A DNA stretch of 64,000 nucleotides. Origin: Cochleicola gelatinilyticus (GTDB lineage: Bacteria > Bacteroidota > Bacteroidia > Flavobacteriales > Flavobacteriaceae). This document shows, one piece after another, positions 1-64,000 of this stretch (its first letter is position 1; each line of letters begins with the position of its first letter). The stretch is from positions 310,001 through 374,000 of the forward strand of contig NZ_LRXL01000037.1 of NCBI RefSeq assembly GCF_001637325.1. The letters are read 5' to 3'. A program made the position numbers and the translations under genes. Under the pieces are notes generated by a model. The model did no database searches. It saw only the letters and a list, made by a program, of their open reading frames with translations, and had not been told where the DNA came from.

Positions 1-1
1 C

Positions 2-2257
2 CTATTATTCAGCGCTTGCAAAAAAGAAACTGAAATCGCAAGTTTCTATGAGCCCTCCATAATCGACGGAATGGCCACTCCGGTGTACCTCAATGAAAAC
101 AGCGGAGACATTTTATTAACCGACTATTTTTTAGATACCAATGCGATCGACTCTATAGCACCAAGCCAATATTACGATGCGGTCTTGGCTTCCGATAAAA
201 AAACGGTACGGTATAAAATGGGGGATACTACGCCTTATGTAACCAATTTAAGAATCTGGACGGGAAACATTCCAAATGATATCCCTTTATTTAAAACCGA
301 CAAGCGATTGTTGGAAATTAGTGTTCCTGATGCTGATAAAACGTATACCGATTTAAAAATTAAAGGGCAATTTAGCAATTGGGAAACACAATCCATGAGC
401 TATAAAGAGGGGGTCTGGAATTTCTCGATGCAGGCAACTCCAGGAGAACACCAGTATGTATTAATTAATGACGGAAAAGAAATGAGCGATCCTTATAATG
501 ATCGTTCGGTTTCTAATGGAATGGGTGGAACCAATTCGGTGGCTTCGTTACCAACAAACGAGGACAAGATTCCCGCTATAGAAACCCATAAAATTACTGA
601 AGATGGATTCACTCTCACAACATCGGCCCCTACCGATCATGTGATTGCGTATTTAAATAACCAATTAATTCCTTCAGAAAAGGTTTCAATTTCTGAGAAT
701 TCCATATCTATTACAATTCCTTCAGATACCAATCCACGCTCTCACGTTCGTGTATATGCTGGAAATTCCTTCGGAAGAAGTAACGATGTATTGATCCCCC
801 TTTCCGAAGGGAATATTGTTACCGATGCTTCCCAATTAAACCGAAGCGATTTTAGAACACAGATCATGTATTTTTTAATGGTCGATCGTTTTAAAGATGG
901 CAATCTAGAAAACACACGTAAAGTGGCTAACGACAGTATTTTGCCAAAAGCGAATTATTACGGAGGGGATCTACAGGGTGTTTTAGACAAGATCAATGAG
1001 AATTATTTTTCAGATTTAGGAATTAACACCATTTGGCTGTCTCCAATCACCCAAAACCCAGAAGGTGCCTACGGCTTGTGGCCCGATCCATTGACCAAAT
1101 TTTCTGGATATCACGGGTATTGGCCCATTAGCAATACGAAGATTGATGATCGTTTTGGTGACGAAACCGTTTTTAAAGAACTCATTGCAAAAGCGCACGC
1201 TAAAGGAATGAATGTTATTTTAGATTACGTCGCAAATCATGTTCATGAGGAGCACCCATTATACAAACAACATCCCGATTGGGCAACCGAATTGTATTTA
1301 CCTGATGGCAGTTTAAATACCGAACGTTGGGATGACCACCGTTTAACCACTTGGTTCGATACGTTTATGCCTACACTCGATTTCAGCAAACCGGAAGTAG
1401 TAGAAAAAATGACCGATTCGGCAGCCTATTGGGTCACCAAATACGATTTAGATGGTTTTCGGCATGATGCCACCAAACACATTCAATTAGAATTTTGGCG
1501 CACGCTCACCAGGAAAGTAAAAGAGCGAACCGATCGTCCCGTGTATCAGGTAGGGGAGACTTATGGAAGTCCGGAGCTAATACGAAGCTACATCAATACC
1601 GGGATGCTCGACGCACAATTCGATTTTAATTTATACGATGCAAGTGTCAATGCTTTTGCAACCGGCGATTCTTTTGAGCGTCTCGGCAATACCTTGGAGC
1701 AAGGATTACGCTATTACGGCGATCATCACATGATGGGAAATATTACCGGAAACCAAGATCGGGCTCGTTTTATTAGTTATGCATCTGGTGATGTGCGGTT
1801 TGATGAAGATGCAAAAAAGGCGGGTTGGACCCGGGAGATTAAAATGAGTGATACCACTGCGTATAACAAACTAGCCATGTTACAGGCTTTTAACCTCACC
1901 ATACCTGGAGTTCCTTGTATTTATTACGGCGATGAATATGGAAGCATTGGTGGAAACGATCCCGATAACAGAAAGATGATGCAATTTGATGGATTAGACG
2001 AAAATGAAGAAAAACTTAAAACCACAGTCACACAACTAATTGGTAAACGGAGAAACTCCATGGCCTTACAATACGGAAGCACTAAAGTAATGAGAGCGGA
2101 TGACGCTATATTGATCATTCAGCGTCATTATTTTGATGATTTTGTAACTGTGATCTTCAATAAAGGTGATAAAGAAATTACTTTTGATGATACAACGGTG
2201 CCAGCTAATTCGTTTGCTTTAGTTGACAATACAACTATAAATTTTCAGAAAAAATAA
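2..2257 (+). CDS. GH13 alpha-amylase-family lipoprotein (5' end outside window)
   Basis: The frame is open to the left edge and reads LLFSAC followed by KKE before the first in-window ATG (position 71), which is a lipobox. The gene therefore starts upstream and encodes an outer-membrane-type lipoprotein, and the ATG at 71 is internal. An N-terminal starch-module-like beta region (roughly the first 250 residues) precedes a GH13 barrel: MVDRF, DYVANH (region I), GFRHDATKH (region II, nucleophile Asp) and VGETYG (region III, acid Glu). Region IV reads GNQDRARF where most GH13 enzymes have NHD; the Asp is kept. Expected role is hydrolysis of alpha-glucans at the cell surface or in the periplasm, as for SusG or neopullulanase-like enzymes. 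It is followed 10 bases later by a second GH13 gene, so the two are probably co-transcribed. Exact substrate is not readable from sequence. Confidence 0.9.
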   Translation, partial: LLFSACKKETEIASFYEPSIIDGMATPVYLNENSGDILLTDYFLDTNAIDSIAPSQYYDAVLASDKKTVRYKMGDTTPYVTNLRIWTGNIPNDIPLFKTDKRLLEISVPDADKTYTDLKIKGQFSNWETQSMSYKEGVWNFSMQATPGEHQYVLINDGKEMSDPYNDRSVSNGMGGTNSVASLPTNEDKIPAIETHKITEDGFTLTTSAPTDHVIAYLNNQLIPSEKVSISENSISITIPSDTNPRSHVRVYAGNSFGRSNDVLIPLSEGNIVTDASQLNRSDFRTQIMYFLMVDRFKDGNLENTRKVANDSILPKANYYGGDLQGVLDKINENYFSDLGINTIWLSPITQNPEGAYGLWPDPLTKFSGYHGYWPISNTKIDDRFGDETVFKELIAKAHAKGMNVILDYVANHVHEEHPLYKQHPDWATELYLPDGSLNTERWDDHRLTTWFDTFMPTLDFSKPEVVEKMTDSAAYWVTKYDLDGFRHDATKHIQLEFWRTLTRKVKERTDRPVYQVGETYGSPELIRSYINTGMLDAQFDFNLYDASVNAFATGDSFERLGNTLEQGLRYYGDHHMMGNITGNQDRARFISYASGDVRFDEDAKKAGWTREIKMSDTTAYNKLAMLQAFNLTIPGVPCIYYGDEYGSIGGNDPDNRKMMQFDGLDENEEKLKTTVTQLIGKRRNSMALQYGSTKVMRADDAILIIQRHYFDDFVTVIFNKGDKEITFDDTTVPANSFALVDNTTINFQKK

Positions 2258-2267
2258 ACAAATAACT

Positions 2268-3713
2268 ATGAAAAATATCACGCTACTTGTGGCTACTATG
2301 CTAGCATTCTGTGCATGTAAGAATGAAAAAAAGGAAGTTGCTTCGGAAACACCTTCCGTAGAAAAAACAATAACGATTACCGATGATGTATTAGAGCATG
2401 CAGTGATTTATGAAGCAAACATTCGTCAGTATTCCGAAGAGGGCAGCTTTAATGCATTTACTGAAGACATCCCTCAATTAAAGGAATTAGGGGTAAAAGT
2501 GATCTGGCTCATGCCGGTTTTTCCTATCTCTGAAACAAAACGAAAAGCTACCGGAGGTGATTTTGCCAGTTTAATTGAAGATGAAGCTGAACGAGAAAAA
2601 ATGCTGGGGAGTTATTACGCCGTTACCGATTATACCCAAGTAAATCCGGAATTCGGTACTATGGAAGATCTTCAGAAATTGATAGACGTTGCCCACCAAA
2701 ACGACATGTTTGTAATTCTTGACTGGGTTCCAAATCATACTGGTTGGGATCATGTTTGGATTAAAGAACATCCAGAATATTATACAAAAAATGAAAAAGG
2801 AGAAATTACAGAACCTATTAATCCTGATGGATCACTAGTGGGATGGGCCGATGTCGCAGATCTGGACTATGAAAATAAAGACCTGTGGAAAGAAATGACC
2901 GAAGACATGAAATTCTGGCTTACCGAGAATGGAGTTGATGGTTTTCGATGTGATGTAGCAGGATCGGTACCCGTAGAATTTTGGCAGTATTCAATTCCGA
3001 AACTTCGGGAGCAGAAAGATGTTTTTATGCTAGCCGAAGCGTGGGAACCAGAATTATTAAAAGATAATTTATTTGAAATGGCATATGCATGGGATGGTCA
3101 TCATTTATTCAATGAGATCGCACAGGGAAATAAGAATGCTAATGGGTTCGATGCGTATATGGATAAAGTAGAAAAAGACTATGAAGATAATGATATTCTC
3201 ATGAACTTTATTACTAATCACGATGAGAATTCATGGAATGGAACTATTAACGAACGAATGGGAGATGCTTCAGAAGCACTGTTAGCATTAAGTTATACTA
3301 TGCCGGGAATGCCGTTAATATATAGCGGACAGGAATACGACCTCGATCACAGGTTGTTGTTTTTCGAGAAAGACGAGATCCCGCACACCAAAGGAAAGAT
3401 GTGGCCTGTGCTTGAAAAATTGGGAACACTAAAAAATAACAACCCTGCCTTAGCCGGAGGAAAAAAAGCAGCGGGATATCTTCGAGTTCAGACATCAGCA
3501 GACGATGCGATACTTGCCTTCCGAAGAGATAATAAAGGAAAGGAATTGATCTATATTGCGAATCTCACAGAGGAACCAAGATCGTTTACCATCCCAATAA
3601 CAGGAAGCTTTACAAATGCAATGACCGGAGAGGTTATGGAACTAAAAGAAGAGCAAAAGAATAATTTTATTCCTTGGCAGTATCTAATTTTGACGCGTGA
3701 AACAGATTTTTAA
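2268..3713 (+). CDS. GH13 alpha-amylase-family lipoprotein
   Basis: The product has 481 residues. The N-terminus MKNITLLVATMLAFCAC is a lipoprotein signal with lipobox FCAC. The single GH13 catalytic barrel shows DWVPNH (region I), GFRCDVA (region II, nucleophile Asp), AEAWE (region III, acid Glu) and ITNHDENSWNG (region IV, with the canonical NHD), and a short C-terminal beta domain. It lacks the long N-terminal modules of its upstream neighbour, so it probably acts on shorter maltodextrins in the periplasm or on the outer membrane. A strong terminator follows at 3736, which closes the amylase operon. Family assignment is firm; substrate specificity is inferred. Confidence 0.92.
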   Translation: MKNITLLVATMLAFCACKNEKKEVASETPSVEKTITITDDVLEHAVIYEANIRQYSEEGSFNAFTEDIPQLKELGVKVIWLMPVFPISETKRKATGGDFASLIEDEAEREKMLGSYYAVTDYTQVNPEFGTMEDLQKLIDVAHQNDMFVILDWVPNHTGWDHVWIKEHPEYYTKNEKGEITEPINPDGSLVGWADVADLDYENKDLWKEMTEDMKFWLTENGVDGFRCDVAGSVPVEFWQYSIPKLREQKDVFMLAEAWEPELLKDNLFEMAYAWDGHHLFNEIAQGNKNANGFDAYMDKVEKDYEDNDILMNFITNHDENSWNGTINERMGDASEALLALSYTMPGMPLIYSGQEYDLDHRLLFFEKDEIPHTKGKMWPVLEKLGTLKNNNPALAGGKKAAGYLRVQTSADDAILAFRRDNKGKELIYIANLTEEPRSFTIPITGSFTNAMTGEVMELKEEQKNNFIPWQYLILTRETDF

Positions 3714-3735
3714 AATGTGATTACCGTTTCATTTT

Positions 3736-3768
3736 AAAAAAACCAGACTTAAGTGTGCTGGTTTTTTT
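3736..3768 (+). terminator. Rho-independent terminator after the amylase genes
   Basis: AACCAG (3741-3746) pairs with CTGGTT (3758-3763); flanking A and T runs extend the stem and the 3' side ends in seven T residues. The loop contains the small palindrome ACTTAAGT. It lies 22 bases after the stop of the second amylase gene. Confidence 0.85.
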
Positions 3769-3852
3769 GTTTTATCGCACTAAAATGCATGCTTTTAAAG
3801 GGATTAAAATAATATACTTATCAACCGAAAACGTTATAGTTTTTACAACACA

Positions 3853-3883
3853 TTGCAGATATAAGGTTAAGGTTCTATATTTA
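3853..3883 (+). promoter_or_regulatory. Candidate Bacteroidetes-type promoter of pfkA
   Basis: TTG at 3853-3855 and TATATTTA at 3876-3883 are 20 bases apart, close to the Bacteroidetes sigma-ABfr consensus (TTTG, about 19 bases, TAnnTTTG). The pfkA ATG is only 5 bases after the -7 element, so the transcript would start at or next to the start codon and be nearly leaderless. The start site is inferred, not measured. Confidence 0.5.
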
Positions 3884-3888
3884 CATGA

Positions 3889-4875
3889 ATGAGTACAAAA
3901 TTAAAACGAATCGCAGTGCTTACCAGTGGTGGTGATGCTCCTGGAATGAATGCAGCCATACGTGCAGTAGTACGCTCTTGTGCCTATCACAAATTAGAGT
4001 GTGTAGGTGTTTTTAGAGGATACGAAGGGTTAATAGAAGGTGACTTTAAAGACCTCGACGCCCGTTCGGTCAAAAATATAATTAATCGAGGTGGAACCTT
4101 TTTAAAATCGGCACGCTCTAAGGGATTTCATACGAAAGAAGGAAGGCAGAAAGCATACGATCATCTCAAAAAAGCGCAAATAGATGCTTTGGTAACTATT
4201 GGCGGGGACGGAACATTTACTGGAGCCATTGTATTTAATGAGGAACATAACTTTCCTATTGTTGGTTTACCGGGTACGATCGATAATGATATTAACGGGA
4301 CCGATTATACTATTGGCTATGATACCGCTTTAAATACTGTGGTTGAAGCCATCGACAAAATTAGAGATACCGCAAATTCTCATAACCGCTTGTTTCTTGT
4401 TGAGGTGATGGGGCGTGACGCTGGTGATATAGCGTTGAACGCAGGTATTGGAGCGGGAGCTGAAGAGATATTAATTCCAGAGCAGAATTTAGGGAAAGAC
4501 CGACTTGTTGACTCTTTAAAAAGAAGTAAAAAATCTGGAAAATCTTCGAGCATTGTTGTAGTTGCTGAAGGCGACCAAATTGGAAAGAACATCTTCGGAC
4601 TAGCAGATTACATTCGTGAAAATTTAGAAGAATATGAAGTTAAAGTAACCGTCTTGGGACACATTCAACGTGGTGGCGCACCAAGCTGTTACGATCGTGT
4701 GCTCGCAAGTCGTTTAGGAGTAGGAGCGGTAGATGCCTTATTGGCAGGAGAACGTGATGTAATGATTGGTCTTGTACATAACAAAGTGGTTTCAGTTCCT
4801 TTTAAAGAATCGTTAAAAGGTTCTAATAAGATTGATCTTGAGCTTATTAGGGTCGCCGATATTACTTCGATATAA
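3889..4875 (+). CDS. pfkA: ATP-dependent 6-phosphofructokinase
   Basis: The product has 328 residues, a normal length for bacterial PfkA. It phosphorylates fructose 6-phosphate to fructose 1,6-bisphosphate in the cytoplasm. The ATP-binding GGDAPGMNAAIR loop is near the N-terminus, GGDGTFTGA lies near residue 105, and PGTIDNDINGTDYTIGYDTA carries the substrate-binding and catalytic TIDND motif. The Gly-Gly-Asp-Gly sequence at the nucleotide site favours ATP over pyrophosphate as donor. It starts a glycolytic run with gap 67 bases downstream; a perfect inverted repeat lies between the two genes. Its start is set by a good promoter immediately upstream. Confidence 0.96.
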   Translation: MSTKLKRIAVLTSGGDAPGMNAAIRAVVRSCAYHKLECVGVFRGYEGLIEGDFKDLDARSVKNIINRGGTFLKSARSKGFHTKEGRQKAYDHLKKAQIDALVTIGGDGTFTGAIVFNEEHNFPIVGLPGTIDNDINGTDYTIGYDTALNTVVEAIDKIRDTANSHNRLFLVEVMGRDAGDIALNAGIGAGAEEILIPEQNLGKDRLVDSLKRSKKSGKSSSIVVVAEGDQIGKNIFGLADYIRENLEEYEVKVTVLGHIQRGGAPSCYDRVLASRLGVGAVDALLAGERDVMIGLVHNKVVSVPFKESLKGSNKIDLELIRVADITSI

Positions 4876-4892
4876 AATAACTAAAATGTAAT

Positions 4893-4924
4893 TCTGTTTT
4901 AATGTAAAACCTGCTTAAAACAGA
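4893..4924 (+). promoter_or_regulatory. Perfect 10-bp inverted repeat in the pfkA-gap intergenic region
   Basis: TCTGTTTTAA (4893-4902) and TTAAAACAGA (4915-4924) are exact reverse complements separated by 12 bases. The repeat ends 18 bases before the gap ATG. It is followed by A-rich rather than T-rich sequence on the plus strand, so it is not a standard terminator for pfkA. It could be an operator, or an mRNA hairpin that protects or processes the gap message; the sequence alone does not decide. Confidence 0.55.
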
Positions 4925-4927
4925 TAA

Positions 4928-5941
<1,014 letters not shown>

Positions 5942-5943
5942 CA

Positions 5944-6819
5944 ATGCTCTTAATAACAGATGGTGGTTCTACAAAATGCGATTGGATTTTATTAGATAAT
6001 TCAGGAAATGTAGTACTTCGAACCCGTACATTAGGTCTAAATCCCGCCGTAGTTCCCGAAGAACAAATGGAACTAAGAATAAGGAATAATAAAGACCTAC
6101 ATTCCCTATTTGAAAAGGTGACACAATTAGATTTCTATGGAGCTGGATGTGGTACCAGGACACCCCGAAAATTATTACAGAACATATTGGAACGTCTTTT
6201 TTACAATGCTACCATCACTGTGAACGAAGATACGGTTGCTGCAGTTCATGCTGCGACTACAACTCCTGGTATTGTTTGTATTTTGGGTACAGGGTCGAAT
6301 AGTTGCTATTTCGATGGAACCGAGATTCACAATAGCGTATCGTCGTTAGGCTATACGCTTATGGATGAAGCCAGCGGGAACTATTTTGGAAAACGCCTTA
6401 TTCGTGATTATTTTTATAATAAAATGCCCAGTGTTCTCGCAACAGAATTCGAACGTCGTTTCGAACTGGATCCCGATGTTATAAAAACAAACTTGTATAA
6501 AGAACCGAATCCGAATATGTATCTGGCCTCTTTTGCCGAATTTATTTTTAATCCCGGAGAAAACAGACCTACCTCGGCACAGGATATCAATGGGTATTTC
6601 TATAAATTAATTAGCGAAGGAATGCTTAAATTTATTGAATATCGAATTTTGTGTTATAAAGAAGCACAGCACGTTCCCATTCATTTTATAGGAAGCATTG
6701 CCCACTTTAGTGAAGATATTATTCGCGATTGCATGAAGCCTTATCATCTTGAGTTGGGTAAAATTATACGAAGACCTATCGACGGACTTATCGCATATTA
6801 CGCAGCCAAAATGAACTAA
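5944..6819 (+). CDS. BadF/BadG/BcrA/BcrD-family sugar kinase (N-acetylglucosamine kinase-like)
   Basis: The product has 291 residues with the ASKHA-fold ATPase signature: LLITDGGSTKCDW at the N-terminus (phosphate-1 loop), and a second phosphate loop CILGTGSNSC near residue 120, followed by GYTLMDEASGNYFGK. In Bacteroidota this family is usually annotated as an N-acetylglucosamine kinase-like ATPase and is often found next to glycolytic genes, as here between gap and pgi. The likely reaction is phosphorylation of an amino sugar with ATP in the cytoplasm. Substrate is inferred from family and context only. It starts 3 bases after gap and is probably translated from the same message. Confidence 0.8.
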   Translation: MLLITDGGSTKCDWILLDNSGNVVLRTRTLGLNPAVVPEEQMELRIRNNKDLHSLFEKVTQLDFYGAGCGTRTPRKLLQNILERLFYNATITVNEDTVAAVHAATTTPGIVCILGTGSNSCYFDGTEIHNSVSSLGYTLMDEASGNYFGKRLIRDYFYNKMPSVLATEFERRFELDPDVIKTNLYKEPNPNMYLASFAEFIFNPGENRPTSAQDINGYFYKLISEGMLKFIEYRILCYKEAQHVPIHFIGSIAHFSEDIIRDCMKPYHLELGKIIRRPIDGLIAYYAAKMN

Positions 6820-6892
6820 ATTTTATCAATTTTTAAAAATTGTTTGTAGTGTTGTTGTTTCGTTGTTGATTTGTATCACGTTTTTATAATTT

Positions 6893-6917
6893 CATTATTC
6901 ATTATTCATTATTCATT
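6893..6917 (+). repeat. Heptamer tandem repeat in the pgi leader
   Basis: CATTATT occurs three times in tandem (6893-6913) plus a partial fourth copy. It lies 11 bases before the chosen pgi start. Length change would alter the leader, not the reading frame, of pgi. Confidence 0.7.
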
Positions 6918-6927
6918 TCCATTTTCT

Positions 6928-8436
6928 ATGAGTTTTCCGAAAGTAAATCCCACCCAAACAACCGCTTGGAAAAAGTTACAATATCATTTTGAAGCGCTTA
7001 AGAAGGTGCACATGATGGACCTGTTTTCTGAAAACGTTTCTCGAAAATCAGATTTTAGTTATCAATGGGATGCTTTTGAAGTAGATATCTCAAAAAATAG
7101 AATTACTTCTGAAACGCTTTCGTTACTGTTTCAGTTAGCCGGTGAAACAAAATTGAAAGAGGCGATTGAAGCTCAATTTTCGGGAGTGGCCATTAATGAA
7201 ACCGAAGATCGCGCAGTACTGCATACCGAGCTTCGAAACTTTAAGACAATGAAGCCTGAAGTGACTGAAGCCTTATCGCAAATGAAAGTGTTTTCAGAAA
7301 AAATAATTTCAGGAGTGTGGAAGGGGCATACTGGCAAACCTATTACCGATGTTGTAAATATAGGGATTGGAGGAAGTGATCTTGGTCCCGATATGGTGAC
7401 CGAAGCGTTGGCATTTTATCGAAATCACTTAAACCTTCATTATATCTCGAATGTAGATGGCGATCATGTTATGGAGACGCTTAAAAAAGTAGATCCAGAA
7501 ACAACTGTATTTCTCATTGTTTCTAAAACCTTTACCACTCAAGAGACACTTACCAATGCAAATACTGTACGAGAGTGGTTTCTCGAAACAGCTTCCGAAG
7601 TAGCAATCGCAAAACATTTTGTTGCAGTAAGCACTAATTTGGAAGCCGTACAGAAATTTGGGATTGCTTCAGAAAACATTTTTCCGATGTGGGACTGGGT
7701 AGGGGGGCGATTCTCACTGTGGAGCGCTGTAGGATTGTCTACATGTTGCGCAATAGGCTATAAAAATTTTGAATCTCTTCTGAAAGGAGCACACGCAATG
7801 GATATTCATTTTCAGGAAACCGATTTTTCTGAAAATATCCCAGTATTGTTGGGGTTATTATCGGTTTGGTATGCAAATTTTTTTAAGACCGAAACCGAAG
7901 CAGTAATTCCGTATTCACAATATTTAAATAAACTTGTCCCGTATTTGCAGCAAGCATTTATGGAAAGTAACGGAAAAGGAGTAGACCGCAACGGCAACGA
8001 GATTGAATATCAAACAGGGAGCGTTATTTGGGGAAGTACTGGGACCAATGCGCAACATGCGTTTTTTCAACTGCTTCATCAAGGAACTAAATTAATTCCA
8101 ACAGATTTTATTGTTTTTACAGAATCGTTGCACAAAAAAATAGAGCATCAGAATAAACTATTATCTAATTTCTACGCACAAACTGAAGCATTATTATACG
8201 GTACAAAAGGGGAAGAAATGGAGACTCCATACAAAGTGTTTCAAGGAAATCGCCCAACCAATAGTATTGTTATTAAAAAGTTAACTCCTTATTCATTAGG
8301 AAGTCTGTTGGCTCTATACGAACATAAAATATTTGTTCAAGGCGTATTGTGGAATATTTTTAGTTACGACCAATGGGGTGTTGAGCTTGGAAAAAAAATC
8401 GCAGTAGAAAAACTAGCAAAACTTCAGAAAGAATAA
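6928..8436 (+). CDS. pgi: Glucose-6-phosphate isomerase
   Basis: From the ATG at 6928 ([10 protein letters not shown]) the product has 502 residues. An in-frame upstream ATG at 6871 would add 19 residues encoded by the heptamer repeat, so the downstream start is preferred. It interconverts glucose 6-phosphate and fructose 6-phosphate. Family signatures are visible: [12 protein letters not shown] near residue 150, the SKTFTTQET sugar-phosphate loop, [15 protein letters not shown], and a C-terminal Lys-containing segment with [11 protein letters not shown]. It closes the glycolysis block; the following 140 bases hold only a weak hairpin. Confidence 0.96.
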
Positions 8437-8577
8437 TTACACACAAATACCACACTTAGTACAAATTTTTCCTTTTCGAGAAGGTATAACATATTCTTTT
8501 ACAAAAAATTAAAAAAATAGATATGTAATTACCGTTGGGTTGGTTACTTTTAAAAACTCAACCAAATAAACTCAATT

Positions 8578-8988
8578 ATGGGAAATCCAACCAAAACGAT
8601 TTCTTTAGATACAGCCCAGAAATGGACAAAAGTCTGGAGAAAGAAAGAAAGCAATTATAATAAGCACCATGAGTGCAAAGCGTTTTTAATTCCTACACAA
8701 GACCTTAAAGGAGTACTCGAAGAATTACATGAAGAAAAAGGACAAACGTACATTCGAGCCTATTTAGGAGTAGAAGTAGATCCTAATGACACTTCAAAAA
8801 CCACCGAAAAATTAATTATTGTTGGAACAGAGAAGGTTACAAAAGACGGTAAAACGTATTACCGCGATTTGATTCCAAAAAGTGCTACATCGTATAAGGA
8901 TCTAGCAAACCCTGACCCTAGTATTTGGGACTTTAGCCAACCGTGTCCACCAAAATGTGATGATATAAGTCCGTTAAATGGGGGGTAA
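8578..8988 (+). CDS. Hypothetical cytoplasmic protein upstream of a two-component system
   Basis: The product has 136 residues, no signal peptide and no membrane segment. I do not recognise a named domain. The C-terminus is Pro/Cys-rich (SQPCPPKCDDISPLNGG). It begins a tight four-gene run: the next gene starts 3 bases after its stop, followed by an overlapping histidine kinase and response regulator. Co-transcription suggests it is an input, output or accessory component of that signalling pathway, but nothing in the sequence proves this. Confidence 0.7.
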   Translation: MGNPTKTISLDTAQKWTKVWRKKESNYNKHHECKAFLIPTQDLKGVLEELHEEKGQTYIRAYLGVEVDPNDTSKTTEKLIIVGTEKVTKDGKTYYRDLIPKSATSYKDLANPDPSIWDFSQPCPPKCDDISPLNGG

Positions 8989-8991
8989 TTT

Positions 8992-9657
8992 ATGGAAAAC
9001 TTTACAGATCTTTTAGGAGATATTACTTTCTATCTGAGTATTTGTTTGCCATTTATATTCTTTATTAAATTCAGAAATAATGGATTAGCGTATCGGTCTT
9101 TTACATTATATCTTTTAGTAGTAGCAATTATTCAAGTAGGAATGAAATTATATGTTGCTCATATCGATCCCACCAGCAATCTTTTGTTCTTTGTTTACTA
9201 TTTTGTATTGCAATTTATATTACTATCTATTTTTTATAAAAAACTACTTACATTTAAATGGGTATTATGGGTTATGATCGGGGTACTAATCTTTATTGGG
9301 TATCAATATTATAAGGATCCACAAATGTACTTTAGATACAACCCTACGGGAGTAGTTGTTACTCAAAGTATTCTTGTGTTATACAGCCTATTATATTTTT
9401 ATCGACAGCTAATTACTAAAGGGAAATTTTTAATAATTAATATTGGATTGTTTTTTTATTTACTGTCGAGTATGCTCATATTTTCTTCTGGAAATCTTGT
9501 ATTCAATGTCGATATTTCCAAGGAAGTATTAAGTTTATTAACAAATACAAATTTAGTTCTCTATTTCATTTTTCAAATTCTCATCTTACTAGAATGGTAC
9601 ATTAATTATTCAGGTTTCAATAGAAAAAATAAAAATGGATTCCTTAATTTCGAGTGA
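8992..9657 (+). CDS. Polytopic membrane protein of unknown function
   Basis: The product has 221 residues and is almost entirely hydrophobic, with about seven predicted membrane spans separated by short polar turns; the last span ends in ILILLEWYINYSGF and a short basic tail. No catalytic motif is visible. The 3' end overlaps the start of the histidine kinase gene by 23 bases, which implies translational coupling. The arrangement suggests a separate membrane sensor or anchor for the kinase, which has only one membrane span of its own. Confidence 0.75.
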   Translation: MENFTDLLGDITFYLSICLPFIFFIKFRNNGLAYRSFTLYLLVVAIIQVGMKLYVAHIDPTSNLLFFVYYFVLQFILLSIFYKKLLTFKWVLWVMIGVLIFIGYQYYKDPQMYFRYNPTGVVVTQSILVLYSLLYFYRQLITKGKFLIINIGLFFYLLSSMLIFSSGNLVFNVDISKEVLSLLTNTNLVLYFIFQILILLEWYINYSGFNRKNKNGFLNFE

Positions 9658-10432
9658 AGAGCAAATAGTTAGTATAGTTTTATATGCCGTTGGCGTCGTC
9701 ATTTTTATGGCATTGGCAATTATTTTGTTTTTTTTCTTTTCTAGAAAACGTGTTATTAAAATTGAACTAGAGAAAGCGAACCTGCAAATAGAGCATCAAA
9801 AAGAGGTAATACAAACAAGTATTATTACCCAAGAGGAAGAGCGAAAACGAATCGCTCAAGATCTGCACGATGCGATTAGCTCTAAATTAAATATTGTTTC
9901 GTTAAATGCGAATTTATTAACTGAAACAGACATTACAACTACAGAAACCAATGCACTTGGAAAAAGTATTTTAAAAGTAACCTCAAATGTGTTAGAGAGT
10001 TCTCGAAAGATTGCTCATGCGTTACTTCCCCCAACGTTAGACAAATTTGGGATGGTGGCAGCTTTAGAGGAGCTATGTGAGGAAGTAGAAGAATCGGGTA
10101 GGTTTCAATTACATTGTAATTTTAAATATGAACTTGGATTGTTAGCTTCAGAAATGGAATTGCATTTATTTAGAATAGTTCAAGAGCTTTTCAGTAATAC
10201 GATTAAATATGCTGAAGCAACTAAGATCTCAGTTCAGTTAACTTCAGAAGAAAAGATGGTATCTTTAATTTATAAAGACAACGGAAAGGGGTTCTCTGTT
10301 TTAGAAGCGAAAAAATCGAAAAGTTTAGGAATGACTGGAATCGAAAACAGAGCAGCCATTCTCAACGCCAATTGCACCATAGAATCGAGCCCCGGAAATG
10401 GAATGAATGTACATATACTCGTAGCATTATGA
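9635..10432 (+). CDS. Sensor histidine kinase, NarL/LuxR-partner (HisKA_3) type
   Basis: The product has 265 residues. One N-terminal membrane helix (about residues 12-36) is followed by a coiled coil and the HisKA_3 phospho-acceptor motif EEERKRIAQDLHDA, with the His at residue 78. The HATPase domain has an N box (ELFSNTIKYAEAT) and G boxes (DNGKGF, GMTGIENRA). There is no large periplasmic sensor domain, so the signal probably reaches it through the overlapping membrane-protein gene or from the cytoplasm. The stop codon overlaps the response-regulator start (ATGA), so the two are made together. Confidence 0.92.
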   Translation: MDSLISSEEQIVSIVLYAVGVVIFMALAIILFFFFSRKRVIKIELEKANLQIEHQKEVIQTSIITQEEERKRIAQDLHDAISSKLNIVSLNANLLTETDITTTETNALGKSILKVTSNVLESSRKIAHALLPPTLDKFGMVAALEELCEEVEESGRFQLHCNFKYELGLLASEMELHLFRIVQELFSNTIKYAEATKISVQLTSEEKMVSLIYKDNGKGFSVLEAKKSKSLGMTGIENRAAILNANCTIESSPGNGMNVHILVAL

Positions 10433-11103
10433 AAAATCAGATCCAAGTAGTCATTGCAGATGATGAAGAATTATTTAGGGTGGGACTTGCCCATATTCTT
10501 TCTCGTGATGAAGAAATAAATATACAATTTGAAGCTTCTAATGGTAAAGACTTGTTAGAATATTTAGCTTCTATTGAAAGCCTTCCCGATATTATTATTA
10601 CCGATATTAAGATGCCCGAACTTAATGGAGTAGAAGCAACAAAAGTAATAAGTAAAGCATATGAGCAAATAGGAATAATCGCGCTAACCACCTTTAATAC
10701 CAACCCTTTTATTAGAAACATGATCGATGTTGGAGCCAGTGCTTATTTAGTAAAAAATTCCTCTCCAGCTAAAGTACTTCATACCATTAAGCAGGTTTAC
10801 TATAATGGATTTTACTACGATAATCACGTTATGAAAGTTTTAAATAATCGGTACGTAAGCACTCAAGATGCAGCGACCTCGGTGTACGATGAAGATTTTT
10901 TAACCCAACGTGAACGGGAAGTTTTGGAGCTTATTTGTAAACAATATAAAACCACCGAGATAGGAAAAAAACTATTTATTAGTCCACGAACGGTAGAAGT
11001 GCATCGAAAAAATTTACTGGATAAAACTGGTGTTAAAAACATAGCTGGATTAGTGGTATTCGCTATTCAAAACGACTTGGTACCTCCAATTTTTATAGAT
11101 TGA
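10429..11103 (+). CDS. NarL/FixJ-type response regulator
   Basis: From the ATG at 10429, which overlaps the kinase stop, the product has 224 residues. The receiver domain shows IADDEE near the N-terminus, the phospho-acceptor in ITDIKMPELNG (Asp near residue 59) and ALTTF plus LVKNSSPAKV. The C-terminal LuxR-type helix-turn-helix reads LTQREREVLELICKQYKTTE, then SPRTVEVHRKN. The gene ends 253 bases before tssH on the same strand, so it is a positional candidate for controlling the T6SS, but no target site has been identified. Confidence 0.93.
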   Translation: MKNQIQVVIADDEELFRVGLAHILSRDEEINIQFEASNGKDLLEYLASIESLPDIIITDIKMPELNGVEATKVISKAYEQIGIIALTTFNTNPFIRNMIDVGASAYLVKNSSPAKVLHTIKQVYYNGFYYDNHVMKVLNNRYVSTQDAATSVYDEDFLTQREREVLELICKQYKTTEIGKKLFISPRTVEVHRKNLLDKTGVKNIAGLVVFAIQNDLVPPIFID

Positions 11104-11231
11104 TTTTATTGCTTCGGAAAGAAAAGAATGAAATATTTTTATTTCGTAAAGAAATAGAACATCGAGACAAATAGAATGTTGCAACTTCTAATGGTACTCT
11201 TTGTGTTAATTAATTAGCCCTCCCTTCAATC

Positions 11232-11239
11232 TACATTTG
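11232..11239 (+). promoter_or_regulatory. Candidate -7 promoter element upstream of tssH
   Basis: TACATTTG matches the Bacteroidetes TAnnTTTG -7 element. A TTTG lies further upstream at 11200-11203, but the spacing of 28 bases is longer than usual. The implied leader is about 110 bases. The whole gap 11104-11356 holds no ORF I can support. Confidence 0.3.
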
Positions 11240-11356
11240 TACAACAAACCATTAAAATGTGCTTTTTATCTAATTAATGAGATTAAAATAGGAATCACAT
11301 ATAGGATTTTAGTAATTTTAAGAAATTAACTTCTGTAACCAAAAATAATTTCATGT

Positions 11357-13834
11357 ATGGGCGATTATACGCTTTCTGAAAAAGTAAAACAAGTTATTCA
11401 TATCTCGCAGGCAATTGCGAGAGAATATGCACATCCAGAATATTCATCTGCACATCTTTTAAAGGCATTACTGCATAAAGATATTGGAATGCTTAAATAT
11501 TTAGAAAGTATAGATCAAGATGCGTATTATGTAGAAGAATGGGCGGAGGTTCGTTTGGAGGCGCTCCCAAAGACCTCTAAAATACCTGAAAGTCCGGCAG
11601 GAGATGATTCGGTTGAGGCCGTGTTTTTTGAAGCGGATAACATTAAGTTAAAATTAGGCGATGATGATGTTACAGAGCACAGCTTGCTTATTGCGCTGTG
11701 TACTCCTGGGGTTGGATTTTCTTTCGAACAATTAAAAACATTTCCACTTACTCCTAAGGAACTGCTAGAAAAACTGGGAGGCGGAAAACAACCTGCTACT
11801 GGTGCTAGAGCTTCGGTTCCCAGTATGGGCGAAAGTGATGGAAAAGCTACCGGAACTACTACGCTTCAGAAATATTGCATCGATAAAACTGCCGAAGCAC
11901 ATGCAGAAACCCTTCTTAGAATATCGGGTCGGGATTCTGAAATTAAAATGATTACTGAAATTCTTGGAAGGCTCTATAAATCGAATGTCCTTATTCTAGG
12001 AGATCCCGGTGTTGGAAAAACGGTGATGCTGAATGCTTTGTCGTATGCCACAATTAGTGATAACATTCCGGCGCATTTAAAAGAAGCAAGGGTGTTCGAA
12101 CTTGATTTTATAAGTCTTGTTTCTGGAGCGGGATATAAAGGAGAAATTGAAGATAGATTTCAAAAAGTATTTACCGAGATAAAACAATTTAGCAAACCCA
12201 TATTGCTTATTGATGAGCTGAAAAACCTAACCGATAAGAATGCAGGTAATCAAGGGCTGGTTAATATTTTGAAGTCGGAGCTCATGAAAGGTGCTATTAC
12301 CATAATCGCCACCGCAACCAACGACGCCTTTAGAAAACATATTGAAACAGACGAAGCTTTGTCAAGGCAGTTTGAAATTGTTCGCTTGTTAGAGCCAAAT
12401 GAAAAAGATGCTTTGCGAATGATTAAAAATACGGTAGAGCATTATACCGGCCATCACGAACTAGACATTGATGATGAAACCATTTCTGAAGCCATACGAC
12501 TTGCAAAACGATACAATAAAGAAAGAAGCCTTCCCGATTCTGCCGTAGATCTTATTGACCGTACCATGTCTGCTGCAAAATTTATGGTAGAAACTTCGCA
12601 ACCCGAGATCACCACTTTTAAAAAGAATCTTGACGACCTTAAAAAGGAAAAGCGGGAAGAACATCTCGTATTAAGTGAACAGAGTTGGATGTACTCGCAA
12701 TTAAAAGATAAGTTAAGTTATCTCCTATTTACTGAACTTGGAGAAGAAGATCATTTTGAAAATGTGACCACCTCTAAAGAAGGTTTTACGACGCTGAAAA
12801 AAGTATTATCAGGATTAGAAAAGGTGGCGAAAAAAGAAAAGAAGAATGTTAATAAAAATGACATTGCAGCAACCATAGCTAATAAAACGGGTATTCCTAC
12901 TGGAAAACTTCAGGCAGATGAAAAAGAGAAGCTTCTTAATATGGAAGACCAACTTAGAAAGCGAGTAATTGGTCAAGATCATGCCATCGCCACTATTACT
13001 GAAGCTGTTTTAGAATCTCGTTCTGGATTAAGTAAACCAGGACTTCCTATTGGGTCGTTCTTTTTTTCAGGACCAACTGGAACTGGAAAAACAGAACTTG
13101 CAAAAGCCTTAGCAGAGTTTTTATTTCAAACTGAAACCTCGATCATTCGTTTCGATATGTCCGAATTTAAAGAAGAGCATTCTGCCGCATTACTATATGG
13201 AGCACCTCCAGGATATGTAGGGTACGAAGAAGGTGGTTTGCTTGTAAATAAAATTCGTCAAAAACCGTATTCGATCGTATTATTCGATGAAATAGAAAAA
13301 GCGCACCCTTCGGTATTCGATATATTTCTTCAGATTCTTGACGAAGGGAAATTACATGACCGTTTAGGGAAAGAAGGTGATTTCTCTAATGCAGTAATTT
13401 TGTTTACTTCAAATATAGGAAGTCAACATATTGTAGATTCTTTTGCGAAAAAGAAAATTCCTAAATCAAGTGATTTATTGGAAATGATGGGAAATCATTT
13501 TCGTCCAGAATTTTTAGGAAGATTAACAGAGATTATTCCATTTTCACCTATTACAGAAGAACATATCGTTAAGATATTTAATATTCAACTAAAAGATCTA
13601 CTCAAAGCATTAGACAAGCAAGAAATAAGTTTAAAGCTTTCAGAAAAAGCTACAAAACATTTAGCAAAAAAAGGATTTACTCCGAAATACGGAGCACGCC
13701 CCCTTAGAGGTGTGATTAGGAGTGACTTAAGATCACCACTTTCAAAAATGATTATTTCTGGAAAAGTGGTGAAAGGAGCCGATATCTCTGTCGATATTGA
13801 CAAAAAGAATGAATTAAAATGGAAGATTACCTAA
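11357..13834 (+). CDS. tssH: T6SS disaggregase ATPase TssH (ClpV)
   Basis: The product has 825 residues. The ClpA/B-type N-domain (about 1-150) is followed by two AAA+ domains: the first Walker A GDPGVGKT is near residue 215 and its Walker B LLIDELKN near 283; the second Walker A GPTGTGKT is near 572 and its Walker B VLFDEIEKAHP near 641. A pore loop GYVGYEEGG and a C-terminal D2-small domain (YGARPLRGVI) are present. TssH binds and disassembles contracted TssB/TssC sheath for reuse. It is followed directly by tssB and tssC, which identifies it as ClpV and not a housekeeping ClpB. The first-ring DELKN replaces the common DELH sequence. Confidence 0.93.
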   Translation: MGDYTLSEKVKQVIHISQAIAREYAHPEYSSAHLLKALLHKDIGMLKYLESIDQDAYYVEEWAEVRLEALPKTSKIPESPAGDDSVEAVFFEADNIKLKLGDDDVTEHSLLIALCTPGVGFSFEQLKTFPLTPKELLEKLGGGKQPATGARASVPSMGESDGKATGTTTLQKYCIDKTAEAHAETLLRISGRDSEIKMITEILGRLYKSNVLILGDPGVGKTVMLNALSYATISDNIPAHLKEARVFELDFISLVSGAGYKGEIEDRFQKVFTEIKQFSKPILLIDELKNLTDKNAGNQGLVNILKSELMKGAITIIATATNDAFRKHIETDEALSRQFEIVRLLEPNEKDALRMIKNTVEHYTGHHELDIDDETISEAIRLAKRYNKERSLPDSAVDLIDRTMSAAKFMVETSQPEITTFKKNLDDLKKEKREEHLVLSEQSWMYSQLKDKLSYLLFTELGEEDHFENVTTSKEGFTTLKKVLSGLEKVAKKEKKNVNKNDIAATIANKTGIPTGKLQADEKEKLLNMEDQLRKRVIGQDHAIATITEAVLESRSGLSKPGLPIGSFFFSGPTGTGKTELAKALAEFLFQTETSIIRFDMSEFKEEHSAALLYGAPPGYVGYEEGGLLVNKIRQKPYSIVLFDEIEKAHPSVFDIFLQILDEGKLHDRLGKEGDFSNAVILFTSNIGSQHIVDSFAKKKIPKSSDLLEMMGNHFRPEFLGRLTEIIPFSPITEEHIVKIFNIQLKDLLKALDKQEISLKLSEKATKHLAKKGFTPKYGARPLRGVIRSDLRSPLSKMIISGKVVKGADISVDIDKKNELKWKIT

Positions 13835-13890
13835 TTTTTTAGGTAGTGCACAAAAAAAATGAATATATTTATAGTTAAAATTCACTAGTT

Positions 13891-14340
13891 ATGAGCGATA
13901 CATATGGATTAGGGGGTACCGAAGTAAAAACTGACGCAAATGAAGCGATACAGGAAATTCCTCAAAATAGAACCCTTTTAGTTGAAAAATTAACACACGA
14001 CCAACCTCTAAAACCCGAAGTTGTAACAGGTTTAAAAACGATCGATGAAGTCTTCGAACATTATAAGCCGAATGTAGATGTCGAATTCGAGGATGCCGAC
14101 GGTGTTAACAAAAAAGAGAACTTAAAGTTTAGTAATCTGGGAGATTATGGCGAGAAAGGAATTACACGTCAAAGCGAGTTTTTAAAAGGGTTACATACCG
14201 AAAAAGACCAATATGTAAAGGTAATGAAGCAGTTAAAGACCAATAAAATTTTAAAAGCTGCCTTAACAGACCCTGATGCAAAACAAGCATTACTGGAATC
14301 CATTAGAGCATTACTAACCGAAATTGAAGAAAACAAATAA
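13891..14340 (+). CDS. tssB: T6SS contractile sheath small subunit TssB
   Basis: The product has 149 residues, slightly shorter than proteobacterial TssB and typical of T6SSiii. Central segments LPLKP-like and FSNLGDYGEKGI, and the C-terminal helix ending in LLESIRALLTEIEENK, fit the sheath-subunit fold that zips onto TssC. The gene starts 56 bases after tssH and ends 5 bases before tssC, so the three form one operon. TssB and TssC co-assemble into the contractile tube around Hcp. Confidence 0.9.
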   Translation: MSDTYGLGGTEVKTDANEAIQEIPQNRTLLVEKLTHDQPLKPEVVTGLKTIDEVFEHYKPNVDVEFEDADGVNKKENLKFSNLGDYGEKGITRQSEFLKGLHTEKDQYVKVMKQLKTNKILKAALTDPDAKQALLESIRALLTEIEENK

Positions 14341-14345
14341 AAGAT

Positions 14346-15704
14346 ATGGCTAAATCTGCTAACAAAGAACAAGCGTTTTCCCCGGTAGCTAACCCTACCA
14401 AACATTTAAAAGAAAAAAGTGATGAACTTGCCAAATATGGTGGATTCGATTTACTGGAAGCTAGTATTGAAGGTGTTCAAAATATGAACCCTGATAGAAA
14501 AGCTCGAAAGAAAATTTTCTTAACGGAAAATAATAAAAAGGAAGGTCGAGATACACTAAAAAAGACTTTAGAAATATGGTCCTCTATATTGTCCAGTTCT
14601 GATAGTATTTCTGAAATGGTAGAAGAATCTGAAAAAAGATCTAAATCTGCAGGTGTTACTTTAAATAAAAACTTGGGTAAAGCAATTAATGAAACCAGAG
14701 ATTTAGAACGTTCTTATCGTTCTATGGCTTTATTTTACAAGAATACCGAATCTGATAAAATTAAAAATATTTCGATTGTTAATGCAGAATTAGAGCAATT
14801 AAAAGATTTGGATAATACACGATTTATCGATGCTATCTCTTCTGAATTAAATGCAACTTACGATCGATTAGATCTACGTGAAAATTACGGAATTTTAGTA
14901 ATCCCTGGATATTTAGGGTCTAATAAGGTTGTTGAAAAGTGGGCGAAAATTGCCCATGAGAACAAAGTAATGTTAGTAACAGATTTTGAGCATTTAGACG
15001 AGCCAGACGATGTTATGGAAATGTTTGAAGCTGCTAATTTAACGGGTGGTGATAAATATCGCTCTAATGTAATTATGGGCTGTAACTGGCTTGTAGGCCG
15101 TGGAAAACATGACGAAGTAGGTGAGGAAGACGATTTATTTGTTCCTCCATCTGGAGCTTTGGCAGGAAAAATTTATAATACATTAATGTCTCAAGTAACT
15201 GCTGGTAAGAAATTTGGTGGATTAAATGAAGTAGACGGTGTACGTTTCGATCTTAAGAAAAGTGAGATTGCACAATTGGAAAAAATGGGCTTGGTACCTA
15301 TGGTGAACGAATATGGTAAAGTAATGGCATTTTCTGCTAAAACTTTATTTAACGGAGATAACCTTGGACTGCAAACGTATTCGGTAGTTCGTGTATTCGA
15401 TTATGTAACCAAAGTATTAATGGATTTCTTAAACCGACGGGCTTTCGAAAACTTTAATGCCCGTACTCGTAAAGAATTAATGGGGCAAATTGTGAAATTC
15501 CTTGATGGAATTACAGGACCAGATAAGTTAATAGAAGATTTCTCGATTCGACGTTTCGAACAGGATCCAAATCAGAAAGATCGTGTGTATTTAGATATTC
15601 ATATGAAACCTTACTTCCCTGCGAAGAACTTTATGATTAAAATGGACGGTCAAAAAGGAGATGATGGTAACGAATGGGATGCAGAATACGAACAACAGAA
15701 ATAA
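14346..15704 (+). CDS. tssC: T6SS contractile sheath large subunit TssC
   Basis: The product has 452 residues and belongs to the Bacteroidota TssC family (formerly DUF5458). It forms the bulk of the extended/contracted sheath. A coiled N-terminal third and a conserved core (ILVIPGYLGSNKVVEKWAK; GCNWLVGRGKHDEVGEEDD) are seen; the C-terminus carries the beta strands that form the handshake layer. It follows tssB by 5 bases and is the last gene before a bidirectional terminator, so the tssHBC unit ends here. Confidence 0.92.
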   Translation: MAKSANKEQAFSPVANPTKHLKEKSDELAKYGGFDLLEASIEGVQNMNPDRKARKKIFLTENNKKEGRDTLKKTLEIWSSILSSSDSISEMVEESEKRSKSAGVTLNKNLGKAINETRDLERSYRSMALFYKNTESDKIKNISIVNAELEQLKDLDNTRFIDAISSELNATYDRLDLRENYGILVIPGYLGSNKVVEKWAKIAHENKVMLVTDFEHLDEPDDVMEMFEAANLTGGDKYRSNVIMGCNWLVGRGKHDEVGEEDDLFVPPSGALAGKIYNTLMSQVTAGKKFGGLNEVDGVRFDLKKSEIAQLEKMGLVPMVNEYGKVMAFSAKTLFNGDNLGLQTYSVVRVFDYVTKVLMDFLNRRAFENFNARTRKELMGQIVKFLDGITGPDKLIEDFSIRRFEQDPNQKDRVYLDIHMKPYFPAKNFMIKMDGQKGDDGNEWDAEYEQQK

Positions 15705-15727
15705 ACTTTCCTACATATCCTATTTAC

Positions 15728-15760
15728 AAAAAGACAGTTATTAAATTAACTGTCTTTTTT
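15728..15760. terminator. Bidirectional terminator between tssC and the convergent gene
   Basis: AAGACAGTTA (15731-15740) pairs perfectly with TAACTGTCTT (15747-15756), with a 6-base loop and A/T runs on both outer sides. It can terminate tssC on the plus strand and the exported-protein gene on the minus strand, whose stop codon lies inside the hairpin. Confidence 0.9.
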
Positions 15761-16159
15761 TATGTCGTTTCGAGCCTTCATCATTTTAAGTATTCTTGGA
15801 AGCGAAAATACGATGACGAGAACAATAATGATATGCCATGTATATCGTTCTAAAAAAGAACCACCTTGACTTTTTACGAAATAAGGATTTTCTCTTTGAT
15901 ACACTACTTTTATAGAGTCACCCACGTCTTTAAATGAGCCTACGAGAGGGATGTGAAGCAGTTGAACCTGATTATCGATGGTGTCACCATCTACAGTAAC
16001 ATAGCGAACCTTAGCGGTTTCTACCGAACGTCGGCTTTTCATTTCTAAGTTTATCGCTGTGATAACAGCGTCAACTTCTACATATTCGGGTTCTTCCTGT
16101 GCAACGATGTGCGTGGTTATTAAAAGAAAAAAAAGAAAGAATAATGAATTTAATTTCAT
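15746..16159 (-). CDS. Exported protein with C-terminal membrane anchor (DUF3592-like)
   Basis: The product has 137 residues. An N-terminal signal peptide (MKLNSLFFLFFLLITTHIVAQ) is followed by a small beta domain reminiscent of DUF3592 (TVDGDTIDNQVQLLHIPLVGSFKDVGDSIKV) and one C-terminal transmembrane helix (WHIIIVLVIVFSLPRIL) with a short basic tail. The order signal, beta domain, helix implies a periplasmic domain anchored in the inner membrane. It is convergent with tssC and has no obvious functional link to the T6SS. Function unknown. Confidence 0.75.
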   Translation of the reverse strand: MKLNSLFFLFFLLITTHIVAQEEPEYVEVDAVITAINLEMKSRRSVETAKVRYVTVDGDTIDNQVQLLHIPLVGSFKDVGDSIKVVYQRENPYFVKSQGGSFLERYTWHIIIVLVIVFSLPRILKMMKARNDIKKDS

Positions 16160-16263
16160 GATAAATAAAGATTGATAGGGAAGTCAACTATGAAGATACA
16201 GAAATTATACTAAAAGTAATGCGTTAAAATTGATTGACTGTTGTTTATAAAACCAAAAGAGAG

Positions 16264-16691
16264 ATGCTTTCTAAACTTGAGCTAATGTACGAACCTTCCC
16301 ATGTTTTTTCGCCAGCTTCGTTGTACCCACCAAAGGCGGGCAGGCATTTCTACAGGTGTGCCCAAATAATCGGTGACAATCGAGTAGGAGTGACCATCTA
16401 TAATTTTTGCGGCAGGTTTAATTCCTACGCGCCATCTCGCCCCTCACTAAAATAGTCCACAGAACTATTTCTTAACGATTGGTCGCATCAAACACCCAAG
16501 TTACCAATTTATCTAATGGCTCAGGGCGGTCGTTCTCTAGTACTCCATCTTCATTTACCACGAGCTGTGGTCGGTCGTTTAGATTGTACTTCCATTCGTG
16601 GAGTGGCGTATTTCCGTCCCAAATAAACCGTGTAATTTTAGCTCCTTTATGCGTTGGTTTTATTTTGGCTGTTCGACGACCTATGCGAGAG
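16264..16691 (-). pseudogene. Decayed rhs core fragment without toxin
   Basis: On the minus strand this stretch is nearly identical, over several blocks, to the part of the intact rhs gene at about 22400-22760 (encoding the region around FVWDGNTPLHEWKYNLNDRP and VVNEDGVLENDRPEPLDKLV). The sequence encoding the following repeats is broken by a short GC-rich insertion near 16331-16348, loss of the segment between the two matching blocks, and a REP-like hairpin (16428-16487). No toxin tip or immunity gene is attached. It is the most distal and most damaged member of the cassette array; the plus-strand ORFs here are antisense shadows of it. Confidence 0.85.
16428..16487. repeat. REP-like hairpin element, copy C (diverged)
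   Basis: The element begins GCGCC-TCTCGCCCCTCACTA and ends GGTCGCA, matching in layout the copies at 18658 and 19807. Its central hairpin is ATAGTCC-ACA-GAACTAT, with one mispair. It interrupts the rhs core remnant in the middle of the segment that encodes the KPAAKI and VTWVFDEGTF region. Confidence 0.65.
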
Positions 16692-16771
16692 TAATCAGAT
16701 CTATTATTTGAAAATATATTTTAATGAACATCTATTGGTCTAAAAAATATATCCTGAAGTAAAGAGATAAT

Positions 16772-17227
16772 TTAATAAAGTTCTGGTAAATCATATTTTT
16801 CTTTTAATCTTTGATTCTCCACTACTATAATATCCCAAAGATTATTCAATTCTGGTTTAAAATTGTAACATAACCAACCATTGTTATTTTTCAAGCTATT
16901 CTTGGTAGTCTTTAAATTTTCATATAGCTTTTGAGTTGGTAAAAAATCAAGTTGGTTATTTTTAAAAGATCCTATGTAATAAATAATTAGCCATGACCAT
17001 TTTTCGTCGTTACTTATTTTAATCATTTCATTAATGATTAAATTAATATCGAAGTTTTGTTCTTTTAAAAGGTGTTTTTTTATTAGAAATGTTGCAATAT
17101 CTGTATCGGTCGGCATATAAACATATTCTGTTCTTATCTCATATTTACCTTGCCCAGTTAAAAACTCGAAAATATCTTTATTTTTTTCAGCATCTCTAAA
17201 AAGATTATCTATATCATTTCTTATCAT
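16772..17227 (-). CDS. Putative immunity protein of the distal Rhs tip cassette
   Basis: From the ATG at 17227 (MIRNDIDNLFRDAEK) the product has 151 residues; a longer ORF starts inside the toxin gene and is less likely. The start is 4 bases after the toxin-tip stop, the usual arrangement of toxin and cognate immunity. The protein is soluble, Lys/Asn-rich and has no signal peptide, consistent with neutralising a toxin in the cytoplasm. I recognise no named family. It remains intact although the neighbouring rhs core is decayed, as expected if protection is still under selection. Confidence 0.7.
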   Translation of the reverse strand: MIRNDIDNLFRDAEKNKDIFEFLTGQGKYEIRTEYVYMPTDTDIATFLIKKHLLKEQNFDINLIINEMIKISNDEKWSWLIIYYIGSFKNNQLDFLPTQKLYENLKTTKNSLKNNNGWLCYNFKPELNNLWDIIVVENQRLKEKYDLPELY

Positions 17228-17231
17228 AAAG

Positions 17232-17783
17232 TTATAATATTTTACTAATATTAACTTGATCAATAGGTACTTGGTTTATAACTGCTTCAGGAATACCACC
17301 AGATGTAACTCCTCTAGGTACAAATAACTCATTAGCTCCTGACATATCAGAATTAGGAGCTCTCAAGTTATATTTTTGAGGATTTGGAATATCAATTCTA
17401 TGAACTCCTCCTTTGTTTTGCCAACCTCCGTTTGGAATACCTAAGGCTTTCTCAATTTTTGAAATATCTCCTGCAGAATCAGTTAGTAAATTGTCAATAT
17501 GATTACTTGGAGCAACAAACTGACCATCTGGTCTCCCAATTTTTTTTGCATTCTTTATAAATTTTTCATAAGCATCACCAGTAACCAAATATGAAGCTCC
17601 AGTTTTAAAATCCTTGTGAACGTTGCAATCAGATAAACCAAAGGGGTGTTTCCTAACTAAAGAATCTGAGGTATATGCATAAAAATTCGGATTATTGCCT
17701 CTTAATCGAATCGGATCTTTACTCAAATAAACCCCTTCATCCGCAGAGTAAAAGCAAAACCTATTATAATAAAGCCCCGTCAC
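17232..17783 (-). pseudogene. Orphan Rhs C-terminal tip (unclassified toxin), degraded core
   Basis: The frame carries the end of an Rhs core ([23 protein letters not shown]) fused to a unique tip of about 130 residues that includes YLVTGDAYEKFI, GGVHRIDIP and GANELFVPRGVTSGGIPEAV. Upstream the matching core (RPYRY, then a TAG stop, then GQYHDEVTG) has an in-frame stop near 17806, so it is not attached to a functional rhs gene. Two core residues needed for tip release in Rhs proteins are altered: DPIGL is DPIRL and the second DPLGL is HPFGL. The toxin family is not recognised. It is probably silent unless recombined back onto an intact core. Confidence 0.75.
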
Positions 17784-17911
17784 CTCATCATGATACTGTC
17801 CCTAATATCTATACGGGCGAATCGTTAAAGAAAATATTATAGATTTTTTTGTTCCACTTCGAATTCAGACTTTTAATACTTTCATAACCGAAATAACCTA
17901 TTCATTATAGA

Positions 17912-18316
17912 TTAATACTTTTTTGCATCTTTACCCAAAAAGTCATAATAGTCTTCAAATATTGAAAATTCGTTCCCAAAAGGATCTTTTAAGTAAAACA
18001 TAATACCTAAAGGGTGCTCAATAAATTCATTTCCGTTAGGGAAAGGGGATATTCCAGAATTATTTGAAAACTCTATTTTTTTTATTCTTTCAAACTCTTT
18101 TTTACAATCTTCGACTTGAATGGCAAAAGAATTCGCATTTGGGTTGTCAATGCTTTTCTTCAAAATAGTTGATAAACAAATTGAACTTTTTTTATGCTTC
18201 AATAAAATATTACCATTTCCAAAATTATGTGAAAAATCAAACATTTTAAGTTCATTTACATAAAAAGCGATAGTTTTTTCAACTGACTCAATTTCCAAAA
18301 ATATATCGAATCTCAT
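17912..18316 (-). CDS. VOC/glyoxalase-fold protein, putative immunity of the truncated tip
   Basis: The product has 134 residues with the beta-alpha-beta-beta-beta layout of the vicinal-oxygen-chelate superfamily: MRFDIFLEIESVEKTIAFYVNELKMFDF at the N-terminus and LKDPFGNEFSIFEDY near the C-terminus, the usual DP.GN hallmark. VOC proteins are mostly glyoxalases or antibiotic-binding proteins. Here the gene starts 11 bases after an orphan Rhs tip, in the position held by immunity genes in the neighbouring cassettes. An immunity role by toxin binding is inferred from position; it could also be a passenger gene. Confidence 0.65.
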   Translation of the reverse strand: MRFDIFLEIESVEKTIAFYVNELKMFDFSHNFGNGNILLKHKKSSICLSTILKKSIDNPNANSFAIQVEDCKKEFERIKKIEFSNNSGISPFPNGNEFIEHPLGIMFYLKDPFGNEFSIFEDYYDFLGKDAKKY

Positions 18317-18326
18317 AATTAATTTT

Positions 18327-18656
18327 TTATTTACAAGAAACTCGAGCTCTCATATCGGCTACTGTTTCACCGTTTGCAAACTTTTTTAATTTTATTCTTT
18401 TTGTTCCAGTTTCTTTTACAGCTTCGAGTTCTACTTTATAATAGTCACTTCTTACCGCTCTTCCATCTGTACCAATATCAACAACTTTATAGCCCGCAGC
18501 AATTTTATCTTTTAACCATTGTTTGTTCCAATCGACTGCCTTTTGAAAATCTGTATCAGGCATTCCACCAGCCAACCCAATTGGATCCTGACTCAAATAA
18601 ACCCCTTCATCGGCACTATAATACCGAAACCTATTATAATACAGACCAGTATCTTC
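18327..18656 (-). pseudogene. Orphan Rhs tip, truncated toxin
   Basis: The frame runs from core residues [20 protein letters not shown] through [12 protein letters not shown] and then jumps to [28 protein letters not shown]. The usual linker (about 20 residues ending in FGLS-C) and the front of the toxin are missing. The remaining end resembles the tip of the intact Rhs protein (NKKWLEDKILEGNTVIDIG), so both belong to one toxin family. In-frame stops lie just upstream in the REP-like element, so no functional core is attached. This is a deletion remnant. Confidence 0.75.
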
Positions 18657-18657
18657 A

Positions 18658-18719
18658 GCGCACCTGCTCGCCCATCACTATGTGATTTCCACCGGACATC
18701 AAATGGTCGTTCTGTCGCG
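18658..18719. repeat. REP-like hairpin element, copy A
   Basis: A 62-base element beginning GCGCACCTGCTCGCCCATCA and ending TCTGTCGCG. Its centre is GATTTCC-ACC-GGACATC, an inverted repeat with one mismatch. It interrupts the rhs core between the codons for Q-Y-E-D and E-D-T-G-L-Y-Y and brings in stops in the rhs frame. Confidence 0.8.
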
Positions 18720-18920
18720 TACTGGCCTTGATATCGAAACGGACAATCATTGCCAACTCGAACCTTCTCTGAAGTAGACCATGTTGATTATTTGTTAATA
18801 GTCGGTCCAATCAAGTTATTAAACTAGTTATCGGCTTTTAGATGGTCTTTTTAATACGGAATATGGGAGTGTCGTTGAATTCGATTTTTTTTGATGTTTT
18901 ATAGCATCAAATAGCAATGT
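18720..18920. repeat. Cassette spacer direct repeat, copy 1
   Basis: The roughly 200 bases to the right of REP copy A match about 19869-20067 closely, including ACCTTCTCTGAAGTAGACCA, the block around GCTTTTAGATGGTC and GAATATGGGAGTG, and the terminal ATAGCA-tracts. It holds no ORF. Together with the core fragment and REP element it forms a repeated unit of about 350 bases in front of two cassettes. Confidence 0.75.
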
Positions 18921-19002
18921 CAAAATAATTTGCCCCCATAATTTTGGCTTTTTAATATTCTATCTATTGATAAAGCAAAATTTTTGCACTAAAAATTGAA
19001 TT

Positions 19003-19266
19003 TTAGTTAGTAATTTCGTTATACAATTTTTTTCTTAATTTATCAAGTTCCACGTTTTCTTTATAACAAAGACGACCTTCTCGATAGAGCACCAAATCAT
19101 TAAATGAACCCATACCACCGTAAATCTTCAAGATTTTTCGCTTCAATTTTTTTTTATCTGAAACTTCAATCTCCTTTAGAAAATTATCGAAAACAGATGT
19201 CCATTCTCTTTCTCCCACATTTCTGAAAATTTCTAAAATGTTTTTTAAAATATCTTTTAGATTCAT
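19003..19266 (-). CDS. Putative immunity protein of the TNT-like tip (DUF6966-like)
   Basis: The product has 87 residues. The segment YGGMGSFNDLVLY resembles the conserved core of a small family (recalled as DUF6966) commonly found beside toxin genes. It starts 2 bases after the preceding tip's stop, so toxin and antidote are coupled. No signal peptide, so it would act in the cytoplasm, which suits a toxin that depletes a soluble metabolite such as NAD. Confidence 0.7.
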   Translation of the reverse strand: MNLKDILKNILEIFRNVGEREWTSVFDNFLKEIEVSDKKKLKRKILKIYGGMGSFNDLVLYREGRLCYKENVELDKLRKKLYNEITN

Positions 19267-19268
19267 AA

Positions 19269-19793
19269 TTATAAAATTAATGGATAACTATCTAAAATTT
19301 CAATACCTTCTATTAACCAAGGTTTTTCTACAACTATTTGTTGTGTACCTCCTAAAAATATTCCGCCTTGAGGCCCTACGGTACCCGTATGAATTGTAGT
19401 TCCGGCAGGTATTTTAACTTTGTAACCTGTATCTAATATAGATTTACTTCCATCAGGCCATTGTGGTAGGATGGCTTTATCGATTCTAGTTTGTAAAACA
19501 CTTTTTGGAGCGTCTTTAGAAAAGAATTGACCTAATGGTATTCCTTTTTTTCCAGCTCTATATAAAATCATATCTTCCTCAATTACTCTAGAAGTATATT
19601 TACCACCTAAAAAGGTAGATGACATTTCATCACTTAATTTTGAACACTCTGATAATCCTAATGGGTCAATCCAAATATTACTGTTATGCGTATAGGAATG
19701 AAGAGTAGGGTTGTTACCTGCCAATCCAATCGGATCTTGACTCAAATAAATCCCTTCATCGGCACTATAATACCGAAACCTATTATAATACAA
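19269..19793 (-). CDS. Orphan Rhs tip with TNT-like (NAD+ glycohydrolase) toxin end
   Basis: About 60 core residues ([20 protein letters not shown], then GLAG and IDPLGLSECS) precede a tip of about 115 residues. The release motif is canonical here (DPIGL and IDPLGL). The tip reads MILYRAG, PLGQFFS, TRIDKA, TGYKVKIPAGTTIHTGTVGP and GGTQQIVV. That order (YR, G-FFS, QxR, Y-V plus G, GGTQ) is the layout of the tuberculosis necrotizing toxin family, which hydrolyses NAD+. The match is by eye and needs a profile search. The upstream core is broken by a REP-like element, so the tip lacks a full rhs gene and any start would be a non-ATG codon. Confidence 0.6.
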   Translation of the reverse strand: MYYNRFRYYSADEGIYLSQDPIGLAGNNPTLHSYTHNSNIWIDPLGLSECSKLSDEMSSTFLGGKYTSRVIEEDMILYRAGKKGIPLGQFFSKDAPKSVLQTRIDKAILPQWPDGSKSILDTGYKVKIPAGTTIHTGTVGPQGGIFLGGTQQIVVEKPWLIEGIEILDSYPLIL

Positions 19794-19806
19794 ACCAGTA
19801 TCTTCA

Positions 19807-19868
19807 GCGCACCTGCTCGCCCATCACTATGTGATGTCCACCGGACATCAAATGGTCTTTCTGTCGCG
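19807..19868. repeat. REP-like hairpin element, copy B
   Basis: A 62-base element nearly identical to the copy at 18658. Its centre GATGTCC-ACC-GGACATC is a perfect 7-bp hairpin. It occupies the same codon position of the rhs core as copy A, which shows either duplication of the whole cassette front or repeated targeting of one site. Confidence 0.8.
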
Positions 19869-20068
19869 TACTGGTCTTGATATCGAAACGGACAATCATT
19901 GCCAACTCGAACCTTCTCTGAAGTAGACCATGAGCACTATTTGTTAATACTCGGCCCAATCAAATTATTTAACTAAGTATTGGCTTTTAGATGGTCTTTT
20001 TAATACAGAATATGGGAGTGACATGGAATTCGATTTTTTTAATGTTCTATAGCATTAAATAGCAATGT
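19869..20068. repeat. Cassette spacer direct repeat, copy 2
   Basis: Matches 18720-18920 over about 200 bases with scattered substitutions. It contains no ORF that can be supported and lies between REP copy B and the next immunity gene. Confidence 0.75.
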
Positions 20069-20133
20069 CAACTGTAAACTAAATTATATTTTTGAGTTTT
20101 TTTAAATATAAATTCTGTTAGATTTAATATTTT

Positions 20134-20448
20134 TTAGTTAAGTAACATGTTAGGAGAATTATTTTTTTTATATAATTCAATAACTTCCCATGTTTTTTTT
20201 GTCAAAACAAATTCCCAATTCCACGAATCAGCAGACCATCTTAAAATTTTTTCGATTTCTTGTGAAATATCATATTCATTATTTTCTCCAATATTCAGTT
20301 TCATTTTCTCTAACATTTTTATTGTTAAAGCAATTTGTAGATGAGTAAAACCATTTACTTTCATTAAATATTCATGCATAGATAAATTTGACAATTCTAA
20401 AATTAAATTTTCAATTTTCTCTATTAAATTTATATTTTTTGATATCAT
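20134..20448 (-). CDS. Putative immunity protein of the third-generation Rhs tip
   Basis: The product has 104 residues, soluble and mostly helical (NLIEKIENLILELSNL at the N-terminus, ILRWSADSWNWEFVLTKKTW near the C-terminus). No named family recognised. Its ATG overlaps the toxin-tip stop by one base (TAATG), a clear sign of translational coupling. The very AT-rich composition contrasts with the rhs core. Immunity function is inferred from position. Confidence 0.7.
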   Translation of the reverse strand: MISKNINLIEKIENLILELSNLSMHEYLMKVNGFTHLQIALTIKMLEKMKLNIGENNEYDISQEIEKILRWSADSWNWEFVLTKKTWEVIELYKKNNSPNMLLN

Positions 20449-21287
20449 TAAAATAAGTTTATTAGCGGATTATCCACAATGAATTTTTGAATTTGACCAC
20501 CAGAAAGATTTCCTTGTGCGGCGGCAGTACCCTCAAACATCTGTGTTCCTTCTTTGATTTGCCATTGTTTAATTGCCGTCATATCATTCCAATCTGGCTT
20601 GATAGCCAAACTATTTCTATTTGCTGGGAATGTTTCAAATAAATATCTTCCGTTAGCATCGGCTTTCAATCCATTATCGTGAAATCTAATTCCAAACTCA
20701 TCTGCACCTGCTTTTCTAACTTTAATGGATTGTTTGTTAAAAGGTTCTAAGATACTTTTTCTTACATTTCTTGGAAGACCTCTATCTTTTAATATTTGCG
20801 ACGCTTCTTTAATTCCGTTATATGAATCCTTTGGCTTAAAACTACACTCACTCAAACCGAAAATATCAACTAAAATATTTGAATCTCTTGTGAAGGCATA
20901 AATATTTGAGTTATTCCCGAGTAAACCTATCGGATCCTGACTCAAATACACCCCTTCATCGGCATTATAATACCGAAACCTATTATAATACAAACCAGTC
21001 TCTTCATCCTCATACTGGCCTTGATATCGAAACGGACAATCATTCAATGAACCTTTGGCTAAAGTACGAACCTTCCCATAAATATCGTATTCAACCTCCC
21101 ATGTTTTTTCACCAGCTTCGTTGTACATTTCTACAGGTGTGCCCAAATAATTGGTGACAATCGAGTAGGAGTGACCATCTATAATTTTTGCGGCAGGTTT
21201 AAACGTACCTTCATCAAACACCCAAGTAACCAATTTATCTAATGGCTCAGGGCGGTCGTTCTCTAGTACTCCATCTTTATTTACCAC
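20448..21287 (-). CDS. Orphan Rhs tip with about 135 residues of core and a distinct toxin end
   Basis: The frame opens with a GTG and carries 130 or more core residues that are nearly identical to the intact Rhs protein (VVNKDGVLENDRPEPLDKLV onward), then DPIGLLG and VDIFGLSECS. The tip of about 130 residues has EASQILKDRGLPRNVRKS, GADEFGIRFHDNGLKADANG, YLFETFPANR and MFEGTAAAQG. I recall similar ends in many Rhs proteins but not their activity. Its long intact core block is the best available substrate for recombination with the full rhs gene just upstream, and it is the least decayed of the four cassettes. Confidence 0.75.
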   Translation of the reverse strand: MVNKDGVLENDRPEPLDKLVTWVFDEGTFKPAAKIIDGHSYSIVTNYLGTPVEMYNEAGEKTWEVEYDIYGKVRTLAKGSLNDCPFRYQGQYEDEETGLYYNRFRYYNADEGVYLSQDPIGLLGNNSNIYAFTRDSNILVDIFGLSECSFKPKDSYNGIKEASQILKDRGLPRNVRKSILEPFNKQSIKVRKAGADEFGIRFHDNGLKADANGRYLFETFPANRNSLAIKPDWNDMTAIKQWQIKEGTQMFEGTAAAQGNLSGGQIQKFIVDNPLINLF

Positions 21288-21393
21288 CTTTTGGAGTTAA
21301 TTTTATATAGTGATGCTGCGGCTCTAAAAATCGTATGCAAATTCGATTTTTATAGTGAACAATTGAATTTTTACTTTTGTATTGCAATCTAAT

Positions 21394-21837
21394 TTATTCC
21401 GATAACAGTTCAACAATTTTAATTACATCCAATAAAGTATCTTGATCTATAAAGAAATCAACATTAGAGCTGTCATATTCTTCTCTGATTCTTTGAGCTG
21501 ATTCAATACTTGTCTGAGTATTTTTACTAAAAGACTCTTTAATTTTGACAATTTTATTAAAAGAAGCATCTTTAAGGGTAAGGTCGCATTTTACCTGCCC
21601 GCCTTTTTCAGAAGAGGATAAATATATATCAAGGAAAAAAGATTTGACCTCGCTTCTATATCCATGAAAATACTTTCCTCTTCTCCCAGCGTTATCCCAA
21701 ATTTCTAACTCAGGTTTATAATATAAACAGATGGCATTATCAAGTGTACAATAGTATTTGTAAAATTCATCACCAATTAAAGAATTAATTTCAATTGCTG
21801 TAGGTTCATTTATAAAGAACTTATATTTGGTTTTCAT
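21394..21837 (-). CDS. Putative immunity protein of the intact Rhs toxin
   Basis: From the ATG at 21837 (MKTKYKFFINEPTAIEINSL) the product has 147 residues; the longer ORF begins inside the rhs tip. It starts 7 bases after the rhs stop. No signal peptide or membrane helix, so it acts in the cytoplasm. I do not recognise the family. Immunity role is inferred from its fixed position, repeated for each of the downstream cassettes. Confidence 0.75.
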   Translation of the reverse strand: MKTKYKFFINEPTAIEINSLIGDEFYKYYCTLDNAICLYYKPELEIWDNAGRRGKYFHGYRSEVKSFFLDIYLSSSEKGGQVKCDLTLKDASFNKIVKIKESFSKNTQTSIESAQRIREEYDSSNVDFFIDQDTLLDVIKIVELLSE

Positions 21838-21844
21838 AATAGTC

Positions 21845-24800
21845 TTACCATTTTTTTCCAAAGGCAATTTGAGTTTCCATGCTATAAAACGCGCCTTTTG
21901 TTTTGCTTCCAGGCCCTCCGAGATTAACATATTTTGGATCTAATCCAATATCAATAACTGTATTTCCTTCTAAAATTTTATCTTCCAACCACTTTTTATT
22001 ATTAGCTAAATTTAATTCATCAGGTAGAGTTTCATCAAATCCTTTCCAATAATCAGCGTCTATATTTTTTGCAGAAGGAATAACTCGATCTCCCATATTC
22101 CGGCCTATTACAATTGATTTCCCGTTTGTGCCAAGTTTAATTCGTTTTACTGTACTTCGTGGACCTATTTTATGTCCCACTTTTACGCTACAATCAGAAA
22201 GTCCGAATTTGTCTACATAAAAATTAATGTCCTTTACGTATGAATAAAGCGTAGGCATTCCACCTGCCAATCCAATCGGATCTTGACTCAAATAAACCCC
22301 TTCATCGGCACTATAATACCGAAACCTATTATAATACAATCCGGTCTCTTCATCTTCGTACTGGCCTTGATATCGAAACGGACAATCATTCAATGAACCT
22401 TTGGCTAAAGTACGAACCTTCCCATAAATATCGTATTCAACCTCCCATGTTTTTTCACCAGCTTCGTTGTACATTTCTACAGGTGTGCCCAAATAATCGG
22501 TGACAATCGAGTAGGAGTGACCATCTATAATTTTTGCGGCAGGTTTAAACGTACCTTCATCAAACACCCAAGTAACCAATTTATCCAATGGCTCAGGGCG
22601 GTCGTTCTCTAGTACTCCATCTTCATTTACCACGAGCTGTGGTCGGTCGTTTAGATTGTACTTCCATTCGTGGAGTGGCGTATTTCCGTCCCAAACAAAC
22701 CGTGTAATTTTACCTCCTTTATGCGTTGGTTTTATTTTGGCTGTTCGACGGCCTAAGGCATCGTATTCAAATTCCACTTTTTTTCCTTCCGAAGTAATTA
22801 CCGAACGCAACATGCCATTGCCAAACCACTCATATTTCCAGTTTCCTTTTGGAGTGATCTTTTTAATAAGATTTCCTTCTAGGTCGTACTTAAATTTGTT
22901 ACCGTCGGCTTCGAGCAATTGCCCACCTTTACCGTATTTTCGGTCTTTCTGCCCTTTACTTCGGTATAAATTCCCTACTTCATCGGGTAACTTATAATCC
23001 ATTTGCTTGTCTTCGTATTGCGCCCATGCGAGATTGCCGAATTCATCGTGCCCATAATTTACTTTTCCACCACTAATCTCGTTCACCATTTTTCGAAGTT
23101 GGTCGTTGGCATCCCAAGTATAACTCCGATTGCGAAGCTCCCTGTTCTGTCGACTCACTTTTTGTGCAATGGGGCGACCAGCGTGGTCGTATTCCATTTT
23201 TGAAACGATGCCACCGGGAAGCGATCGCTCCACTTCTTGCCCGATGGAGTTGTGTTTAAAGGAGGCGGTCCATAATCCATCTTTCGTTTTGGCATCGCCT
23301 TGCATTCCTTTATCCAAAATGGGCTCATCGGATGCAGATAGTAGGGAATTGTTAGTGCTCGTAGCAGATGCAGATACACCATTAATAAACCCAAATTTGT
23401 TTCGGTCTATATTAATGCTAGCGTCTAAGCTACTAGTCACTTTGGTGCGATTGCTCAATTTGTCGTATTGGCTTTCTACCGTATGCCCATCCTGAGTTTC
23501 TTTAATAATTCTACCGGCGTTGTCGCGCTCTAGAATAACATGGGTGTTTTGGTTTCGTGCTTCAATAAGGTTTCCAGCACGGTCGTAACTATAGGTTTCC
23601 CAGGTGCCGTCGTAATATTCGGCACGGGTTATTTTTCCGTTCAAGTCGTATTCATATTCCGTAAAGCGTTCTTCGGGGCGTTGTACCTTCAGAACTTTTC
23701 CTGCACGATCTCTAAAATAGTCACGTCGCAGACCGTCGAATCCGGTTTCATTAATAATCTCACCCTTGGCATTCCTTCCGAAGTAATAAAACTCTTCATG
23801 CTCGTTGTTTATCGCAACAAGTTCTTCTTCGGTATTGTATTTAAAATGAACCTTAGCACCATTCTCTTCTCGCAACTTTAAGCTTCCTAAAGGCGTATAA
23901 TCGAAATGTATTTTGTGTCGTTTAGAATCTACAGTTTCAATAACTTCATCGTAGGCGTTGTATTTGAGTTTGATCGTATTTTTATCTGCCTGCTGAATTT
24001 TCTGTATCCGGTCCAGTTCATCATAGAAAAACTGTTGTTTGTGTTTTTCGGGATTGGTTGTTTGAACGCATCGCCCCCAAGCATCGTACACCCATGTGGA
24101 AGAAGCACCGTTGGGTAATTCCATCTCTTTTAGGTTGTGATCGGAATCGTATAACAGATTGGTCACATTATTTGCATTATCATGCACAGTATTAATGAGT
24201 CCTTTTTCGTTATAGGTGAATGAAGTTACTCCACCATCGGGCGCAATGGTCGCATGTAATCGTTCGTTTTTATACGCTCTAATTGTTGCTCCTCCAATGG
24301 GGTCTTGTGTAAGGATAAGTCGGTCTTTATCGTCGTATGCGAAAGTAATAATGCTTCCGTCGGGTTGGTGAATGCCAGTAAGATTGCCGCGTGCGTTGTA
24401 AGTATAGCCTGTTACATTTCCCTCTTGATTGATATCTCGATACGGCTCCATGAAATCGGTATATTCATGGAAAATATGTCCTCCTTCGGCATCGGTGACT
24501 TGAGTACATAAATGTAATGAATTGAAATAATAAATAGTTTCTGCACCTAACGAATTAGTCACAATATTATGTCCTTTTCGATAGTCGATATGTCCCGCTA
24601 AAATTCCATCGTCTCCCCAGGTTCGAATACACTTTGCTCCAGTAGTTTTTCCATCGTATTTCCAATAAAAAGCCTGTCCGTTACGATCAGTCTTTTTTAC
24701 CATGAGGTGGTTTTCGTATTCCATCACGGTAGGTTGCCCTAAAGCGTCGATAATATGTGTAAGGTCACCCTCGTCGTTGTATCGGTACGAAATTAGCTCT

Positions 24801-25960
24801 CGCACATTACCTTCATGTGTAGCGGTGATCTTAGTGGCACGCCCCTGTGAATCTGTTGCAATATCGATCAACCTTCCCGCCGTATCGATAATGCGTTCTA
24901 GAACATGGGCAGCGTTGTGTACAAAGGTGACCTTAAAACCATCCTCGTTAGAAAGACGACTAGGCTTAAAAAGGGTATCTGTTTTTTTCTTAAAGGTATA
25001 GATTAGATTTTCATTGTGATCCTCAACGGTATAAGTATGACTATCAATGCACGTAAGGGTCATTTTTTCTGAACGGTCATAATACGAGTTTCCTTCTGCT
25101 ATGAGGTACGGAAATGCCATAACGCGACCATCGGGCAATCGCATCACTATCGCATCGTCTGAAGCTTCAATGTGTAGTGCAACATCGTAGTTGCAATGAA
25201 AACCATGTCCCATTAATCCAGAATAATCTGAATCTGAATACCAATTACGCTCCCAACGCACTGGAATAATTCCTGGAATGCTAAAATCTTCTCCGTCGTA
25301 CACCATTCGGCCTGTCACCAGATCGACAGGCTCGAAGCCCATTTTACACAATTTTTTTTGAAGTCCTTTAGTGGCGGGAAATTTCTTTAGGGCTTTGTTC
25401 AGCATTTTGCCTCCCTTCTTCATCAGCTTGCCAAAACCAAATCCAACTGCCATCTGCATGAGCATACCCATTACATCGGGCACATACGGTCCACCTACCA
25501 TTACTGGTTTTCCTCCGCCCATGGGTAGGGTTGCAGAAGTGGGTAAATACCGACTTAAATTGGGTTTTTTGGGTTTTTTTCCTGGTGTTATTATAAGTGG
25601 AAGTCCGAGGTCGTTACACGTCATTAGCATAAAACCTGCCGCTGAAAAGTAATTCCCGTCAACGGCGACCCGATTGCTTCCGAAGAAATTCAACGAGTCG
25701 TGACCAATTAGGGGAGCCATTGCGAACGGACCACCCATGGGAATATGAAAATAGGTTCCAAGTACTCCCGAAACGCCACTATTTCCCCTTGGTACGGCAT
25801 TCACATTGGTGGTAGAGCCTATATACGGAATATAATCCATAGGGTCCATAACCATACCAATAAATGGGTGGGGGATCGGTGTAGGTACTCCAGGCGGGAT
25901 GATTACGATATGGATATCGATACCTAATATGGGGGTGAAATGTTTATTCGCTAACATCAT
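21845..25960 (-). CDS. rhs: PAAR-like/Rhs polymorphic toxin, T6SS effector
   Basis: The product has 1371 residues. The N-terminal 150 residues are Pro/Gly-rich and PAAR-like (PPGVPTPIPHPFIGMVMDP, VNAVPRGNSG, NFFGSNRVAVDG). A DUF6531 region (GFEPVDLVTGRMVYDGEDF) starts the Rhs/YD-repeat core, with many YD repeats (for example YEYDLNGKITRAEYYDG). The core ends in [12 protein letters not shown] and DKFGLSDCS. The variable tip of about 110 residues (RNMGDRVIPSAK, NKKWLEDKILEG, VIDIGLD, FYSMETQ) is the toxin; activity unknown. The core folds into a shell that holds the toxin until delivery on VgrG2. The second release aspartate is in DKFGL, not DPLGL. Codon use in the tip is more AT-rich than in the core. 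Confidence 0.93.
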   Translation of the reverse strand: MMLANKHFTPILGIDIHIVIIPPGVPTPIPHPFIGMVMDPMDYIPYIGSTTNVNAVPRGNSGVSGVLGTYFHIPMGGPFAMAPLIGHDSLNFFGSNRVAVDGNYFSAAGFMLMTCNDLGLPLIITPGKKPKKPNLSRYLPTSATLPMGGGKPVMVGGPYVPDVMGMLMQMAVGFGFGKLMKKGGKMLNKALKKFPATKGLQKKLCKMGFEPVDLVTGRMVYDGEDFSIPGIIPVRWERNWYSDSDYSGLMGHGFHCNYDVALHIEASDDAIVMRLPDGRVMAFPYLIAEGNSYYDRSEKMTLTCIDSHTYTVEDHNENLIYTFKKKTDTLFKPSRLSNEDGFKVTFVHNAAHVLERIIDTAGRLIDIATDSQGRATKITATHEGNVRELISYRYNDEGDLTHIIDALGQPTVMEYENHLMVKKTDRNGQAFYWKYDGKTTGAKCIRTWGDDGILAGHIDYRKGHNIVTNSLGAETIYYFNSLHLCTQVTDAEGGHIFHEYTDFMEPYRDINQEGNVTGYTYNARGNLTGIHQPDGSIITFAYDDKDRLILTQDPIGGATIRAYKNERLHATIAPDGGVTSFTYNEKGLINTVHDNANNVTNLLYDSDHNLKEMELPNGASSTWVYDAWGRCVQTTNPEKHKQQFFYDELDRIQKIQQADKNTIKLKYNAYDEVIETVDSKRHKIHFDYTPLGSLKLREENGAKVHFKYNTEEELVAINNEHEEFYYFGRNAKGEIINETGFDGLRRDYFRDRAGKVLKVQRPEERFTEYEYDLNGKITRAEYYDGTWETYSYDRAGNLIEARNQNTHVILERDNAGRIIKETQDGHTVESQYDKLSNRTKVTSSLDASINIDRNKFGFINGVSASATSTNNSLLSASDEPILDKGMQGDAKTKDGLWTASFKHNSIGQEVERSLPGGIVSKMEYDHAGRPIAQKVSRQNRELRNRSYTWDANDQLRKMVNEISGGKVNYGHDEFGNLAWAQYEDKQMDYKLPDEVGNLYRSKGQKDRKYGKGGQLLEADGNKFKYDLEGNLIKKITPKGNWKYEWFGNGMLRSVITSEGKKVEFEYDALGRRTAKIKPTHKGGKITRFVWDGNTPLHEWKYNLNDRPQLVVNEDGVLENDRPEPLDKLVTWVFDEGTFKPAAKIIDGHSYSIVTDYLGTPVEMYNEAGEKTWEVEYDIYGKVRTLAKGSLNDCPFRYQGQYEDEETGLYYNRFRYYSADEGVYLSQDPIGLAGGMPTLYSYVKDINFYVDKFGLSDCSVKVGHKIGPRSTVKRIKLGTNGKSIVIGRNMGDRVIPSAKNIDADYWKGFDETLPDELNLANNKKWLEDKILEGNTVIDIGLDPKYVNLGGPGSKTKGAFYSMETQIAFGKKW

Positions 25961-25964
25961 AACC

Positions 25965-27305
25965 TTAGAATAAATTTGCTAAAGAAAATTTTCGCTTCTC
26001 TAATTGTTTTCGCTGTGCTTCGGTTTCCTCTCTCCAATTATCATTTTCGACCGTTTTCATAAAGGTATCTACATTTGTCGCTGCTTCCATATCGTTGCTT
26101 CGATCTAAGATGTTGTAATAATCGGCGGCGATAAATGGCATGCAACTGGCCTTAAGTATTTCTTTGTCTTGTTTTCTTCCGAAGTGATAGGCATCTTTAA
26201 CCAACATGTTATATCGCTCTTTATCTTTCTTTTTAATTACATTATACGCCATCCACCACGCAGTAAGCGGTTGCTGAGGTTGGCCCATTTCTACTGCCGT
26301 ATCTGCTTGTTTACAAAAGAGATCGGCTGCTTCTTCTTTTTTCTTCTGAAGCTGTTTGCTCGTCGCCATATAGCCGTAATACTGAATAAGCAACGTGGTG
26401 CATATTTTATCACCTGCTGTAATTCCTTGGTTTGTAATAGCAAGTCCTTTTGCAAGTAATGTGTCGATGGTTTCAAAATCTTTAAAACTGAAAAGCATAC
26501 CAGCGTAGACAATGTGAGCAGTGGCAAAGTTGCTTTTACTGCCCGTTCGTTGCATGACTTCCATTCCTTTTTCTCCCCATTTGTGTACTTCGGCACGTTC
26601 TTTACGTCCCATTGCTTCAGACATATTTATAATGCAATGTCTAAACTGTACCTCGGGGTCGTTCGGGTCTCCAGCACTTGCTAATTTTGAAGTAGCTCCA
26701 GCAACGTCGAGTGGTACTTCCAATGATTTACAACACGCTGTATTTTTACTGAAGGTAGTATCGAAAAAACGTTCCTCAGCATAATCGAACAGCATAATAC
26801 GTACATACTTCGGAATTTCTTCTTTAATTATATTCCGAATCCATTTGTCAAAGTATTTTGAATCGGAAACCAAATGCGGATACAGGCAGAGTGTTACAAA
26901 TTGTTTCGGGTCTGGAAGTGCTCTTTGAAAATCGGATAACATCTGAAGCAGTAGAGCGTCGGCAGGTGTTGTCATTTCAGTGGCTACTTCGGCTTGGGGC
27001 GTGATATCCCAAGCGAGTTGTTTTGTGATATCAGCATCTCTTTTAAAAGCTTCCGCCCAATCTTTTATAAGCTGCTGACTATAGGTTTTCTCATCTTCGA
27101 AGTGGGAGAGGAGCACAAAGGTCATATCGGGAAGACTCCCATGCGCAGTAGATTCCAATTTTAAAAAGCCTTGATAAATACGTGCCTGTTCAGGTTTAAT
27201 GAGCCAACGAACAACTTGAAAATGGTCGTTAGGGGTTACCTCCCGATTCCAGGCGTGCTGGATCTGACTTACTAATTGCGCTATAGGGTTGTGCTCGTTG
27301 CTCAC
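25965..27305 (-). CDS. Candidate Rhs/VgrG adaptor or chaperone (unclassified, helical)
   Basis: The product has 446 residues, no signal peptide and no membrane helix. The second half is helical and looks like TPR-type repeats (EVHKWGEKGMEVMQRTG, ATAHIVYAGMLFSFKDF, LAKGLAITNQG). No DUF4123, DUF1795 or DUF2169 adaptor motif can be seen. It sits 10 bases after vgrG2 and 4 bases before rhs, the exact slot occupied by effector-loading adaptors in Proteobacteria. A role in mounting the Rhs effector on VgrG2 is inferred from this position. An N-terminal domain of about 100 residues (ITQLVSQIQHAWNREV-like) is separate from the repeats. Confidence 0.7.
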   Translation of the reverse strand: MSNEHNPIAQLVSQIQHAWNREVTPNDHFQVVRWLIKPEQARIYQGFLKLESTAHGSLPDMTFVLLSHFEDEKTYSQQLIKDWAEAFKRDADITKQLAWDITPQAEVATEMTTPADALLLQMLSDFQRALPDPKQFVTLCLYPHLVSDSKYFDKWIRNIIKEEIPKYVRIMLFDYAEERFFDTTFSKNTACCKSLEVPLDVAGATSKLASAGDPNDPEVQFRHCIINMSEAMGRKERAEVHKWGEKGMEVMQRTGSKSNFATAHIVYAGMLFSFKDFETIDTLLAKGLAITNQGITAGDKICTTLLIQYYGYMATSKQLQKKKEEAADLFCKQADTAVEMGQPQQPLTAWWMAYNVIKKKDKERYNMLVKDAYHFGRKQDKEILKASCMPFIAADYYNILDRSNDMEAATNVDTFMKTVENDNWREETEAQRKQLEKRKFSLANLF

Positions 27306-27314
27306 AGAATTATT

Positions 27315-29081
27315 TTAGTTTAAGTTGACCATTCCACCTTTAACATTGGTTATCGCTTCTCCGTTAATGTCTACTAGCTTGCTTGATACAGTAACCATGG
27401 CTTCTCCAGCAACAGTTGTTTTAGGAGAAGTCATATCTGCAGTTGCACCTCCAGTAAGCTCGAGCTTTGTGCCAGCCGATCCGCTGAGTTCCTGTCCCGC
27501 AGTAATATTGCCGTTTTGAGTAGCCGTGATCATAATATCTTTTCCCGCGTTGAGTTCAATATTTTCGCCTGCATTAAGCGTAATATTTTTTAAAGAGGTG
27601 ATCGTAATCCCATCATTTTTAGAATCGATGACCAGCGAGTTCCCATTTTTATCGACAATGGTAATAGTTTCATTTCCATCCTTGTCGTCGAATTCTATTT
27701 TGCTTCCGCTTCGGGTCTTAATGGCTTTTAAATCATTATTACTATTTGAGAAACTTCCCGAACCTGCGCTTTTATTATACAAACTTCCCATGACAAATGG
27801 GCGTTCGGCATTACCGCCTTCAAACCCTATAATGACTTCTTCTCCCACTTCGGGCATAAAGTGAAAACCTTTATCTCCACCGGCATGGGGTGCCATAACG
27901 CGAATCCAAGGTGTGGTCTCGCCTAGATCTTGTTGCCACGGAAATTGCACTTTTAAACGTCCCATACCATCAGGGTCGCTATTTTCCTTTACTACGGCAG
28001 TTTGCATTTCACTTTGAGGTGTTGCTGTAATATTAGTGAACGGATAGGCTTCAATTTCTGAAGTAATTGCCTCAAATTCATTTACATAATCTCCATTTTC
28101 ATTATTGGTATGTGTTATTTGAGTAACTCTAAAGCTTCCTTCAGGAATTTTAACAATACTTCCTAATCTAATTCCTGGATTATCACTTATACCAGTAAGT
28201 ACTACTTCTTGAATTGCAATTGCTTTTTTCTGTGCCTCTACACCACTTTCTAAGCGCTGTTTCGATTTTGGATCGTTAAATAAGTTGTTCCAGATTTTAG
28301 TCTCTTTACTGAAAATATCTTTAGACTTGTTAGAGACAAACGCATTAAAACCATTCGCACTAATGGATACTTCTTTGGCATCCTTTTCATGGATCTCATC
28401 CAGTAAATAATCGTTGGTGTAGAACTTATAGTTATTCGACTTCGGCATGAGGTTGATGTTGTACTCTTTAAGGTCGAAATTATATTTTAGAGAGAGTTCT
28501 TCTGTATCGGGTTTTCCGAAGATCAGTTTTTTTCCGTCGTAATAAAACCATTCTCCGTATTGGGCTGCCAATCGTGTAGCGTATCCAAAGCAACTTTCTT
28601 GTTGTTGCACCGAATAATGCAGAGAACTATCGGTAGCCGGTTGAACGGTAAGTTCTAATTTTGACTGATCGTATTCTTGAAAGGTTGTATTAATAATATC
28701 TGATAGTGATTTATCGAGATACGAAGCATTGTGTGGACCATCATCGGATAGAAACGTAGGACTTGAGGCCTTGATAATTACTTTATCGCCATTTCTTTGT
28801 CCGAAGCCCTTTGCATTTTTTACTCCTGTTACAATACCTTTAAACTCTAACTCCCCATATCCATCGTAATCATCGAACGAACCAATCTTTAAAGTGAGGG
28901 TTTCTCCAAGAAATTTTTTAGATTCTTCAGCAAGTGCGGCACTTAGATCTTCTAATACATCCATTCTACAAACGATTTCCAGTTCGTGATGACTTGCCAA
29001 TTCTTGGGATAGAGTTAAAAACTGGAAAGTAGGAATTTCGGTGCCTCCTATAAATAATTTGGTAATTGATTGAAGTGCCAT
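27315..29081 (-). CDS. vgrG: T6SS spike protein TssI (VgrG), second copy
   Basis: From the ATG at 29081 (MALQSITKLFIGG) the product has 588 residues; the ORF extends further upstream but that start would overlap the immunity lipoprotein. The gp27-like base domain is at the N-terminus, the gp5 OB-fold is around residues 360-440 (DPDGMGRLKVQFPWQ, PHAGGDKGFHFMPEVGEEV, GGNAERPFVMGSLYN), and the C-terminal needle has repeats of the gp5 type. It forms the tip of the Hcp tube, and the PAAR-like end of the Rhs protein two genes downstream would cap it. Confidence 0.94.
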   Translation of the reverse strand: MALQSITKLFIGGTEIPTFQFLTLSQELASHHELEIVCRMDVLEDLSAALAEESKKFLGETLTLKIGSFDDYDGYGELEFKGIVTGVKNAKGFGQRNGDKVIIKASSPTFLSDDGPHNASYLDKSLSDIINTTFQEYDQSKLELTVQPATDSSLHYSVQQQESCFGYATRLAAQYGEWFYYDGKKLIFGKPDTEELSLKYNFDLKEYNINLMPKSNNYKFYTNDYLLDEIHEKDAKEVSISANGFNAFVSNKSKDIFSKETKIWNNLFNDPKSKQRLESGVEAQKKAIAIQEVVLTGISDNPGIRLGSIVKIPEGSFRVTQITHTNNENGDYVNEFEAITSEIEAYPFTNITATPQSEMQTAVVKENSDPDGMGRLKVQFPWQQDLGETTPWIRVMAPHAGGDKGFHFMPEVGEEVIIGFEGGNAERPFVMGSLYNKSAGSGSFSNSNNDLKAIKTRSGSKIEFDDKDGNETITIVDKNGNSLVIDSKNDGITITSLKNITLNAGENIELNAGKDIMITATQNGNITAGQELSGSAGTKLELTGGATADMTSPKTTVAGEAMVTVSSKLVDINGEAITNVKGGMVNLN

Positions 29082-29152
29082 AATAATGTATTTATTCGTT
29101 CCTAGTAAGTATTTTGTTTCAGAAAAAATATTTTCAGAAAATTCTTTGCTTT

Positions 29153-29560
29153 TTAAAATTCGAGTCCTTTTTCCCATTCCATGGTGTGGACGGGCAGCCA
29201 TTCGTTGTTCGATTCTTTATACCACACGGTAATGTTGGTGTCCTCATCTTTCGACCAAGTTGCTTCAAAAAGGTCGACATCTTCGTTTTCATCAAACAGT
29301 TCGTACAGTTCCATTCTAAATTCTACCACCCCCCCTTTCATATTAAATCGATCGGTTTCAAAGGGTTCTCCATAAGCTGCATTTGCTTGTGTGACAGACA
29401 TTTTTTTTATTTCTTCAGTTTTAATTGTTTTTTTTTGCATGCTGTAAGAATTACTGTTGTTGGCGGTATTGCTTTGTTTTTCCTTTACTTGATTGCAGGA
29501 TAAGAGACATGTTATTCCGAAGAAAAAAAATAGTTTTATATAAGAGCTGATTATCCTCAT
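29153..29560 (-). CDS. Immunity lipoprotein of the second metallopeptidase effector
   Basis: The product has 135 residues. The signal peptide ends in a lipobox (FGITCLLSC), so the protein is anchored on the periplasmic side of a membrane, where a periplasmic peptidase would be met. Its start overlaps the effector stop (ATGA). The layout resembles the lipoproteins at 35872 and 35433: a Cys, a variable middle and a C-terminal WY-rich part (VWYKESNNEWLPVHTMEWEKG). Immunity function is inferred from coupling and paralogy. Confidence 0.8.
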   Translation of the reverse strand: MRIISSYIKLFFFFGITCLLSCNQVKEKQSNTANNSNSYSMQKKTIKTEEIKKMSVTQANAAYGEPFETDRFNMKGGVVEFRMELYELFDENEDVDLFEATWSKDEDTNITVWYKESNNEWLPVHTMEWEKGLEF

Positions 29561-30195
29561 AGTAGTGCATTAAAATGAAACGTTGTGTTGGGTATTAAGG
29601 TTTGTAATTCTCTTAAAACAAAATCTAAATGTCGTTGCCGTAATTGGGCGCCATGATTCATGATACTTGCCCGATCTCTGAAAAAAGTATTTCCAGAACG
29701 GTATTCATCTCCATGACTTCCTCTAAACGCAAATGTTGAATTTCCTATGGAATGTCCAAATTCGTGTGTTATTCCTCGTTGCCCAGTAATACCGCTTAAG
29801 GTTTTAACACGTGTATCTAGACTATCTAAATTCATTACCCGTCTATTCCAGTTTACACTACTTACGGTTCTTGGGTTCGTTGTTTTGGTCATGTTTACCG
29901 TCCAGTGTTCACTAGTTTGCACCCATTTAATATCGAAATTGATGGTAAATACTGTACTTCTATTGTCTCTAGCAAAGACGGATGTTCCGGTAACATGGAC
30001 TCTATAGTGACCCGCCCATTGTTGCCAGATTAAGGCATCGAGAGAGTGATGCATGTTTCTTTTTTGTTCTAAGGTCCATGGTGTCGTACCTGATTCGTTT
30101 AACCAGTTATATTTCCATTTTTGTTGCACAAGAACGGTATTATTCCGAGTATTCAGAATAAAATCCATACGGTCCGTATTTTTCCGATACAACAT
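29557..30195 (-). CDS. Zinc-metallopeptidase T6SS effector, copy 2
   Basis: From the ATG at 30195 (MLYRKNTDRMDFILN) the product has 212 residues; the longer upstream extension is not conserved in the paralogue at 36333. The zinc motif ITHEFGHSIGN is near residue 143, followed by HGDEYRSGN and a Met-turn-like IMNHG, as in metzincin-type peptidases. The N-terminal domain contains KWKYNW and ALIWQQW. It is paired with an immunity lipoprotein, which suggests a periplasmic target such as peptidoglycan or envelope protein. Lies upstream of vgrG2. Catalytic class is clear; substrate is inferred. Confidence 0.85.
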   Translation of the reverse strand: MLYRKNTDRMDFILNTRNNTVLVQQKWKYNWLNESGTTPWTLEQKRNMHHSLDALIWQQWAGHYRVHVTGTSVFARDNRSTVFTINFDIKWVQTSEHWTVNMTKTTNPRTVSSVNWNRRVMNLDSLDTRVKTLSGITGQRGITHEFGHSIGNSTFAFRGSHGDEYRSGNTFFRDRASIMNHGAQLRQRHLDFVLRELQTLIPNTTFHFNALL

Positions 30196-30626
30196 GTAAT
30201 ATGTATTAAATGATAAAACAAGGCACGAAACATTTCTGTTTGTGCTTAAAAATGAACGTTTTAAAGGTATTAATTTTCTGAGTAGCATCAAAGGTGAAAT
30301 GCCGCAAATTGGAAGGGGGAAACCCCTTTAATACCAGATGGGAAAAAAAATCGGATGAGTGGTTTAAATAATTGGGTGAAAAGAAAATCAAAGCATGATT
30401 GTGAAAATCTAAAGCTGATTTCATCTTTTCTGTAGAGGTCGTAGTTTACCTGATGCATTTTAATAACTTCAGTTTGTTTATTAAAATGAAATGAAACTGA
30501 GTTTCAACCATAATTTTTATTCGTGTTCACCCTATCAGCTAGATTAGCATTTTCAAAATTTAATAGTTCATTTGCCTAGATTGTATAGCAATCGCTTTCT
30601 TCTCGAATTGCTGAAACTTTACTATC

Positions 30627-30758
30627 TCATTCAAGTTCTTTTGTTACAACTGAGTTGATTTTTTCAGTAAATTTTATAGTACTTAAATCGAATTTATTTT
30701 GTGAACTACAGGACATAAAAATGAAAAGTATCGAAAGTGTGTAAAAAACGCTTTTCAT
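30627..30758 (-). pseudogene. Truncated lipoprotein gene in a 590-base gap
   Basis: The frame MKSVFYTLSILFIFMSCSSQ has a lipobox (FMSC) and stops after 43 residues. The sequence continues downstream in the same frame with further coding-like text (DSKVSAIREESDCYTI, then another stop), so it looks like a decayed immunity-type lipoprotein. The rest of 30292-30887 holds no intact gene that I can support. Confidence 0.5.
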
Positions 30759-30887
30759 AAAGCTCGTTTGAAAGAGATTGAACCTAATAAGAAATATTCT
30801 TTTATATCTTTTTTTTTGAATGTGATGCTAAAACTTTCTTTTTTTGAATAAAAATAAAAGCAATTTTTTATATAAAGAGTAGGTAGC

Positions 30888-32135
30888 TTAACTAAAGAGC
30901 TTATTGAAAAACCCTTTTTTGCCTTCAATTTTTTCTTCGTTTATATCTTCATCTTCAGCAAAACTTGTTATTTTCTCTGAAGTTTGTAACGTTTGTAATA
31001 ACAAATCGAACGCTCTATTATTCCTAGCAGCATTATAATAATCCTGAACTTTATTTGGACCTACTAATTCAATTAAAATAAGTTCATCAACTGTTTTAAC
31101 TATTGAAATTCTAATAGATCCCTGAAAGTTTTTGCTCTTATCGATTATTGTACCAATAGACTGCCAATGTTCATTATAGTAATTATTTGCGGAAAATTGT
31201 GAGTTTTTTTCTAATTCAGATAGGTTTAGTGTAATATCGTTTGAAGTGAACCTTTCAGTTATTTGATTATAGAGTTTTTCTTTCGTTTCCTTTAACTCGG
31301 ATATAAAGATATTGATTGCACCTTTAGTCTCTTTATTATCATTTTTATTAAAAATAGCAACTCTTTCAGGGTTTCCGTCTTTCGGTATAAATTTTCCTCC
31401 ATTCCAAGAATTTGGGAAATAGAAGGAGAGATTATTTTTTTTTTTTGTGTCCAAGCGTTTTAGATCTTCTCCTAATTGGTAGTTCGATTTATTTATAAAA
31501 TTCCACCCTGTAGCTATCGCCATAATTTCTTCGGAAAGATTTGGATAATCTTTTAAGCTGCAACTCACTTTTACTGAAACTATATTGAGCGTTTTAGTTG
31601 CGGGATCGTAATTTTTTTGAGCTGTTGATCTGGAAACAACTTTTTCTCCGTTAGGAAATTCTTTTATACTCAATGCGTCCAAATAAATACCAGCATCACC
31701 TTTAATCTCTCTTTTATCAATAATGGTTTCTTTGGTTATATCTAATAAATTATACAACCAATCACTGGGGTTTATTTCATGTTTAAGAGGTTGATATACT
31801 ACTTGAACCTCTATATATGGAGTATCGTCTATGCGTCTATAACTTGCTATTTCTTTTATAGTATCTATTCCGGCGATGTTTTTTTCAGTAAGATTCGTTG
31901 GTTTTACATTATTCGGAATTTCAAGATAATAATGTAGAGAGCTATCCGACTTAGAATCGTCATTACACTTCCAGAAAGATTCTTTAAGTTTTGCATTTAA
32001 TTCATCAGAATATTTTATAGGAAAATCAAGAGTTACATTTTCTTGTTCTTTGTTCATTTGTTTTTTTTTGTCATTCATATTACAAGAAATTATCAGTACT
32101 GATAGTATTACAATAGTAATTTTTAAATTTTTCAT
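30888..32135 (-). CDS. Lipoprotein of unknown function in the PAAR-effector unit
   Basis: The product has 415 residues. The signal peptide ends in a lipobox (SVLIISC). Two related beta-rich halves are visible; the second (LSFYFPNSWNGGKFIP; RISIVKTVDELILIELVG) has a layout like the Mog1/PsbP or DcrB fold. The C-terminus is acidic and then basic. It starts 5 bases after the membrane gene 32141-32539, so it belongs to the PAAR-effector operon. It could be a second immunity factor against the PAAR effector or an envelope helper; neither can be chosen from sequence. Confidence 0.65.
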   Translation of the reverse strand: MKNLKITIVILSVLIISCNMNDKKKQMNKEQENVTLDFPIKYSDELNAKLKESFWKCNDDSKSDSSLHYYLEIPNNVKPTNLTEKNIAGIDTIKEIASYRRIDDTPYIEVQVVYQPLKHEINPSDWLYNLLDITKETIIDKREIKGDAGIYLDALSIKEFPNGEKVVSRSTAQKNYDPATKTLNIVSVKVSCSLKDYPNLSEEIMAIATGWNFINKSNYQLGEDLKRLDTKKKNNLSFYFPNSWNGGKFIPKDGNPERVAIFNKNDNKETKGAINIFISELKETKEKLYNQITERFTSNDITLNLSELEKNSQFSANNYYNEHWQSIGTIIDKSKNFQGSIRISIVKTVDELILIELVGPNKVQDYYNAARNNRAFDLLLQTLQTSEKITSFAEDEDINEEKIEGKKGFFNKLFS

Positions 32136-32140
32136 TTTTT

Positions 32141-32539
32141 TTAATTAAGCCATAGTCCGTACAAACCTAATACTACGCCAATAGTAAAAATTACATAGAA
32201 GGCCCAGACTATTTTCGATTTATTAACTATAAGCGTATTGATGAAAGAATTATTTTCATTATTTATTTTTTTCTGAAAGCCAAGAATTTTAGACCAAATA
32301 AGAGATACGACATATAAAGCAATCGTGTATAATAAATAGCAAAGAAAACTTGCATATATAAGGATTAGGGGATGATTTTCTCCCTGAATATTTCCTGTCT
32401 TTTTTAAAATAAAAAACAATAAGGTCAGAATAAAATACCCGATGATACTAAAAATAATTGTTTTTTTTGAAATCTTATCTTTCAAAAATAAAATCCCAAT
32501 TATTATAAGAATACTTATTATAAATCCAATTTGTTCCAT
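32141..32539 (-). CDS. Small membrane protein, candidate immunity to the split-PAAR effector
   Basis: The product has 132 residues with about four hydrophobic spans (IGFIISILIIIGILFL, IIFSIIGYFILTLLFFIL, LILIYASFLCYLLYTIALYVV, FYVIFTIGVVLGLYGLWL). It starts directly after the stop of the PAAR-effector gene. Integral-membrane immunity proteins usually guard against pore-forming or membrane-targeting toxins, and the effector's inserted domain is Gly/Ala-rich, which fits. No sequence motif confirms this. Confidence 0.65.
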   Translation of the reverse strand: MEQIGFIISILIIIGILFLKDKISKKTIIFSIIGYFILTLLFFILKKTGNIQGENHPLILIYASFLCYLLYTIALYVVSLIWSKILGFQKKINNENNSFINTLIVNKSKIVWAFYVIFTIGVVLGLYGLWLN

Positions 32540-33616
32540 TTATTCGCCAATTAAAACTTTAGGTGTTCCAGAGATTACAGTTCCTGCATATATAATAGGG
32601 GGTGGAGGAGGTATAGGGGGCTCTTCATCATCATCAACTAACCATCCCCATTTTAAAGATACATCTAAATCGAATCCAAGACCTAAGAACAAAGCAACTT
32701 CTCCTGCTATCTTAAACCGTACATAATGATCATCGGTATCGACATATAATAAACCATCTCCTGCTGCACCTGCACTGGCAGCTGTACCAGAGATTTTTCC
32801 AGAAGCATCAAACAAAGGATTGCTAATACCTCCTTCTAGTTCTCCTTTAACTACTTGTGCTTCAGCACCAGCACCTGCACTAAAACCATAACGATTTTCA
32901 CTCCCCCCTGTATATAACTCTGCATTTGCCTTAGCTTCAGCACTAAGCACCTCACCTGATGCTTTTCCATCTGCTCTCAAAATGTCTGAGTCACCCAATG
33001 ACATATTCACATTTCCTTTTGCCATTGCCGCCGATGCATTTGCCTCTGCTCCATAAATTCCATTACTGCCATAAGCTCCAGCAGCACCTTGAGCCTTTAG
33101 AAATTCCATACCCATTCCACCGCCAATCACATCGTAACCACTTTCGGTAGTATACATTCCTTGTAAGGTAAAGTCTATGACCTCGGCTTCAGCAGATACA
33201 TAATCGTAACTTCCGTCCCCTGTTTTATCTTTCATTGCGGCTTCAGCATAAAAAGCTTTTACTTTCGCGTTATCGGGACGGGAGGTTTTTACAGTTTTAT
33301 CCTCATTCGTATTTTTTGCCCATGTTGCATTATAAATTTGATCTTGTGCTGCCCCACTAACTACTGGTGCTGGTGAAGGACTTGCAGCACAATCTGTTTT
33401 ATCTCCCATTCTTGCTGCGGGAACTCCATTAATTAAGACAGATTTAGACCCTGCTACAATTGTACCGGAACCACCATGTTGAGGATCGGTACAAGTGAAA
33501 GGATCCCCCTTTCTTGCAGCGGGAGCACCACCAATTAATACATTGGGACTCCCCACAGTAATTGACCCCACATGTCCTGCAGTGTCTAATTGAGATCTGG
33601 CTGCTGGTTTACTCAT
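32540..33616 (-). CDS. PAAR protein with a large inserted domain, T6SS tip effector
   Basis: The product has 358 residues. Two PAAR hairpins lie at residues 17-30 (GSITVGSPNVLIGG) and 51-64 (GTIVAGSKSVLING). About 250 residues of Ala/Gly-rich sequence follow (for example EANASAAMAKGNVNMSLGD, SGTAASAGAAGDG). The last 14 residues (GTVISGTPKVLIGE) look like the third hairpin that closes a PAAR cone. The inserted part is therefore probably the cargo or toxin domain, held within the PAAR fold. Placed directly after vgrG1 (1-base gap) and before a membrane protein. The insertion's activity is unknown. Confidence 0.85.
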   Translation of the reverse strand: MSKPAARSQLDTAGHVGSITVGSPNVLIGGAPAARKGDPFTCTDPQHGGSGTIVAGSKSVLINGVPAARMGDKTDCAASPSPAPVVSGAAQDQIYNATWAKNTNEDKTVKTSRPDNAKVKAFYAEAAMKDKTGDGSYDYVSAEAEVIDFTLQGMYTTESGYDVIGGGMGMEFLKAQGAAGAYGSNGIYGAEANASAAMAKGNVNMSLGDSDILRADGKASGEVLSAEAKANAELYTGGSENRYGFSAGAGAEAQVVKGELEGGISNPLFDASGKISGTAASAGAAGDGLLYVDTDDHYVRFKIAGEVALFLGLGFDLDVSLKWGWLVDDDEEPPIPPPPPIIYAGTVISGTPKVLIGE

Positions 33617-35401
33617 CTAACTGTTTATTTTAATTAAAGAAGCAACAAAATCGGCCAATTGCCCACCATCGAGATTAAGTTTCTCAGTTGCTTTAATATC
33701 AATAGCTTTCGATTTTATTTCTATTTTATTTTTAGAACTAATTGAGGCAGCAGTTTTCTGACTTTCAATATTTAGATCATTTTCGGCACTTACAATAACT
33801 TGTCCTTCACCACCACCATCACCTGGTCTAGCACTAAAAGTCGCAATATTTCCTGCAATAGCAGATAAATTGTGGCGCGCAATAATTTCTATGTCCTGGC
33901 CCACCATTTTAATTTTTTTGGAAGCATTTACTTCAATATTTCCAGCTCCGTCGAAGAACATTGTACTCCCGTTTGAATCTGAAATAAAAATACTTCCATC
34001 TTTATCATTAAATAGAAATTCGTTTCCACTTCGGGTTCGAATGGCCTTTATATCGTTATCGGCATTCTGAAAAGCTCCGGCTTTCCCTGAACCATTATAC
34101 AAGCTCCCCATTACATAAGGTCGCTCCGCATTTCCTCCTTCAAACCCAACTAATACTTCCTCTCCGTTTTCGGGAATAAAATGAAATCCTTTATCACCTC
34201 CGGCATGGGGTGTCACGATACGAATCCATGGTGTCATCTCACCTAAAGGTTTTTGCCAGGGTAGCTGAACCTTTATTCGTCCTAAACCTTCAGGATCTGC
34301 GTTTTCCATCACTACAGCAGATTGTGATTCACTGTGCGGATGCGTGCTGATGTTAGTATTCGGATAGGCATCAAAATCAGCTGTAATGGCTTTAAAGCTA
34401 TTTTCGTAGTCTCCATTCTCATTTGTTAAATGTTCGATGCTGATGATACGGTATTTTCCGCCTTCAACCGCTACCACATTACCTATAGAAACACCGGGGT
34501 TGTCGCTCACTCCTAATAATGTTACCTGCTTTATTTCAATAGCTTTTTTCTGAAGTGCTACACTGCTATCTAAACGTTGTTTTGTCTTTTCATCGGTGTA
34601 GAGGGGGTGCCAAATTTTTGTTTCCTTGTTGTACATGGTGTTAGCCATATTACTTACAAAGCCACTGTAGCCATTAACGCCGGAAGTTATTTCTTTTGCG
34701 TCTTTTTCGTGAACAGCATCGGAAATATAATCGTTTGTAAAGAATTTATAATTGTGGGATTTTGGTGTTAACTCCAAATCATATTCTTTTAAATCAAATC
34801 CATAAGTTAATGCAAGTTCTTCAGTTCCCGGGGTTCCGAAGATAAGTTTTTTTCCGTCATAATATAACCACTCTCCATAACGTGCTGCAAGTCTGCTAGC
34901 ATAAGCAAAAGAACTTTCATGGTGTTGAACAGCGTAGTGCAGGGTAGCATCGTCCTTTGGTTGAATAGCAATTTCTAACTTAGAAGCATCATACCCTTGA
35001 AACGTAGTATTGATAATTTCTGAAAGTGACTTGTCGATATAAGAAGCATAGTGCGGTCCATCATCTGTCAGTATAGTTGGGCTTTTTGCCGTGATAACTA
35101 TTTCATCACCGGTATGATGGTTGAAACCTTTAACGGTACGTACTTGTGTTACAACACCTTTAAATTCTAGTGCTTTATATCCTGAAAAGCCATCTAAGGA
35201 GTTAATTTGAAGGGTGATTGTTTCCCCAAGAAAATTTTTACTTGTATCGCCAAGTGCACCCGATAGTGTTTCAAGCACGTCCATTCTACATATCACTTCT
35301 AATAAATGATGTGCGTCTATATGCTGCTGTAAACGAATATTTTTAAACACCGGAATTTTAAATCCACCAATAAATATCTCTGTTTTAGATTGTAATGCCA
35401 T
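33617..35401 (-). CDS. vgrG: T6SS spike protein TssI (VgrG), first copy
   Basis: The product has 594 residues, starting MALQSKTEIFIGGFKIP. It has the gp27-like N-domain, a gp5 OB-fold (DPEGLGRIKVQLPWQ, PHAGGDKGFHFIPENGEEV, GGNAERPYVMGSLYN) and a C-terminal beta-helical needle. It is a clear paralogue of vgrG2 (27315) over its whole length except the needle. The PAAR-effector gene follows by one base, so this spike probably carries that effector. A metallopeptidase/immunity pair lies upstream. Confidence 0.95.
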   Translation of the reverse strand: MALQSKTEIFIGGFKIPVFKNIRLQQHIDAHHLLEVICRMDVLETLSGALGDTSKNFLGETITLQINSLDGFSGYKALEFKGVVTQVRTVKGFNHHTGDEIVITAKSPTILTDDGPHYASYIDKSLSEIINTTFQGYDASKLEIAIQPKDDATLHYAVQHHESSFAYASRLAARYGEWLYYDGKKLIFGTPGTEELALTYGFDLKEYDLELTPKSHNYKFFTNDYISDAVHEKDAKEITSGVNGYSGFVSNMANTMYNKETKIWHPLYTDEKTKQRLDSSVALQKKAIEIKQVTLLGVSDNPGVSIGNVVAVEGGKYRIISIEHLTNENGDYENSFKAITADFDAYPNTNISTHPHSESQSAVVMENADPEGLGRIKVQLPWQKPLGEMTPWIRIVTPHAGGDKGFHFIPENGEEVLVGFEGGNAERPYVMGSLYNGSGKAGAFQNADNDIKAIRTRSGNEFLFNDKDGSIFISDSNGSTMFFDGAGNIEVNASKKIKMVGQDIEIIARHNLSAIAGNIATFSARPGDGGGEGQVIVSAENDLNIESQKTAASISSKNKIEIKSKAIDIKATEKLNLDGGQLADFVASLIKINS

Positions 35402-35432
35402 AGGATTTGTTCGTTAAAGGTCTGTGTTTTGT

Positions 35433-35860
35433 TTAAAATTTTGTGCTTCTATCATATTTATAGCTGTCTACAAGAATCCATTTTTCATTTTTAAGTTCAT
35501 ACCAAACCTCTATGTAATCGCCTTCTTTCTCTTCCCATTTTACATCTCTCATTGGGATACGTTGTTTGAGCTGCTCTTCAGAATAAACATTTCTTAACCC
35601 TACGGCAGAGCCATGAGGAATTCTATCATTTAAAAAATATTCTTCGTCTGTAATGGTAGTCTTACATGTTTTTTTTTGCTCGATCATAAGTTAGTTTCGA
35701 GAGTATTTCGAACGTTAAAGAGTCTACATTGTAGTGATATAAATTCTTTGGTTTTAAAGTTAAATTATTTGGACTGTTAACAGAATGTCTATTTTCATTA
35801 TCACACCCTATAACTATAAATGTTATTATAAAAAAGCACGTTAGTATACATATTTTTTCT
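35433..35860 (-). pseudogene. Frameshifted paralogue of the metallopeptidase immunity lipoprotein
   Basis: Two frames together restore a homologue of the lipoprotein at 35872. The upstream frame encodes FIITFIVIGC (lipobox), then NLYHYNVDSLTFEILSKLTYDRAKK and a stop; the downstream frame resumes with TCKTTITDEEYFLNDRIPHG and runs to WILVDSYKYDRSTKF. The switch lies in a nine-base A run on the minus strand (plus-strand T run 35669-35677). The upstream frame also lacks a normal ATG. Either the gene is dead or the run is a phase-variable switch or sequencing error. Confidence 0.7.
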
Positions 35861-35871
35861 ATTAAAATGCG

Positions 35872-36288
35872 TTAATTATATATTGTTGATTTTGAAAATT
35901 TCAATGCATGAATTGGCTTCCAAACATTTTCTATTTCTTGGTACCAGACGTCAATATAATCGCCGTCTTTTCCTTCCCAACTTACAAATTTGATGGGAAT
36001 TGGAAGCTTTTGTTGTTCTTCAGAAAAAATTCTACGTAAACCTGAAGAAGTTCCACCTAGGTAAACCTCGTTTAATATAAATTCTCTATTGATGATAGTA
36101 GTTCTACAAGTTTTAATTGCTTTAGGATACGGTAACTGTTTTAATATTTTCATTGTTAATGAGTCTACATTACAATGATAAATGGAATCCGTATAGATTA
36201 TATCATTTTCCTTATTTAAATTGAATGTATTTTCCTTTTTTTTACACGAATTAAATAAGACCATAGAAAATATAATAATCCGACACAT
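35872..36288 (-). CDS. Immunity lipoprotein of the first metallopeptidase effector
   Basis: From the ATG at 36288 (MCRIIIFSMVLFNSC) the product has 138 residues with a lipobox at FNSC; a coupled TTG start at 36336, overlapping the effector stop, would add 16 residues and cannot be excluded. The C-terminal half has the shared layout with the paralogues at 29153 and 35433 (YIDVWYQEIENVWKPIHALKF). It would sit in the periplasmic leaflet and block the periplasm-acting peptidase next door. Confidence 0.75.
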   Translation of the reverse strand: MCRIIIFSMVLFNSCKKKENTFNLNKENDIIYTDSIYHCNVDSLTMKILKQLPYPKAIKTCRTTIINREFILNEVYLGGTSSGLRRIFSEEQQKLPIPIKFVSWEGKDGDYIDVWYQEIENVWKPIHALKFSKSTIYN

Positions 36289-36332
36289 TCCTAAATCTAC
36301 TTTCCAACCCGTATAATTATTTCTTCTGTGTT

Positions 36333-36971
36333 TCAAGTCTTAAATATTGGAATAAACTTTACTTTGTAAATAATTGAGTCTATATACTTTTCAAGATTGT
36401 GTAGATACCTATATCGTAACTCGTTACCAATATTCATTAAACCATGAACATCGTGCACGTATGTGCTAATTTCTCTACCCCCATATTTTGGATGATATTC
36501 GTCGTCATTAAATATGATATGACCAAATTCATGTTTAATTGTATTTTGGAATACATTGGTTTCAAATGAGTTGTAATTTAGGTCGTGATAATCTAGATTA
36601 AGTGTTTTTTTATCAAAATTAATATATGAGTCAAAACGATTAAGTGATTTCGTTTTTATAATTGACGCTGTCCAATGTGGATTACTGGTGACCCATTCAA
36701 TATCAAACTCTAAATTAAACGTAGTCCCATTATAGGAGTAAAATGGGTGGCTCTTTTCTTTAACTGAAACAATCATATCGAATTGATTTCCCCATTGTTG
36801 CCATATAATAGTATCTGCTTTGCGATGCCATTCTTTTTTCTCAGCATAGGTCCATAGCGAAGTTCCAGGTTCATTTTTCCAGATATATTTCCATTTCGAC
36901 CTAACTACGATAGTTTTTCGAGCAGGTTCGATGTAAATATCGAAGAAGTCTGTTTTTTTACTGTAATTCAT
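36333..36971 (-). CDS. Zinc-metallopeptidase T6SS effector, copy 1
   Basis: The product has 212 residues. The zinc motif IKHEFGHIIFNDDEY is near residue 146, with HPKYGG after it and the Met-turn-like GLMNIG, the arrangement of metzincin-type peptidases. The N-terminal part (KWKYIWKNEPGTSLWTYAEK, IIWQQWGNQ) is shared with the copy at 29557. No signal peptide, which is normal for a protein delivered by the T6SS. It lies between the Hcp genes and vgrG1 and is followed by its immunity lipoprotein. It could be carried inside Hcp or on VgrG1. Confidence 0.85.
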   Translation of the reverse strand: MNYSKKTDFFDIYIEPARKTIVVRSKWKYIWKNEPGTSLWTYAEKKEWHRKADTIIWQQWGNQFDMIVSVKEKSHPFYSYNGTTFNLEFDIEWVTSNPHWTASIIKTKSLNRFDSYINFDKKTLNLDYHDLNYNSFETNVFQNTIKHEFGHIIFNDDEYHPKYGGREISTYVHDVHGLMNIGNELRYRYLHNLEKYIDSIIYKVKFIPIFKT

Positions 36972-37063
36972 TTGGGGTGCTAGATAGAGGAATAAAATAT
37001 ACCAATAGAAAACATGCGATTAAATATGATTTAATCGTAATTCTATAAAATAAATTTAACGGT

Positions 37064-37459
37064 TTATACCTTTGAAGGCCAGTCGTTTCTGAACACTGTA
37101 TCTTTAACAGAAACTTCTTTTGCTGATAATAAAATACGGGTTTTTAATGGTTGACTGTCAATTGAATTGAAATCTTCATTGTATTTTAAACAGTATGCAT
37201 CTGAGAATTCTACAGTTTTAAGACTGGACATATGATCTCTTTTGAAAAAAGTAATTTTTCCTTTTTTAGTCATATTTGGGGAAATCATCCATTCTAGAAA
37301 ATCTGTTTTATTGGTAGATTCTATAAGAACACTAATTTGTCCTCCACGAGGTTTTTGAGATGGTCTTCCTGTATAATCTGATCCTTGTTCAAAACCAAAG
37401 GAACATTCCAATACATTCATCTCATCATCATCTATATTGAGTTTAGCTAGAAACGACAT
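37064..37459 (-). CDS. tssD: T6SS tube protein TssD (Hcp), second copy
   Basis: From the ATG at 37459 (MSFLAKLNIDDDEMNVLECS) the product has 131 residues; the longer ORF upstream runs through the terminator and is unlikely. It is a clear paralogue of the Hcp at 37560 (ECSFGFEQGSDYTGRPSQKPRGGQISV). Hcp forms hexameric rings that stack into the inner tube. A terminator lies between the two copies, so this one is expressed by read-through or its own promoter; it sits directly upstream of a metallopeptidase effector and may be specialised for it. Confidence 0.85.
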   Translation of the reverse strand: MSFLAKLNIDDDEMNVLECSFGFEQGSDYTGRPSQKPRGGQISVLIESTNKTDFLEWMISPNMTKKGKITFFKRDHMSSLKTVEFSDAYCLKYNEDFNSIDSQPLKTRILLSAKEVSVKDTVFRNDWPSKV

Positions 37460-37500
37460 AATAAGTAAGAATAAAATTGTTGAAAATAGGTTTGATACTA

Positions 37501-37534
37501 AAAAAGGGAGTGCATAATTGTACACTCCCTTTTA
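37501..37534 (-). terminator. Terminator between the two Hcp genes
   Basis: AAAAGGGAGTG pairs with CACTCCCTTTT around a loop of about 10 bases, with T runs on both sides. It lies 26 bases after the stop of the first Hcp gene on the minus strand and would give a strong, separate Hcp message. Confidence 0.85.
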
Positions 37535-37559
37535 TTAGAATTTATTAAGATGAAGTGTA

Positions 37560-37946
37560 TTACACCCAATCGTTAATATGCTCACCATTACCAATGCTAA
37601 TAGATTTAGCAGAAATAACAAATGACTCAGACATAGGGTTTTTACCTGTAGCATCAAAATTTTCTAGATACTTAACCATGTATCCTTCTGTAAATTTTAA
37701 TTCTTTAGAGGTAGCATCAGTATCTCTTTTAAGGAATACGATAGATCCGTCTCTTCTTTCGAAATTGTTGAACATCCAGTCAGACAAACTAACATCTGCT
37801 GTTGACTCTACAGTTATCTTAATCTTACCACCTCTAGTGATAGAAGAAGGACGTCCTGTAGCGTCTGTTTCTTGGTGTAACTCATAAGAACAACTTAATA
37901 CGTTGTACTCTTTTCCACTTACTTTAAGTTTTGACTTAAATGACAT
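37560..37946 (-). CDS. tssD: T6SS tube protein TssD (Hcp)
   Basis: The product has 128 residues with the Bacteroidota TssD layout: MSFKSKLKVSGKEYNVLSCS, then ATGRPSSITRGGKIKITVES and a C-terminal SISIGNGEHINDWV. It polymerises into the inner tube that is pushed out by sheath contraction. It has a private terminator at 37501, as expected for a protein needed in large amounts. The 320-base region upstream (37947-38274) contains no ORF and must hold its promoter; TA-rich TATATTTT-like tracts are present but no clear match is claimed. Confidence 0.92.
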   Translation of the reverse strand: MSFKSKLKVSGKEYNVLSCSYELHQETDATGRPSSITRGGKIKITVESTADVSLSDWMFNNFERRDGSIVFLKRDTDATSKELKFTEGYMVKYLENFDATGKNPMSESFVISAKSISIGNGEHINDWV

Positions 37947-38274
37947 AATGTAAAAATTTTAATTAATAAAAAATTAGATATATAATAGATATTTATAAAA
38001 ATATATACCGTAAAGTTAAGTAGTTCATTTCTAAAAAACAAATAGAATTTTAGCGGCTAGAAACTTGTAGATCTATTTTTTGTAGTTAAAAGAAATTTTT
38101 ACGCTGATAATCCTATAATTTGCTAACTCTTTCAAAAAAGAAAAATAAAGATTAACATTTTTTTTAGTTTTTATCAATGGTTGATATGTAGTGAATTAGA
38201 GTTTTTTAGGTAAGTTATTTTTAACTTTGAATAAAATAATCACTTTGTATTATATCTATTTTAAACTACTAATT

Positions 38275-38388
38275 ATGATTACTCATAGCTTTTCTAATTG
38301 CGATAGTCTAAATTGCTTAGAAATGTATATGAACGTGAAAGGTGATGATGACAATGACGAGGGATATTCCTTTTATTCTAAAAAATAG
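38275..38388 (+). CDS. Possible small ORF upstream of hcp
   Basis: An ATG-initiated 37-residue frame (MITHSFSNCDSLNCLEMYMN, then an acidic segment GDDDNDEG). It is divergent from hcp and has no known family. Its acidic, Cys-containing content is not random-looking, but there is no further support; it could be a regulatory leader or chance. Confidence 0.3.
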   Translation: MITHSFSNCDSLNCLEMYMNVKGDDDNDEGYSFYSKK

Positions 38389-38481
38389 AGAATCAAAATA
38401 GTACATATGAGATTCTTCAGAATACGTTTTAAACTAGGTATTACAAAAAGAGTATATCAGTAAAACTAGTTAAAGAATGTA

Positions 38482-38682
38482 TTGTTCAAAAAAATTATAA
38501 ACGATTTACCATCTATTAGTGGAGAGACTTTTGAATTTTTATATATAAATGGTTTTAAACAAAGTCAAGTTTCAAAAATTCTAAGCACATGTCTTGAAAA
38601 TGTAAAAGTGAGATTAAAAAGAGCTAAAGATGCTTTGAAAATGAGATTTAGTGAACGTTATAAAACGAATTTGATCAAATAG
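38482..38682 (+). pseudogene. Sigma-70 region-4 remnant (ECF type)
   Basis: The 66-residue frame begins with a non-ATG codon and reads like the region-4 helix-turn-helix of an ECF sigma factor (FEFLYINGFKQSQVSKILST, then VKVRLKRAKDALKMRF). No region 2 lies upstream, so this cannot be a working sigma factor. It is probably the leftover end of a sigma gene, with the small ORF at 38275 and the flanking AT-rich DNA marking an old rearrangement next to hcp. Confidence 0.55.
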
Positions 38683-38849
38683 AAGGCTTTCTGGGGAAGA
38701 AGATAGCATTATATGTGATTTTTTATAATGCTGCAGTAGTAGCCAGTTGAGAAAATTAGAGAAATGAGGTGCTAATATGCGCCAGTGTATAAGTAAAACT
38801 TAAATTTTAATTTAACAGCCTATTGATAAGTTGTAATAGGTAAAGCGAA

Positions 38850-39725
38850 TTAATCGATTATTCGTTGACATACAATTACATTATCTTCTCTAATATTATT
38901 TCCCGCAATTGTCTTTGCAAAATTAATATGACGTATCCCGCTCCACCACTTAGGCTTTACATAGAATATCCAGCCTTGAGGTTGTTGTGAGTTCGCATCG
39001 AGAAACGCTATTTTGCTTTCAGGATGTCTTTCATTATAATCATTAATGAAGAAATAAAAGAGTTTTCCAAACTCCATTGCTTCTGGAGCTTTCACTCTAA
39101 AATTAGTAATGTCACTTAACTCTTCTTTCTTTTGAAACTCGAAACTTATCACCAAAGGGTTTTCTAATTCTTTACTAGTTGGATCTTTAATGTTTTCATT
39201 TAGCGGATATAGCCATTTTTTGTAAACAGGAATAGGAATTAAGGTAGCAAATTCATAAAATTTATATACCATAATAGGAATGATGAAACAAAATCCTGCA
39301 GCTAAAAAAGTAAAACTCAGCAAAGGTCGAAAGTATCCTACTACATTAAAAAATGCAAATAGGCCGATACAAGCAAAAGCTATCGTAAATAGAAATTCAG
39401 AAAAATAATCTGATTTCTTTTTTGAAAGATCCTCGAAATATTTACGCATTATGTAAATGTGTAGTATCCCTAAGAGAAGAAAAATAAATTGAAACCCAAA
39501 AAAACTATTTAAAGGAGTGTCATTAAGTACTTTGCTTGAACTTAGTAGACCGGTTAAGGCAAATGTTAATAGAATAAATAAAACGTACAAGATTGCCCGT
39601 TTCTTATTTTTAGTGAACATCTTTCTAATAGATGTCATTAAAAGCATCAGAATCGATCCAACGACCAGAAACAAAATACTAAGTTTAAGAATATTACCGT
39701 TTGTTAAGTTTGTTATTGACCCCAT
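38850..39725 (-). CDS. tssN: T6SSiii membrane protein TssN
   Basis: The product has 291 residues. The N-terminal half contains about five membrane helices (ILKLSILFLVVGSILMLL and following), and the C-terminal half (from about residue 180) is soluble, with FRVKAPEAMEFGKLFYFFIN and KPKWWSGIRHINFAK. This layout and its place next to tssG match TssN, one of the T6SSiii-specific components thought to replace the TssJLM membrane complex. It ends the minus-strand operon of C40 peptidase, tssG, tssN; tssG ends 6 bases upstream. Confidence 0.75.
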   Translation of the reverse strand: MGSITNLTNGNILKLSILFLVVGSILMLLMTSIRKMFTKNKKRAILYVLFILLTFALTGLLSSSKVLNDTPLNSFFGFQFIFLLLGILHIYIMRKYFEDLSKKKSDYFSEFLFTIAFACIGLFAFFNVVGYFRPLLSFTFLAAGFCFIIPIMVYKFYEFATLIPIPVYKKWLYPLNENIKDPTSKELENPLVISFEFQKKEELSDITNFRVKAPEAMEFGKLFYFFINDYNERHPESKIAFLDANSQQPQGWIFYVKPKWWSGIRHINFAKTIAGNNIREDNVIVCQRIID

Positions 39726-39731
39726 TATTTG

Positions 39732-40649
39732 TCAAATTCGTGTTGAAATTCCCATTAGCGGTTCATTATCAACATCAATTAAAAATCCATTTTTATTTAT
39801 AGCTTTAAAGGAAGTTTTAACTTTGAACTCTAAAGGTATAAAAAAGTCGTAAAAAATTTCAATAAATTTTAAAACACCATTTTTTTCTATATACGCAGGA
39901 ATTTTTTCGTTGTCTATTGGTCCAATTTCTGCTTCAATTACCGGTTGTAAAACTTCAGTTTGTTCACTATGAAGAATCATATTGACACCTAAGTTAGGGG
40001 ATTCGGTTTTAAAGCGTTCTTCTTTTTCAAAAATATTTTCATATGTTTTTTTAAAAACAACTTTTTCATTTAGTATTCTTTCCAGACACAGCTTTGTTAA
40101 CTCCAAATCTCCTGCAATTTGGTAACTGTAAGGTAAAAGCTTAACGAGTTTAAGAAGGTATTCTCGAGGAATATTTTTATCAATCTTCCAAAAATTGATA
40201 AGAAAATCTTCTTTTAATGTATAAAAATCATTAAGAAGGCTTCTTTCATTCTTTTCTATTTGAAGCCGTTGAAAAAACAATTCATTTTCAATCGGGGAGA
40301 AGAGCGATCTAGCTTCTTTCTCTTGATCTTTATAAAGTTTTCTTTTACCTGCAAATGATGTCGCTTTTTTATTAAGTGATTCACTATGAAAAAGACCTTC
40401 TGGTAGTAGATCGTATAATCCATTACGCGAAAGGTTCAATCTTAGTTTTCGACTTTCATTATCTATATTTTCAATGCCGATAATGTCACGACGATACGGT
40501 CTATTAAACGTGCTATTATTATTTATAAGAACATCTTCAATAGAAAGTTGGGTTTTCTCTTGAAGTTCGGCAACAATAATTTCCGCTTTCAGGTTTTGAA
40601 AGACGGAAAGTAACTCCGAATAAACTTTTTCAAAATCATCTTCATTCAT
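39732..40649 (-). CDS. tssG: T6SS baseplate subunit TssG
   Basis: The product has 305 residues. The segment NRPYRRDIIGI, then NLSRNGLYDLLPEGLFHSES, is typical of TssG, which pairs with TssF in the baseplate wedge. Later parts (SLFSPIENELFFQRLQIEK, KLVKLLPYSYQIAGDLELTK) continue the family pattern. The gene starts 22 bases after the C40 peptidase and precedes tssN. It is separated from tssE and tssF, which are on the other strand. Confidence 0.85.
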   Translation of the reverse strand: MNEDDFEKVYSELLSVFQNLKAEIIVAELQEKTQLSIEDVLINNNSTFNRPYRRDIIGIENIDNESRKLRLNLSRNGLYDLLPEGLFHSESLNKKATSFAGKRKLYKDQEKEARSLFSPIENELFFQRLQIEKNERSLLNDFYTLKEDFLINFWKIDKNIPREYLLKLVKLLPYSYQIAGDLELTKLCLERILNEKVVFKKTYENIFEKEERFKTESPNLGVNMILHSEQTEVLQPVIEAEIGPIDNEKIPAYIEKNGVLKFIEIFYDFFIPLEFKVKTSFKAINKNGFLIDVDNEPLMGISTRI

Positions 40650-40670
40650 TCTCTTTAGATGTTCAGAATG

Positions 40671-41666
40671 CTATTCATTATTTATTCTTTTTCCACCAGC
40701 TAAGAATCTATTTGCCCAATTCGAGTCTGTAAGATCACTTATTTTTACACCACTACTACCAGATTTTCCAATGCGAGCGGTAGCGTGAACGAATTTATTA
40801 TTTCTTAAATAAACCCCTACATGATTTACTGATTCACGATTTTTACCGAAAAAAATAAGATCTCCTTCTTCTAAAAATTGTCTTCCTGTAAACTCATCGG
40901 TATATTTTGAATTGAACTGTTTTTGAGCGGTACGCTCTATATATAGATCATATACTTTTGTGAAAAGTCTTTGGGTAAACGAAGAGCAATCTATCCCTTC
41001 CTTGTTCGCACCACCCATAACGTATGGGGTTCCAGTCCAATCTTCAATAAATTTATATAATTCAATATTTATAATGCTTGAAGGTTCTACTCCTAAAATT
41101 GCAGCATATTTAACTTGTACTGGATCAACATCTGGTACGATTGGGATTTCTTGAACAGAAGTGTTTTCAATAGGATCGTACGAAATAACAACGTCACCAC
41201 TTTTGTTTTCCAGCTTTTTTCTTTCTTTCGCAAGTCTCTTTAGTTCGTCTTCTTTTTCTTTACGAACATTTTCAATCATTTCTTCACGCTCTTTAGCTAA
41301 TTTTTTAGCTTCTTTTTCGCGTTCTTTCTTAAGTTTTCTACGACGTTTACTTTCTTCTCTTGTGACTTCTAGCTCAATTTTGTCAGTGACAATTCGTTTC
41401 CCGCTTTCTACAGTAATTATAAAATACTTTGTTTCATATCCTTCCTTAGACACGGTAACAATTTGCTCTCCTACTGGGATGTCTTCGAAAAAAGAAAATT
41501 CTCCAACTTCATTTGTTTTTTGTGCAAGAGCTGTTCCTTCAATTACGACTATTGCATTCATAATTTCCACGGTGGTCTCTTCTTCTAATACAACCCCTGT
41601 GAAATTCTGAGATATAGCCAAAAAAGGAGTAAAGATAAAAAGTAAAATATTGAAGAGGAATTTCAT
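40671..41666 (-). CDS. Exported C40 (NlpC/P60) peptidase with N-terminal CarboxypepD_reg domain
   Basis: The product has 331 residues. A signal peptide (MKFLFNILLFIFTPFLAISQ) is followed by a CarboxypepD_reg-like beta domain (about residues 22-95), a highly charged coiled coil (about 97-160) and a C-terminal NlpC/P60 domain: Cys in GIDCSSFTQRL (near residue 227) and His in VNHVGVYL (near 282). This family cuts peptidoglycan peptides. It is the first gene of the tssG-tssN operon, so it probably opens the cell wall for assembly of the secretion apparatus. It is not a standard T6SSiii component. Confidence 0.85.
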   Translation of the reverse strand: MKFLFNILLFIFTPFLAISQNFTGVVLEEETTVEIMNAIVVIEGTALAQKTNEVGEFSFFEDIPVGEQIVTVSKEGYETKYFIITVESGKRIVTDKIELEVTREESKRRRKLKKEREKEAKKLAKEREEMIENVRKEKEDELKRLAKERKKLENKSGDVVISYDPIENTSVQEIPIVPDVDPVQVKYAAILGVEPSSIINIELYKFIEDWTGTPYVMGGANKEGIDCSSFTQRLFTKVYDLYIERTAQKQFNSKYTDEFTGRQFLEEGDLIFFGKNRESVNHVGVYLRNNKFVHATARIGKSGSSGVKISDLTDSNWANRFLAGGKRINNE

Positions 41667-41914
41667 AACATAAATGGGTTTTACTACAAATCTAAGAAAA
41701 TTTTTCTTTCAAAGTAACTAAATAAGGAGGCCAAAAAAACATTAAATTTTAATATCCGATAAATAATTCGTTATAATGCAAAATAAATCTACAAAGGGGC
41801 TTTCAAATAAAACTGTTAAGCTATTTTTTATATGTAATTTGCAAATGGAAATATAAATTAAATTAAATCAAATTATAGTAAAGGGCTTAATTTTTCTAAA
41901 ATTGCAGTTTTATT

Positions 41915-42346
41915 ATGAGTAAAAAATACTATTCACTGCCTTTAAAAGCGAGCGACTTTATCTCTAATAAAGAGCATAAAACATGTAATATTAACGAGTC
42001 TATAGCACACCATATTCATCTTATCACAACGTCATATTTTGGAGAATGTACTTTCGATGATACCTTTGGATGTAGCATTTGGGAAATTGATTTTGATAAT
42101 TTAAAAACTACGAATAAATTAAGGGGGTTAATCAAAGAATCTTTAGTAGATTCTCTAGTGCGACATGAACGCAGATTGGCAAAGATTCAAGTAAAAGTTA
42201 GTATTAAACAGGAAGAGATTTTTATTCGAAAAGGGGATAATATCATAAAAAAAAGAGTTGATATTAATGTTATAGGTAAAGTAAAAAAAACTAATGAAGA
42301 TTTTTCTTATGTTGAATACTTCTACATTGGGCCATTATCGTATTAA
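41915..42346 (+). CDS. tssE: T6SS baseplate subunit TssE (gp25-like)
   Basis: The product has 143 residues of the gp25/GPW family. The central part TSYFGECTFDDTFGCSIWEIDF corresponds to the EPR-containing loop of the family, and the end (RLAKIQVKVSIKQEE) gives the conserved beta strands. TssE links the baseplate to the sheath. It opens the plus-strand operon tssE-tssF-tssP-tssK-tssO, divergent from the C40-peptidase operon; the promoter region for both is 41667-41914. Confidence 0.85.
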   Translation: MSKKYYSLPLKASDFISNKEHKTCNINESIAHHIHLITTSYFGECTFDDTFGCSIWEIDFDNLKTTNKLRGLIKESLVDSLVRHERRLAKIQVKVSIKQEEIFIRKGDNIIKKRVDINVIGKVKKTNEDFSYVEYFYIGPLSY

Positions 42347-42351
42347 AATTT

Positions 42352-44190
42352 ATGAAACAAGAAAGTAAAGAGCATATTAAAAATAGGATGATTAAGAAAG
42401 CAGCGTCTTTATGGGGCGTCGCTCCCAATGAGATAGAAATGTCTTTTGATCCTATTGTATCCTTGCTTATCTCTGCATGCGCCTCAGAAATCGAAAAAAT
42501 TTCGGGTGATATAAGTGAATCACAAATGAGAGTTACAGAAAAGCTTATTCAGCTTATGACTCCAGAAACGGTCTACGGACCAAAACCTGCACATGCAATT
42601 TTATATACAGAACCCTCAACACAAACTACCAAGATTAAACCGGAATATTTATTCTATTTTAAAAAGAAAGTAACCTTTAAAAATACTTCGGTAAAATTTA
42701 AAAATTTATACTTTTCTCCTTCACAAGAGTTTAAATTAGTAGACGCTAAGGTGACGCATCTAGCGACGGGTAATATGATTTCTAGTATTAATGCTCAAAA
42801 GCAAACAGAGGTTTTATATCGAGATTCAAAAAAATCGATTTTGCCAGATGCGACGCTTTATTTAGGTGTTTCAAGCAAAACGACCGATCTATCTATGGAA
42901 GATGTTTCGGTATATTTTGAATTACGTGATGTTGAAGATCGTGAACTATTTTATCACCACCTACGTAATGCTATTTGGTTTGCTGGGGAGACTCCTTTAG
43001 ATACTGTACCCGGATTTTATAATAAAAATGAAGAACGACGTCTAGATCTTGATGCTATTTTTGAAGATATTTCAAACAAAACAAATAATATTTCTAAGCA
43101 AACAAACAACAACTATAAAAAGCATTACGTCACATTAAAATCTAAAGAGGCAGCTTCAATACCAGCCAATACATCGTATGCAGAATTAGATTCGTGGATT
43201 CAAGAAAAGAAAATTAAAATTGAAGATAACATATGTTGGATTAAAGTAGTTTTTCCGACGATTATAAATAATTCTTCTTTAGAAAATATTTTTTGTTCCT
43301 TAAATACATTTCCGGCTATCAATAGAGAATTGAATGAGTTTTCATATCAAATGAAACAGTATATCCATATTGTTCCTGTAAAAACAGAAGATTTATTTCT
43401 AGATATGAAAACTATAGAGAATACCGATGGAAAAAAGTATCGCGTTCGGAGTAAGAACAATTTAAGTGAAGAAAAAGGCTCATTCGTAATACGTAATAAT
43501 AATATTGGAAAACTAGACCATCGAAAAGCAAGGGAGTATCTTGTAAACCTTATAGAATTACTTAAGGATGAAAGCGCTTCATTTTCGTTTTTTAATAACG
43601 ATTTTCTTCAAAGTAATTTAAAAGGTCTTAATCAATTAATATCTTTATTAGAGAAAAAGGTTTCTGAAACTTCAACCCAAGTAACCGAGACTAATTATGT
43701 TGTGTTAAAGCCTTTCAAAAAGAAAGAACATTTGCTTTTGGAATATTGGACGACTAACGGAAGCTTAGCAAATGGAATTAAATCTGGAAGTCCTTTAGAA
43801 ATTTATAAAGGAATCGATATTAAACAAAAAAGCAGCTTATTAATCACTCCTAGCTATGGGGGAAAAGATGAGTTAAGCATGGAGGAGCGATTAAATTCTT
43901 ATCGACGTTCTATACTATCTAGAGATCGAATAGTAACTAAAGAAGATGTGAAAGCAATATGTTATGAAATGTACGGAGATAAAATCACTTCTGTACAAGT
44001 TCAAAAAGGATTTACGAAAGCTATTGGTCTTACAAAAGGAATGATTCAATGTATAGAAATAATCTTACAGCCTAACGCATCGAATGTTACTACTACCGAA
44101 GAATGGGGAGCTATTCAAGCCAATTTATTGCTATATTTAGAAAATAACTCTATTAATGTATTCCCATATAAAATAAAAATATTAAATTAA
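42352..44190 (+). CDS. tssF: T6SS baseplate subunit TssF
   Basis: The product has 612 residues. It starts with a helical segment (MIKKAASLWGVAPNEIEMSF) and continues with the LIQLMTPETVYGPKPAHAIL segment characteristic of TssF, then a long beta-rich body and a C-terminal domain of the gpJ/gp6 type (MEERLNSYRRSILSRDRIVT). TssF forms the wedge with TssG around the VgrG hub. It follows tssE by 5 bases. Confidence 0.88.
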   Translation: MKQESKEHIKNRMIKKAASLWGVAPNEIEMSFDPIVSLLISACASEIEKISGDISESQMRVTEKLIQLMTPETVYGPKPAHAILYTEPSTQTTKIKPEYLFYFKKKVTFKNTSVKFKNLYFSPSQEFKLVDAKVTHLATGNMISSINAQKQTEVLYRDSKKSILPDATLYLGVSSKTTDLSMEDVSVYFELRDVEDRELFYHHLRNAIWFAGETPLDTVPGFYNKNEERRLDLDAIFEDISNKTNNISKQTNNNYKKHYVTLKSKEAASIPANTSYAELDSWIQEKKIKIEDNICWIKVVFPTIINNSSLENIFCSLNTFPAINRELNEFSYQMKQYIHIVPVKTEDLFLDMKTIENTDGKKYRVRSKNNLSEEKGSFVIRNNNIGKLDHRKAREYLVNLIELLKDESASFSFFNNDFLQSNLKGLNQLISLLEKKVSETSTQVTETNYVVLKPFKKKEHLLLEYWTTNGSLANGIKSGSPLEIYKGIDIKQKSSLLITPSYGGKDELSMEERLNSYRRSILSRDRIVTKEDVKAICYEMYGDKITSVQVQKGFTKAIGLTKGMIQCIEIILQPNASNVTTTEEWGAIQANLLLYLENNSINVFPYKIKILN

Positions 44191-44242
44191 AAGGTTAAAT
44201 AATTACCTTTAAATAGAACGTATCATATTAAAAAAGTGACAA

Positions 44243-45247
44243 ATGGAAAAGAAAGCAAAAATGACACAACACATTGATAAGAATGTGATCTATTTATTTT
44301 TAGCCGCATTCTTAATCTCAGCGAGTACTTTGGCATATCGTTATATTAAGATGGCTCCATGCGATGAAGTTGTATTTACATCTGTAGCAAAAGAGTATAG
44401 AGCTGGGGAACTTATTAAATTTATAGATAAAACTGAAGGAGCTAAATTTTGGGAATGGAAGTTTGATGATAGTACCAGAGTATCGACCGAAAAAGAACCG
44501 TTGCATATTTTTAAAGAACCAGGCGAGTATACGGTCACTTTAATGGTAAACGACCTTTGTATTAAAAAAGAAGTTATTACTATTAAGGAAAAGAAAGAAG
44601 TTATCGACCCTTCAAAATTACCCGTATTCGAAGTGCCTAATAGCATAGTGCTTGGAGAACCTTTAAAAGTCATAGACAAGACCAATAATGCTTCTACATG
44701 GGAATGGCGTTTTGGAGAAACAGTAAGAGTAGATGCCGATACAAAACAAGCAGAATATATTTATAAAGAGCCAGGCTTAAAAACTATTTCTTTGGTAGTA
44801 AACGGAGATTTAAAACATATAACAAGAAAAAAGATAAATGTACTACCTATTGAATCTGATGAGGAACCTATAACACAAATTTCTATACCAGATAAACCAA
44901 AAGGATGGAGTATCAAGCACAGTCCTTTAGAAAAGAATATTAAAGAAGCTCCATCTACTGTAGAGCCTACAAAACCTAAAACGGTTCCATATATTAGCGA
45001 AAAGGAATTTACGCGTAGAATGATAATGGTTTCAGATGAAGAAATGGATGTAAAACAATTTACAGAGTATTTTTGTGGTGACATTAATAAACCCGTAATC
45101 TCGAATGGGAAAAACACGACATTTTTGGTGCTGTGTGAAAAAATAAGAGGAAGAAAAATTAAAATTAAAAAATTGGACTTATATCGAGATAAAGGATCGA
45201 ATTGTATTAAAAATTTAATTATCGATTACAGAAAAAGTCTCTTTTAA
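44243..45247 (+). CDS. tssP: T6SSiii membrane-complex protein TssP (PKD-containing)
   Basis: The product has 334 residues. A short cytoplasmic tail and one membrane helix (VIYLFLAAFLISASTLAY) precede two PKD-like domains (GAKFWEWKFDDSTRVSTE near residue 70; ASTWEWRFGETVRVDA near 150), a Pro/Lys linker and a C-terminal domain. The fold and its place between tssF and tssK match TssP. Anchored in the inner membrane with a large periplasmic part, it would belong to the T6SSiii trans-envelope complex. An ATG 6 codons downstream is an equally likely start. Confidence 0.75.
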   Translation: MEKKAKMTQHIDKNVIYLFLAAFLISASTLAYRYIKMAPCDEVVFTSVAKEYRAGELIKFIDKTEGAKFWEWKFDDSTRVSTEKEPLHIFKEPGEYTVTLMVNDLCIKKEVITIKEKKEVIDPSKLPVFEVPNSIVLGEPLKVIDKTNNASTWEWRFGETVRVDADTKQAEYIYKEPGLKTISLVVNGDLKHITRKKINVLPIESDEEPITQISIPDKPKGWSIKHSPLEKNIKEAPSTVEPTKPKTVPYISEKEFTRRMIMVSDEEMDVKQFTEYFCGDINKPVISNGKNTTFLVLCEKIRGRKIKIKKLDLYRDKGSNCIKNLIIDYRKSLF

Positions 45248-45258
45248 AATTAGGAAGT

Positions 45259-46416
45259 ATGAAAGGCGGAAATAAAAAGCATAGGGTTAATTGGGTCGAT
45301 GGAATGAAAATCAATAAGAATCACTTCATCGAAATGGAGAATTCTTTGGTACATATTGTTGCAAACTCTGAAGTAAAAAATTTAACTCCAGTTAATTTTG
45401 GCTTGCTTCCTGAATTAAAAGATAATGAACCATCTATAGATGTTAGTGTTTCACTTGATGGAACTGACAGTATTGAAGTAGTTCTACACGCTTGCAGAGC
45501 TGTAACTCTAGGAGGATTTCAAATAGATATTTCTAAAGAAACCTCTGCTTTAATGGAGCAATCGGGATATATATTGAAACACCAGTATGATATTAATAAG
45601 GAAGAAACAGCGTGGTTTGTAGTCGTATCGGTAAATCCTTATAAGCGTATTCCAGTAGGAGAGGCAAATCCTAATGAAGAACCCCCCAGACACCCATTTG
45701 TATTTTCTGAATACAAACTCGATGTGTTGCCGCAAAGCGAAACGTCTAAAAAAGAACTAGGGTTGTATTATGTGACTTTAGGAAAAATTATCTTAGAAGA
45801 TGGTGTTCCGGTATTGGAAGAAGACTTTATTCCTCCATGTCGATCTATTCAAAGTCATCCAGATTTAAAATTCACGTATACAGAAATAGGTGCTTTTTTA
45901 AATCAGATGGAAGCCTATTCAATGCACATCATTCAAAAAATTTATCAGAAAAAACAAACAAACGATTTAGCACATATGGCCTTACACCTGTCGCAACAGG
46001 TTTTGTATTATTTAAGCCAAGCTATTTCTGAATTTAGATTTAAAGATAAGTACGAGCCACCAATCGCTATGATATCTAAATTAGTTAATCTTGCGAGGGT
46101 TATAAAAAGTAGTTTAGATGTATATGTTGGTACTGGGAAAGAAGATTTTCTTAATTATTTAACCGACTGGTGTGATTTAAACCAAGGAGCTTTCGAGAAT
46201 GTTCTTGTTGAGATGATCGATGTAGAATATGTACATACAGACATTAATGCTGCTTTGTATAAAGTATCATCTTTTACTAGATTAATGCTTTCGTTATTTA
46301 AGCAATTAAATGATTTGGATTATATTGGTAAAAAGAGTGGTTCTAATATATTTGTAAAAGAAAAGGTCGTAGAAGAAAGTGAAGTTAAAAATAGAAGAAG
46401 CTTTCTTTTAGATTAA
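45259..46416 (+). CDS. tssK: T6SS baseplate subunit TssK
   Basis: The product has 385 residues. The N-terminal part has RVNWVDGMKINKNHFIEMEN and LPELKDNEPSIDVSVSLDG, as in the T6SSiii TssK family, which resembles phage receptor-binding shoulder domains. The second half is helical (LNQMEAYSMHIIQKIYQ, DLAHMALHLSQQVLYYLSQ). TssK docks the baseplate to the membrane complex. It starts 11 bases after tssP. Confidence 0.88.
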   Translation: MKGGNKKHRVNWVDGMKINKNHFIEMENSLVHIVANSEVKNLTPVNFGLLPELKDNEPSIDVSVSLDGTDSIEVVLHACRAVTLGGFQIDISKETSALMEQSGYILKHQYDINKEETAWFVVVSVNPYKRIPVGEANPNEEPPRHPFVFSEYKLDVLPQSETSKKELGLYYVTLGKIILEDGVPVLEEDFIPPCRSIQSHPDLKFTYTEIGAFLNQMEAYSMHIIQKIYQKKQTNDLAHMALHLSQQVLYYLSQAISEFRFKDKYEPPIAMISKLVNLARVIKSSLDVYVGTGKEDFLNYLTDWCDLNQGAFENVLVEMIDVEYVHTDINAALYKVSSFTRLMLSLFKQLNDLDYIGKKSGSNIFVKEKVVEESEVKNRRSFLLD

Positions 46417-46444
46417 ATATAACCGTTACTAAATAAAATTTAAG

Positions 46445-46951
46445 ATGAAACCTAAAAATAGTAAAGAGAGAAAATCTGGTTTTTTAAAATTCCTTTTGCT
46501 TTTTTTTGTCACTACAGGGACAATCGTCGGAGCAGTATATTTTAATTTTAAAGTTCCCACTCGTGAGAATGATCTTTTAAAAGAACAAGCTAAATTAATT
46601 GATAAAGAAGTAGAATTTCAGAATGAATTTTCTGAAAAAATGGCTAATGTAAAAAACTTATTAGATTCATTATCGGTGCCAGGGACGAATACACGTTATA
46701 TTAACTCTTTAATTGGTAAAGAATTGGTCGATCTTCAGAAAACAATTCCTACAAAAGATGATACGTATCGGTATGATATGTATACACAAATTGTAACACT
46801 TTACACAGAATTACAAGATTCAAAAGAAAAACTTGATGAGTTAAAAGATTCTGAAGGCACTATTGCTGAATACAAAGAAGCACTTGAAAAATGTAGAGAT
46901 GATCTTAAAACAGCAGAACGCGAACTTTACGTGGCACGAAACTCAAGATAA
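46445..46951 (+). CDS. tssO: T6SSiii membrane-complex protein TssO
   Basis: The product has 168 residues. A short basic tail and one membrane helix (FLKFLLLFFVTTGTIVGAVYF) precede a long periplasmic coiled coil (residues about 40-168, for example LQDSKEKLDELKDSEGTIAE). This is the TssO layout. It follows tssK and ends the recognisable T6SS genes on the plus strand; the next ORF begins 2 bases later. Confidence 0.78.
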   Translation: MKPKNSKERKSGFLKFLLLFFVTTGTIVGAVYFNFKVPTRENDLLKEQAKLIDKEVEFQNEFSEKMANVKNLLDSLSVPGTNTRYINSLIGKELVDLQKTIPTKDDTYRYDMYTQIVTLYTELQDSKEKLDELKDSEGTIAEYKEALEKCRDDLKTAERELYVARNSR

Positions 46952-46953
46952 TT

Positions 46954-47715
46954 TTGAAAAAAAACATAGCTAAGAAAACCTCACTGGTTTCATTTGGTAG
47001 GTCTCTGTTGCTTTTAGCAACATTGTCGTTGCTATTTAATTCAAACTACACTAACGCTCAAGAGGAAAAGGGCTATTATAATTGGTTCGATGCAGTAACT
47101 GGAATAGATAATACTGGTCTTTTTAATGGTGTAGAGTATATAGAAAATTACCGCACTATAAATAACAAACATCCATTTTTAGATTCTCCCGATTTTTTAC
47201 AAGGAACTTTAACTTATAGTGGACAGACATACTATAATCAAGCACTAAAATATCATGTTTACGATGATTTGTTAGTAATAAAATTAGAAAACAGGGGAAA
47301 AACAGCCATTTTTCAGCTCATTTCCGATAAGGTTGACAGGTTCTCTCTTAATGGACGGTCATTCGTACATGTTAAAGATGCTTCAGAAGAGTTGCTGTCT
47401 GGTTTTTTTGAAATTCAGAACGAGAAAAATGAAAAAGTACTTTTAAAAAAACATCGTAGAAAGAAAAAAAGTCGCCTCGACAAAACGAGTACTTATTATG
47501 AGTTTAGTAAAGAGGATGGATACTACTTACTTAAAAGTAATGATGTCTTTTACAGTTTTAATTCAAAAAAAGAGCTTCATGAATTATTTCCGGAAGCAAA
47601 AAAAGAAATTAATAGCTTTTATAACGAAAAACGTGCGCTTCAAAAAAAAGATAGAGAAGCGTTTGTAAATTCAATTTTTTTGAAACTTAGCTCAATACCA
47701 ATTAATAGTATTTAA
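46954..47715 (+). CDS. Exported protein of the TonB-receptor locus
   Basis: The product has 253 residues from a TTG start (no suitable ATG), 2 bases after tssO. A signal peptide ends near TNAQ. The body has NGVEYIENYRTINNKHPFLDS and QGTLTYSGQTYYNQALKYHV, a pattern I associate with exported proteins that precede TonB-dependent receptors in flavobacteria; the C-terminal part is Lys-rich. It contains no lipobox, so it is not a TssQ-type lipoprotein. It could be the first gene of the uptake operon or a distal member of the tss operon; the sequence does not exclude either. Confidence 0.65.
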   Translation: MKKNIAKKTSLVSFGRSLLLLATLSLLFNSNYTNAQEEKGYYNWFDAVTGIDNTGLFNGVEYIENYRTINNKHPFLDSPDFLQGTLTYSGQTYYNQALKYHVYDDLLVIKLENRGKTAIFQLISDKVDRFSLNGRSFVHVKDASEELLSGFFEIQNEKNEKVLLKKHRRKKKSRLDKTSTYYEFSKEDGYYLLKSNDVFYSFNSKKELHELFPEAKKEINSFYNEKRALQKKDREAFVNSIFLKLSSIPINSI

Positions 47716-47724
47716 AAGTCTTCT

Positions 47725-50493
47725 ATGCTGAAAAATTATTTTTTCCTTCTGTTCCTTTTAATTGCAAATTTTGCAGTTTTTTCGCAGGAGGATCCTAAAG
47801 TTTCAATTCGTCCAGGAACTACCGAAGTATTAGAAGTTATAAATCAAATAGAAAATCAAACTTCATTTAAATTTTATTATGTAGCCGAATGGTTTGAAGA
47901 TCAGAAAGTAAATGATGTTTATACCAATGTAGCAATCTCTGAATTGTTAGAATCCCTTTTTAATGAAACACTTATAAATTATTATCAATTAACAGATAAT
48001 AAAATTGTTCTTACTAGAAACAATTATATTTACGATACACTACCTCAAGGGTTTTATCCCGAAACAACTACCAAAGATTCGGTCATCCCGAAATCTTCAA
48101 CTATAGTAGCTCCCGTATTTTATAAAGAACAAACAACAAGACAACAACAAAATGTCGAAACGGTTAGAATTGGTAAGGAAGATAGAACAACGAGTAACAA
48201 ACAATTTACAGTAGCCGGTAGAATTACAGATTTTAATTCGGGAAGTCCTTTAGCAAACGTAGCGTTGGTTGTAATTGGGAAAAATATTGGGGGTGTCACT
48301 AATGAAGATGGGTATTATGAGCTTGAACTACCAACAGGAGCAAACCTTATTGAAGCGCGATTATTAGGATTGTCTACAGTTCGAAAAAGAGTTCTCCTCT
48401 ACAACAGCGGAATACTCAACTTTAAGATGTCTGAAAGTTTAGAGAGTTTAGGGGAAGTTTATCTCGAGGCTAACAGCAATAAAAACGTAAAGGAAGTAAT
48501 TGCAGGGGCTGAAGTAATCGATGTGGAAGAAATTAAAAATATTCCATTAGTCTTAGGAGAGCGAGATATTTTAAAAGTGGCTACGACCTTACCGGGAATT
48601 ACTACAGCAGGTGAAGGGGCTGCAGGTTACAACGTACGGGGAGGTAAAACAGATCAAAACCTTATTCTCTTAGACGATGCAGTAATTTATAATCCAGCAC
48701 ATTTCTTCGGAATCTTTTCTGGTATTAATCCTTTTACATCGGGAAGTGTAAATATCTTTAAAGGCAACATTCCAGCAGAATATGGAGGAAGACTCTCTTC
48801 TGTATTCGACATAAAAACCAAAGATGCAAATACCGAAAAAATTGCGGTTGAAGCATCCGTAGGTCCTGTAACCAGCAACGTTGTTGTGGAGTTACCTGTA
48901 ATTAAAGAAAAATCGGGTGTTTTGGTGGGGGCTAGAACCACATATTCAAATTGGATTTTACGTTCATTAGATGAACCTGAACTTCAGAACAGTAAGGCCT
49001 CATTTTTTGATGGGATCGCAAAATACAACCATAAATTCGACGATAAAAATACTATTAAAGCTTCAGGATATTTTAGTAGAGATGCTTTTAGTCTAACATC
49101 CGATTCGGTATATAGTTATACGAACCGATTATTGTCTTTACGCTGGGATCATACGTTCAATGAGAAGAACAAAGCTAGTTTTATTCTAGCGAACAGTCGG
49201 TATCAATTTAATATTGAATATGACGATAATGCTGTGGATGATTTTAAAATTAATTATAGCAATACCGAAACCGAATTTAAAGCAAAGCTGCAGTATCTTA
49301 TGAATGACGTACATAAATTCGACTATGGACTTTCAGCAAAACTATATACTATCCGCCCAGGAGAAATACAGCCACTAGGTAACGAATCAATAATAACACC
49401 TATAGAAATTCCACAAGAGAAGGCTATGGAAGGTGCGCTATTCTTTTCAGATGAATATACTGTAAATGAAAAACTTTTGGTAAATGCAGGGCTTCGATAT
49501 TCTTTTTACGCTGCTTTAGGAGAAGGAGTACAGCGAATTTATAATTCGAATACGCCTAAAAGTACTGCTACATTACAGGAGGTTGAACAATTTGGCTCAA
49601 ATGAAATTATAAAAACATATGGAGGCGCAGAGGCGCGGATTTCAGCACGCTATTTACTGAGGCCAGATCTTTCATTAAAAGCAAGTTATAGTAATACCCT
49701 TCAATACATTCATACCCTTTCCACAAACACTACAGTCTCTCCTACAGATACCTATAAGCTCTCTGATAAAAATATTGAACCACAACGTGCCAATCAATAT
49801 TCATTAGGATTATTTAAAAATTTAGAGGATAACACTTACGAAATAAGTGTTGAAGGTTATTTTAAACGTTCTAAAAATATTCTTGATTATAAGGTTGGTG
49901 CCGAATTATTGCTCAATGAACAACTAGAAACAGAAGTCCTTCAAGGTGATGGACGCTCTTACGGAGTAGAGTTTTTAGTACGAAAAACCAAAGGAAAGTT
50001 AAATGGGTGGTTAGGATATAGCTATTCAAAATCTCTAATAAAATTGGATGGAAATTTTCTTGAAGAAAAGGTTAATAACGGAGAATACTTTCCTGCCAAT
50101 TACGACAAGCCACATGATGTAAGTATCGTAGCGAATTATAAATTAACTAAAAGATTTAGTTTGTCCGCGAATTTTGTTTATCAGACAGGAAGACCAGTAA
50201 CTTTCCCTGTAGGAACTTATGAGTTGGGAGGAGCAGATTACGTTCTCTATAGTGATAGAAATGCATTTAGAATTCCAGATTATTATCGATTGGACCTTAG
50301 TTTAAATATTGAAGGGGATCACAGATTACAAAAATTAGCCCATAGTTTTTGGAACATATCGGTTTACAATGTATTAGGGAGAAACAATCCGTATTCTGTA
50401 TATTTCGTTACTGAAGGCGGAGAAATTAAAGCATTTCAAAATTCAATTTTTTCAATACCTGTGCCTACGATTACTTATAACTTTAAATTTTAA
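47725..50493 (+). CDS. TonB-dependent outer-membrane receptor with STN and CarboxypepD_reg domains
   Basis: The product has 922 residues. After a signal peptide (ending near VFSQ) come an STN domain (about 25-95), a CarboxypepD_reg-like domain (about 168-245), the plug (YNVRGGKTDQNLILLDDAVI and IFKGNIPAEYGGRLSS) and a 22-stranded barrel ending in VPTITYNFKF, with C-terminal Phe. It imports a large substrate driven by TonB and the proton motive force. The STN domain often contacts an anti-sigma factor, but none is encoded nearby. It is followed 30 bases later by a DUF4249 gene. Confidence 0.9.
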   Translation: MLKNYFFLLFLLIANFAVFSQEDPKVSIRPGTTEVLEVINQIENQTSFKFYYVAEWFEDQKVNDVYTNVAISELLESLFNETLINYYQLTDNKIVLTRNNYIYDTLPQGFYPETTTKDSVIPKSSTIVAPVFYKEQTTRQQQNVETVRIGKEDRTTSNKQFTVAGRITDFNSGSPLANVALVVIGKNIGGVTNEDGYYELELPTGANLIEARLLGLSTVRKRVLLYNSGILNFKMSESLESLGEVYLEANSNKNVKEVIAGAEVIDVEEIKNIPLVLGERDILKVATTLPGITTAGEGAAGYNVRGGKTDQNLILLDDAVIYNPAHFFGIFSGINPFTSGSVNIFKGNIPAEYGGRLSSVFDIKTKDANTEKIAVEASVGPVTSNVVVELPVIKEKSGVLVGARTTYSNWILRSLDEPELQNSKASFFDGIAKYNHKFDDKNTIKASGYFSRDAFSLTSDSVYSYTNRLLSLRWDHTFNEKNKASFILANSRYQFNIEYDDNAVDDFKINYSNTETEFKAKLQYLMNDVHKFDYGLSAKLYTIRPGEIQPLGNESIITPIEIPQEKAMEGALFFSDEYTVNEKLLVNAGLRYSFYAALGEGVQRIYNSNTPKSTATLQEVEQFGSNEIIKTYGGAEARISARYLLRPDLSLKASYSNTLQYIHTLSTNTTVSPTDTYKLSDKNIEPQRANQYSLGLFKNLEDNTYEISVEGYFKRSKNILDYKVGAELLLNEQLETEVLQGDGRSYGVEFLVRKTKGKLNGWLGYSYSKSLIKLDGNFLEEKVNNGEYFPANYDKPHDVSIVANYKLTKRFSLSANFVYQTGRPVTFPVGTYELGGADYVLYSDRNAFRIPDYYRLDLSLNIEGDHRLQKLAHSFWNISVYNVLGRNNPYSVYFVTEGGEIKAFQNSIFSIPVPTITYNFKF

Positions 50494-50523
50494 CAAGATA
50501 TAACTCTATATAAAAAAATAATT

Positions 50524-51720
50524 ATGGCATTTAAACAAGTCAATAAAATAATTTCTTTATTACTGATTGTAGGGTTGATTTCTTGCGTGGATGAATTCGA
50601 TTTTGAAACTCAAGCCGGTTTTGAAAGTGCTATTGTAATTGAAGCTACTATCACAAATGAATTTAAAACTCAAGAAATAAGATTAACACGTACATTTCGT
50701 CTTGAAGAGGATGGTCCACAAGCAGAAGCCGACGCAACTGTAACCGTTACAGAGGGTGAATCTGTCACCTATAATTTTACAGATATGGGAGAGGGGGTTT
50801 ATCTTTCAACAGAAGAGTTTAAAGCACAACCTAATCGCGACTATCAATTAAATATAATTACAAGTGACGGAAGAACATATGCTTCAGAAATTATTCAATT
50901 AACAGCTTCAACAGAACTAGATGCTATAGTACCTACGCGACAAACAAATGATAATAGTGTAGATGGGGTCGCATTATTGGTAAACAGTTATGACCCTACA
51001 GGAGCATCCAAATATTACAAATATGAATATGAAGAAACATATAAAATTATATCTCGTATAAAAACAGATTCAGTTTTTAAACTTGTCCCAACTAATTCTG
51101 GGGAAGATTTAGTGACCGTTGTACCTCGTGAAATAGAAGAAGATGTTTGTTACAATACAAGAATTTCAGACGCACTAATTTTAACAACCACTAGTGGCTT
51201 GGAAGAAGATAGAGTAAGTCAGTTTCCAGTTCGATTTATTTCTAAACGTGATCCTATTGTTGCAAATGGTTATAGCATACTTGTTAAACAGTACACGCTG
51301 TCATTAGAGGCATATACTTTTTATGAGACGCTTCGGGATTTTTCAGGATCGGGAAGTATTTTTTCTCAGACACAACCAGGTTTTATTAGAGGAAACATTA
51401 AGTCTACTCAAAACCCAGATGAAAAAGTTATAGGCTTTTTTAATGTATCAAGTTTTTCGTCTCAACGTGTGTTTTTTAAATTTTTAGATGTTTTTTCATC
51501 GACCGATATTCCTGGTACTTTTTCTCCAGAATGTCCAGAAACACGACCAGGATTAGATCTTAGAATGCGAATTAGGGCAAATACGATCCGTTTTTTAAGG
51601 ACAGCCACAGCAAGTGAACCAGCAGAAACTGGGGAGGGACCTTATTTTGTAGTGCCAAGATTTTGCGTCGATTGTCGATTTTTTGGTTCATTAGAAGTTC
51701 CTGATTTTTGGGAAGATTAA
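50524..51720 (+). CDS. DUF4249 lipoprotein partner of the TonB-dependent receptor
   Basis: The product has 398 residues. A lipoprotein signal ends in GLISC. The N-terminal half (ESAIVIEATITNEFKTQEIRL) is the DUF4249 hallmark; the C-terminal half has two conserved cysteine clusters (SPECPETRPG, RFCVDCRFFG). DUF4249 proteins are surface-exposed partners that are co-encoded with CarboxypepD_reg-type TonB receptors and probably bind the substrate. It is in the middle of a four-gene operon. Confidence 0.85.
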   Translation: MAFKQVNKIISLLLIVGLISCVDEFDFETQAGFESAIVIEATITNEFKTQEIRLTRTFRLEEDGPQAEADATVTVTEGESVTYNFTDMGEGVYLSTEEFKAQPNRDYQLNIITSDGRTYASEIIQLTASTELDAIVPTRQTNDNSVDGVALLVNSYDPTGASKYYKYEYEETYKIISRIKTDSVFKLVPTNSGEDLVTVVPREIEEDVCYNTRISDALILTTTSGLEEDRVSQFPVRFISKRDPIVANGYSILVKQYTLSLEAYTFYETLRDFSGSGSIFSQTQPGFIRGNIKSTQNPDEKVIGFFNVSSFSSQRVFFKFLDVFSSTDIPGTFSPECPETRPGLDLRMRIRANTIRFLRTATASEPAETGEGPYFVVPRFCVDCRFFGSLEVPDFWED

Positions 51721-51729
51721 ATACATAAT

Positions 51730-53487
51730 ATGATCAGACAGCTTATACTCATTTTTTTTATTTTAGTAGTATGCATATCATCTCATGCGCAATCATTTCC
51801 TGCATCAGAACTACCATCTACTAATAATGTATCATTTCCTTCCGAAGAGGTATTTGTACACTTTAACAGTACACTATTATTTGCTGGCGAATATTTATAT
51901 TATAAGGTGTACGTACTTAAAGGGAAACAACGAGAACTTAGTGACTTCAGCAAAATAGGGTATGTTTCTCTGGTAGACGAGAACTTTACTACTGTTTTTA
52001 CTCATAAACTTCAATTGAAAAAGGGAATTGCGCAAGGTGATTTTTTTATACCTACAGAACTACCATCTGGGAATTATAAATTAGTAGCTTATACCAATTG
52101 GATGCGCAATTACGATACCGACTTGTTCTTTCAAAACACTGTAACAGTTATAAATCCATATCTTGGGAACCAAAATGCACTTCGTGCGACAGGGCTTTCA
52201 GAAACACAAATAAATAAGCCAGACATTCCCATACATACTTCACGGTATCTTGCAATTAAGAACCTTCAACCTGTATACAAAAAACGCGAGAAGGTATCTT
52301 TTACTTTACAGTCTTTAAAAAATATAATGGGCATGAGTACCTATTCTGTTTCCGTTAGAAAAATTGATGCTATTGGCCATAATCCACAAACTACTTTTGA
52401 AACATTTGAGCGAATCTCGGCTATAAAAAATCCGTTAAAGAATCGTTCTGCTGCCCAATCGATCTACTTACCAGAGTTAAGAGGAGAATTACTCACAGGC
52501 CGTTTAATAAGTAACAATACTGGTCAATCTGTTGCGGGTAAGAAAATTTCTTTTTCAACACCTGGAAATAATTACATAGCAAAAGTAGTTACCACCAATT
52601 CAAAAGGGGATTTTATCATTCAGATAGAAGGACCTTATACATCCTCTAAAGGTTTAATTCAACTTCTTGAAGACGATAAAGAAGGTTATGAAATTCAAAT
52701 TAACAAACCTACTTCACCAAAATTTACTTCATTGAAATTTGAAAAGTTTGCATTAACTCCAGCTATGAAAGATGAAATCATAACACGCAGTGTCTACAAT
52801 CAAATAGAGAACGCATACTTTACGGTAAAGCCAGATACAATTCGTTCCTTAGAGCAACAAACGAGGTTTTATGAAGGACGGGAAGTTATTAATTTTACGC
52901 TCGATGATTATACCCGTTTTAGAACCATGCAAGAGACCATGATAGAAATTGTTGATTTTGCTGGAATACGTACCGATAGTAAGGGACAAGACCATTTCTT
53001 TGTTAGGCCGTTCGAACAGAGTGCAAATTCAACGTTGCCACCACTCGTAATCGTTGATGGATTGGTCGTGCCAGATCACAGCCTGCTTTCAAATTATGAT
53101 CCATTAAAGATTGAGAAGATCTCAGTGATTCGCGACAAATACTACTATGGTTCCCAAGTGTTTCAGGGAATCATAGAAGTAACTACTATAGAAGGAAATT
53201 TTCAACTAACCGATTATAAACCCTATGAAAAATGGGTAGAATTAGATGCGCCTCAACCCGTTAAAAATTATTTTAAACAACACTATTCTGAAAATGATTC
53301 TTCTTTAGATCGCATTCCAGATTTTAGAGATCAATTACTATGGATGCCCAACATTTCTATTACTTCTGAAGAAAAAGAAATTACATTTTATACGTCAGAT
53401 AATAAAGGAACATATCAAATAACTATTGAAGGAATTTCAGATTCTGGGTTTCCAGTTTCCATTTATGAAACATTTATAGTAGAATAG
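51730..53487 (+). CDS. Large exported protein with an MG2-like N-terminal domain and plug-like C-terminus
   Basis: The product has 585 residues with a signal peptide (ending near SSHAQ). The N-terminal 140 residues (VFVHFNSTLLFAGEYLYYKV, LPSGNYKLVAYTNWMRN) resemble the MG2 macroglobulin fold. The middle is beta-rich. The last third carries a plug-like segment (PPLVIVDGLVVPDHSLLSNY, then EKISVIRDKYYYGSQVFQGI). It follows the DUF4249 gene by 9 bases and belongs to the same uptake locus. Function is unknown; it could be a periplasmic or surface partner of the receptor. Confidence 0.75.
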   Translation: MIRQLILIFFILVVCISSHAQSFPASELPSTNNVSFPSEEVFVHFNSTLLFAGEYLYYKVYVLKGKQRELSDFSKIGYVSLVDENFTTVFTHKLQLKKGIAQGDFFIPTELPSGNYKLVAYTNWMRNYDTDLFFQNTVTVINPYLGNQNALRATGLSETQINKPDIPIHTSRYLAIKNLQPVYKKREKVSFTLQSLKNIMGMSTYSVSVRKIDAIGHNPQTTFETFERISAIKNPLKNRSAAQSIYLPELRGELLTGRLISNNTGQSVAGKKISFSTPGNNYIAKVVTTNSKGDFIIQIEGPYTSSKGLIQLLEDDKEGYEIQINKPTSPKFTSLKFEKFALTPAMKDEIITRSVYNQIENAYFTVKPDTIRSLEQQTRFYEGREVINFTLDDYTRFRTMQETMIEIVDFAGIRTDSKGQDHFFVRPFEQSANSTLPPLVIVDGLVVPDHSLLSNYDPLKIEKISVIRDKYYYGSQVFQGIIEVTTIEGNFQLTDYKPYEKWVELDAPQPVKNYFKQHYSENDSSLDRIPDFRDQLLWMPNISITSEEKEITFYTSDNKGTYQITIEGISDSGFPVSIYETFIVE

Positions 53488-53567
53488 TCCTTCAGAAATC
53501 TCATTGAGTTTTTATAAAATTATAGTATCTTCACTACTGCATCAACTCCCATTTATGCAAATAGAAA

Positions 53568-54446
53568 ATGCTCACAAAAGTTTACGGGAGTGCCGTCTTT
53601 GGCGTCGAAGCAACAACCATCACCGTTGAAGTTAATGTTGATATTGGAGTAGGTTATCATTTAGTTGGTCTGCCCGACAACGCTATTAAAGAAAGTAATT
53701 TTAGAATAGCTGCCGCGCTTCAAAATAACGGATTTAAAATTCCAGGGAAAAAATTAATTCTTAATATGTCGCCCGCAGATCTGCGCAAAGAAGGCTCTGC
53801 ATACGATCTCACACTCGCAATGGGAATATTGGTAGCCACCCAACAAATCGAGGAAAAACATTCACTTTCGGAGTATATCATTATGGGAGAACTCTCTCTC
53901 GATGGAAGTTTACAGCCTATTCGAGGCGCTTTACCCATAGCGATAAAAGCAGCAGAGGAAGGTTTTAAAAGGTTTATTCTCCCCGAGCAAAATGCAAAAG
54001 AGGCAGCAATTGTTGAAGGCATTTCTGTATATGGGGTGAAAACTATTAAAGAGGTTATCGATCATTTTAATGCAGCCACTTTATTACAAGAAACCATTGT
54101 TGATATGGAGGCGGAATTTTTTAATCACCTAGAACATCCTGAATTCGATTTTGCCGATGTAAAAGGACAGGAATCTATTAAGCGTTGTATGGAGATTGCG
54201 GCTGCTGGAGGACATAATATTATTTTAATTGGTCCACCGGGTTCAGGAAAAACAATGCTAGCAAAACGACTCCCTTCAATTCTTCCACCCATGACGCTTC
54301 AAGAAAGCCTTGAAACCACAAAAATTCATAGTGTGGCAGGACGTACATTAGAGAAAAGTGGTGTAATGACATCTAGACCCTTCCGTAGTCCGCATCACAC
54401 CATAAGTGATGTTATGCATTATAATGTGTGGGTGTGTTCATTTTAA
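53568..54446 (+). pseudogene. yifB: yifB/comM-family ATPase gene, cut by a mobile element
   Basis: The frame encodes the N-terminal ChlI-like domain (for example MSPADLRKEGSAYDLTLAMG, ILPEQNAKEAAIV) and the start of the AAA+ domain with Walker A GPPGSGKTM near residue 223. At residue 282 the conserved sequence SPHHTISDV is followed by MHYNVWVCSF and a stop instead of the expected Mg-chelatase Walker B segment. An intact protein has about 510 residues. ComM promotes branch migration in natural transformation. Loss is due to insertion of the element that begins at about 54405; the missing 3' part should lie beyond the right edge. Confidence 0.9.
54393..54413. other. Candidate attachment site (left junction of the element in yifB)
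   Basis: Homology to YifB ends inside this stretch. CATCAC (54393-54398) and GTGATG (54406-54411) form a perfect 6-bp inverted repeat around ACCATAA, as expected for the crossover site of a serine recombinase. It encodes HHTISDV, among the most conserved residues of the family, so similar sites exist in most hosts. The exact crossover and the other junction are not visible. Confidence 0.6.
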
Positions 54447-55204
54447 TTTTGATTAAGCATTTCCAGAACCAATTTTGATTTTTGTTGAAAGTCATTAAAA
54501 TTCAAATATGGTTTATATTTCTTACTAGGATTTATAGGGTCTTCCTTAAATCTTAAATCTCTTTCTTTAGATTTTTCAAAATATCTCAATATTTTAAATA
54601 CATCATTATCTATAGATTGTGCGAATATAAAAATCAACTCATCTTTATTCTCATCATTAATATTTGATTGATGTAATAAAGTCTTAATTAACCTTGACTC
54701 GTTAAACATTCGATTTATAATATATTTATAAATCGAACCATAAGTCCATACTAAGAAGTCATTATCCCTTATTCTTAACTCTTTTATTTGAGTACTGATA
54801 GACTCATCCAATTCTGGAATAAATTCGTTTGCGATAAATTCGAGACTTATATTCGGGCTTGTAGATTCCAGATTATAATCTTTATTATATTGAATTATAT
54901 AATTATTAATGTCATTATTAATAGACTCATATTTCTTAAAAATTAATGTGGTCAATCTTGAATATTTAAATTCTTCACGTGTGTCTTTCAAATCTTTTTG
55001 CTGTAAAATTATAGTCAAGATTATACCAAATAAGGCAAAGCCAGAAAACAAGGCATTTATTGAGCCAAACATATCACCAAATGTTCCTCTATCTACAGAG
55101 CTTAAATTGTTATAGAGGATTAAGGCAGTACTAAGCCATAAAATAATAATAATTGGAATACCAATAGAAATCCAAAATTTAAAATCTTTATAATTATTTT
55201 TCAT
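54443..55204 (-). CDS. Putative phage abortive-infection protein (putAbiC-like)
   Basis: The product has 253 residues. Two N-terminal membrane helices (FWISIGIPIIIILWLSTALI; GSINALFSGFALFGIILTII) flank GTFGDMFG, and a soluble C-terminal domain follows (QQKDLKDTREEFKYSRLTTL). The FGDMFG-x-INALFSG pattern is typical of the putative phage abortive infection family (PF16872). It lies at the left end of the element, divergent from the recombinase, as defence cargo often does. Its stop overlaps the stop of the truncated yifB frame. Defence function is family-based and unproven here. Confidence 0.75.
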   Translation of the reverse strand: MKNNYKDFKFWISIGIPIIIILWLSTALILYNNLSSVDRGTFGDMFGSINALFSGFALFGIILTIILQQKDLKDTREEFKYSRLTTLIFKKYESINNDINNYIIQYNKDYNLESTSPNISLEFIANEFIPELDESISTQIKELRIRDNDFLVWTYGSIYKYIINRMFNESRLIKTLLHQSNINDENKDELIFIFAQSIDNDVFKILRYFEKSKERDLRFKEDPINPSKKYKPYLNFNDFQQKSKLVLEMLNQN

Positions 55205-55265
55205 ATTCTAGTATCATACTTTTTATTAGTGTTACTACTAATTGTGGGGGTAATATTATAATTAC

Positions 55266-55293
55266 TATATTTGAATTGTCAAACAATTTAAAA
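55266..55293 (+). promoter_or_regulatory. Promoter and operator-like palindrome of the recombinase gene
   Basis: TATATTTG (55266-55273) matches the Bacteroidetes -7 element TAnnTTTG. It runs directly into AATTGTCAAACAATTT, which contains the dyad ATTGT-CAA-ACAAT. The same -7/dyad block occurs at 58638 in front of another gene of the element. The dyad would lie over the transcription start, the usual place of a repressor site. Confidence 0.65.
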
Positions 55294-55302
55294 TTACACA
55301 TT

Positions 55303-56982
55303 ATGTTAGCTATCTACACACGATTATCAAGAGAAGATGATGATTCAACTTCTATCAAAAACCAAATTAGAGAAGGTAAAGCATTCGCTAAACTTCATAA
55401 TAACAAATCCTTTGAAATTTACAATGAAGGTGAAGGAATATCCGGAACACTTTCAGTTGAGAATCGACCTGCATTAGACCAACTTATTAAAGATATTATA
55501 TCTAAAAAAATTACCGTTATCTGGATGCGTAATCAAAACAGATTAGAACGTTCCACCTACACATATCATTACTTTATCAAATATGCAAAAGAAAACAATA
55601 TAAGCGTTTATTTTGGAGATAAGGGCAAGTTAGATTACAATGACCCAACTACTTATTTACAAGGCTCTATACTCTCTGCTATTAATCAATACGCAGCCGA
55701 TTTACAATCACATCAAACAAAAAAATCATTACTCGATAATGCAAAAGAAGGAAAGTTCCACGGAATACCACCTTATGGTTATAAAAAGAATGAAAATAGG
55801 GTAGTGGTAATCGATGAAGAAGAAGCCAAAGTAGTTAGGAGAATCTATGCATTATCATTAGAAGGTAATGGTCAAAGTAAGATAGCTGAATTTCTCACAG
55901 CAGATAATATCCCAACTAGATATAATAAAATTGGAAAGGGAACACTAACAACCACAAATAAATTCACAAAAGAAAAAACCACTACCAAAAAATCTAATAT
56001 AACTTGGAGCGGTAACACTATCCGGGGAATTATTACCAACACAGTTTATAAAGGTGAGAAATTATATAAAGGAGAAATCTTTAAGATTGAGCCAATTATA
56101 TCTGCTGAATATTGGCAACAAGTAAATGATAACTTAAAGAATAATAGAAATACTAGCGGAGCAAAAACAAATACTTATAATTATCTTCTCAAAGGATTAA
56201 TTAGATGTGGAAAATGTGGTAGAAACTTTTACGGCAGAACAAGAAAAGATAAAAAAGACCATTACTATATGTGTTCTTCAAAACGTATCAAAAATGAAAA
56301 CTGTGGCAATAGAAGTATTAATATTGATTTTATTGAAAATTTTATATGGAATCAGTTTTTTACCAATGGTTTATTGAGAGATAGGATTGAAGCATATTAT
56401 GATAATTCAGACGAAAAACAACTTCTAAAACAATTCGCCGGGGAATTAAAAAAACATAATACAGATAAAGAAAACTTACTTAAAGAAAAATCTCAAACGA
56501 CAAAATATCTAGTTAAAGGAATTTTGGAAGAAGATGAAGCAGACCAACAATTAATTAGAATAAGAAAACAATTAAATGAAATTGAAACTAAAATATTAAA
56601 CACTGAAAGTAACATCGATTTCTATAAAAACAAATCCCAATCAGTAGAAGAAATAACAGCAGACTTAACAAACATAAAAAAGGATGCGACCTTTAATGAT
56701 AAAGAAATATTGGTGAATAATTATATTCAAAATATCAAAGTACTATTCCAATACGATAATTATATAATCGATGTGGAAGGTTACGGTTTAAATACTAGAA
56801 TAATTTATGAAGTAGATAGAAACTACAAATATATATCTGAGGTTGATAAATTATATTACAGATGGTTGGAAGAAAGAAAGAAAGGAACCATAAAACTCAA
56901 ATTTGAAGAATATATTGATAATGATATTAATAACTCCAGTTTTTACCAAATGCCGGGGGAAAAGAAAATAACAATCAAATAA
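55303..56982 (+). CDS. Large serine recombinase (integrase)
   Basis: From the ATG at 55303 (MLAIYTRLSREDDDSTSIKN) the product has 559 residues; a longer ORF would start before the promoter/operator. The resolvase domain (residues 1-150) has the active-site Ser in YTRLSRED and the helix with QGSILSAINQYAADLQS. A recombinase domain (about 165-300), a zinc ribbon (RCGKCGRNFYG, YYMCSSKRIKNENCG) and a coiled coil follow. It probably drives integration into, and excision from, yifB. The gene reads away from the left junction. Only 5 bases separate it from the next gene. Confidence 0.93.
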   Translation: MLAIYTRLSREDDDSTSIKNQIREGKAFAKLHNNKSFEIYNEGEGISGTLSVENRPALDQLIKDIISKKITVIWMRNQNRLERSTYTYHYFIKYAKENNISVYFGDKGKLDYNDPTTYLQGSILSAINQYAADLQSHQTKKSLLDNAKEGKFHGIPPYGYKKNENRVVVIDEEEAKVVRRIYALSLEGNGQSKIAEFLTADNIPTRYNKIGKGTLTTTNKFTKEKTTTKKSNITWSGNTIRGIITNTVYKGEKLYKGEIFKIEPIISAEYWQQVNDNLKNNRNTSGAKTNTYNYLLKGLIRCGKCGRNFYGRTRKDKKDHYYMCSSKRIKNENCGNRSINIDFIENFIWNQFFTNGLLRDRIEAYYDNSDEKQLLKQFAGELKKHNTDKENLLKEKSQTTKYLVKGILEEDEADQQLIRIRKQLNEIETKILNTESNIDFYKNKSQSVEEITADLTNIKKDATFNDKEILVNNYIQNIKVLFQYDNYIIDVEGYGLNTRIIYEVDRNYKYISEVDKLYYRWLEERKKGTIKLKFEEYIDNDINNSSFYQMPGEKKITIK

Positions 56983-56987
56983 TTAAT

Positions 56988-57479
56988 ATGTCACTACCAA
57001 TAACGCCATCACTACCAACAGACAATCTATATAAGTTCCTAGCAATATTTGGATTAATACTTGTGATATTCTCATTGTATACATCCTTTTACAGCGTAAG
57101 AGATAGCTTAAAAGAATCTGAAAATTTAGTAGATGAAACCTATTATAAAATTATAGAAGCAATGGGTAATAGAAATCTTACTAAATCAAATGAAAATTAC
57201 AATAAAACTATTGAAACAGATTCATTAGGAAATGCATTATTGGTACAAGTCAAAGAGGGAAAAGAAGAAATTGCAAGAATAAAGTCAAAAACAATAGAGA
57301 GAAATAATAAAGCATTAAATTATATATTCTTCTTGGGGATGTTAATGATGGTTTTTGGATTTTATTTATGGTATCAAAGAGTTCAGAAACCTATAGATAG
57401 TTTAACACAATTACAATTAGCAAAACTGAAAATTGAAATACTTAATAATGTTCCATCTGATACAGAAGAAGAAAAATAA
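56988..57479 (+). CDS. Membrane protein encoded with the recombinase
   Basis: The product has 163 residues with two hydrophobic spans (LYKFLAIFGLILVIFSLYT near residue 20; LNYIFFLGMLMMVFGFYLWY near 115) separated by a charged helical region. No named family recognised. It is 5 bases after the recombinase stop, so the two are co-transcribed. Confidence 0.65.
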   Translation: MSLPITPSLPTDNLYKFLAIFGLILVIFSLYTSFYSVRDSLKESENLVDETYYKIIEAMGNRNLTKSNENYNKTIETDSLGNALLVQVKEGKEEIARIKSKTIERNNKALNYIFFLGMLMMVFGFYLWYQRVQKPIDSLTQLQLAKLKIEILNNVPSDTEEEK

Positions 57480-57488
57480 AATAAAGAG

Positions 57489-57552
57489 TAAATTTGTAAT
57501 ACTTCATTAATTTTTAATAGTGTAATAATTATTAAATTGTTTGACGACAAAA
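57489..57552 (+). promoter_or_regulatory. Promoter element and third operator-like half-site
   Basis: TAAATTTG (57489-57496) matches TAnnTTTG. AAATTGTTTGAC (57534-57545) is the exact reverse complement of GTCAAACAATTT, the 12-base core of the palindromes at 55271 and 58640, here in inverse orientation and with a weaker other arm (GACAAA). It lies in the leader of the next gene. Confidence 0.5.
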
Positions 57553-57603
57553 TGAAGTAAGGGGTAATCTTAATTGATTGCCCTTTTTAAATTAAATCAA
57601 ATT

Positions 57604-58104
57604 ATGGCAAAAAAACTAACAAAAGAACAATTGGAAACTCTTAATAGAATCTTACAAGATTACTCAACAGACTTTAAACAAGATAAAGAACATCCTACAA
57701 AAAGGGTTGATATATTATTAAATGCAATTTGTGGCGGTGGTTTATTTCTAATATTTAATTTTTTAAAGGAAGTAGATATTTCAGAATTAAGTTCTATCCA
57801 AACCAATTTAATTATTATTAGTGGAGTTGGTTTTATGTTATCTATATTAATGAATTACTTTGCTTTGGAAACAAGCTTATTTCAAATAAATACAGAAGAA
57901 AAATTATTTAATGATGTTGCTAATACTTTAAAAGACCAAGGAGACGGGTGGAGAGAGAAATTTTTAAAAAAGGAAGAAGAAGCAACCGAAGAAGTACATA
58001 GATTATACTATATAAAAAGCAGATTGTACAATACTTCAAAATTGACAATGACTCTTTCTGTGATACTTTTAGGAATATTCTTCGTTAAATACGTACTTAA
58101 CTAA
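57604..58104 (+). CDS. Membrane protein of unknown function on the element
   Basis: From the ATG at 57604 (MAKKLTKEQLETLNRILQ) the product has 166 residues; the upstream extension to 57574 runs through the leader. It has two central hydrophobic spans (ILLNAICGGGLFLIFNFL; LIIISGVGFMLSILMNYFAL) and one at the C-terminus (LTMTLSVILLGIFFVKYV), with a charged coil between. The layout is loosely SLATT-like, as in some defence membrane effectors, but no motif proves this. Confidence 0.6.
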   Translation: MAKKLTKEQLETLNRILQDYSTDFKQDKEHPTKRVDILLNAICGGGLFLIFNFLKEVDISELSSIQTNLIIISGVGFMLSILMNYFALETSLFQINTEEKLFNDVANTLKDQGDGWREKFLKKEEEATEEVHRLYYIKSRLYNTSKLTMTLSVILLGIFFVKYVLN

Positions 58105-58221
58105 ATGTTTAAAAACTGAGATGTAGGGCAATATAAAAAGGGAGTATTTATATAACCCCTGTGAACGTAATAAATGAGTTAAAAGTATATCCACTACGCT
58201 CATCTTAGACCCCTGCCACCC

Positions 58222-58425
58222 CTATTTCAATTTTCTTACTGTTATATCGTGCATATCTCCATTATTATCTAAAAGTTGCTCTAATTGAATCTTACTTCCA
58301 TCCGGTGCAGTAATGAATTGAATTAAACTTCTAACATTATAGTTCCCTCTACCTATTGTTGCAGCAGCAGATTTATCATTTATTTCTGTTTCAACAGTCC
58401 AACCGCTATCCTGTACTTTTTTCAT
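58222..58425 (-). CDS. Small hypothetical protein on the element
   Basis: The product has 67 residues starting MKKVQDSGWTVETEINDKSA. It is soluble, with a Gly-rich middle and a basic C-terminus (DITVRKLK). I do not recognise it. It reads against its neighbours. The gap 58105-58221 before it holds no clear signal. Confidence 0.5.
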   Translation of the reverse strand: MKKVQDSGWTVETEINDKSAAATIGRGNYNVRSLIQFITAPDGSKIQLEQLLDNNGDMHDITVRKLK

Positions 58426-58637
58426 AGTAGTAATTTTAGATTTATTTTACAAATATAAGAAAAATTTATATATACTAATTTTAGTATAAATATACGTTAT
58501 AATTGTATGTATACGAGTGTATTTAAAATGTTCACTTACTATATAAATGAAGATTATGAGTAAAAATAATGCTTCAAAACACACAATGTGATAAAAAAGT
58601 TCGTTTATTATTTTTAAATCTCATAAATGAACATTAT

Positions 58638-58663
58638 CTTTGAATTGTCAAACAATTTAAATT
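58638..58663 (+). promoter_or_regulatory. Second copy of the promoter/operator palindrome
   Basis: TATCTTTG matches TAnnTTTG and continues as AATTGTCAAACAATTTAAAT, identical over 18 or more bases to the region in front of the recombinase, with the same spacing to the ATG. This indicates control of both genes by one regulator. Confidence 0.7.
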
Positions 58664-58671
58664 ATTACATT

Positions 58672-58878
58672 ATGTATAAGATTGAAACAATTAAAAACGG
58701 AATTAGTGGGTGTGGTGCCTATAATACTTCAGACGTGACAATATTAACTGAATCATTTGAAACTCTAAAAGAAGCTCGCAAGGCAATAAGATTAAAAATT
58801 AAGAATGATGGGTTCATTAAGTATGCAGATTACACAACCAATTTAATTGATGGCTTAACACTTCACACTAACTTTTAA
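58672..58878 (+). CDS. Small protein under the shared operator
   Basis: From the ATG at 58672 (MYKIETIKNGISGCGAYNTS) the product has 68 residues; the longer ORF includes the operator and is unlikely. It has a soluble alpha/beta-looking composition and no HTH that I can see, so it is not clearly the repressor. Its promoter and operator are the same as for the recombinase, so the two are probably induced together; an excisionase-like helper is possible but unproven. Confidence 0.6.
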   Translation: MYKIETIKNGISGCGAYNTSDVTILTESFETLKEARKAIRLKIKNDGFIKYADYTTNLIDGLTLHTNF

Positions 58879-58894
58879 TATAAAATCTTTAGTA

Positions 58895-58911
58895 GGGGGG
58901 TAACACCCCCC
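58895..58911. repeat. G6/C6 hairpin
   Basis: GGGGGG-TAACA-CCCCCC is a perfect 6-bp G/C stem in very AT-rich DNA. It has no T run after it. It lies in the 87 bases before the tyrosine recombinase ATG and could affect its translation or be a binding or nicking site. Confidence 0.7.
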
Positions 58912-58965
58912 ATAAATTAACTTCAATAAGGGTGTGACACAAGTACGCAAAATAAATATAATATT

Positions 58966-59505
58966 ATGACAGGTTCAATATATATAGATTATAACAAAGC
59001 ATTACACAAAGGTTTAAAACTAATTAAATCAAAAGAGAATCCAAACTTCGGACTATTAATTATCTGTGGTATTAATTTAGGATTACGCATCGATGATTTA
59101 TTACAACTAACTTTTGACCAATTGAAACAAGATAGTTTTACTATAGAAGAAGGTAAGACAAAGAAGAAGCGAACACTAAAAGTAAATGATGCGATTAAGA
59201 ATGCTTTAAAGCACTTTGAAGATGATATAACATATCAGTTAGGTGGTAGTCCATTTACATCTCAAAAGGGTTCTGTGTATTCTGTACAGCACATAAACAG
59301 GTTAATGAAGAAATATTTTAAGGGTAAGGTAAGTTCACATAGTTTGCGTAAATCATTTGGAAGAAGGGTTTGGTTAAATGATAACCAAAGTGAACGTGCA
59401 TTAGTTTATTTATCTCAGTTACTAAATCATTCATCTACACACACTACCCGTACTTATTTAGGAATCCAACAAGAAGAATTGGACAACATATATATGAACT
59501 TATAG
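58966..59505 (+). CDS. Minimal tyrosine recombinase (catalytic domain only)
   Basis: The product has 179 residues, about half the length of a phage integrase. It has Arg in NLGLRIDDLL (Arg I), HSLRKSFGRR (His-x-x-Arg), the LNHSS box (second His) and Tyr in TRTYLGIQ. The N-terminal arm- and core-binding domains are absent, as in small Bacteroidetes recombinases. It may act in resolution or DNA inversion and not in the main integration step. Start at ATG 58966 is preceded by an AT-rich leader. Confidence 0.85.
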   Translation: MTGSIYIDYNKALHKGLKLIKSKENPNFGLLIICGINLGLRIDDLLQLTFDQLKQDSFTIEEGKTKKKRTLKVNDAIKNALKHFEDDITYQLGGSPFTSQKGSVYSVQHINRLMKKYFKGKVSSHSLRKSFGRRVWLNDNQSERALVYLSQLLNHSSTHTTRTYLGIQQEELDNIYMNL

Positions 59506-59564
59506 AAAAATTTATATGTTTGACCCTAAATTATATTGATTACTAATAACCTACAAATAAAATT

Positions 59565-59867
59565 ATGGAAGACCAACGCAAACAATTTAAAAAAGATTTA
59601 GACTTCTTACTTTCAAAAGGATATAATGCCAAAGGTATTATGATTATTAATAACGAAAAAATATTTAGGTTTGATAATCAGCAAGAAGCAGATGAAGTTA
59701 CAGAATTAGGATTTAATGCTTATCAAACAGAAAAGTATCTAGAAGTATTAAATGACCATATAGATACTTTACAAACAAATGAAGAAGGTAAATTCTTGAA
59801 AGGTCAAGAACCTTTTTTCAATTCTAATTTAGGAAAGGGATATGATTCAATTAAAGATACATTTTAA
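59565..59867 (+). CDS. Hypothetical protein on the element
   Basis: The product has 100 residues, acidic and soluble (MEDQRKQFKKDLDFLLSKGY at the N-terminus). No family recognised. It ends 64 bases before a strong terminator and follows the tyrosine recombinase by 59 bases. Confidence 0.55.
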   Translation: MEDQRKQFKKDLDFLLSKGYNAKGIMIINNEKIFRFDNQQEADEVTELGFNAYQTEKYLEVLNDHIDTLQTNEEGKFLKGQEPFFNSNLGKGYDSIKDTF

Positions 59868-59930
59868 CTTTTTTCAATATATTTGTCCTTCAATGGGTAA
59901 TTGATACTTTCCTATTGTTATTGATTATAG

Positions 59931-59969
59931 AAGCCTTTAGATAAATCTAAGGGCTTTTTTTATTTTTTT
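59931..59969 (+). terminator. Terminator after the element's plus-strand genes
   Basis: AAGCCTTTAGAT (59931-59942) pairs with ATCTAAGGGCTT (59945-59956) with one G-T pair, followed by a run of T residues. It ends the tyrosine-recombinase message. Confidence 0.85.
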
Positions 59970-60688
59970 CTTCCCGTAAGTACCTGTGTCTACCTATATC
60001 TTACGTTGTCTTCCTGTAAGTAACCGTGTCTTACAATGTTTATTATTTACTACGTTATTTTACATTTACTAAGTTGATAAAATTAATCCAACACTGTTGG
60101 CATAAGTTTTTATTTAAAGTTTAAATATTTGGATGAAATGTAACAATGTTATCATATAGATTACTCCAATATTAGAATCTTTGTTTTTTAAAACTTAAAA
60201 ATAATATGCTGTAGCTGTGTCCTTTTAATTGGATTGTTAACAAAAAATAGGTGGTTATCAACATTTGTATTGTTGATGCGCTGTTAACATCGTAATTCAA
60301 TTTCTAGAAAACAATTATTTAATTCAATTTAGCTTTGTATTAAGTCATTCACGAGTATATGTTGTGGTTTTGTAATTGTCACAATGATTTGAAATGATGT
60401 TTTGTAGGTTTGATTTGTTTGGTGAAACTGGAGGGTTTCAAGTTAAACTATATATAAAGTAAAATATAAAATTATTGGTGTAAAGAAATAAATGTTTTAA
60501 ATTTGTATCTGGAAGGAACACGATAGCGTAAAACCTACAATTTCAGATTACTTACCTACTCATAATGTCATTTATAAGGCAAGCAGAAGGGAAAACTTTA
60601 GAACAATTTGTTTCTATCCACTAAGAGTTTTTCAGCCATTATAGGCTACCTAATGTTTCGACCCGTGCGGTCTTTAAACCTTATTTAA
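59970..60688. other. 700-base non-coding region of the element, possible origin or ncRNA
   Basis: No ORF of credible length is present. It contains two imperfect direct repeats near 59976 and 60010 (CCGTAAGTACCTGTGTCTAC and TGTAAGTAACCGTGTCTTAC), AT-rich tracts, and a good promoter (TTG at 60475-60477, TAAATTTG at 60498-60505). The promoter reads into about 180 bases with no long ORF before the gene at 60689, so it may drive a small RNA or a long leader. Confidence 0.45.
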
Positions 60689-60925
60689 ATGATGGAAAAT
60701 ATTAAATGGTATTACGGTTTTATTATCCCTATTGCAATAGCGATTGTAATGGTTGTTCCCAGAACTTTAGAAGTATTAATCAAATTTATTCAGACTACTT
60801 GTTTTTGGTTTGTGGCACTTTTATCTCCTAACAGTGCGGAAAGAGTTATCGGTTTACTTGAAAAATACAGAAATAAGCAAATTTCAATAGATAAATCAGT
60901 ATTTAATAAAATAGATGATACTTAA
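60689..60925 (+). CDS. Small membrane protein of the element
   Basis: The product has 78 residues starting MMENIKWYYGFIIPIAIAIV. It has one or two hydrophobic spans and a charged C-terminus. No family recognised. It is the likely product of the promoter at 60475, with a leader of about 180 bases. Confidence 0.5.
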   Translation: MMENIKWYYGFIIPIAIAIVMVVPRTLEVLIKFIQTTCFWFVALLSPNSAERVIGLLEKYRNKQISIDKSVFNKIDDT

Positions 60926-60995
60926 ACTATTCTCAATTAATTGAAACCTATATACAGTAACACGTTTATTGGTGTATAAATATCAATTAAATTCA

Positions 60996-61784
60996 TTACC
61001 AGTACAGCTCTTTCCAATCAAAGTTGATTATCTCACAGACAGGAGAAACACCCTTCCAATCTTTCTTATAATATCCCGTATCAATTCCACTATTGAATAT
61101 TGGGTCATATTCAGTTTCTTTTAAAAACTTCTTTACTTTTCTACTTGGTTCTAATCCATTTGGATTATATCCTTTGGAATCTAATCTTAAATCACAGAAA
61201 CCTTGTTTGAAGGTATCATTAGAGAATTTAAATGGTGTACTGTTCTGTGGTATTAGAAAAGTTCCATAATCGGCTATTTGTTCACCTATTTCAATTGTGA
61301 TAAATTCAAATTCTTTTCCCTTATATTTGATTTCTTTAAGAACATCATTATCCAATCCAGTTTTAATCTTTCCAAAAGGTGGGTTTGAAATTACTTGGTC
61401 AAAGTGACCAAAGGATTTGTAATCAAATATTGATGCATTTAACCAATTTGCTTCTGGAAGTAGTTTCTTTCCAACTCTTACATACTCTGAATTGAGTTCT
61501 ATACAAGTAACATCACATTTTTTATAATGATATGCGAAGAAAGATAGTATTCCGATTCCTGCGCATAGGTCTATTAGTTTGCAGTCATTAATTATTTCTA
61601 ATGAGAAATCTTCTGCTAATCCCTGTGGGGTGAAAAATGCACCGGCTTGTGAATTAATGGAAGTGGCTGATTCGTTCCAGTTGTTATATACAAATAATTT
61701 ATCATCCCACGTTAGGGTATCTTTCTTTAATAGTTCTTCAGCTTCATTATGTGCTTTAAATTGTGCTTTTGTAAGTTTTGCCAA
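60996..61784 (-). CDS. Orphan N6-adenine-type DNA methyltransferase
   Basis: The product has 262 residues. The SAM-binding motif I is LIDLCAGIGILSFFAY (near residue 70) and the catalytic motif IV is SNPPF (near 133). NPPF/Y enzymes methylate exocyclic amino groups, mostly adenine in DNA. No restriction endonuclease lies nearby, so it probably protects the element or marks its DNA rather than acting in restriction-modification. Convergent with the gene at 60689. Confidence 0.8.
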   Translation of the reverse strand: MAKLTKAQFKAHNEAEELLKKDTLTWDDKLFVYNNWNESATSINSQAGAFFTPQGLAEDFSLEIINDCKLIDLCAGIGILSFFAYHYKKCDVTCIELNSEYVRVGKKLLPEANWLNASIFDYKSFGHFDQVISNPPFGKIKTGLDNDVLKEIKYKGKEFEFITIEIGEQIADYGTFLIPQNSTPFKFSNDTFKQGFCDLRLDSKGYNPNGLEPSRKVKKFLKETEYDPIFNSGIDTGYYKKDWKGVSPVCEIINFDWKELYW

Positions 61785-61826
61785 TGTATCATAATTCTTT
61801 ATTTTGTGGTGGGTAATCCACCATTA

Positions 61827-62522
61827 TTAATTATCTCTTAACTTATTTAGAGCCGTTTTAAATGCTTCATTTTTTTGTAGCTTCTCAATTGAAGTGTGAA
61901 AGATTTGGTTTATTCTTTGGTGAGATAAACCATATTTAGAAGCCTGCTGTTTATGTATTATAGGCTTCTTCATCCCCAAACCTAAGGTTTCGATTACTAC
62001 AGTTGCATACCTTTCTTTTTTTAGATTTTTTTTAATCAATTCAATTAAGTAATCTTCATTTTTTTCATCGATATAATCTTTGGAAGTATCTTCAATTGAA
62101 TCCTCAAATTTTGTTTTCCCATCTTCATTAACCATTATTGATAAATCGCTAAAATGTGAAGTAAATGGTACATCTTGTTTTTCGTAATTGGTTTGCATCT
62201 TTCCAATTAATGCATACGGTCTATATCTTATCCAATCCCAAACATTTCTTTCCATACAGATTTTTGCGTAAGATGGGAATGATGCAGCAGCTTGAACGTT
62301 ATAGTTTTTGATAGCAGGGATTAATCCACCAAGTGCCGGAGAGAATAATTCATCTGGACTATATTGTGATGTGGTTGCGTATTTGGTGGCTACTTTTAAT
62401 GCAAGTGGTAATTGTGAGCAAGCAATTTTGTTTTTATTCTTATCTCTATCTATGAATAATTCATCTATTTCTAATTGAGATAGTTTGACATAGTTTTCTG
62501 TAACGTATTGGTTTAAGTTCAC
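61827..62522 (-). CDS. Element-encoded sigma-70-family factor
   Basis: The product has 231 residues. Region 2 is recognised in LALKVATKYATTSQYSPDEL and FPSYAKICMERNVWDWIRYR, matching the DLIQEG.IGL..A and FSTYA..WI pattern. A region-4-like HTH lies at ASKYGLSHQRINQIFHTS near the C-terminus. It would direct RNA polymerase to the element's own promoters, perhaps for late genes beyond the window. No anti-sigma gene is seen next to it. Confidence 0.75.
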   Translation of the reverse strand: MNLNQYVTENYVKLSQLEIDELFIDRDKNKNKIACSQLPLALKVATKYATTSQYSPDELFSPALGGLIPAIKNYNVQAAASFPSYAKICMERNVWDWIRYRPYALIGKMQTNYEKQDVPFTSHFSDLSIMVNEDGKTKFEDSIEDTSKDYIDEKNEDYLIELIKKNLKKERYATVVIETLGLGMKKPIIHKQQASKYGLSHQRINQIFHTSIEKLQKNEAFKTALNKLRDN

Positions 62523-62536
62523 TTTTCATTGTGGTA

Positions 62537-62653
62537 TTATTTTGTGATGTTTTGGTTAGCATCATTATTTACTCTCAGAATATTATTTATTCTCAGTTCT
62601 GTATTCTTTTGTTCAGCTCTCAATTGGTCTAATTTTTCTAATACTTCTTCCAT
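62537..62653 (-). CDS. Small coiled-coil protein
   Basis: A 38-residue frame (MEEVLEKLDQLRAEQKNTEL, then RINNILRVNNDANQNITK) whose ATG overlaps the stop of the next upstream gene (TAATG). The heptad-like Leu spacing supports a coiled coil. Coupling makes it probable that it is translated. Confidence 0.6.
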   Translation of the reverse strand: MEEVLEKLDQLRAEQKNTELRINNILRVNNDANQNITK

Positions 62654-63846
62654 TATGCTGTTTTATTTTTTAAATAAGTTATTATTTTGAATCTATCATT
62701 ATTTGAGTAGTTTACACCTTGCTTAAATTCTCCAATTTGGATTAGGTATTTATCTATCATCTCTATTTTCCCAAGATTCATCGGAAGGTTCAAAATGTCC
62801 ATATTAATCTTATCAGTATTTTCTACTTTGGTTTCATTTTTAAATGTGAAACTATCATCCACCATTTTTCGAGGTCTGTTTATTGGGATTACTTTTTCAT
62901 CATATCCATCTTCAAATGGTAGTAACTTTTCTTCTTTAATTTCTTCCGGTAAATTTGGAATTATGTTACTTACATCGGAAATTATTTTTTCCCATTGCTT
63001 TTTTACTTTTCCAACGCTCGATAGTGCTTTTTCTTTTTCAAAGTTATAAGTTCTAAATTCTCCAGATAAAACACCATCTTTAAGAAATTTGATAATTTTT
63101 TCTTTTTGATTTGGGTTAGCACACTCAAAACGTTTCAATTCATTGAGGTAATTATTTATAAGTGCAAATAACTCATCTTGAAGGACTTTATCTTCTTCAG
63201 CTTGCTTTTTCTTTTCCCTATTTGCTTTTGCTTCTTCTCTTAGCTGTTTTCTTTTAGCTTCTTCTTTTTTCATTTCGACTTTTACTTGTTCAATGGTTGT
63301 ACAAGATTTAGCGAGGGTATCTATAATTCCTTCGTAATTTGATAGGGTAGAAGGATTAAATGACCTTTTAAGGGCTATTATGTCATCTTTAAGGGATGGT
63401 TTCTTTTCGATTATCTCGGTTTCGGTTAGTGTATTTTGCTTAATGGTATTTCCAAAAGGTTCATTTTGAGCTATCTTGATTTTCGTTGACGTTTCTTTCA
63501 TTGACTTGGTCTTTTTTCTAATTTCAGAAGGCTCATTTTGAGCTATCTTGAATTCGTTATAAATAGTTGCTTTTCTGTTTTTGTATTGCTTTTTCTTTTG
63601 GGTAATATTCTTAACAAAATCGGTTTTTATAATCCCTTTCTTTTCGAGTTGAGTAATATTTCTTTTTATGGTTGAGAATGGTGTACCCAATTCTTCAGCT
63701 ATTTCCTTTTGTGTCTGATAACAATATTTTCCGTTAAGTTGAAAGCTTAATAAATAGCCTAATATTACTTTGTGTGTAGTGGTTAAATCCTTCCTTTTCC
63801 TTAATTCGGTAGGAATCTTGATGAATGTTTCTTTTTCTTGTGTCAT
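62653..63846 (-). CDS. Winged-helix replication-like protein
   Basis: The product has 397 residues. The N-terminal 80 residues are a winged HTH (TTTHKVILGYLLSFQL, KEIAEELGTPFSTIKRNITQ), as in plasmid or phage replication initiator (DnaD/RepO-like) proteins. A short internal repeat KIAQNEP occurs twice (near residues 98 and 124), and a Lys/Glu-rich coiled coil lies at about 185-235. It probably initiates replication or recruits the helicase for the element. It is the first gene of the minus-strand operon with the small ORF and possibly the sigma factor. Confidence 0.65.
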   Translation of the reverse strand: MTQEKETFIKIPTELRKRKDLTTTHKVILGYLLSFQLNGKYCYQTQKEIAEELGTPFSTIKRNITQLEKKGIIKTDFVKNITQKKKQYKNRKATIYNEFKIAQNEPSEIRKKTKSMKETSTKIKIAQNEPFGNTIKQNTLTETEIIEKKPSLKDDIIALKRSFNPSTLSNYEGIIDTLAKSCTTIEQVKVEMKKEEAKRKQLREEAKANREKKKQAEEDKVLQDELFALINNYLNELKRFECANPNQKEKIIKFLKDGVLSGEFRTYNFEKEKALSSVGKVKKQWEKIISDVSNIIPNLPEEIKEEKLLPFEDGYDEKVIPINRPRKMVDDSFTFKNETKVENTDKINMDILNLPMNLGKIEMIDKYLIQIGEFKQGVNYSNNDRFKIITYLKNKTA

Positions 63847-64000
63847 AGTTTTTATTTTTATCCAGTATTATAAATTTTCCAGTTTTGCTTTTCGGGGTAC
63901 TGGAGTAGGTTAGGAGCTTATCCCCAACCTACAACCCCTGTAACTGAGTAATGTTACATATATAAATAGTCCTTTTTTACAGAAAGTATGATTTCCAATT
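63847..64000. other. Upstream region of the replication-like gene (to window edge)
   Basis: No ORF. It contains GTAAC and GTTAC as inverted arms around TGAGTAAT near 63939-63955, and the minus-strand promoter for the gene at 62653 must lie here. The element continues to the right. Confidence 0.4.

Follow-up and report, generated by a model that had tools for sequence, protein, structure and literature searches.

A highly divergent sigma-70-family protein encoded in the replication operon of a temperate Bacteroidota prophage, and its likely role in phage transcription

Sequence comparisons lead us to regard the product of one prophage gene as a real, highly divergent protein of the sigma-70 family, whose most likely role is to redirect host RNA polymerase in the lytic cycle, as part of a middle-to-late cascade. 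The window, by which we mean the whole stretch of 64,000 nucleotides that was analysed, is G000:C36:310001-374000, and the flanking contig was read as L002 and L003. The gene in question is the following:

61827..62522, minus strand: sigma-70-family gene, 231 aa, GTG start

A sequence-only reading of this DNA had proposed a sigma-70-like factor borne by an integrated element, and this proposal was confirmed by profile matches, by the alignment with RpoD and by the prophage context. As regards the GTG start, the N-terminus aligns from residue one with a homolog which begins with ATG. Searches with the single sequence were positive but weak: TIGR02937 matched residues 32-217 (E 2.1e-10), the PHROG_351 family 'RNA polymerase sigma factor' residues 9-217 (5.3e-7) and RpoD_Cterm residues 127-220 (4.7e-6), Pfam region 2 matched residues 38-100 at 1.2e-3, under Pfam's cut-off, and Pfam region 4, taken alone, gave 0.31. 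We also used a two-row profile made of the protein and its homolog in the IMG/VR contigs L038 and L039. Sigma factors made up 32 of the 33 PDB matches to this profile, nearly all of them via region 2, with sigma-K at the top (E 6.8e-6), so that the profile search for sigma regions which the earlier reading had recommended was positive against TIGR02937, PHROG_351 and the PDB alike. An hhalign comparison with Bacteroidota RpoD gave Prob 97.8 and E 1.2e-12 over columns 4-227, the best of 40 column-shuffled profiles reaching E 0.026. Region 2 of the sigma-70 family is thus recognised through the PDB matches and through hhalign, with the shuffles far weaker. When the search was reversed and the profile was run against 294 Bacteroidia genomes, it matched the focal ORF and frames of about 290 aa; all of those checked (19/19) were RpoD, and they were matched at columns 138-225, that is, in the region 4 part. 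The helix-turn-helix of region 4 is accordingly recognised from these RpoD matches, from RpoD_Cterm and from TIGR02937, which extends to residue 217, and both regions can be read in a protein of 231 residues, as had been claimed. An AlphaFold model from a two-sequence input had a pLDDT of 49, and the PDB matches listed for it were sigma factors or entries containing them; such fold matches carry little independent weight. We base the identification as a sigma factor on the profile matches, including those in the PDB, on the RpoD alignment as compared with its shuffles and on the homolog in a second viral lineage.

Region 2 occupies approximately residues 30-104 and region 4 residues 153-220. 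The claim that there is no region 3 holds for the sigma-3 domain, which is missing, but not for the linker, since residues 131-146 (VNEDGKTKFEDSIEDT) align with the region-3.2 linker of sigma-A (EDG..EFGDLIEDS). The sequence-only reading would have given up the sigma assignment if the region-2 residues in contact with the -10 element were absent. Here the picture is divided: F82 and Y85 are kept, corresponding to the F and Y that are conserved in region 2.3 of RpoD, but the W-W dyad of that region has become I88-C89. The altered dyad does not refute the sigma identity, because those solved sporulation sigma factors that are also without W-W have R-C at the equivalent place. The changed residues of region 2.3 suggest, as far as sequence can tell, a changed -10 preference. 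Could a protein of two domains be an ECF (group IV) factor? Despite this layout it does not belong there, since its profile finds RpoD frames and not ECF frames. ECF genes, moreover, usually adjoin an anti-sigma gene, and none was recognised among the neighbours, which are rep, the ORF of 38 aa and the gene of a DNA methyltransferase; the earlier reading had likewise noted no anti-sigma partner.

Among known proteins, Bacteroidota RpoD (approximately 287 aa; host copies L084 and L085) resembles the phage protein in that region 2, the region-3.2-like linker and region 4 align full-length, whereas the phage protein has only 19% identity to it, has no sigma-3 domain, has W-W replaced and is encoded in a phage replication operon. 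The sporulation factors sigma-K and sigma-E (PDB 8vjl, 8b3z) are the top region 2 matches among solved structures and have lost W-W too, but the likeness seen is in region 2, the phage protein is without sigma-3 domain, and the host is no spore former. The PBSX factor Xpf of Bacillus subtilis is likewise a small, prophage-linked sigma factor that has no domains other than sigma-2 and sigma-4 (PMC10141391). Xpf is, however, listed as group IV (ECF-like), whereas our protein groups with RpoD by profile; the two are set apart here by description (PMC10141391).

The gene belongs to an operon with these other members:

62653..63846, minus strand: replication initiation protein (rep), 397 aa; Pfam HTH_36 1.4e-8, PHROG 428/270 4e-10
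62537..62653, minus strand: 38-aa ORF between rep and the sigma gene, read from sequence
60996..61784, minus strand: phage DNA methyltransferase, 262 aa; PHROG_3820 3.5e-88

This minus-strand run (rep, 38-aa ORF, sigma, methyltransferase) is tightly packed, and it contains the element's own methyltransferase and replication protein just as described earlier. Its first gene, rep, encodes a protein with a winged-helix N-terminus, and the stop of rep overlaps the start of the 38-aa ORF (TAATG). The methyltransferase, downstream of the sigma gene in the same orientation, is 45-48% identical to myophage proteins. The operon points away from the late operon, the two being divergent. In the gap between them there are iteron-like repeats (GGCTCAAAATGAGCTATCT, L002:11229-11340), and a repeated IAQNEP peptide in Rep suggests iteron copies inside rep itself (62653-63846), similar to an origin of the lambda O type.

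The element in which this operon lies is bounded and integrated by the following features:

53568..54412, plus strand: 5' part of the interrupted host comM (yifB); Pfam ChlI, Mg_chelatase
54408..54412, no strand: attL core GATGT inside comM; joined flanks restore the comM frame
55276..56982, plus strand: large serine recombinase; Pfam Resolvase, Recombinase, Zn_ribbon_recom
58966..59505, plus strand: short tyrosine recombinase, 179 aa; Pfam Phage_integrase 2.1e-13

The prophage measures 32,890 bp and runs beyond the window into L002 and L003. Its attR core is at L003:13797-13801, the shared core is 5 bp long, and joining the flanks at GATGT restores a comM frame of 513 codons. A longest-repeat search was misleading here, and the core was located by comparison with comM instead. 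The large serine recombinase, which adjoins attL, is the probable integrase and probably starts at an internal ATG, since a promoter box of the host type extends to 55273. The short tyrosine recombinase, which served as query for finding related phages, matches gp53 of Cellulophaga phage phi46:1 at 63%, is present in L038, L039 and L040 and is one of the group's best conserved proteins; it is too short for an arm-binding domain, and integration apparently rests on the serine recombinase. The virion and lysis genes include a Clp-type head protease, portal, terminase large subunit, tape measure and endolysin. Many virion genes match phi46:1 in the same, largely syntenic module order (TerL 53%, portal 34% and protease 35% identity). 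From the virion and lysis genes, the comM integration and this synteny we conclude that the element is, by its gene content, a complete temperate tailed-phage prophage, and its integrase, replication, packaging, head-tail and lysis modules together place it with the temperate Caudoviricetes. The sequence-only reading had seen it as close to a satellite or a phage-plasmid. In such a case the sigma factor would be used to exploit a helper phage or for extrachromosomal maintenance. Apart from the replication initiator and the adjoining iteron-like repeats, which would suit such an element, the evidence makes this extremely improbable: the complete structural, packaging and lysis gene set, with terminase, portal, protease, tape measure and endolysin all present, excludes a satellite, and nothing seen here suggests a phage-plasmid, an element that usually has partition genes: a serine recombinase has integrated the prophage in comM, and the proteins scanned included no recognised partition system.

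The late operon of this temperate phage begins with a further gene of interest:

C36:374959-375432 = L002:11459-11932, plus strand: second sigma-like gene, 157 aa; TIGR02937 5.8e-9

It sits just beyond the window and is followed directly by the gene of a 75-aa Mor-like protein and then by head genes. The L039 homolog of the second sigma protein scores 34 bits against Pfam region 2, above the cut-off of 24, and PHROG_234 (late sigma transcription factor) matches only this L039 protein, weakly (0.006). A profile of the 157-aa protein and its L039 homolog finds host frames of about 180 aa, all 15 of the 15 checked being ECF sigma factors, and aligns to the ECF set at E 1e-7, the best of 40 shuffles giving 0.018. 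The closest fold matches are also ECF sigma factors, none of which reaches E 0.001. By these sequence profiles the second protein groups with the ECF factors; a match to it in G147 was a chance match. The Mor-like protein is matched by Pfam Mor at 6e-5, slightly under its cut-off, and by a PHROG late transcriptional activator at 4e-4. It belongs to a small family found near head or tail genes in the seven Bacteroidota phages and prophages compared, and in three of these (the focal phage, L039 and L040) a sigma-like gene stands immediately before it, which in L040 is a full RpoD-like sigma factor of 265 aa. A fusion of the second sigma and Mor-like proteins by readthrough or frameshift was considered and rejected, as the frame relation differs between two phages, and translational coupling is preferred.

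How far is the first sigma protein conserved? Its homolog in IMG/VR (L038:14800-15492 = L039:10273-10965) is 31% identical over the whole length, with a pairwise BLAST E of 3e-28. There the gene order is focal homolog, second sigma, Mor-like gene, head protease, so that both sigma genes and the Mor-like gene are placed, with respect to the head genes, as they are in the focal phage, and on this sequence evidence the sigma pair is conserved between very divergent phages. The proteins are about 31-39% identical, whereas the replication gene and the terminase are different ones, and the two sigma genes have the same direction in L038/L039 but are divergent in the focal phage. Other matching IMG/VR contigs, L080 and L083, appear to be of the same lineage, and the very divergent pair was found in only this one other virus lineage. 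A peptide-pattern scan of 84,980 GTDB genomes revealed no close homologs of the focal protein, and 301 genomes of the family and 398 of the order contained none either, the only matches being weak ones to host sigma factors. No homolog was found in phi46:1; its gp54 (87 aa), at the place of the second sigma gene, was not accepted as a homolog (25 columns, Prob 43%). In the relatives identified by portal (G023, G155, G187, G197, G711 and G724), no sigma-like gene was noticed among the ORFs near the head genes. The one match in a phage collection, MT837884, seems to lie on a fragment of bacterial DNA and to be a sporulation-type sigma factor of bacteria.

In Bacillus, sporulation-like sigma factors of phages can act on host genes. 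In phage SP10 such a sigma factor was dispensable, and another altered host gene expression (PMC9429907). It may be, then, that our protein is an auxiliary factor which steers host genes (stress, surface, development) and is dispensable for the phage's own programme, and with 15 sigma factors above the family cut-off the host has plentiful sigma-controlled regulons. We think this unlikely. The gene lies in the replication operon and not at a prophage end, a distant phage has retained its homolog next to the sigma gene of the late operon, and the protein has no close counterpart among the sigma factors of the host.

The host-type promoter consensus is TTG-N17-23-TAnnTTTG. Boxes of this kind precede the integrase in the focal phage, and in L039 they precede an early gene as well as the recombinase. 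Before the virion genes none was found, which, the numbers being small, is weak evidence. The whole prophage contains 6 such boxes against 10.7 expected, which is not above expectation. The promoter motif of the sigma factor itself, which the sequence-only reading had advised looking for in the rest of the element, did not emerge, as an all-against-all comparison of intergenic DNA gave no shared phage motif above Markov shuffles. Two motifs picked post hoc, TTGAC-N18-TATTTAT and CTACATATTTAT, seemed to be shared with phage L039 and were set aside on that account. Is the protein perhaps a sigma-derived inhibitor or decoy, which occupies core polymerase or stops host transcription without promoter recognition, or a decaying relic? 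The empty motif search would agree with this, as would a region 2.3 without its tryptophan dyad and a weak region 4. A relic, however, would hardly have an intact frame in which region 2, linker and region 4 are retained at 31% identity to the homolog of the other phage, and we regard this explanation, too, as improbable.

We consider it probable that the protein is a divergent sigma-70 initiation factor of a temperate phage, which brings host RNA polymerase to phage promoters, with the late operon as its likeliest first target. Early phage genes would be read by the host sigma factor from host-type promoters (TTG/TAnnTTTG). After induction or infection, the phage factor would be made together with Rep from what we presume to be the lytic operon, would use its region 2 to bind the core RNA polymerase of the host and would shift it from the host-type to the phage promoters, most likely those of the divergent late operon first. 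The second, ECF-like sigma factor (157 aa) and the Mor-like activator (75 aa) may then sustain the transcription of virion genes. We infer this two-step role, with its core binding, promoter switching, cascade order, targets and division of labour, from the sigma homology of both proteins, from the rep operon and from the position of the second sigma and Mor-like genes at the head of the virion genes; the pair kept in L038/L039, the RpoD-like sigma gene before the Mor-like gene in L040 and the placement of promoter boxes point the same way. The missing phage motif, the absent W-W dyad, the weak region 4, the pLDDT of 49 and the few host-type boxes count against it. A more specific relay, which we put forward only tentatively, is that the RpoD-related factor without sigma-3 opens the promoter of the ECF-related one, and that the latter forms a two-part late-transcription factor with the Mor-like protein as its small, DNA-binding partner.

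Phage sigma factors as such are already known. T4 gp55 and SPO1 gp28 and gp34 likewise serve middle or late genes and are essential for infection (PMC9429907), but T4 and SPO1 are large virulent phages, unlike this temperate one. According to one survey, sigma factors were absent from 86.6% of phage genomes, while 11.7% carried one, 1.1% carried two and 0.7% carried three (PMC9429907). We found no report of phage-encoded sigma factors in Bacteroidota phages in the open-access papers searched, the coverage of which is incomplete. What is new is a strongly divergent, RpoD-related type that lacks sigma-3, the fact that it is paired with an ECF-like sigma gene which adjoins a Mor-like gene, and the occurrence of such a pair in a small temperate Bacteroidota phage. 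If the relay is true, it would provide a concrete model, open to experiment, of how temperate phages control their middle and late genes in a phylum whose promoters are unusual, and it might supply an orthogonal sigma-promoter tool for use in Bacteroidota.

Some minor observations concern other genes of the prophage and its integration site. A 163-aa protein adjoining the integrase (56988-57479) has probable membrane helices and a weak match to PADLOC PycTM (6e-4), and is possibly a cargo gene. In several other Flavobacteriaceae (L071, L074, L075 and L076) comM is also interrupted, by elements in which a serine recombinase occurs together with the short tyrosine recombinase known from the focal phage; in the parts of them that were read, virion genes were not noticed. 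At the right end of the prophage there is a 494-aa helicase-like protein (L003:11404-12888), and from its matches to the PADLOC models AbiO (4e-174) and Nhi (6e-170) the prophage appears to possess a gene for defence against phages. Another of the comM-inserted elements encodes a copy of this protein with 54% identity (L071:13789-15258).
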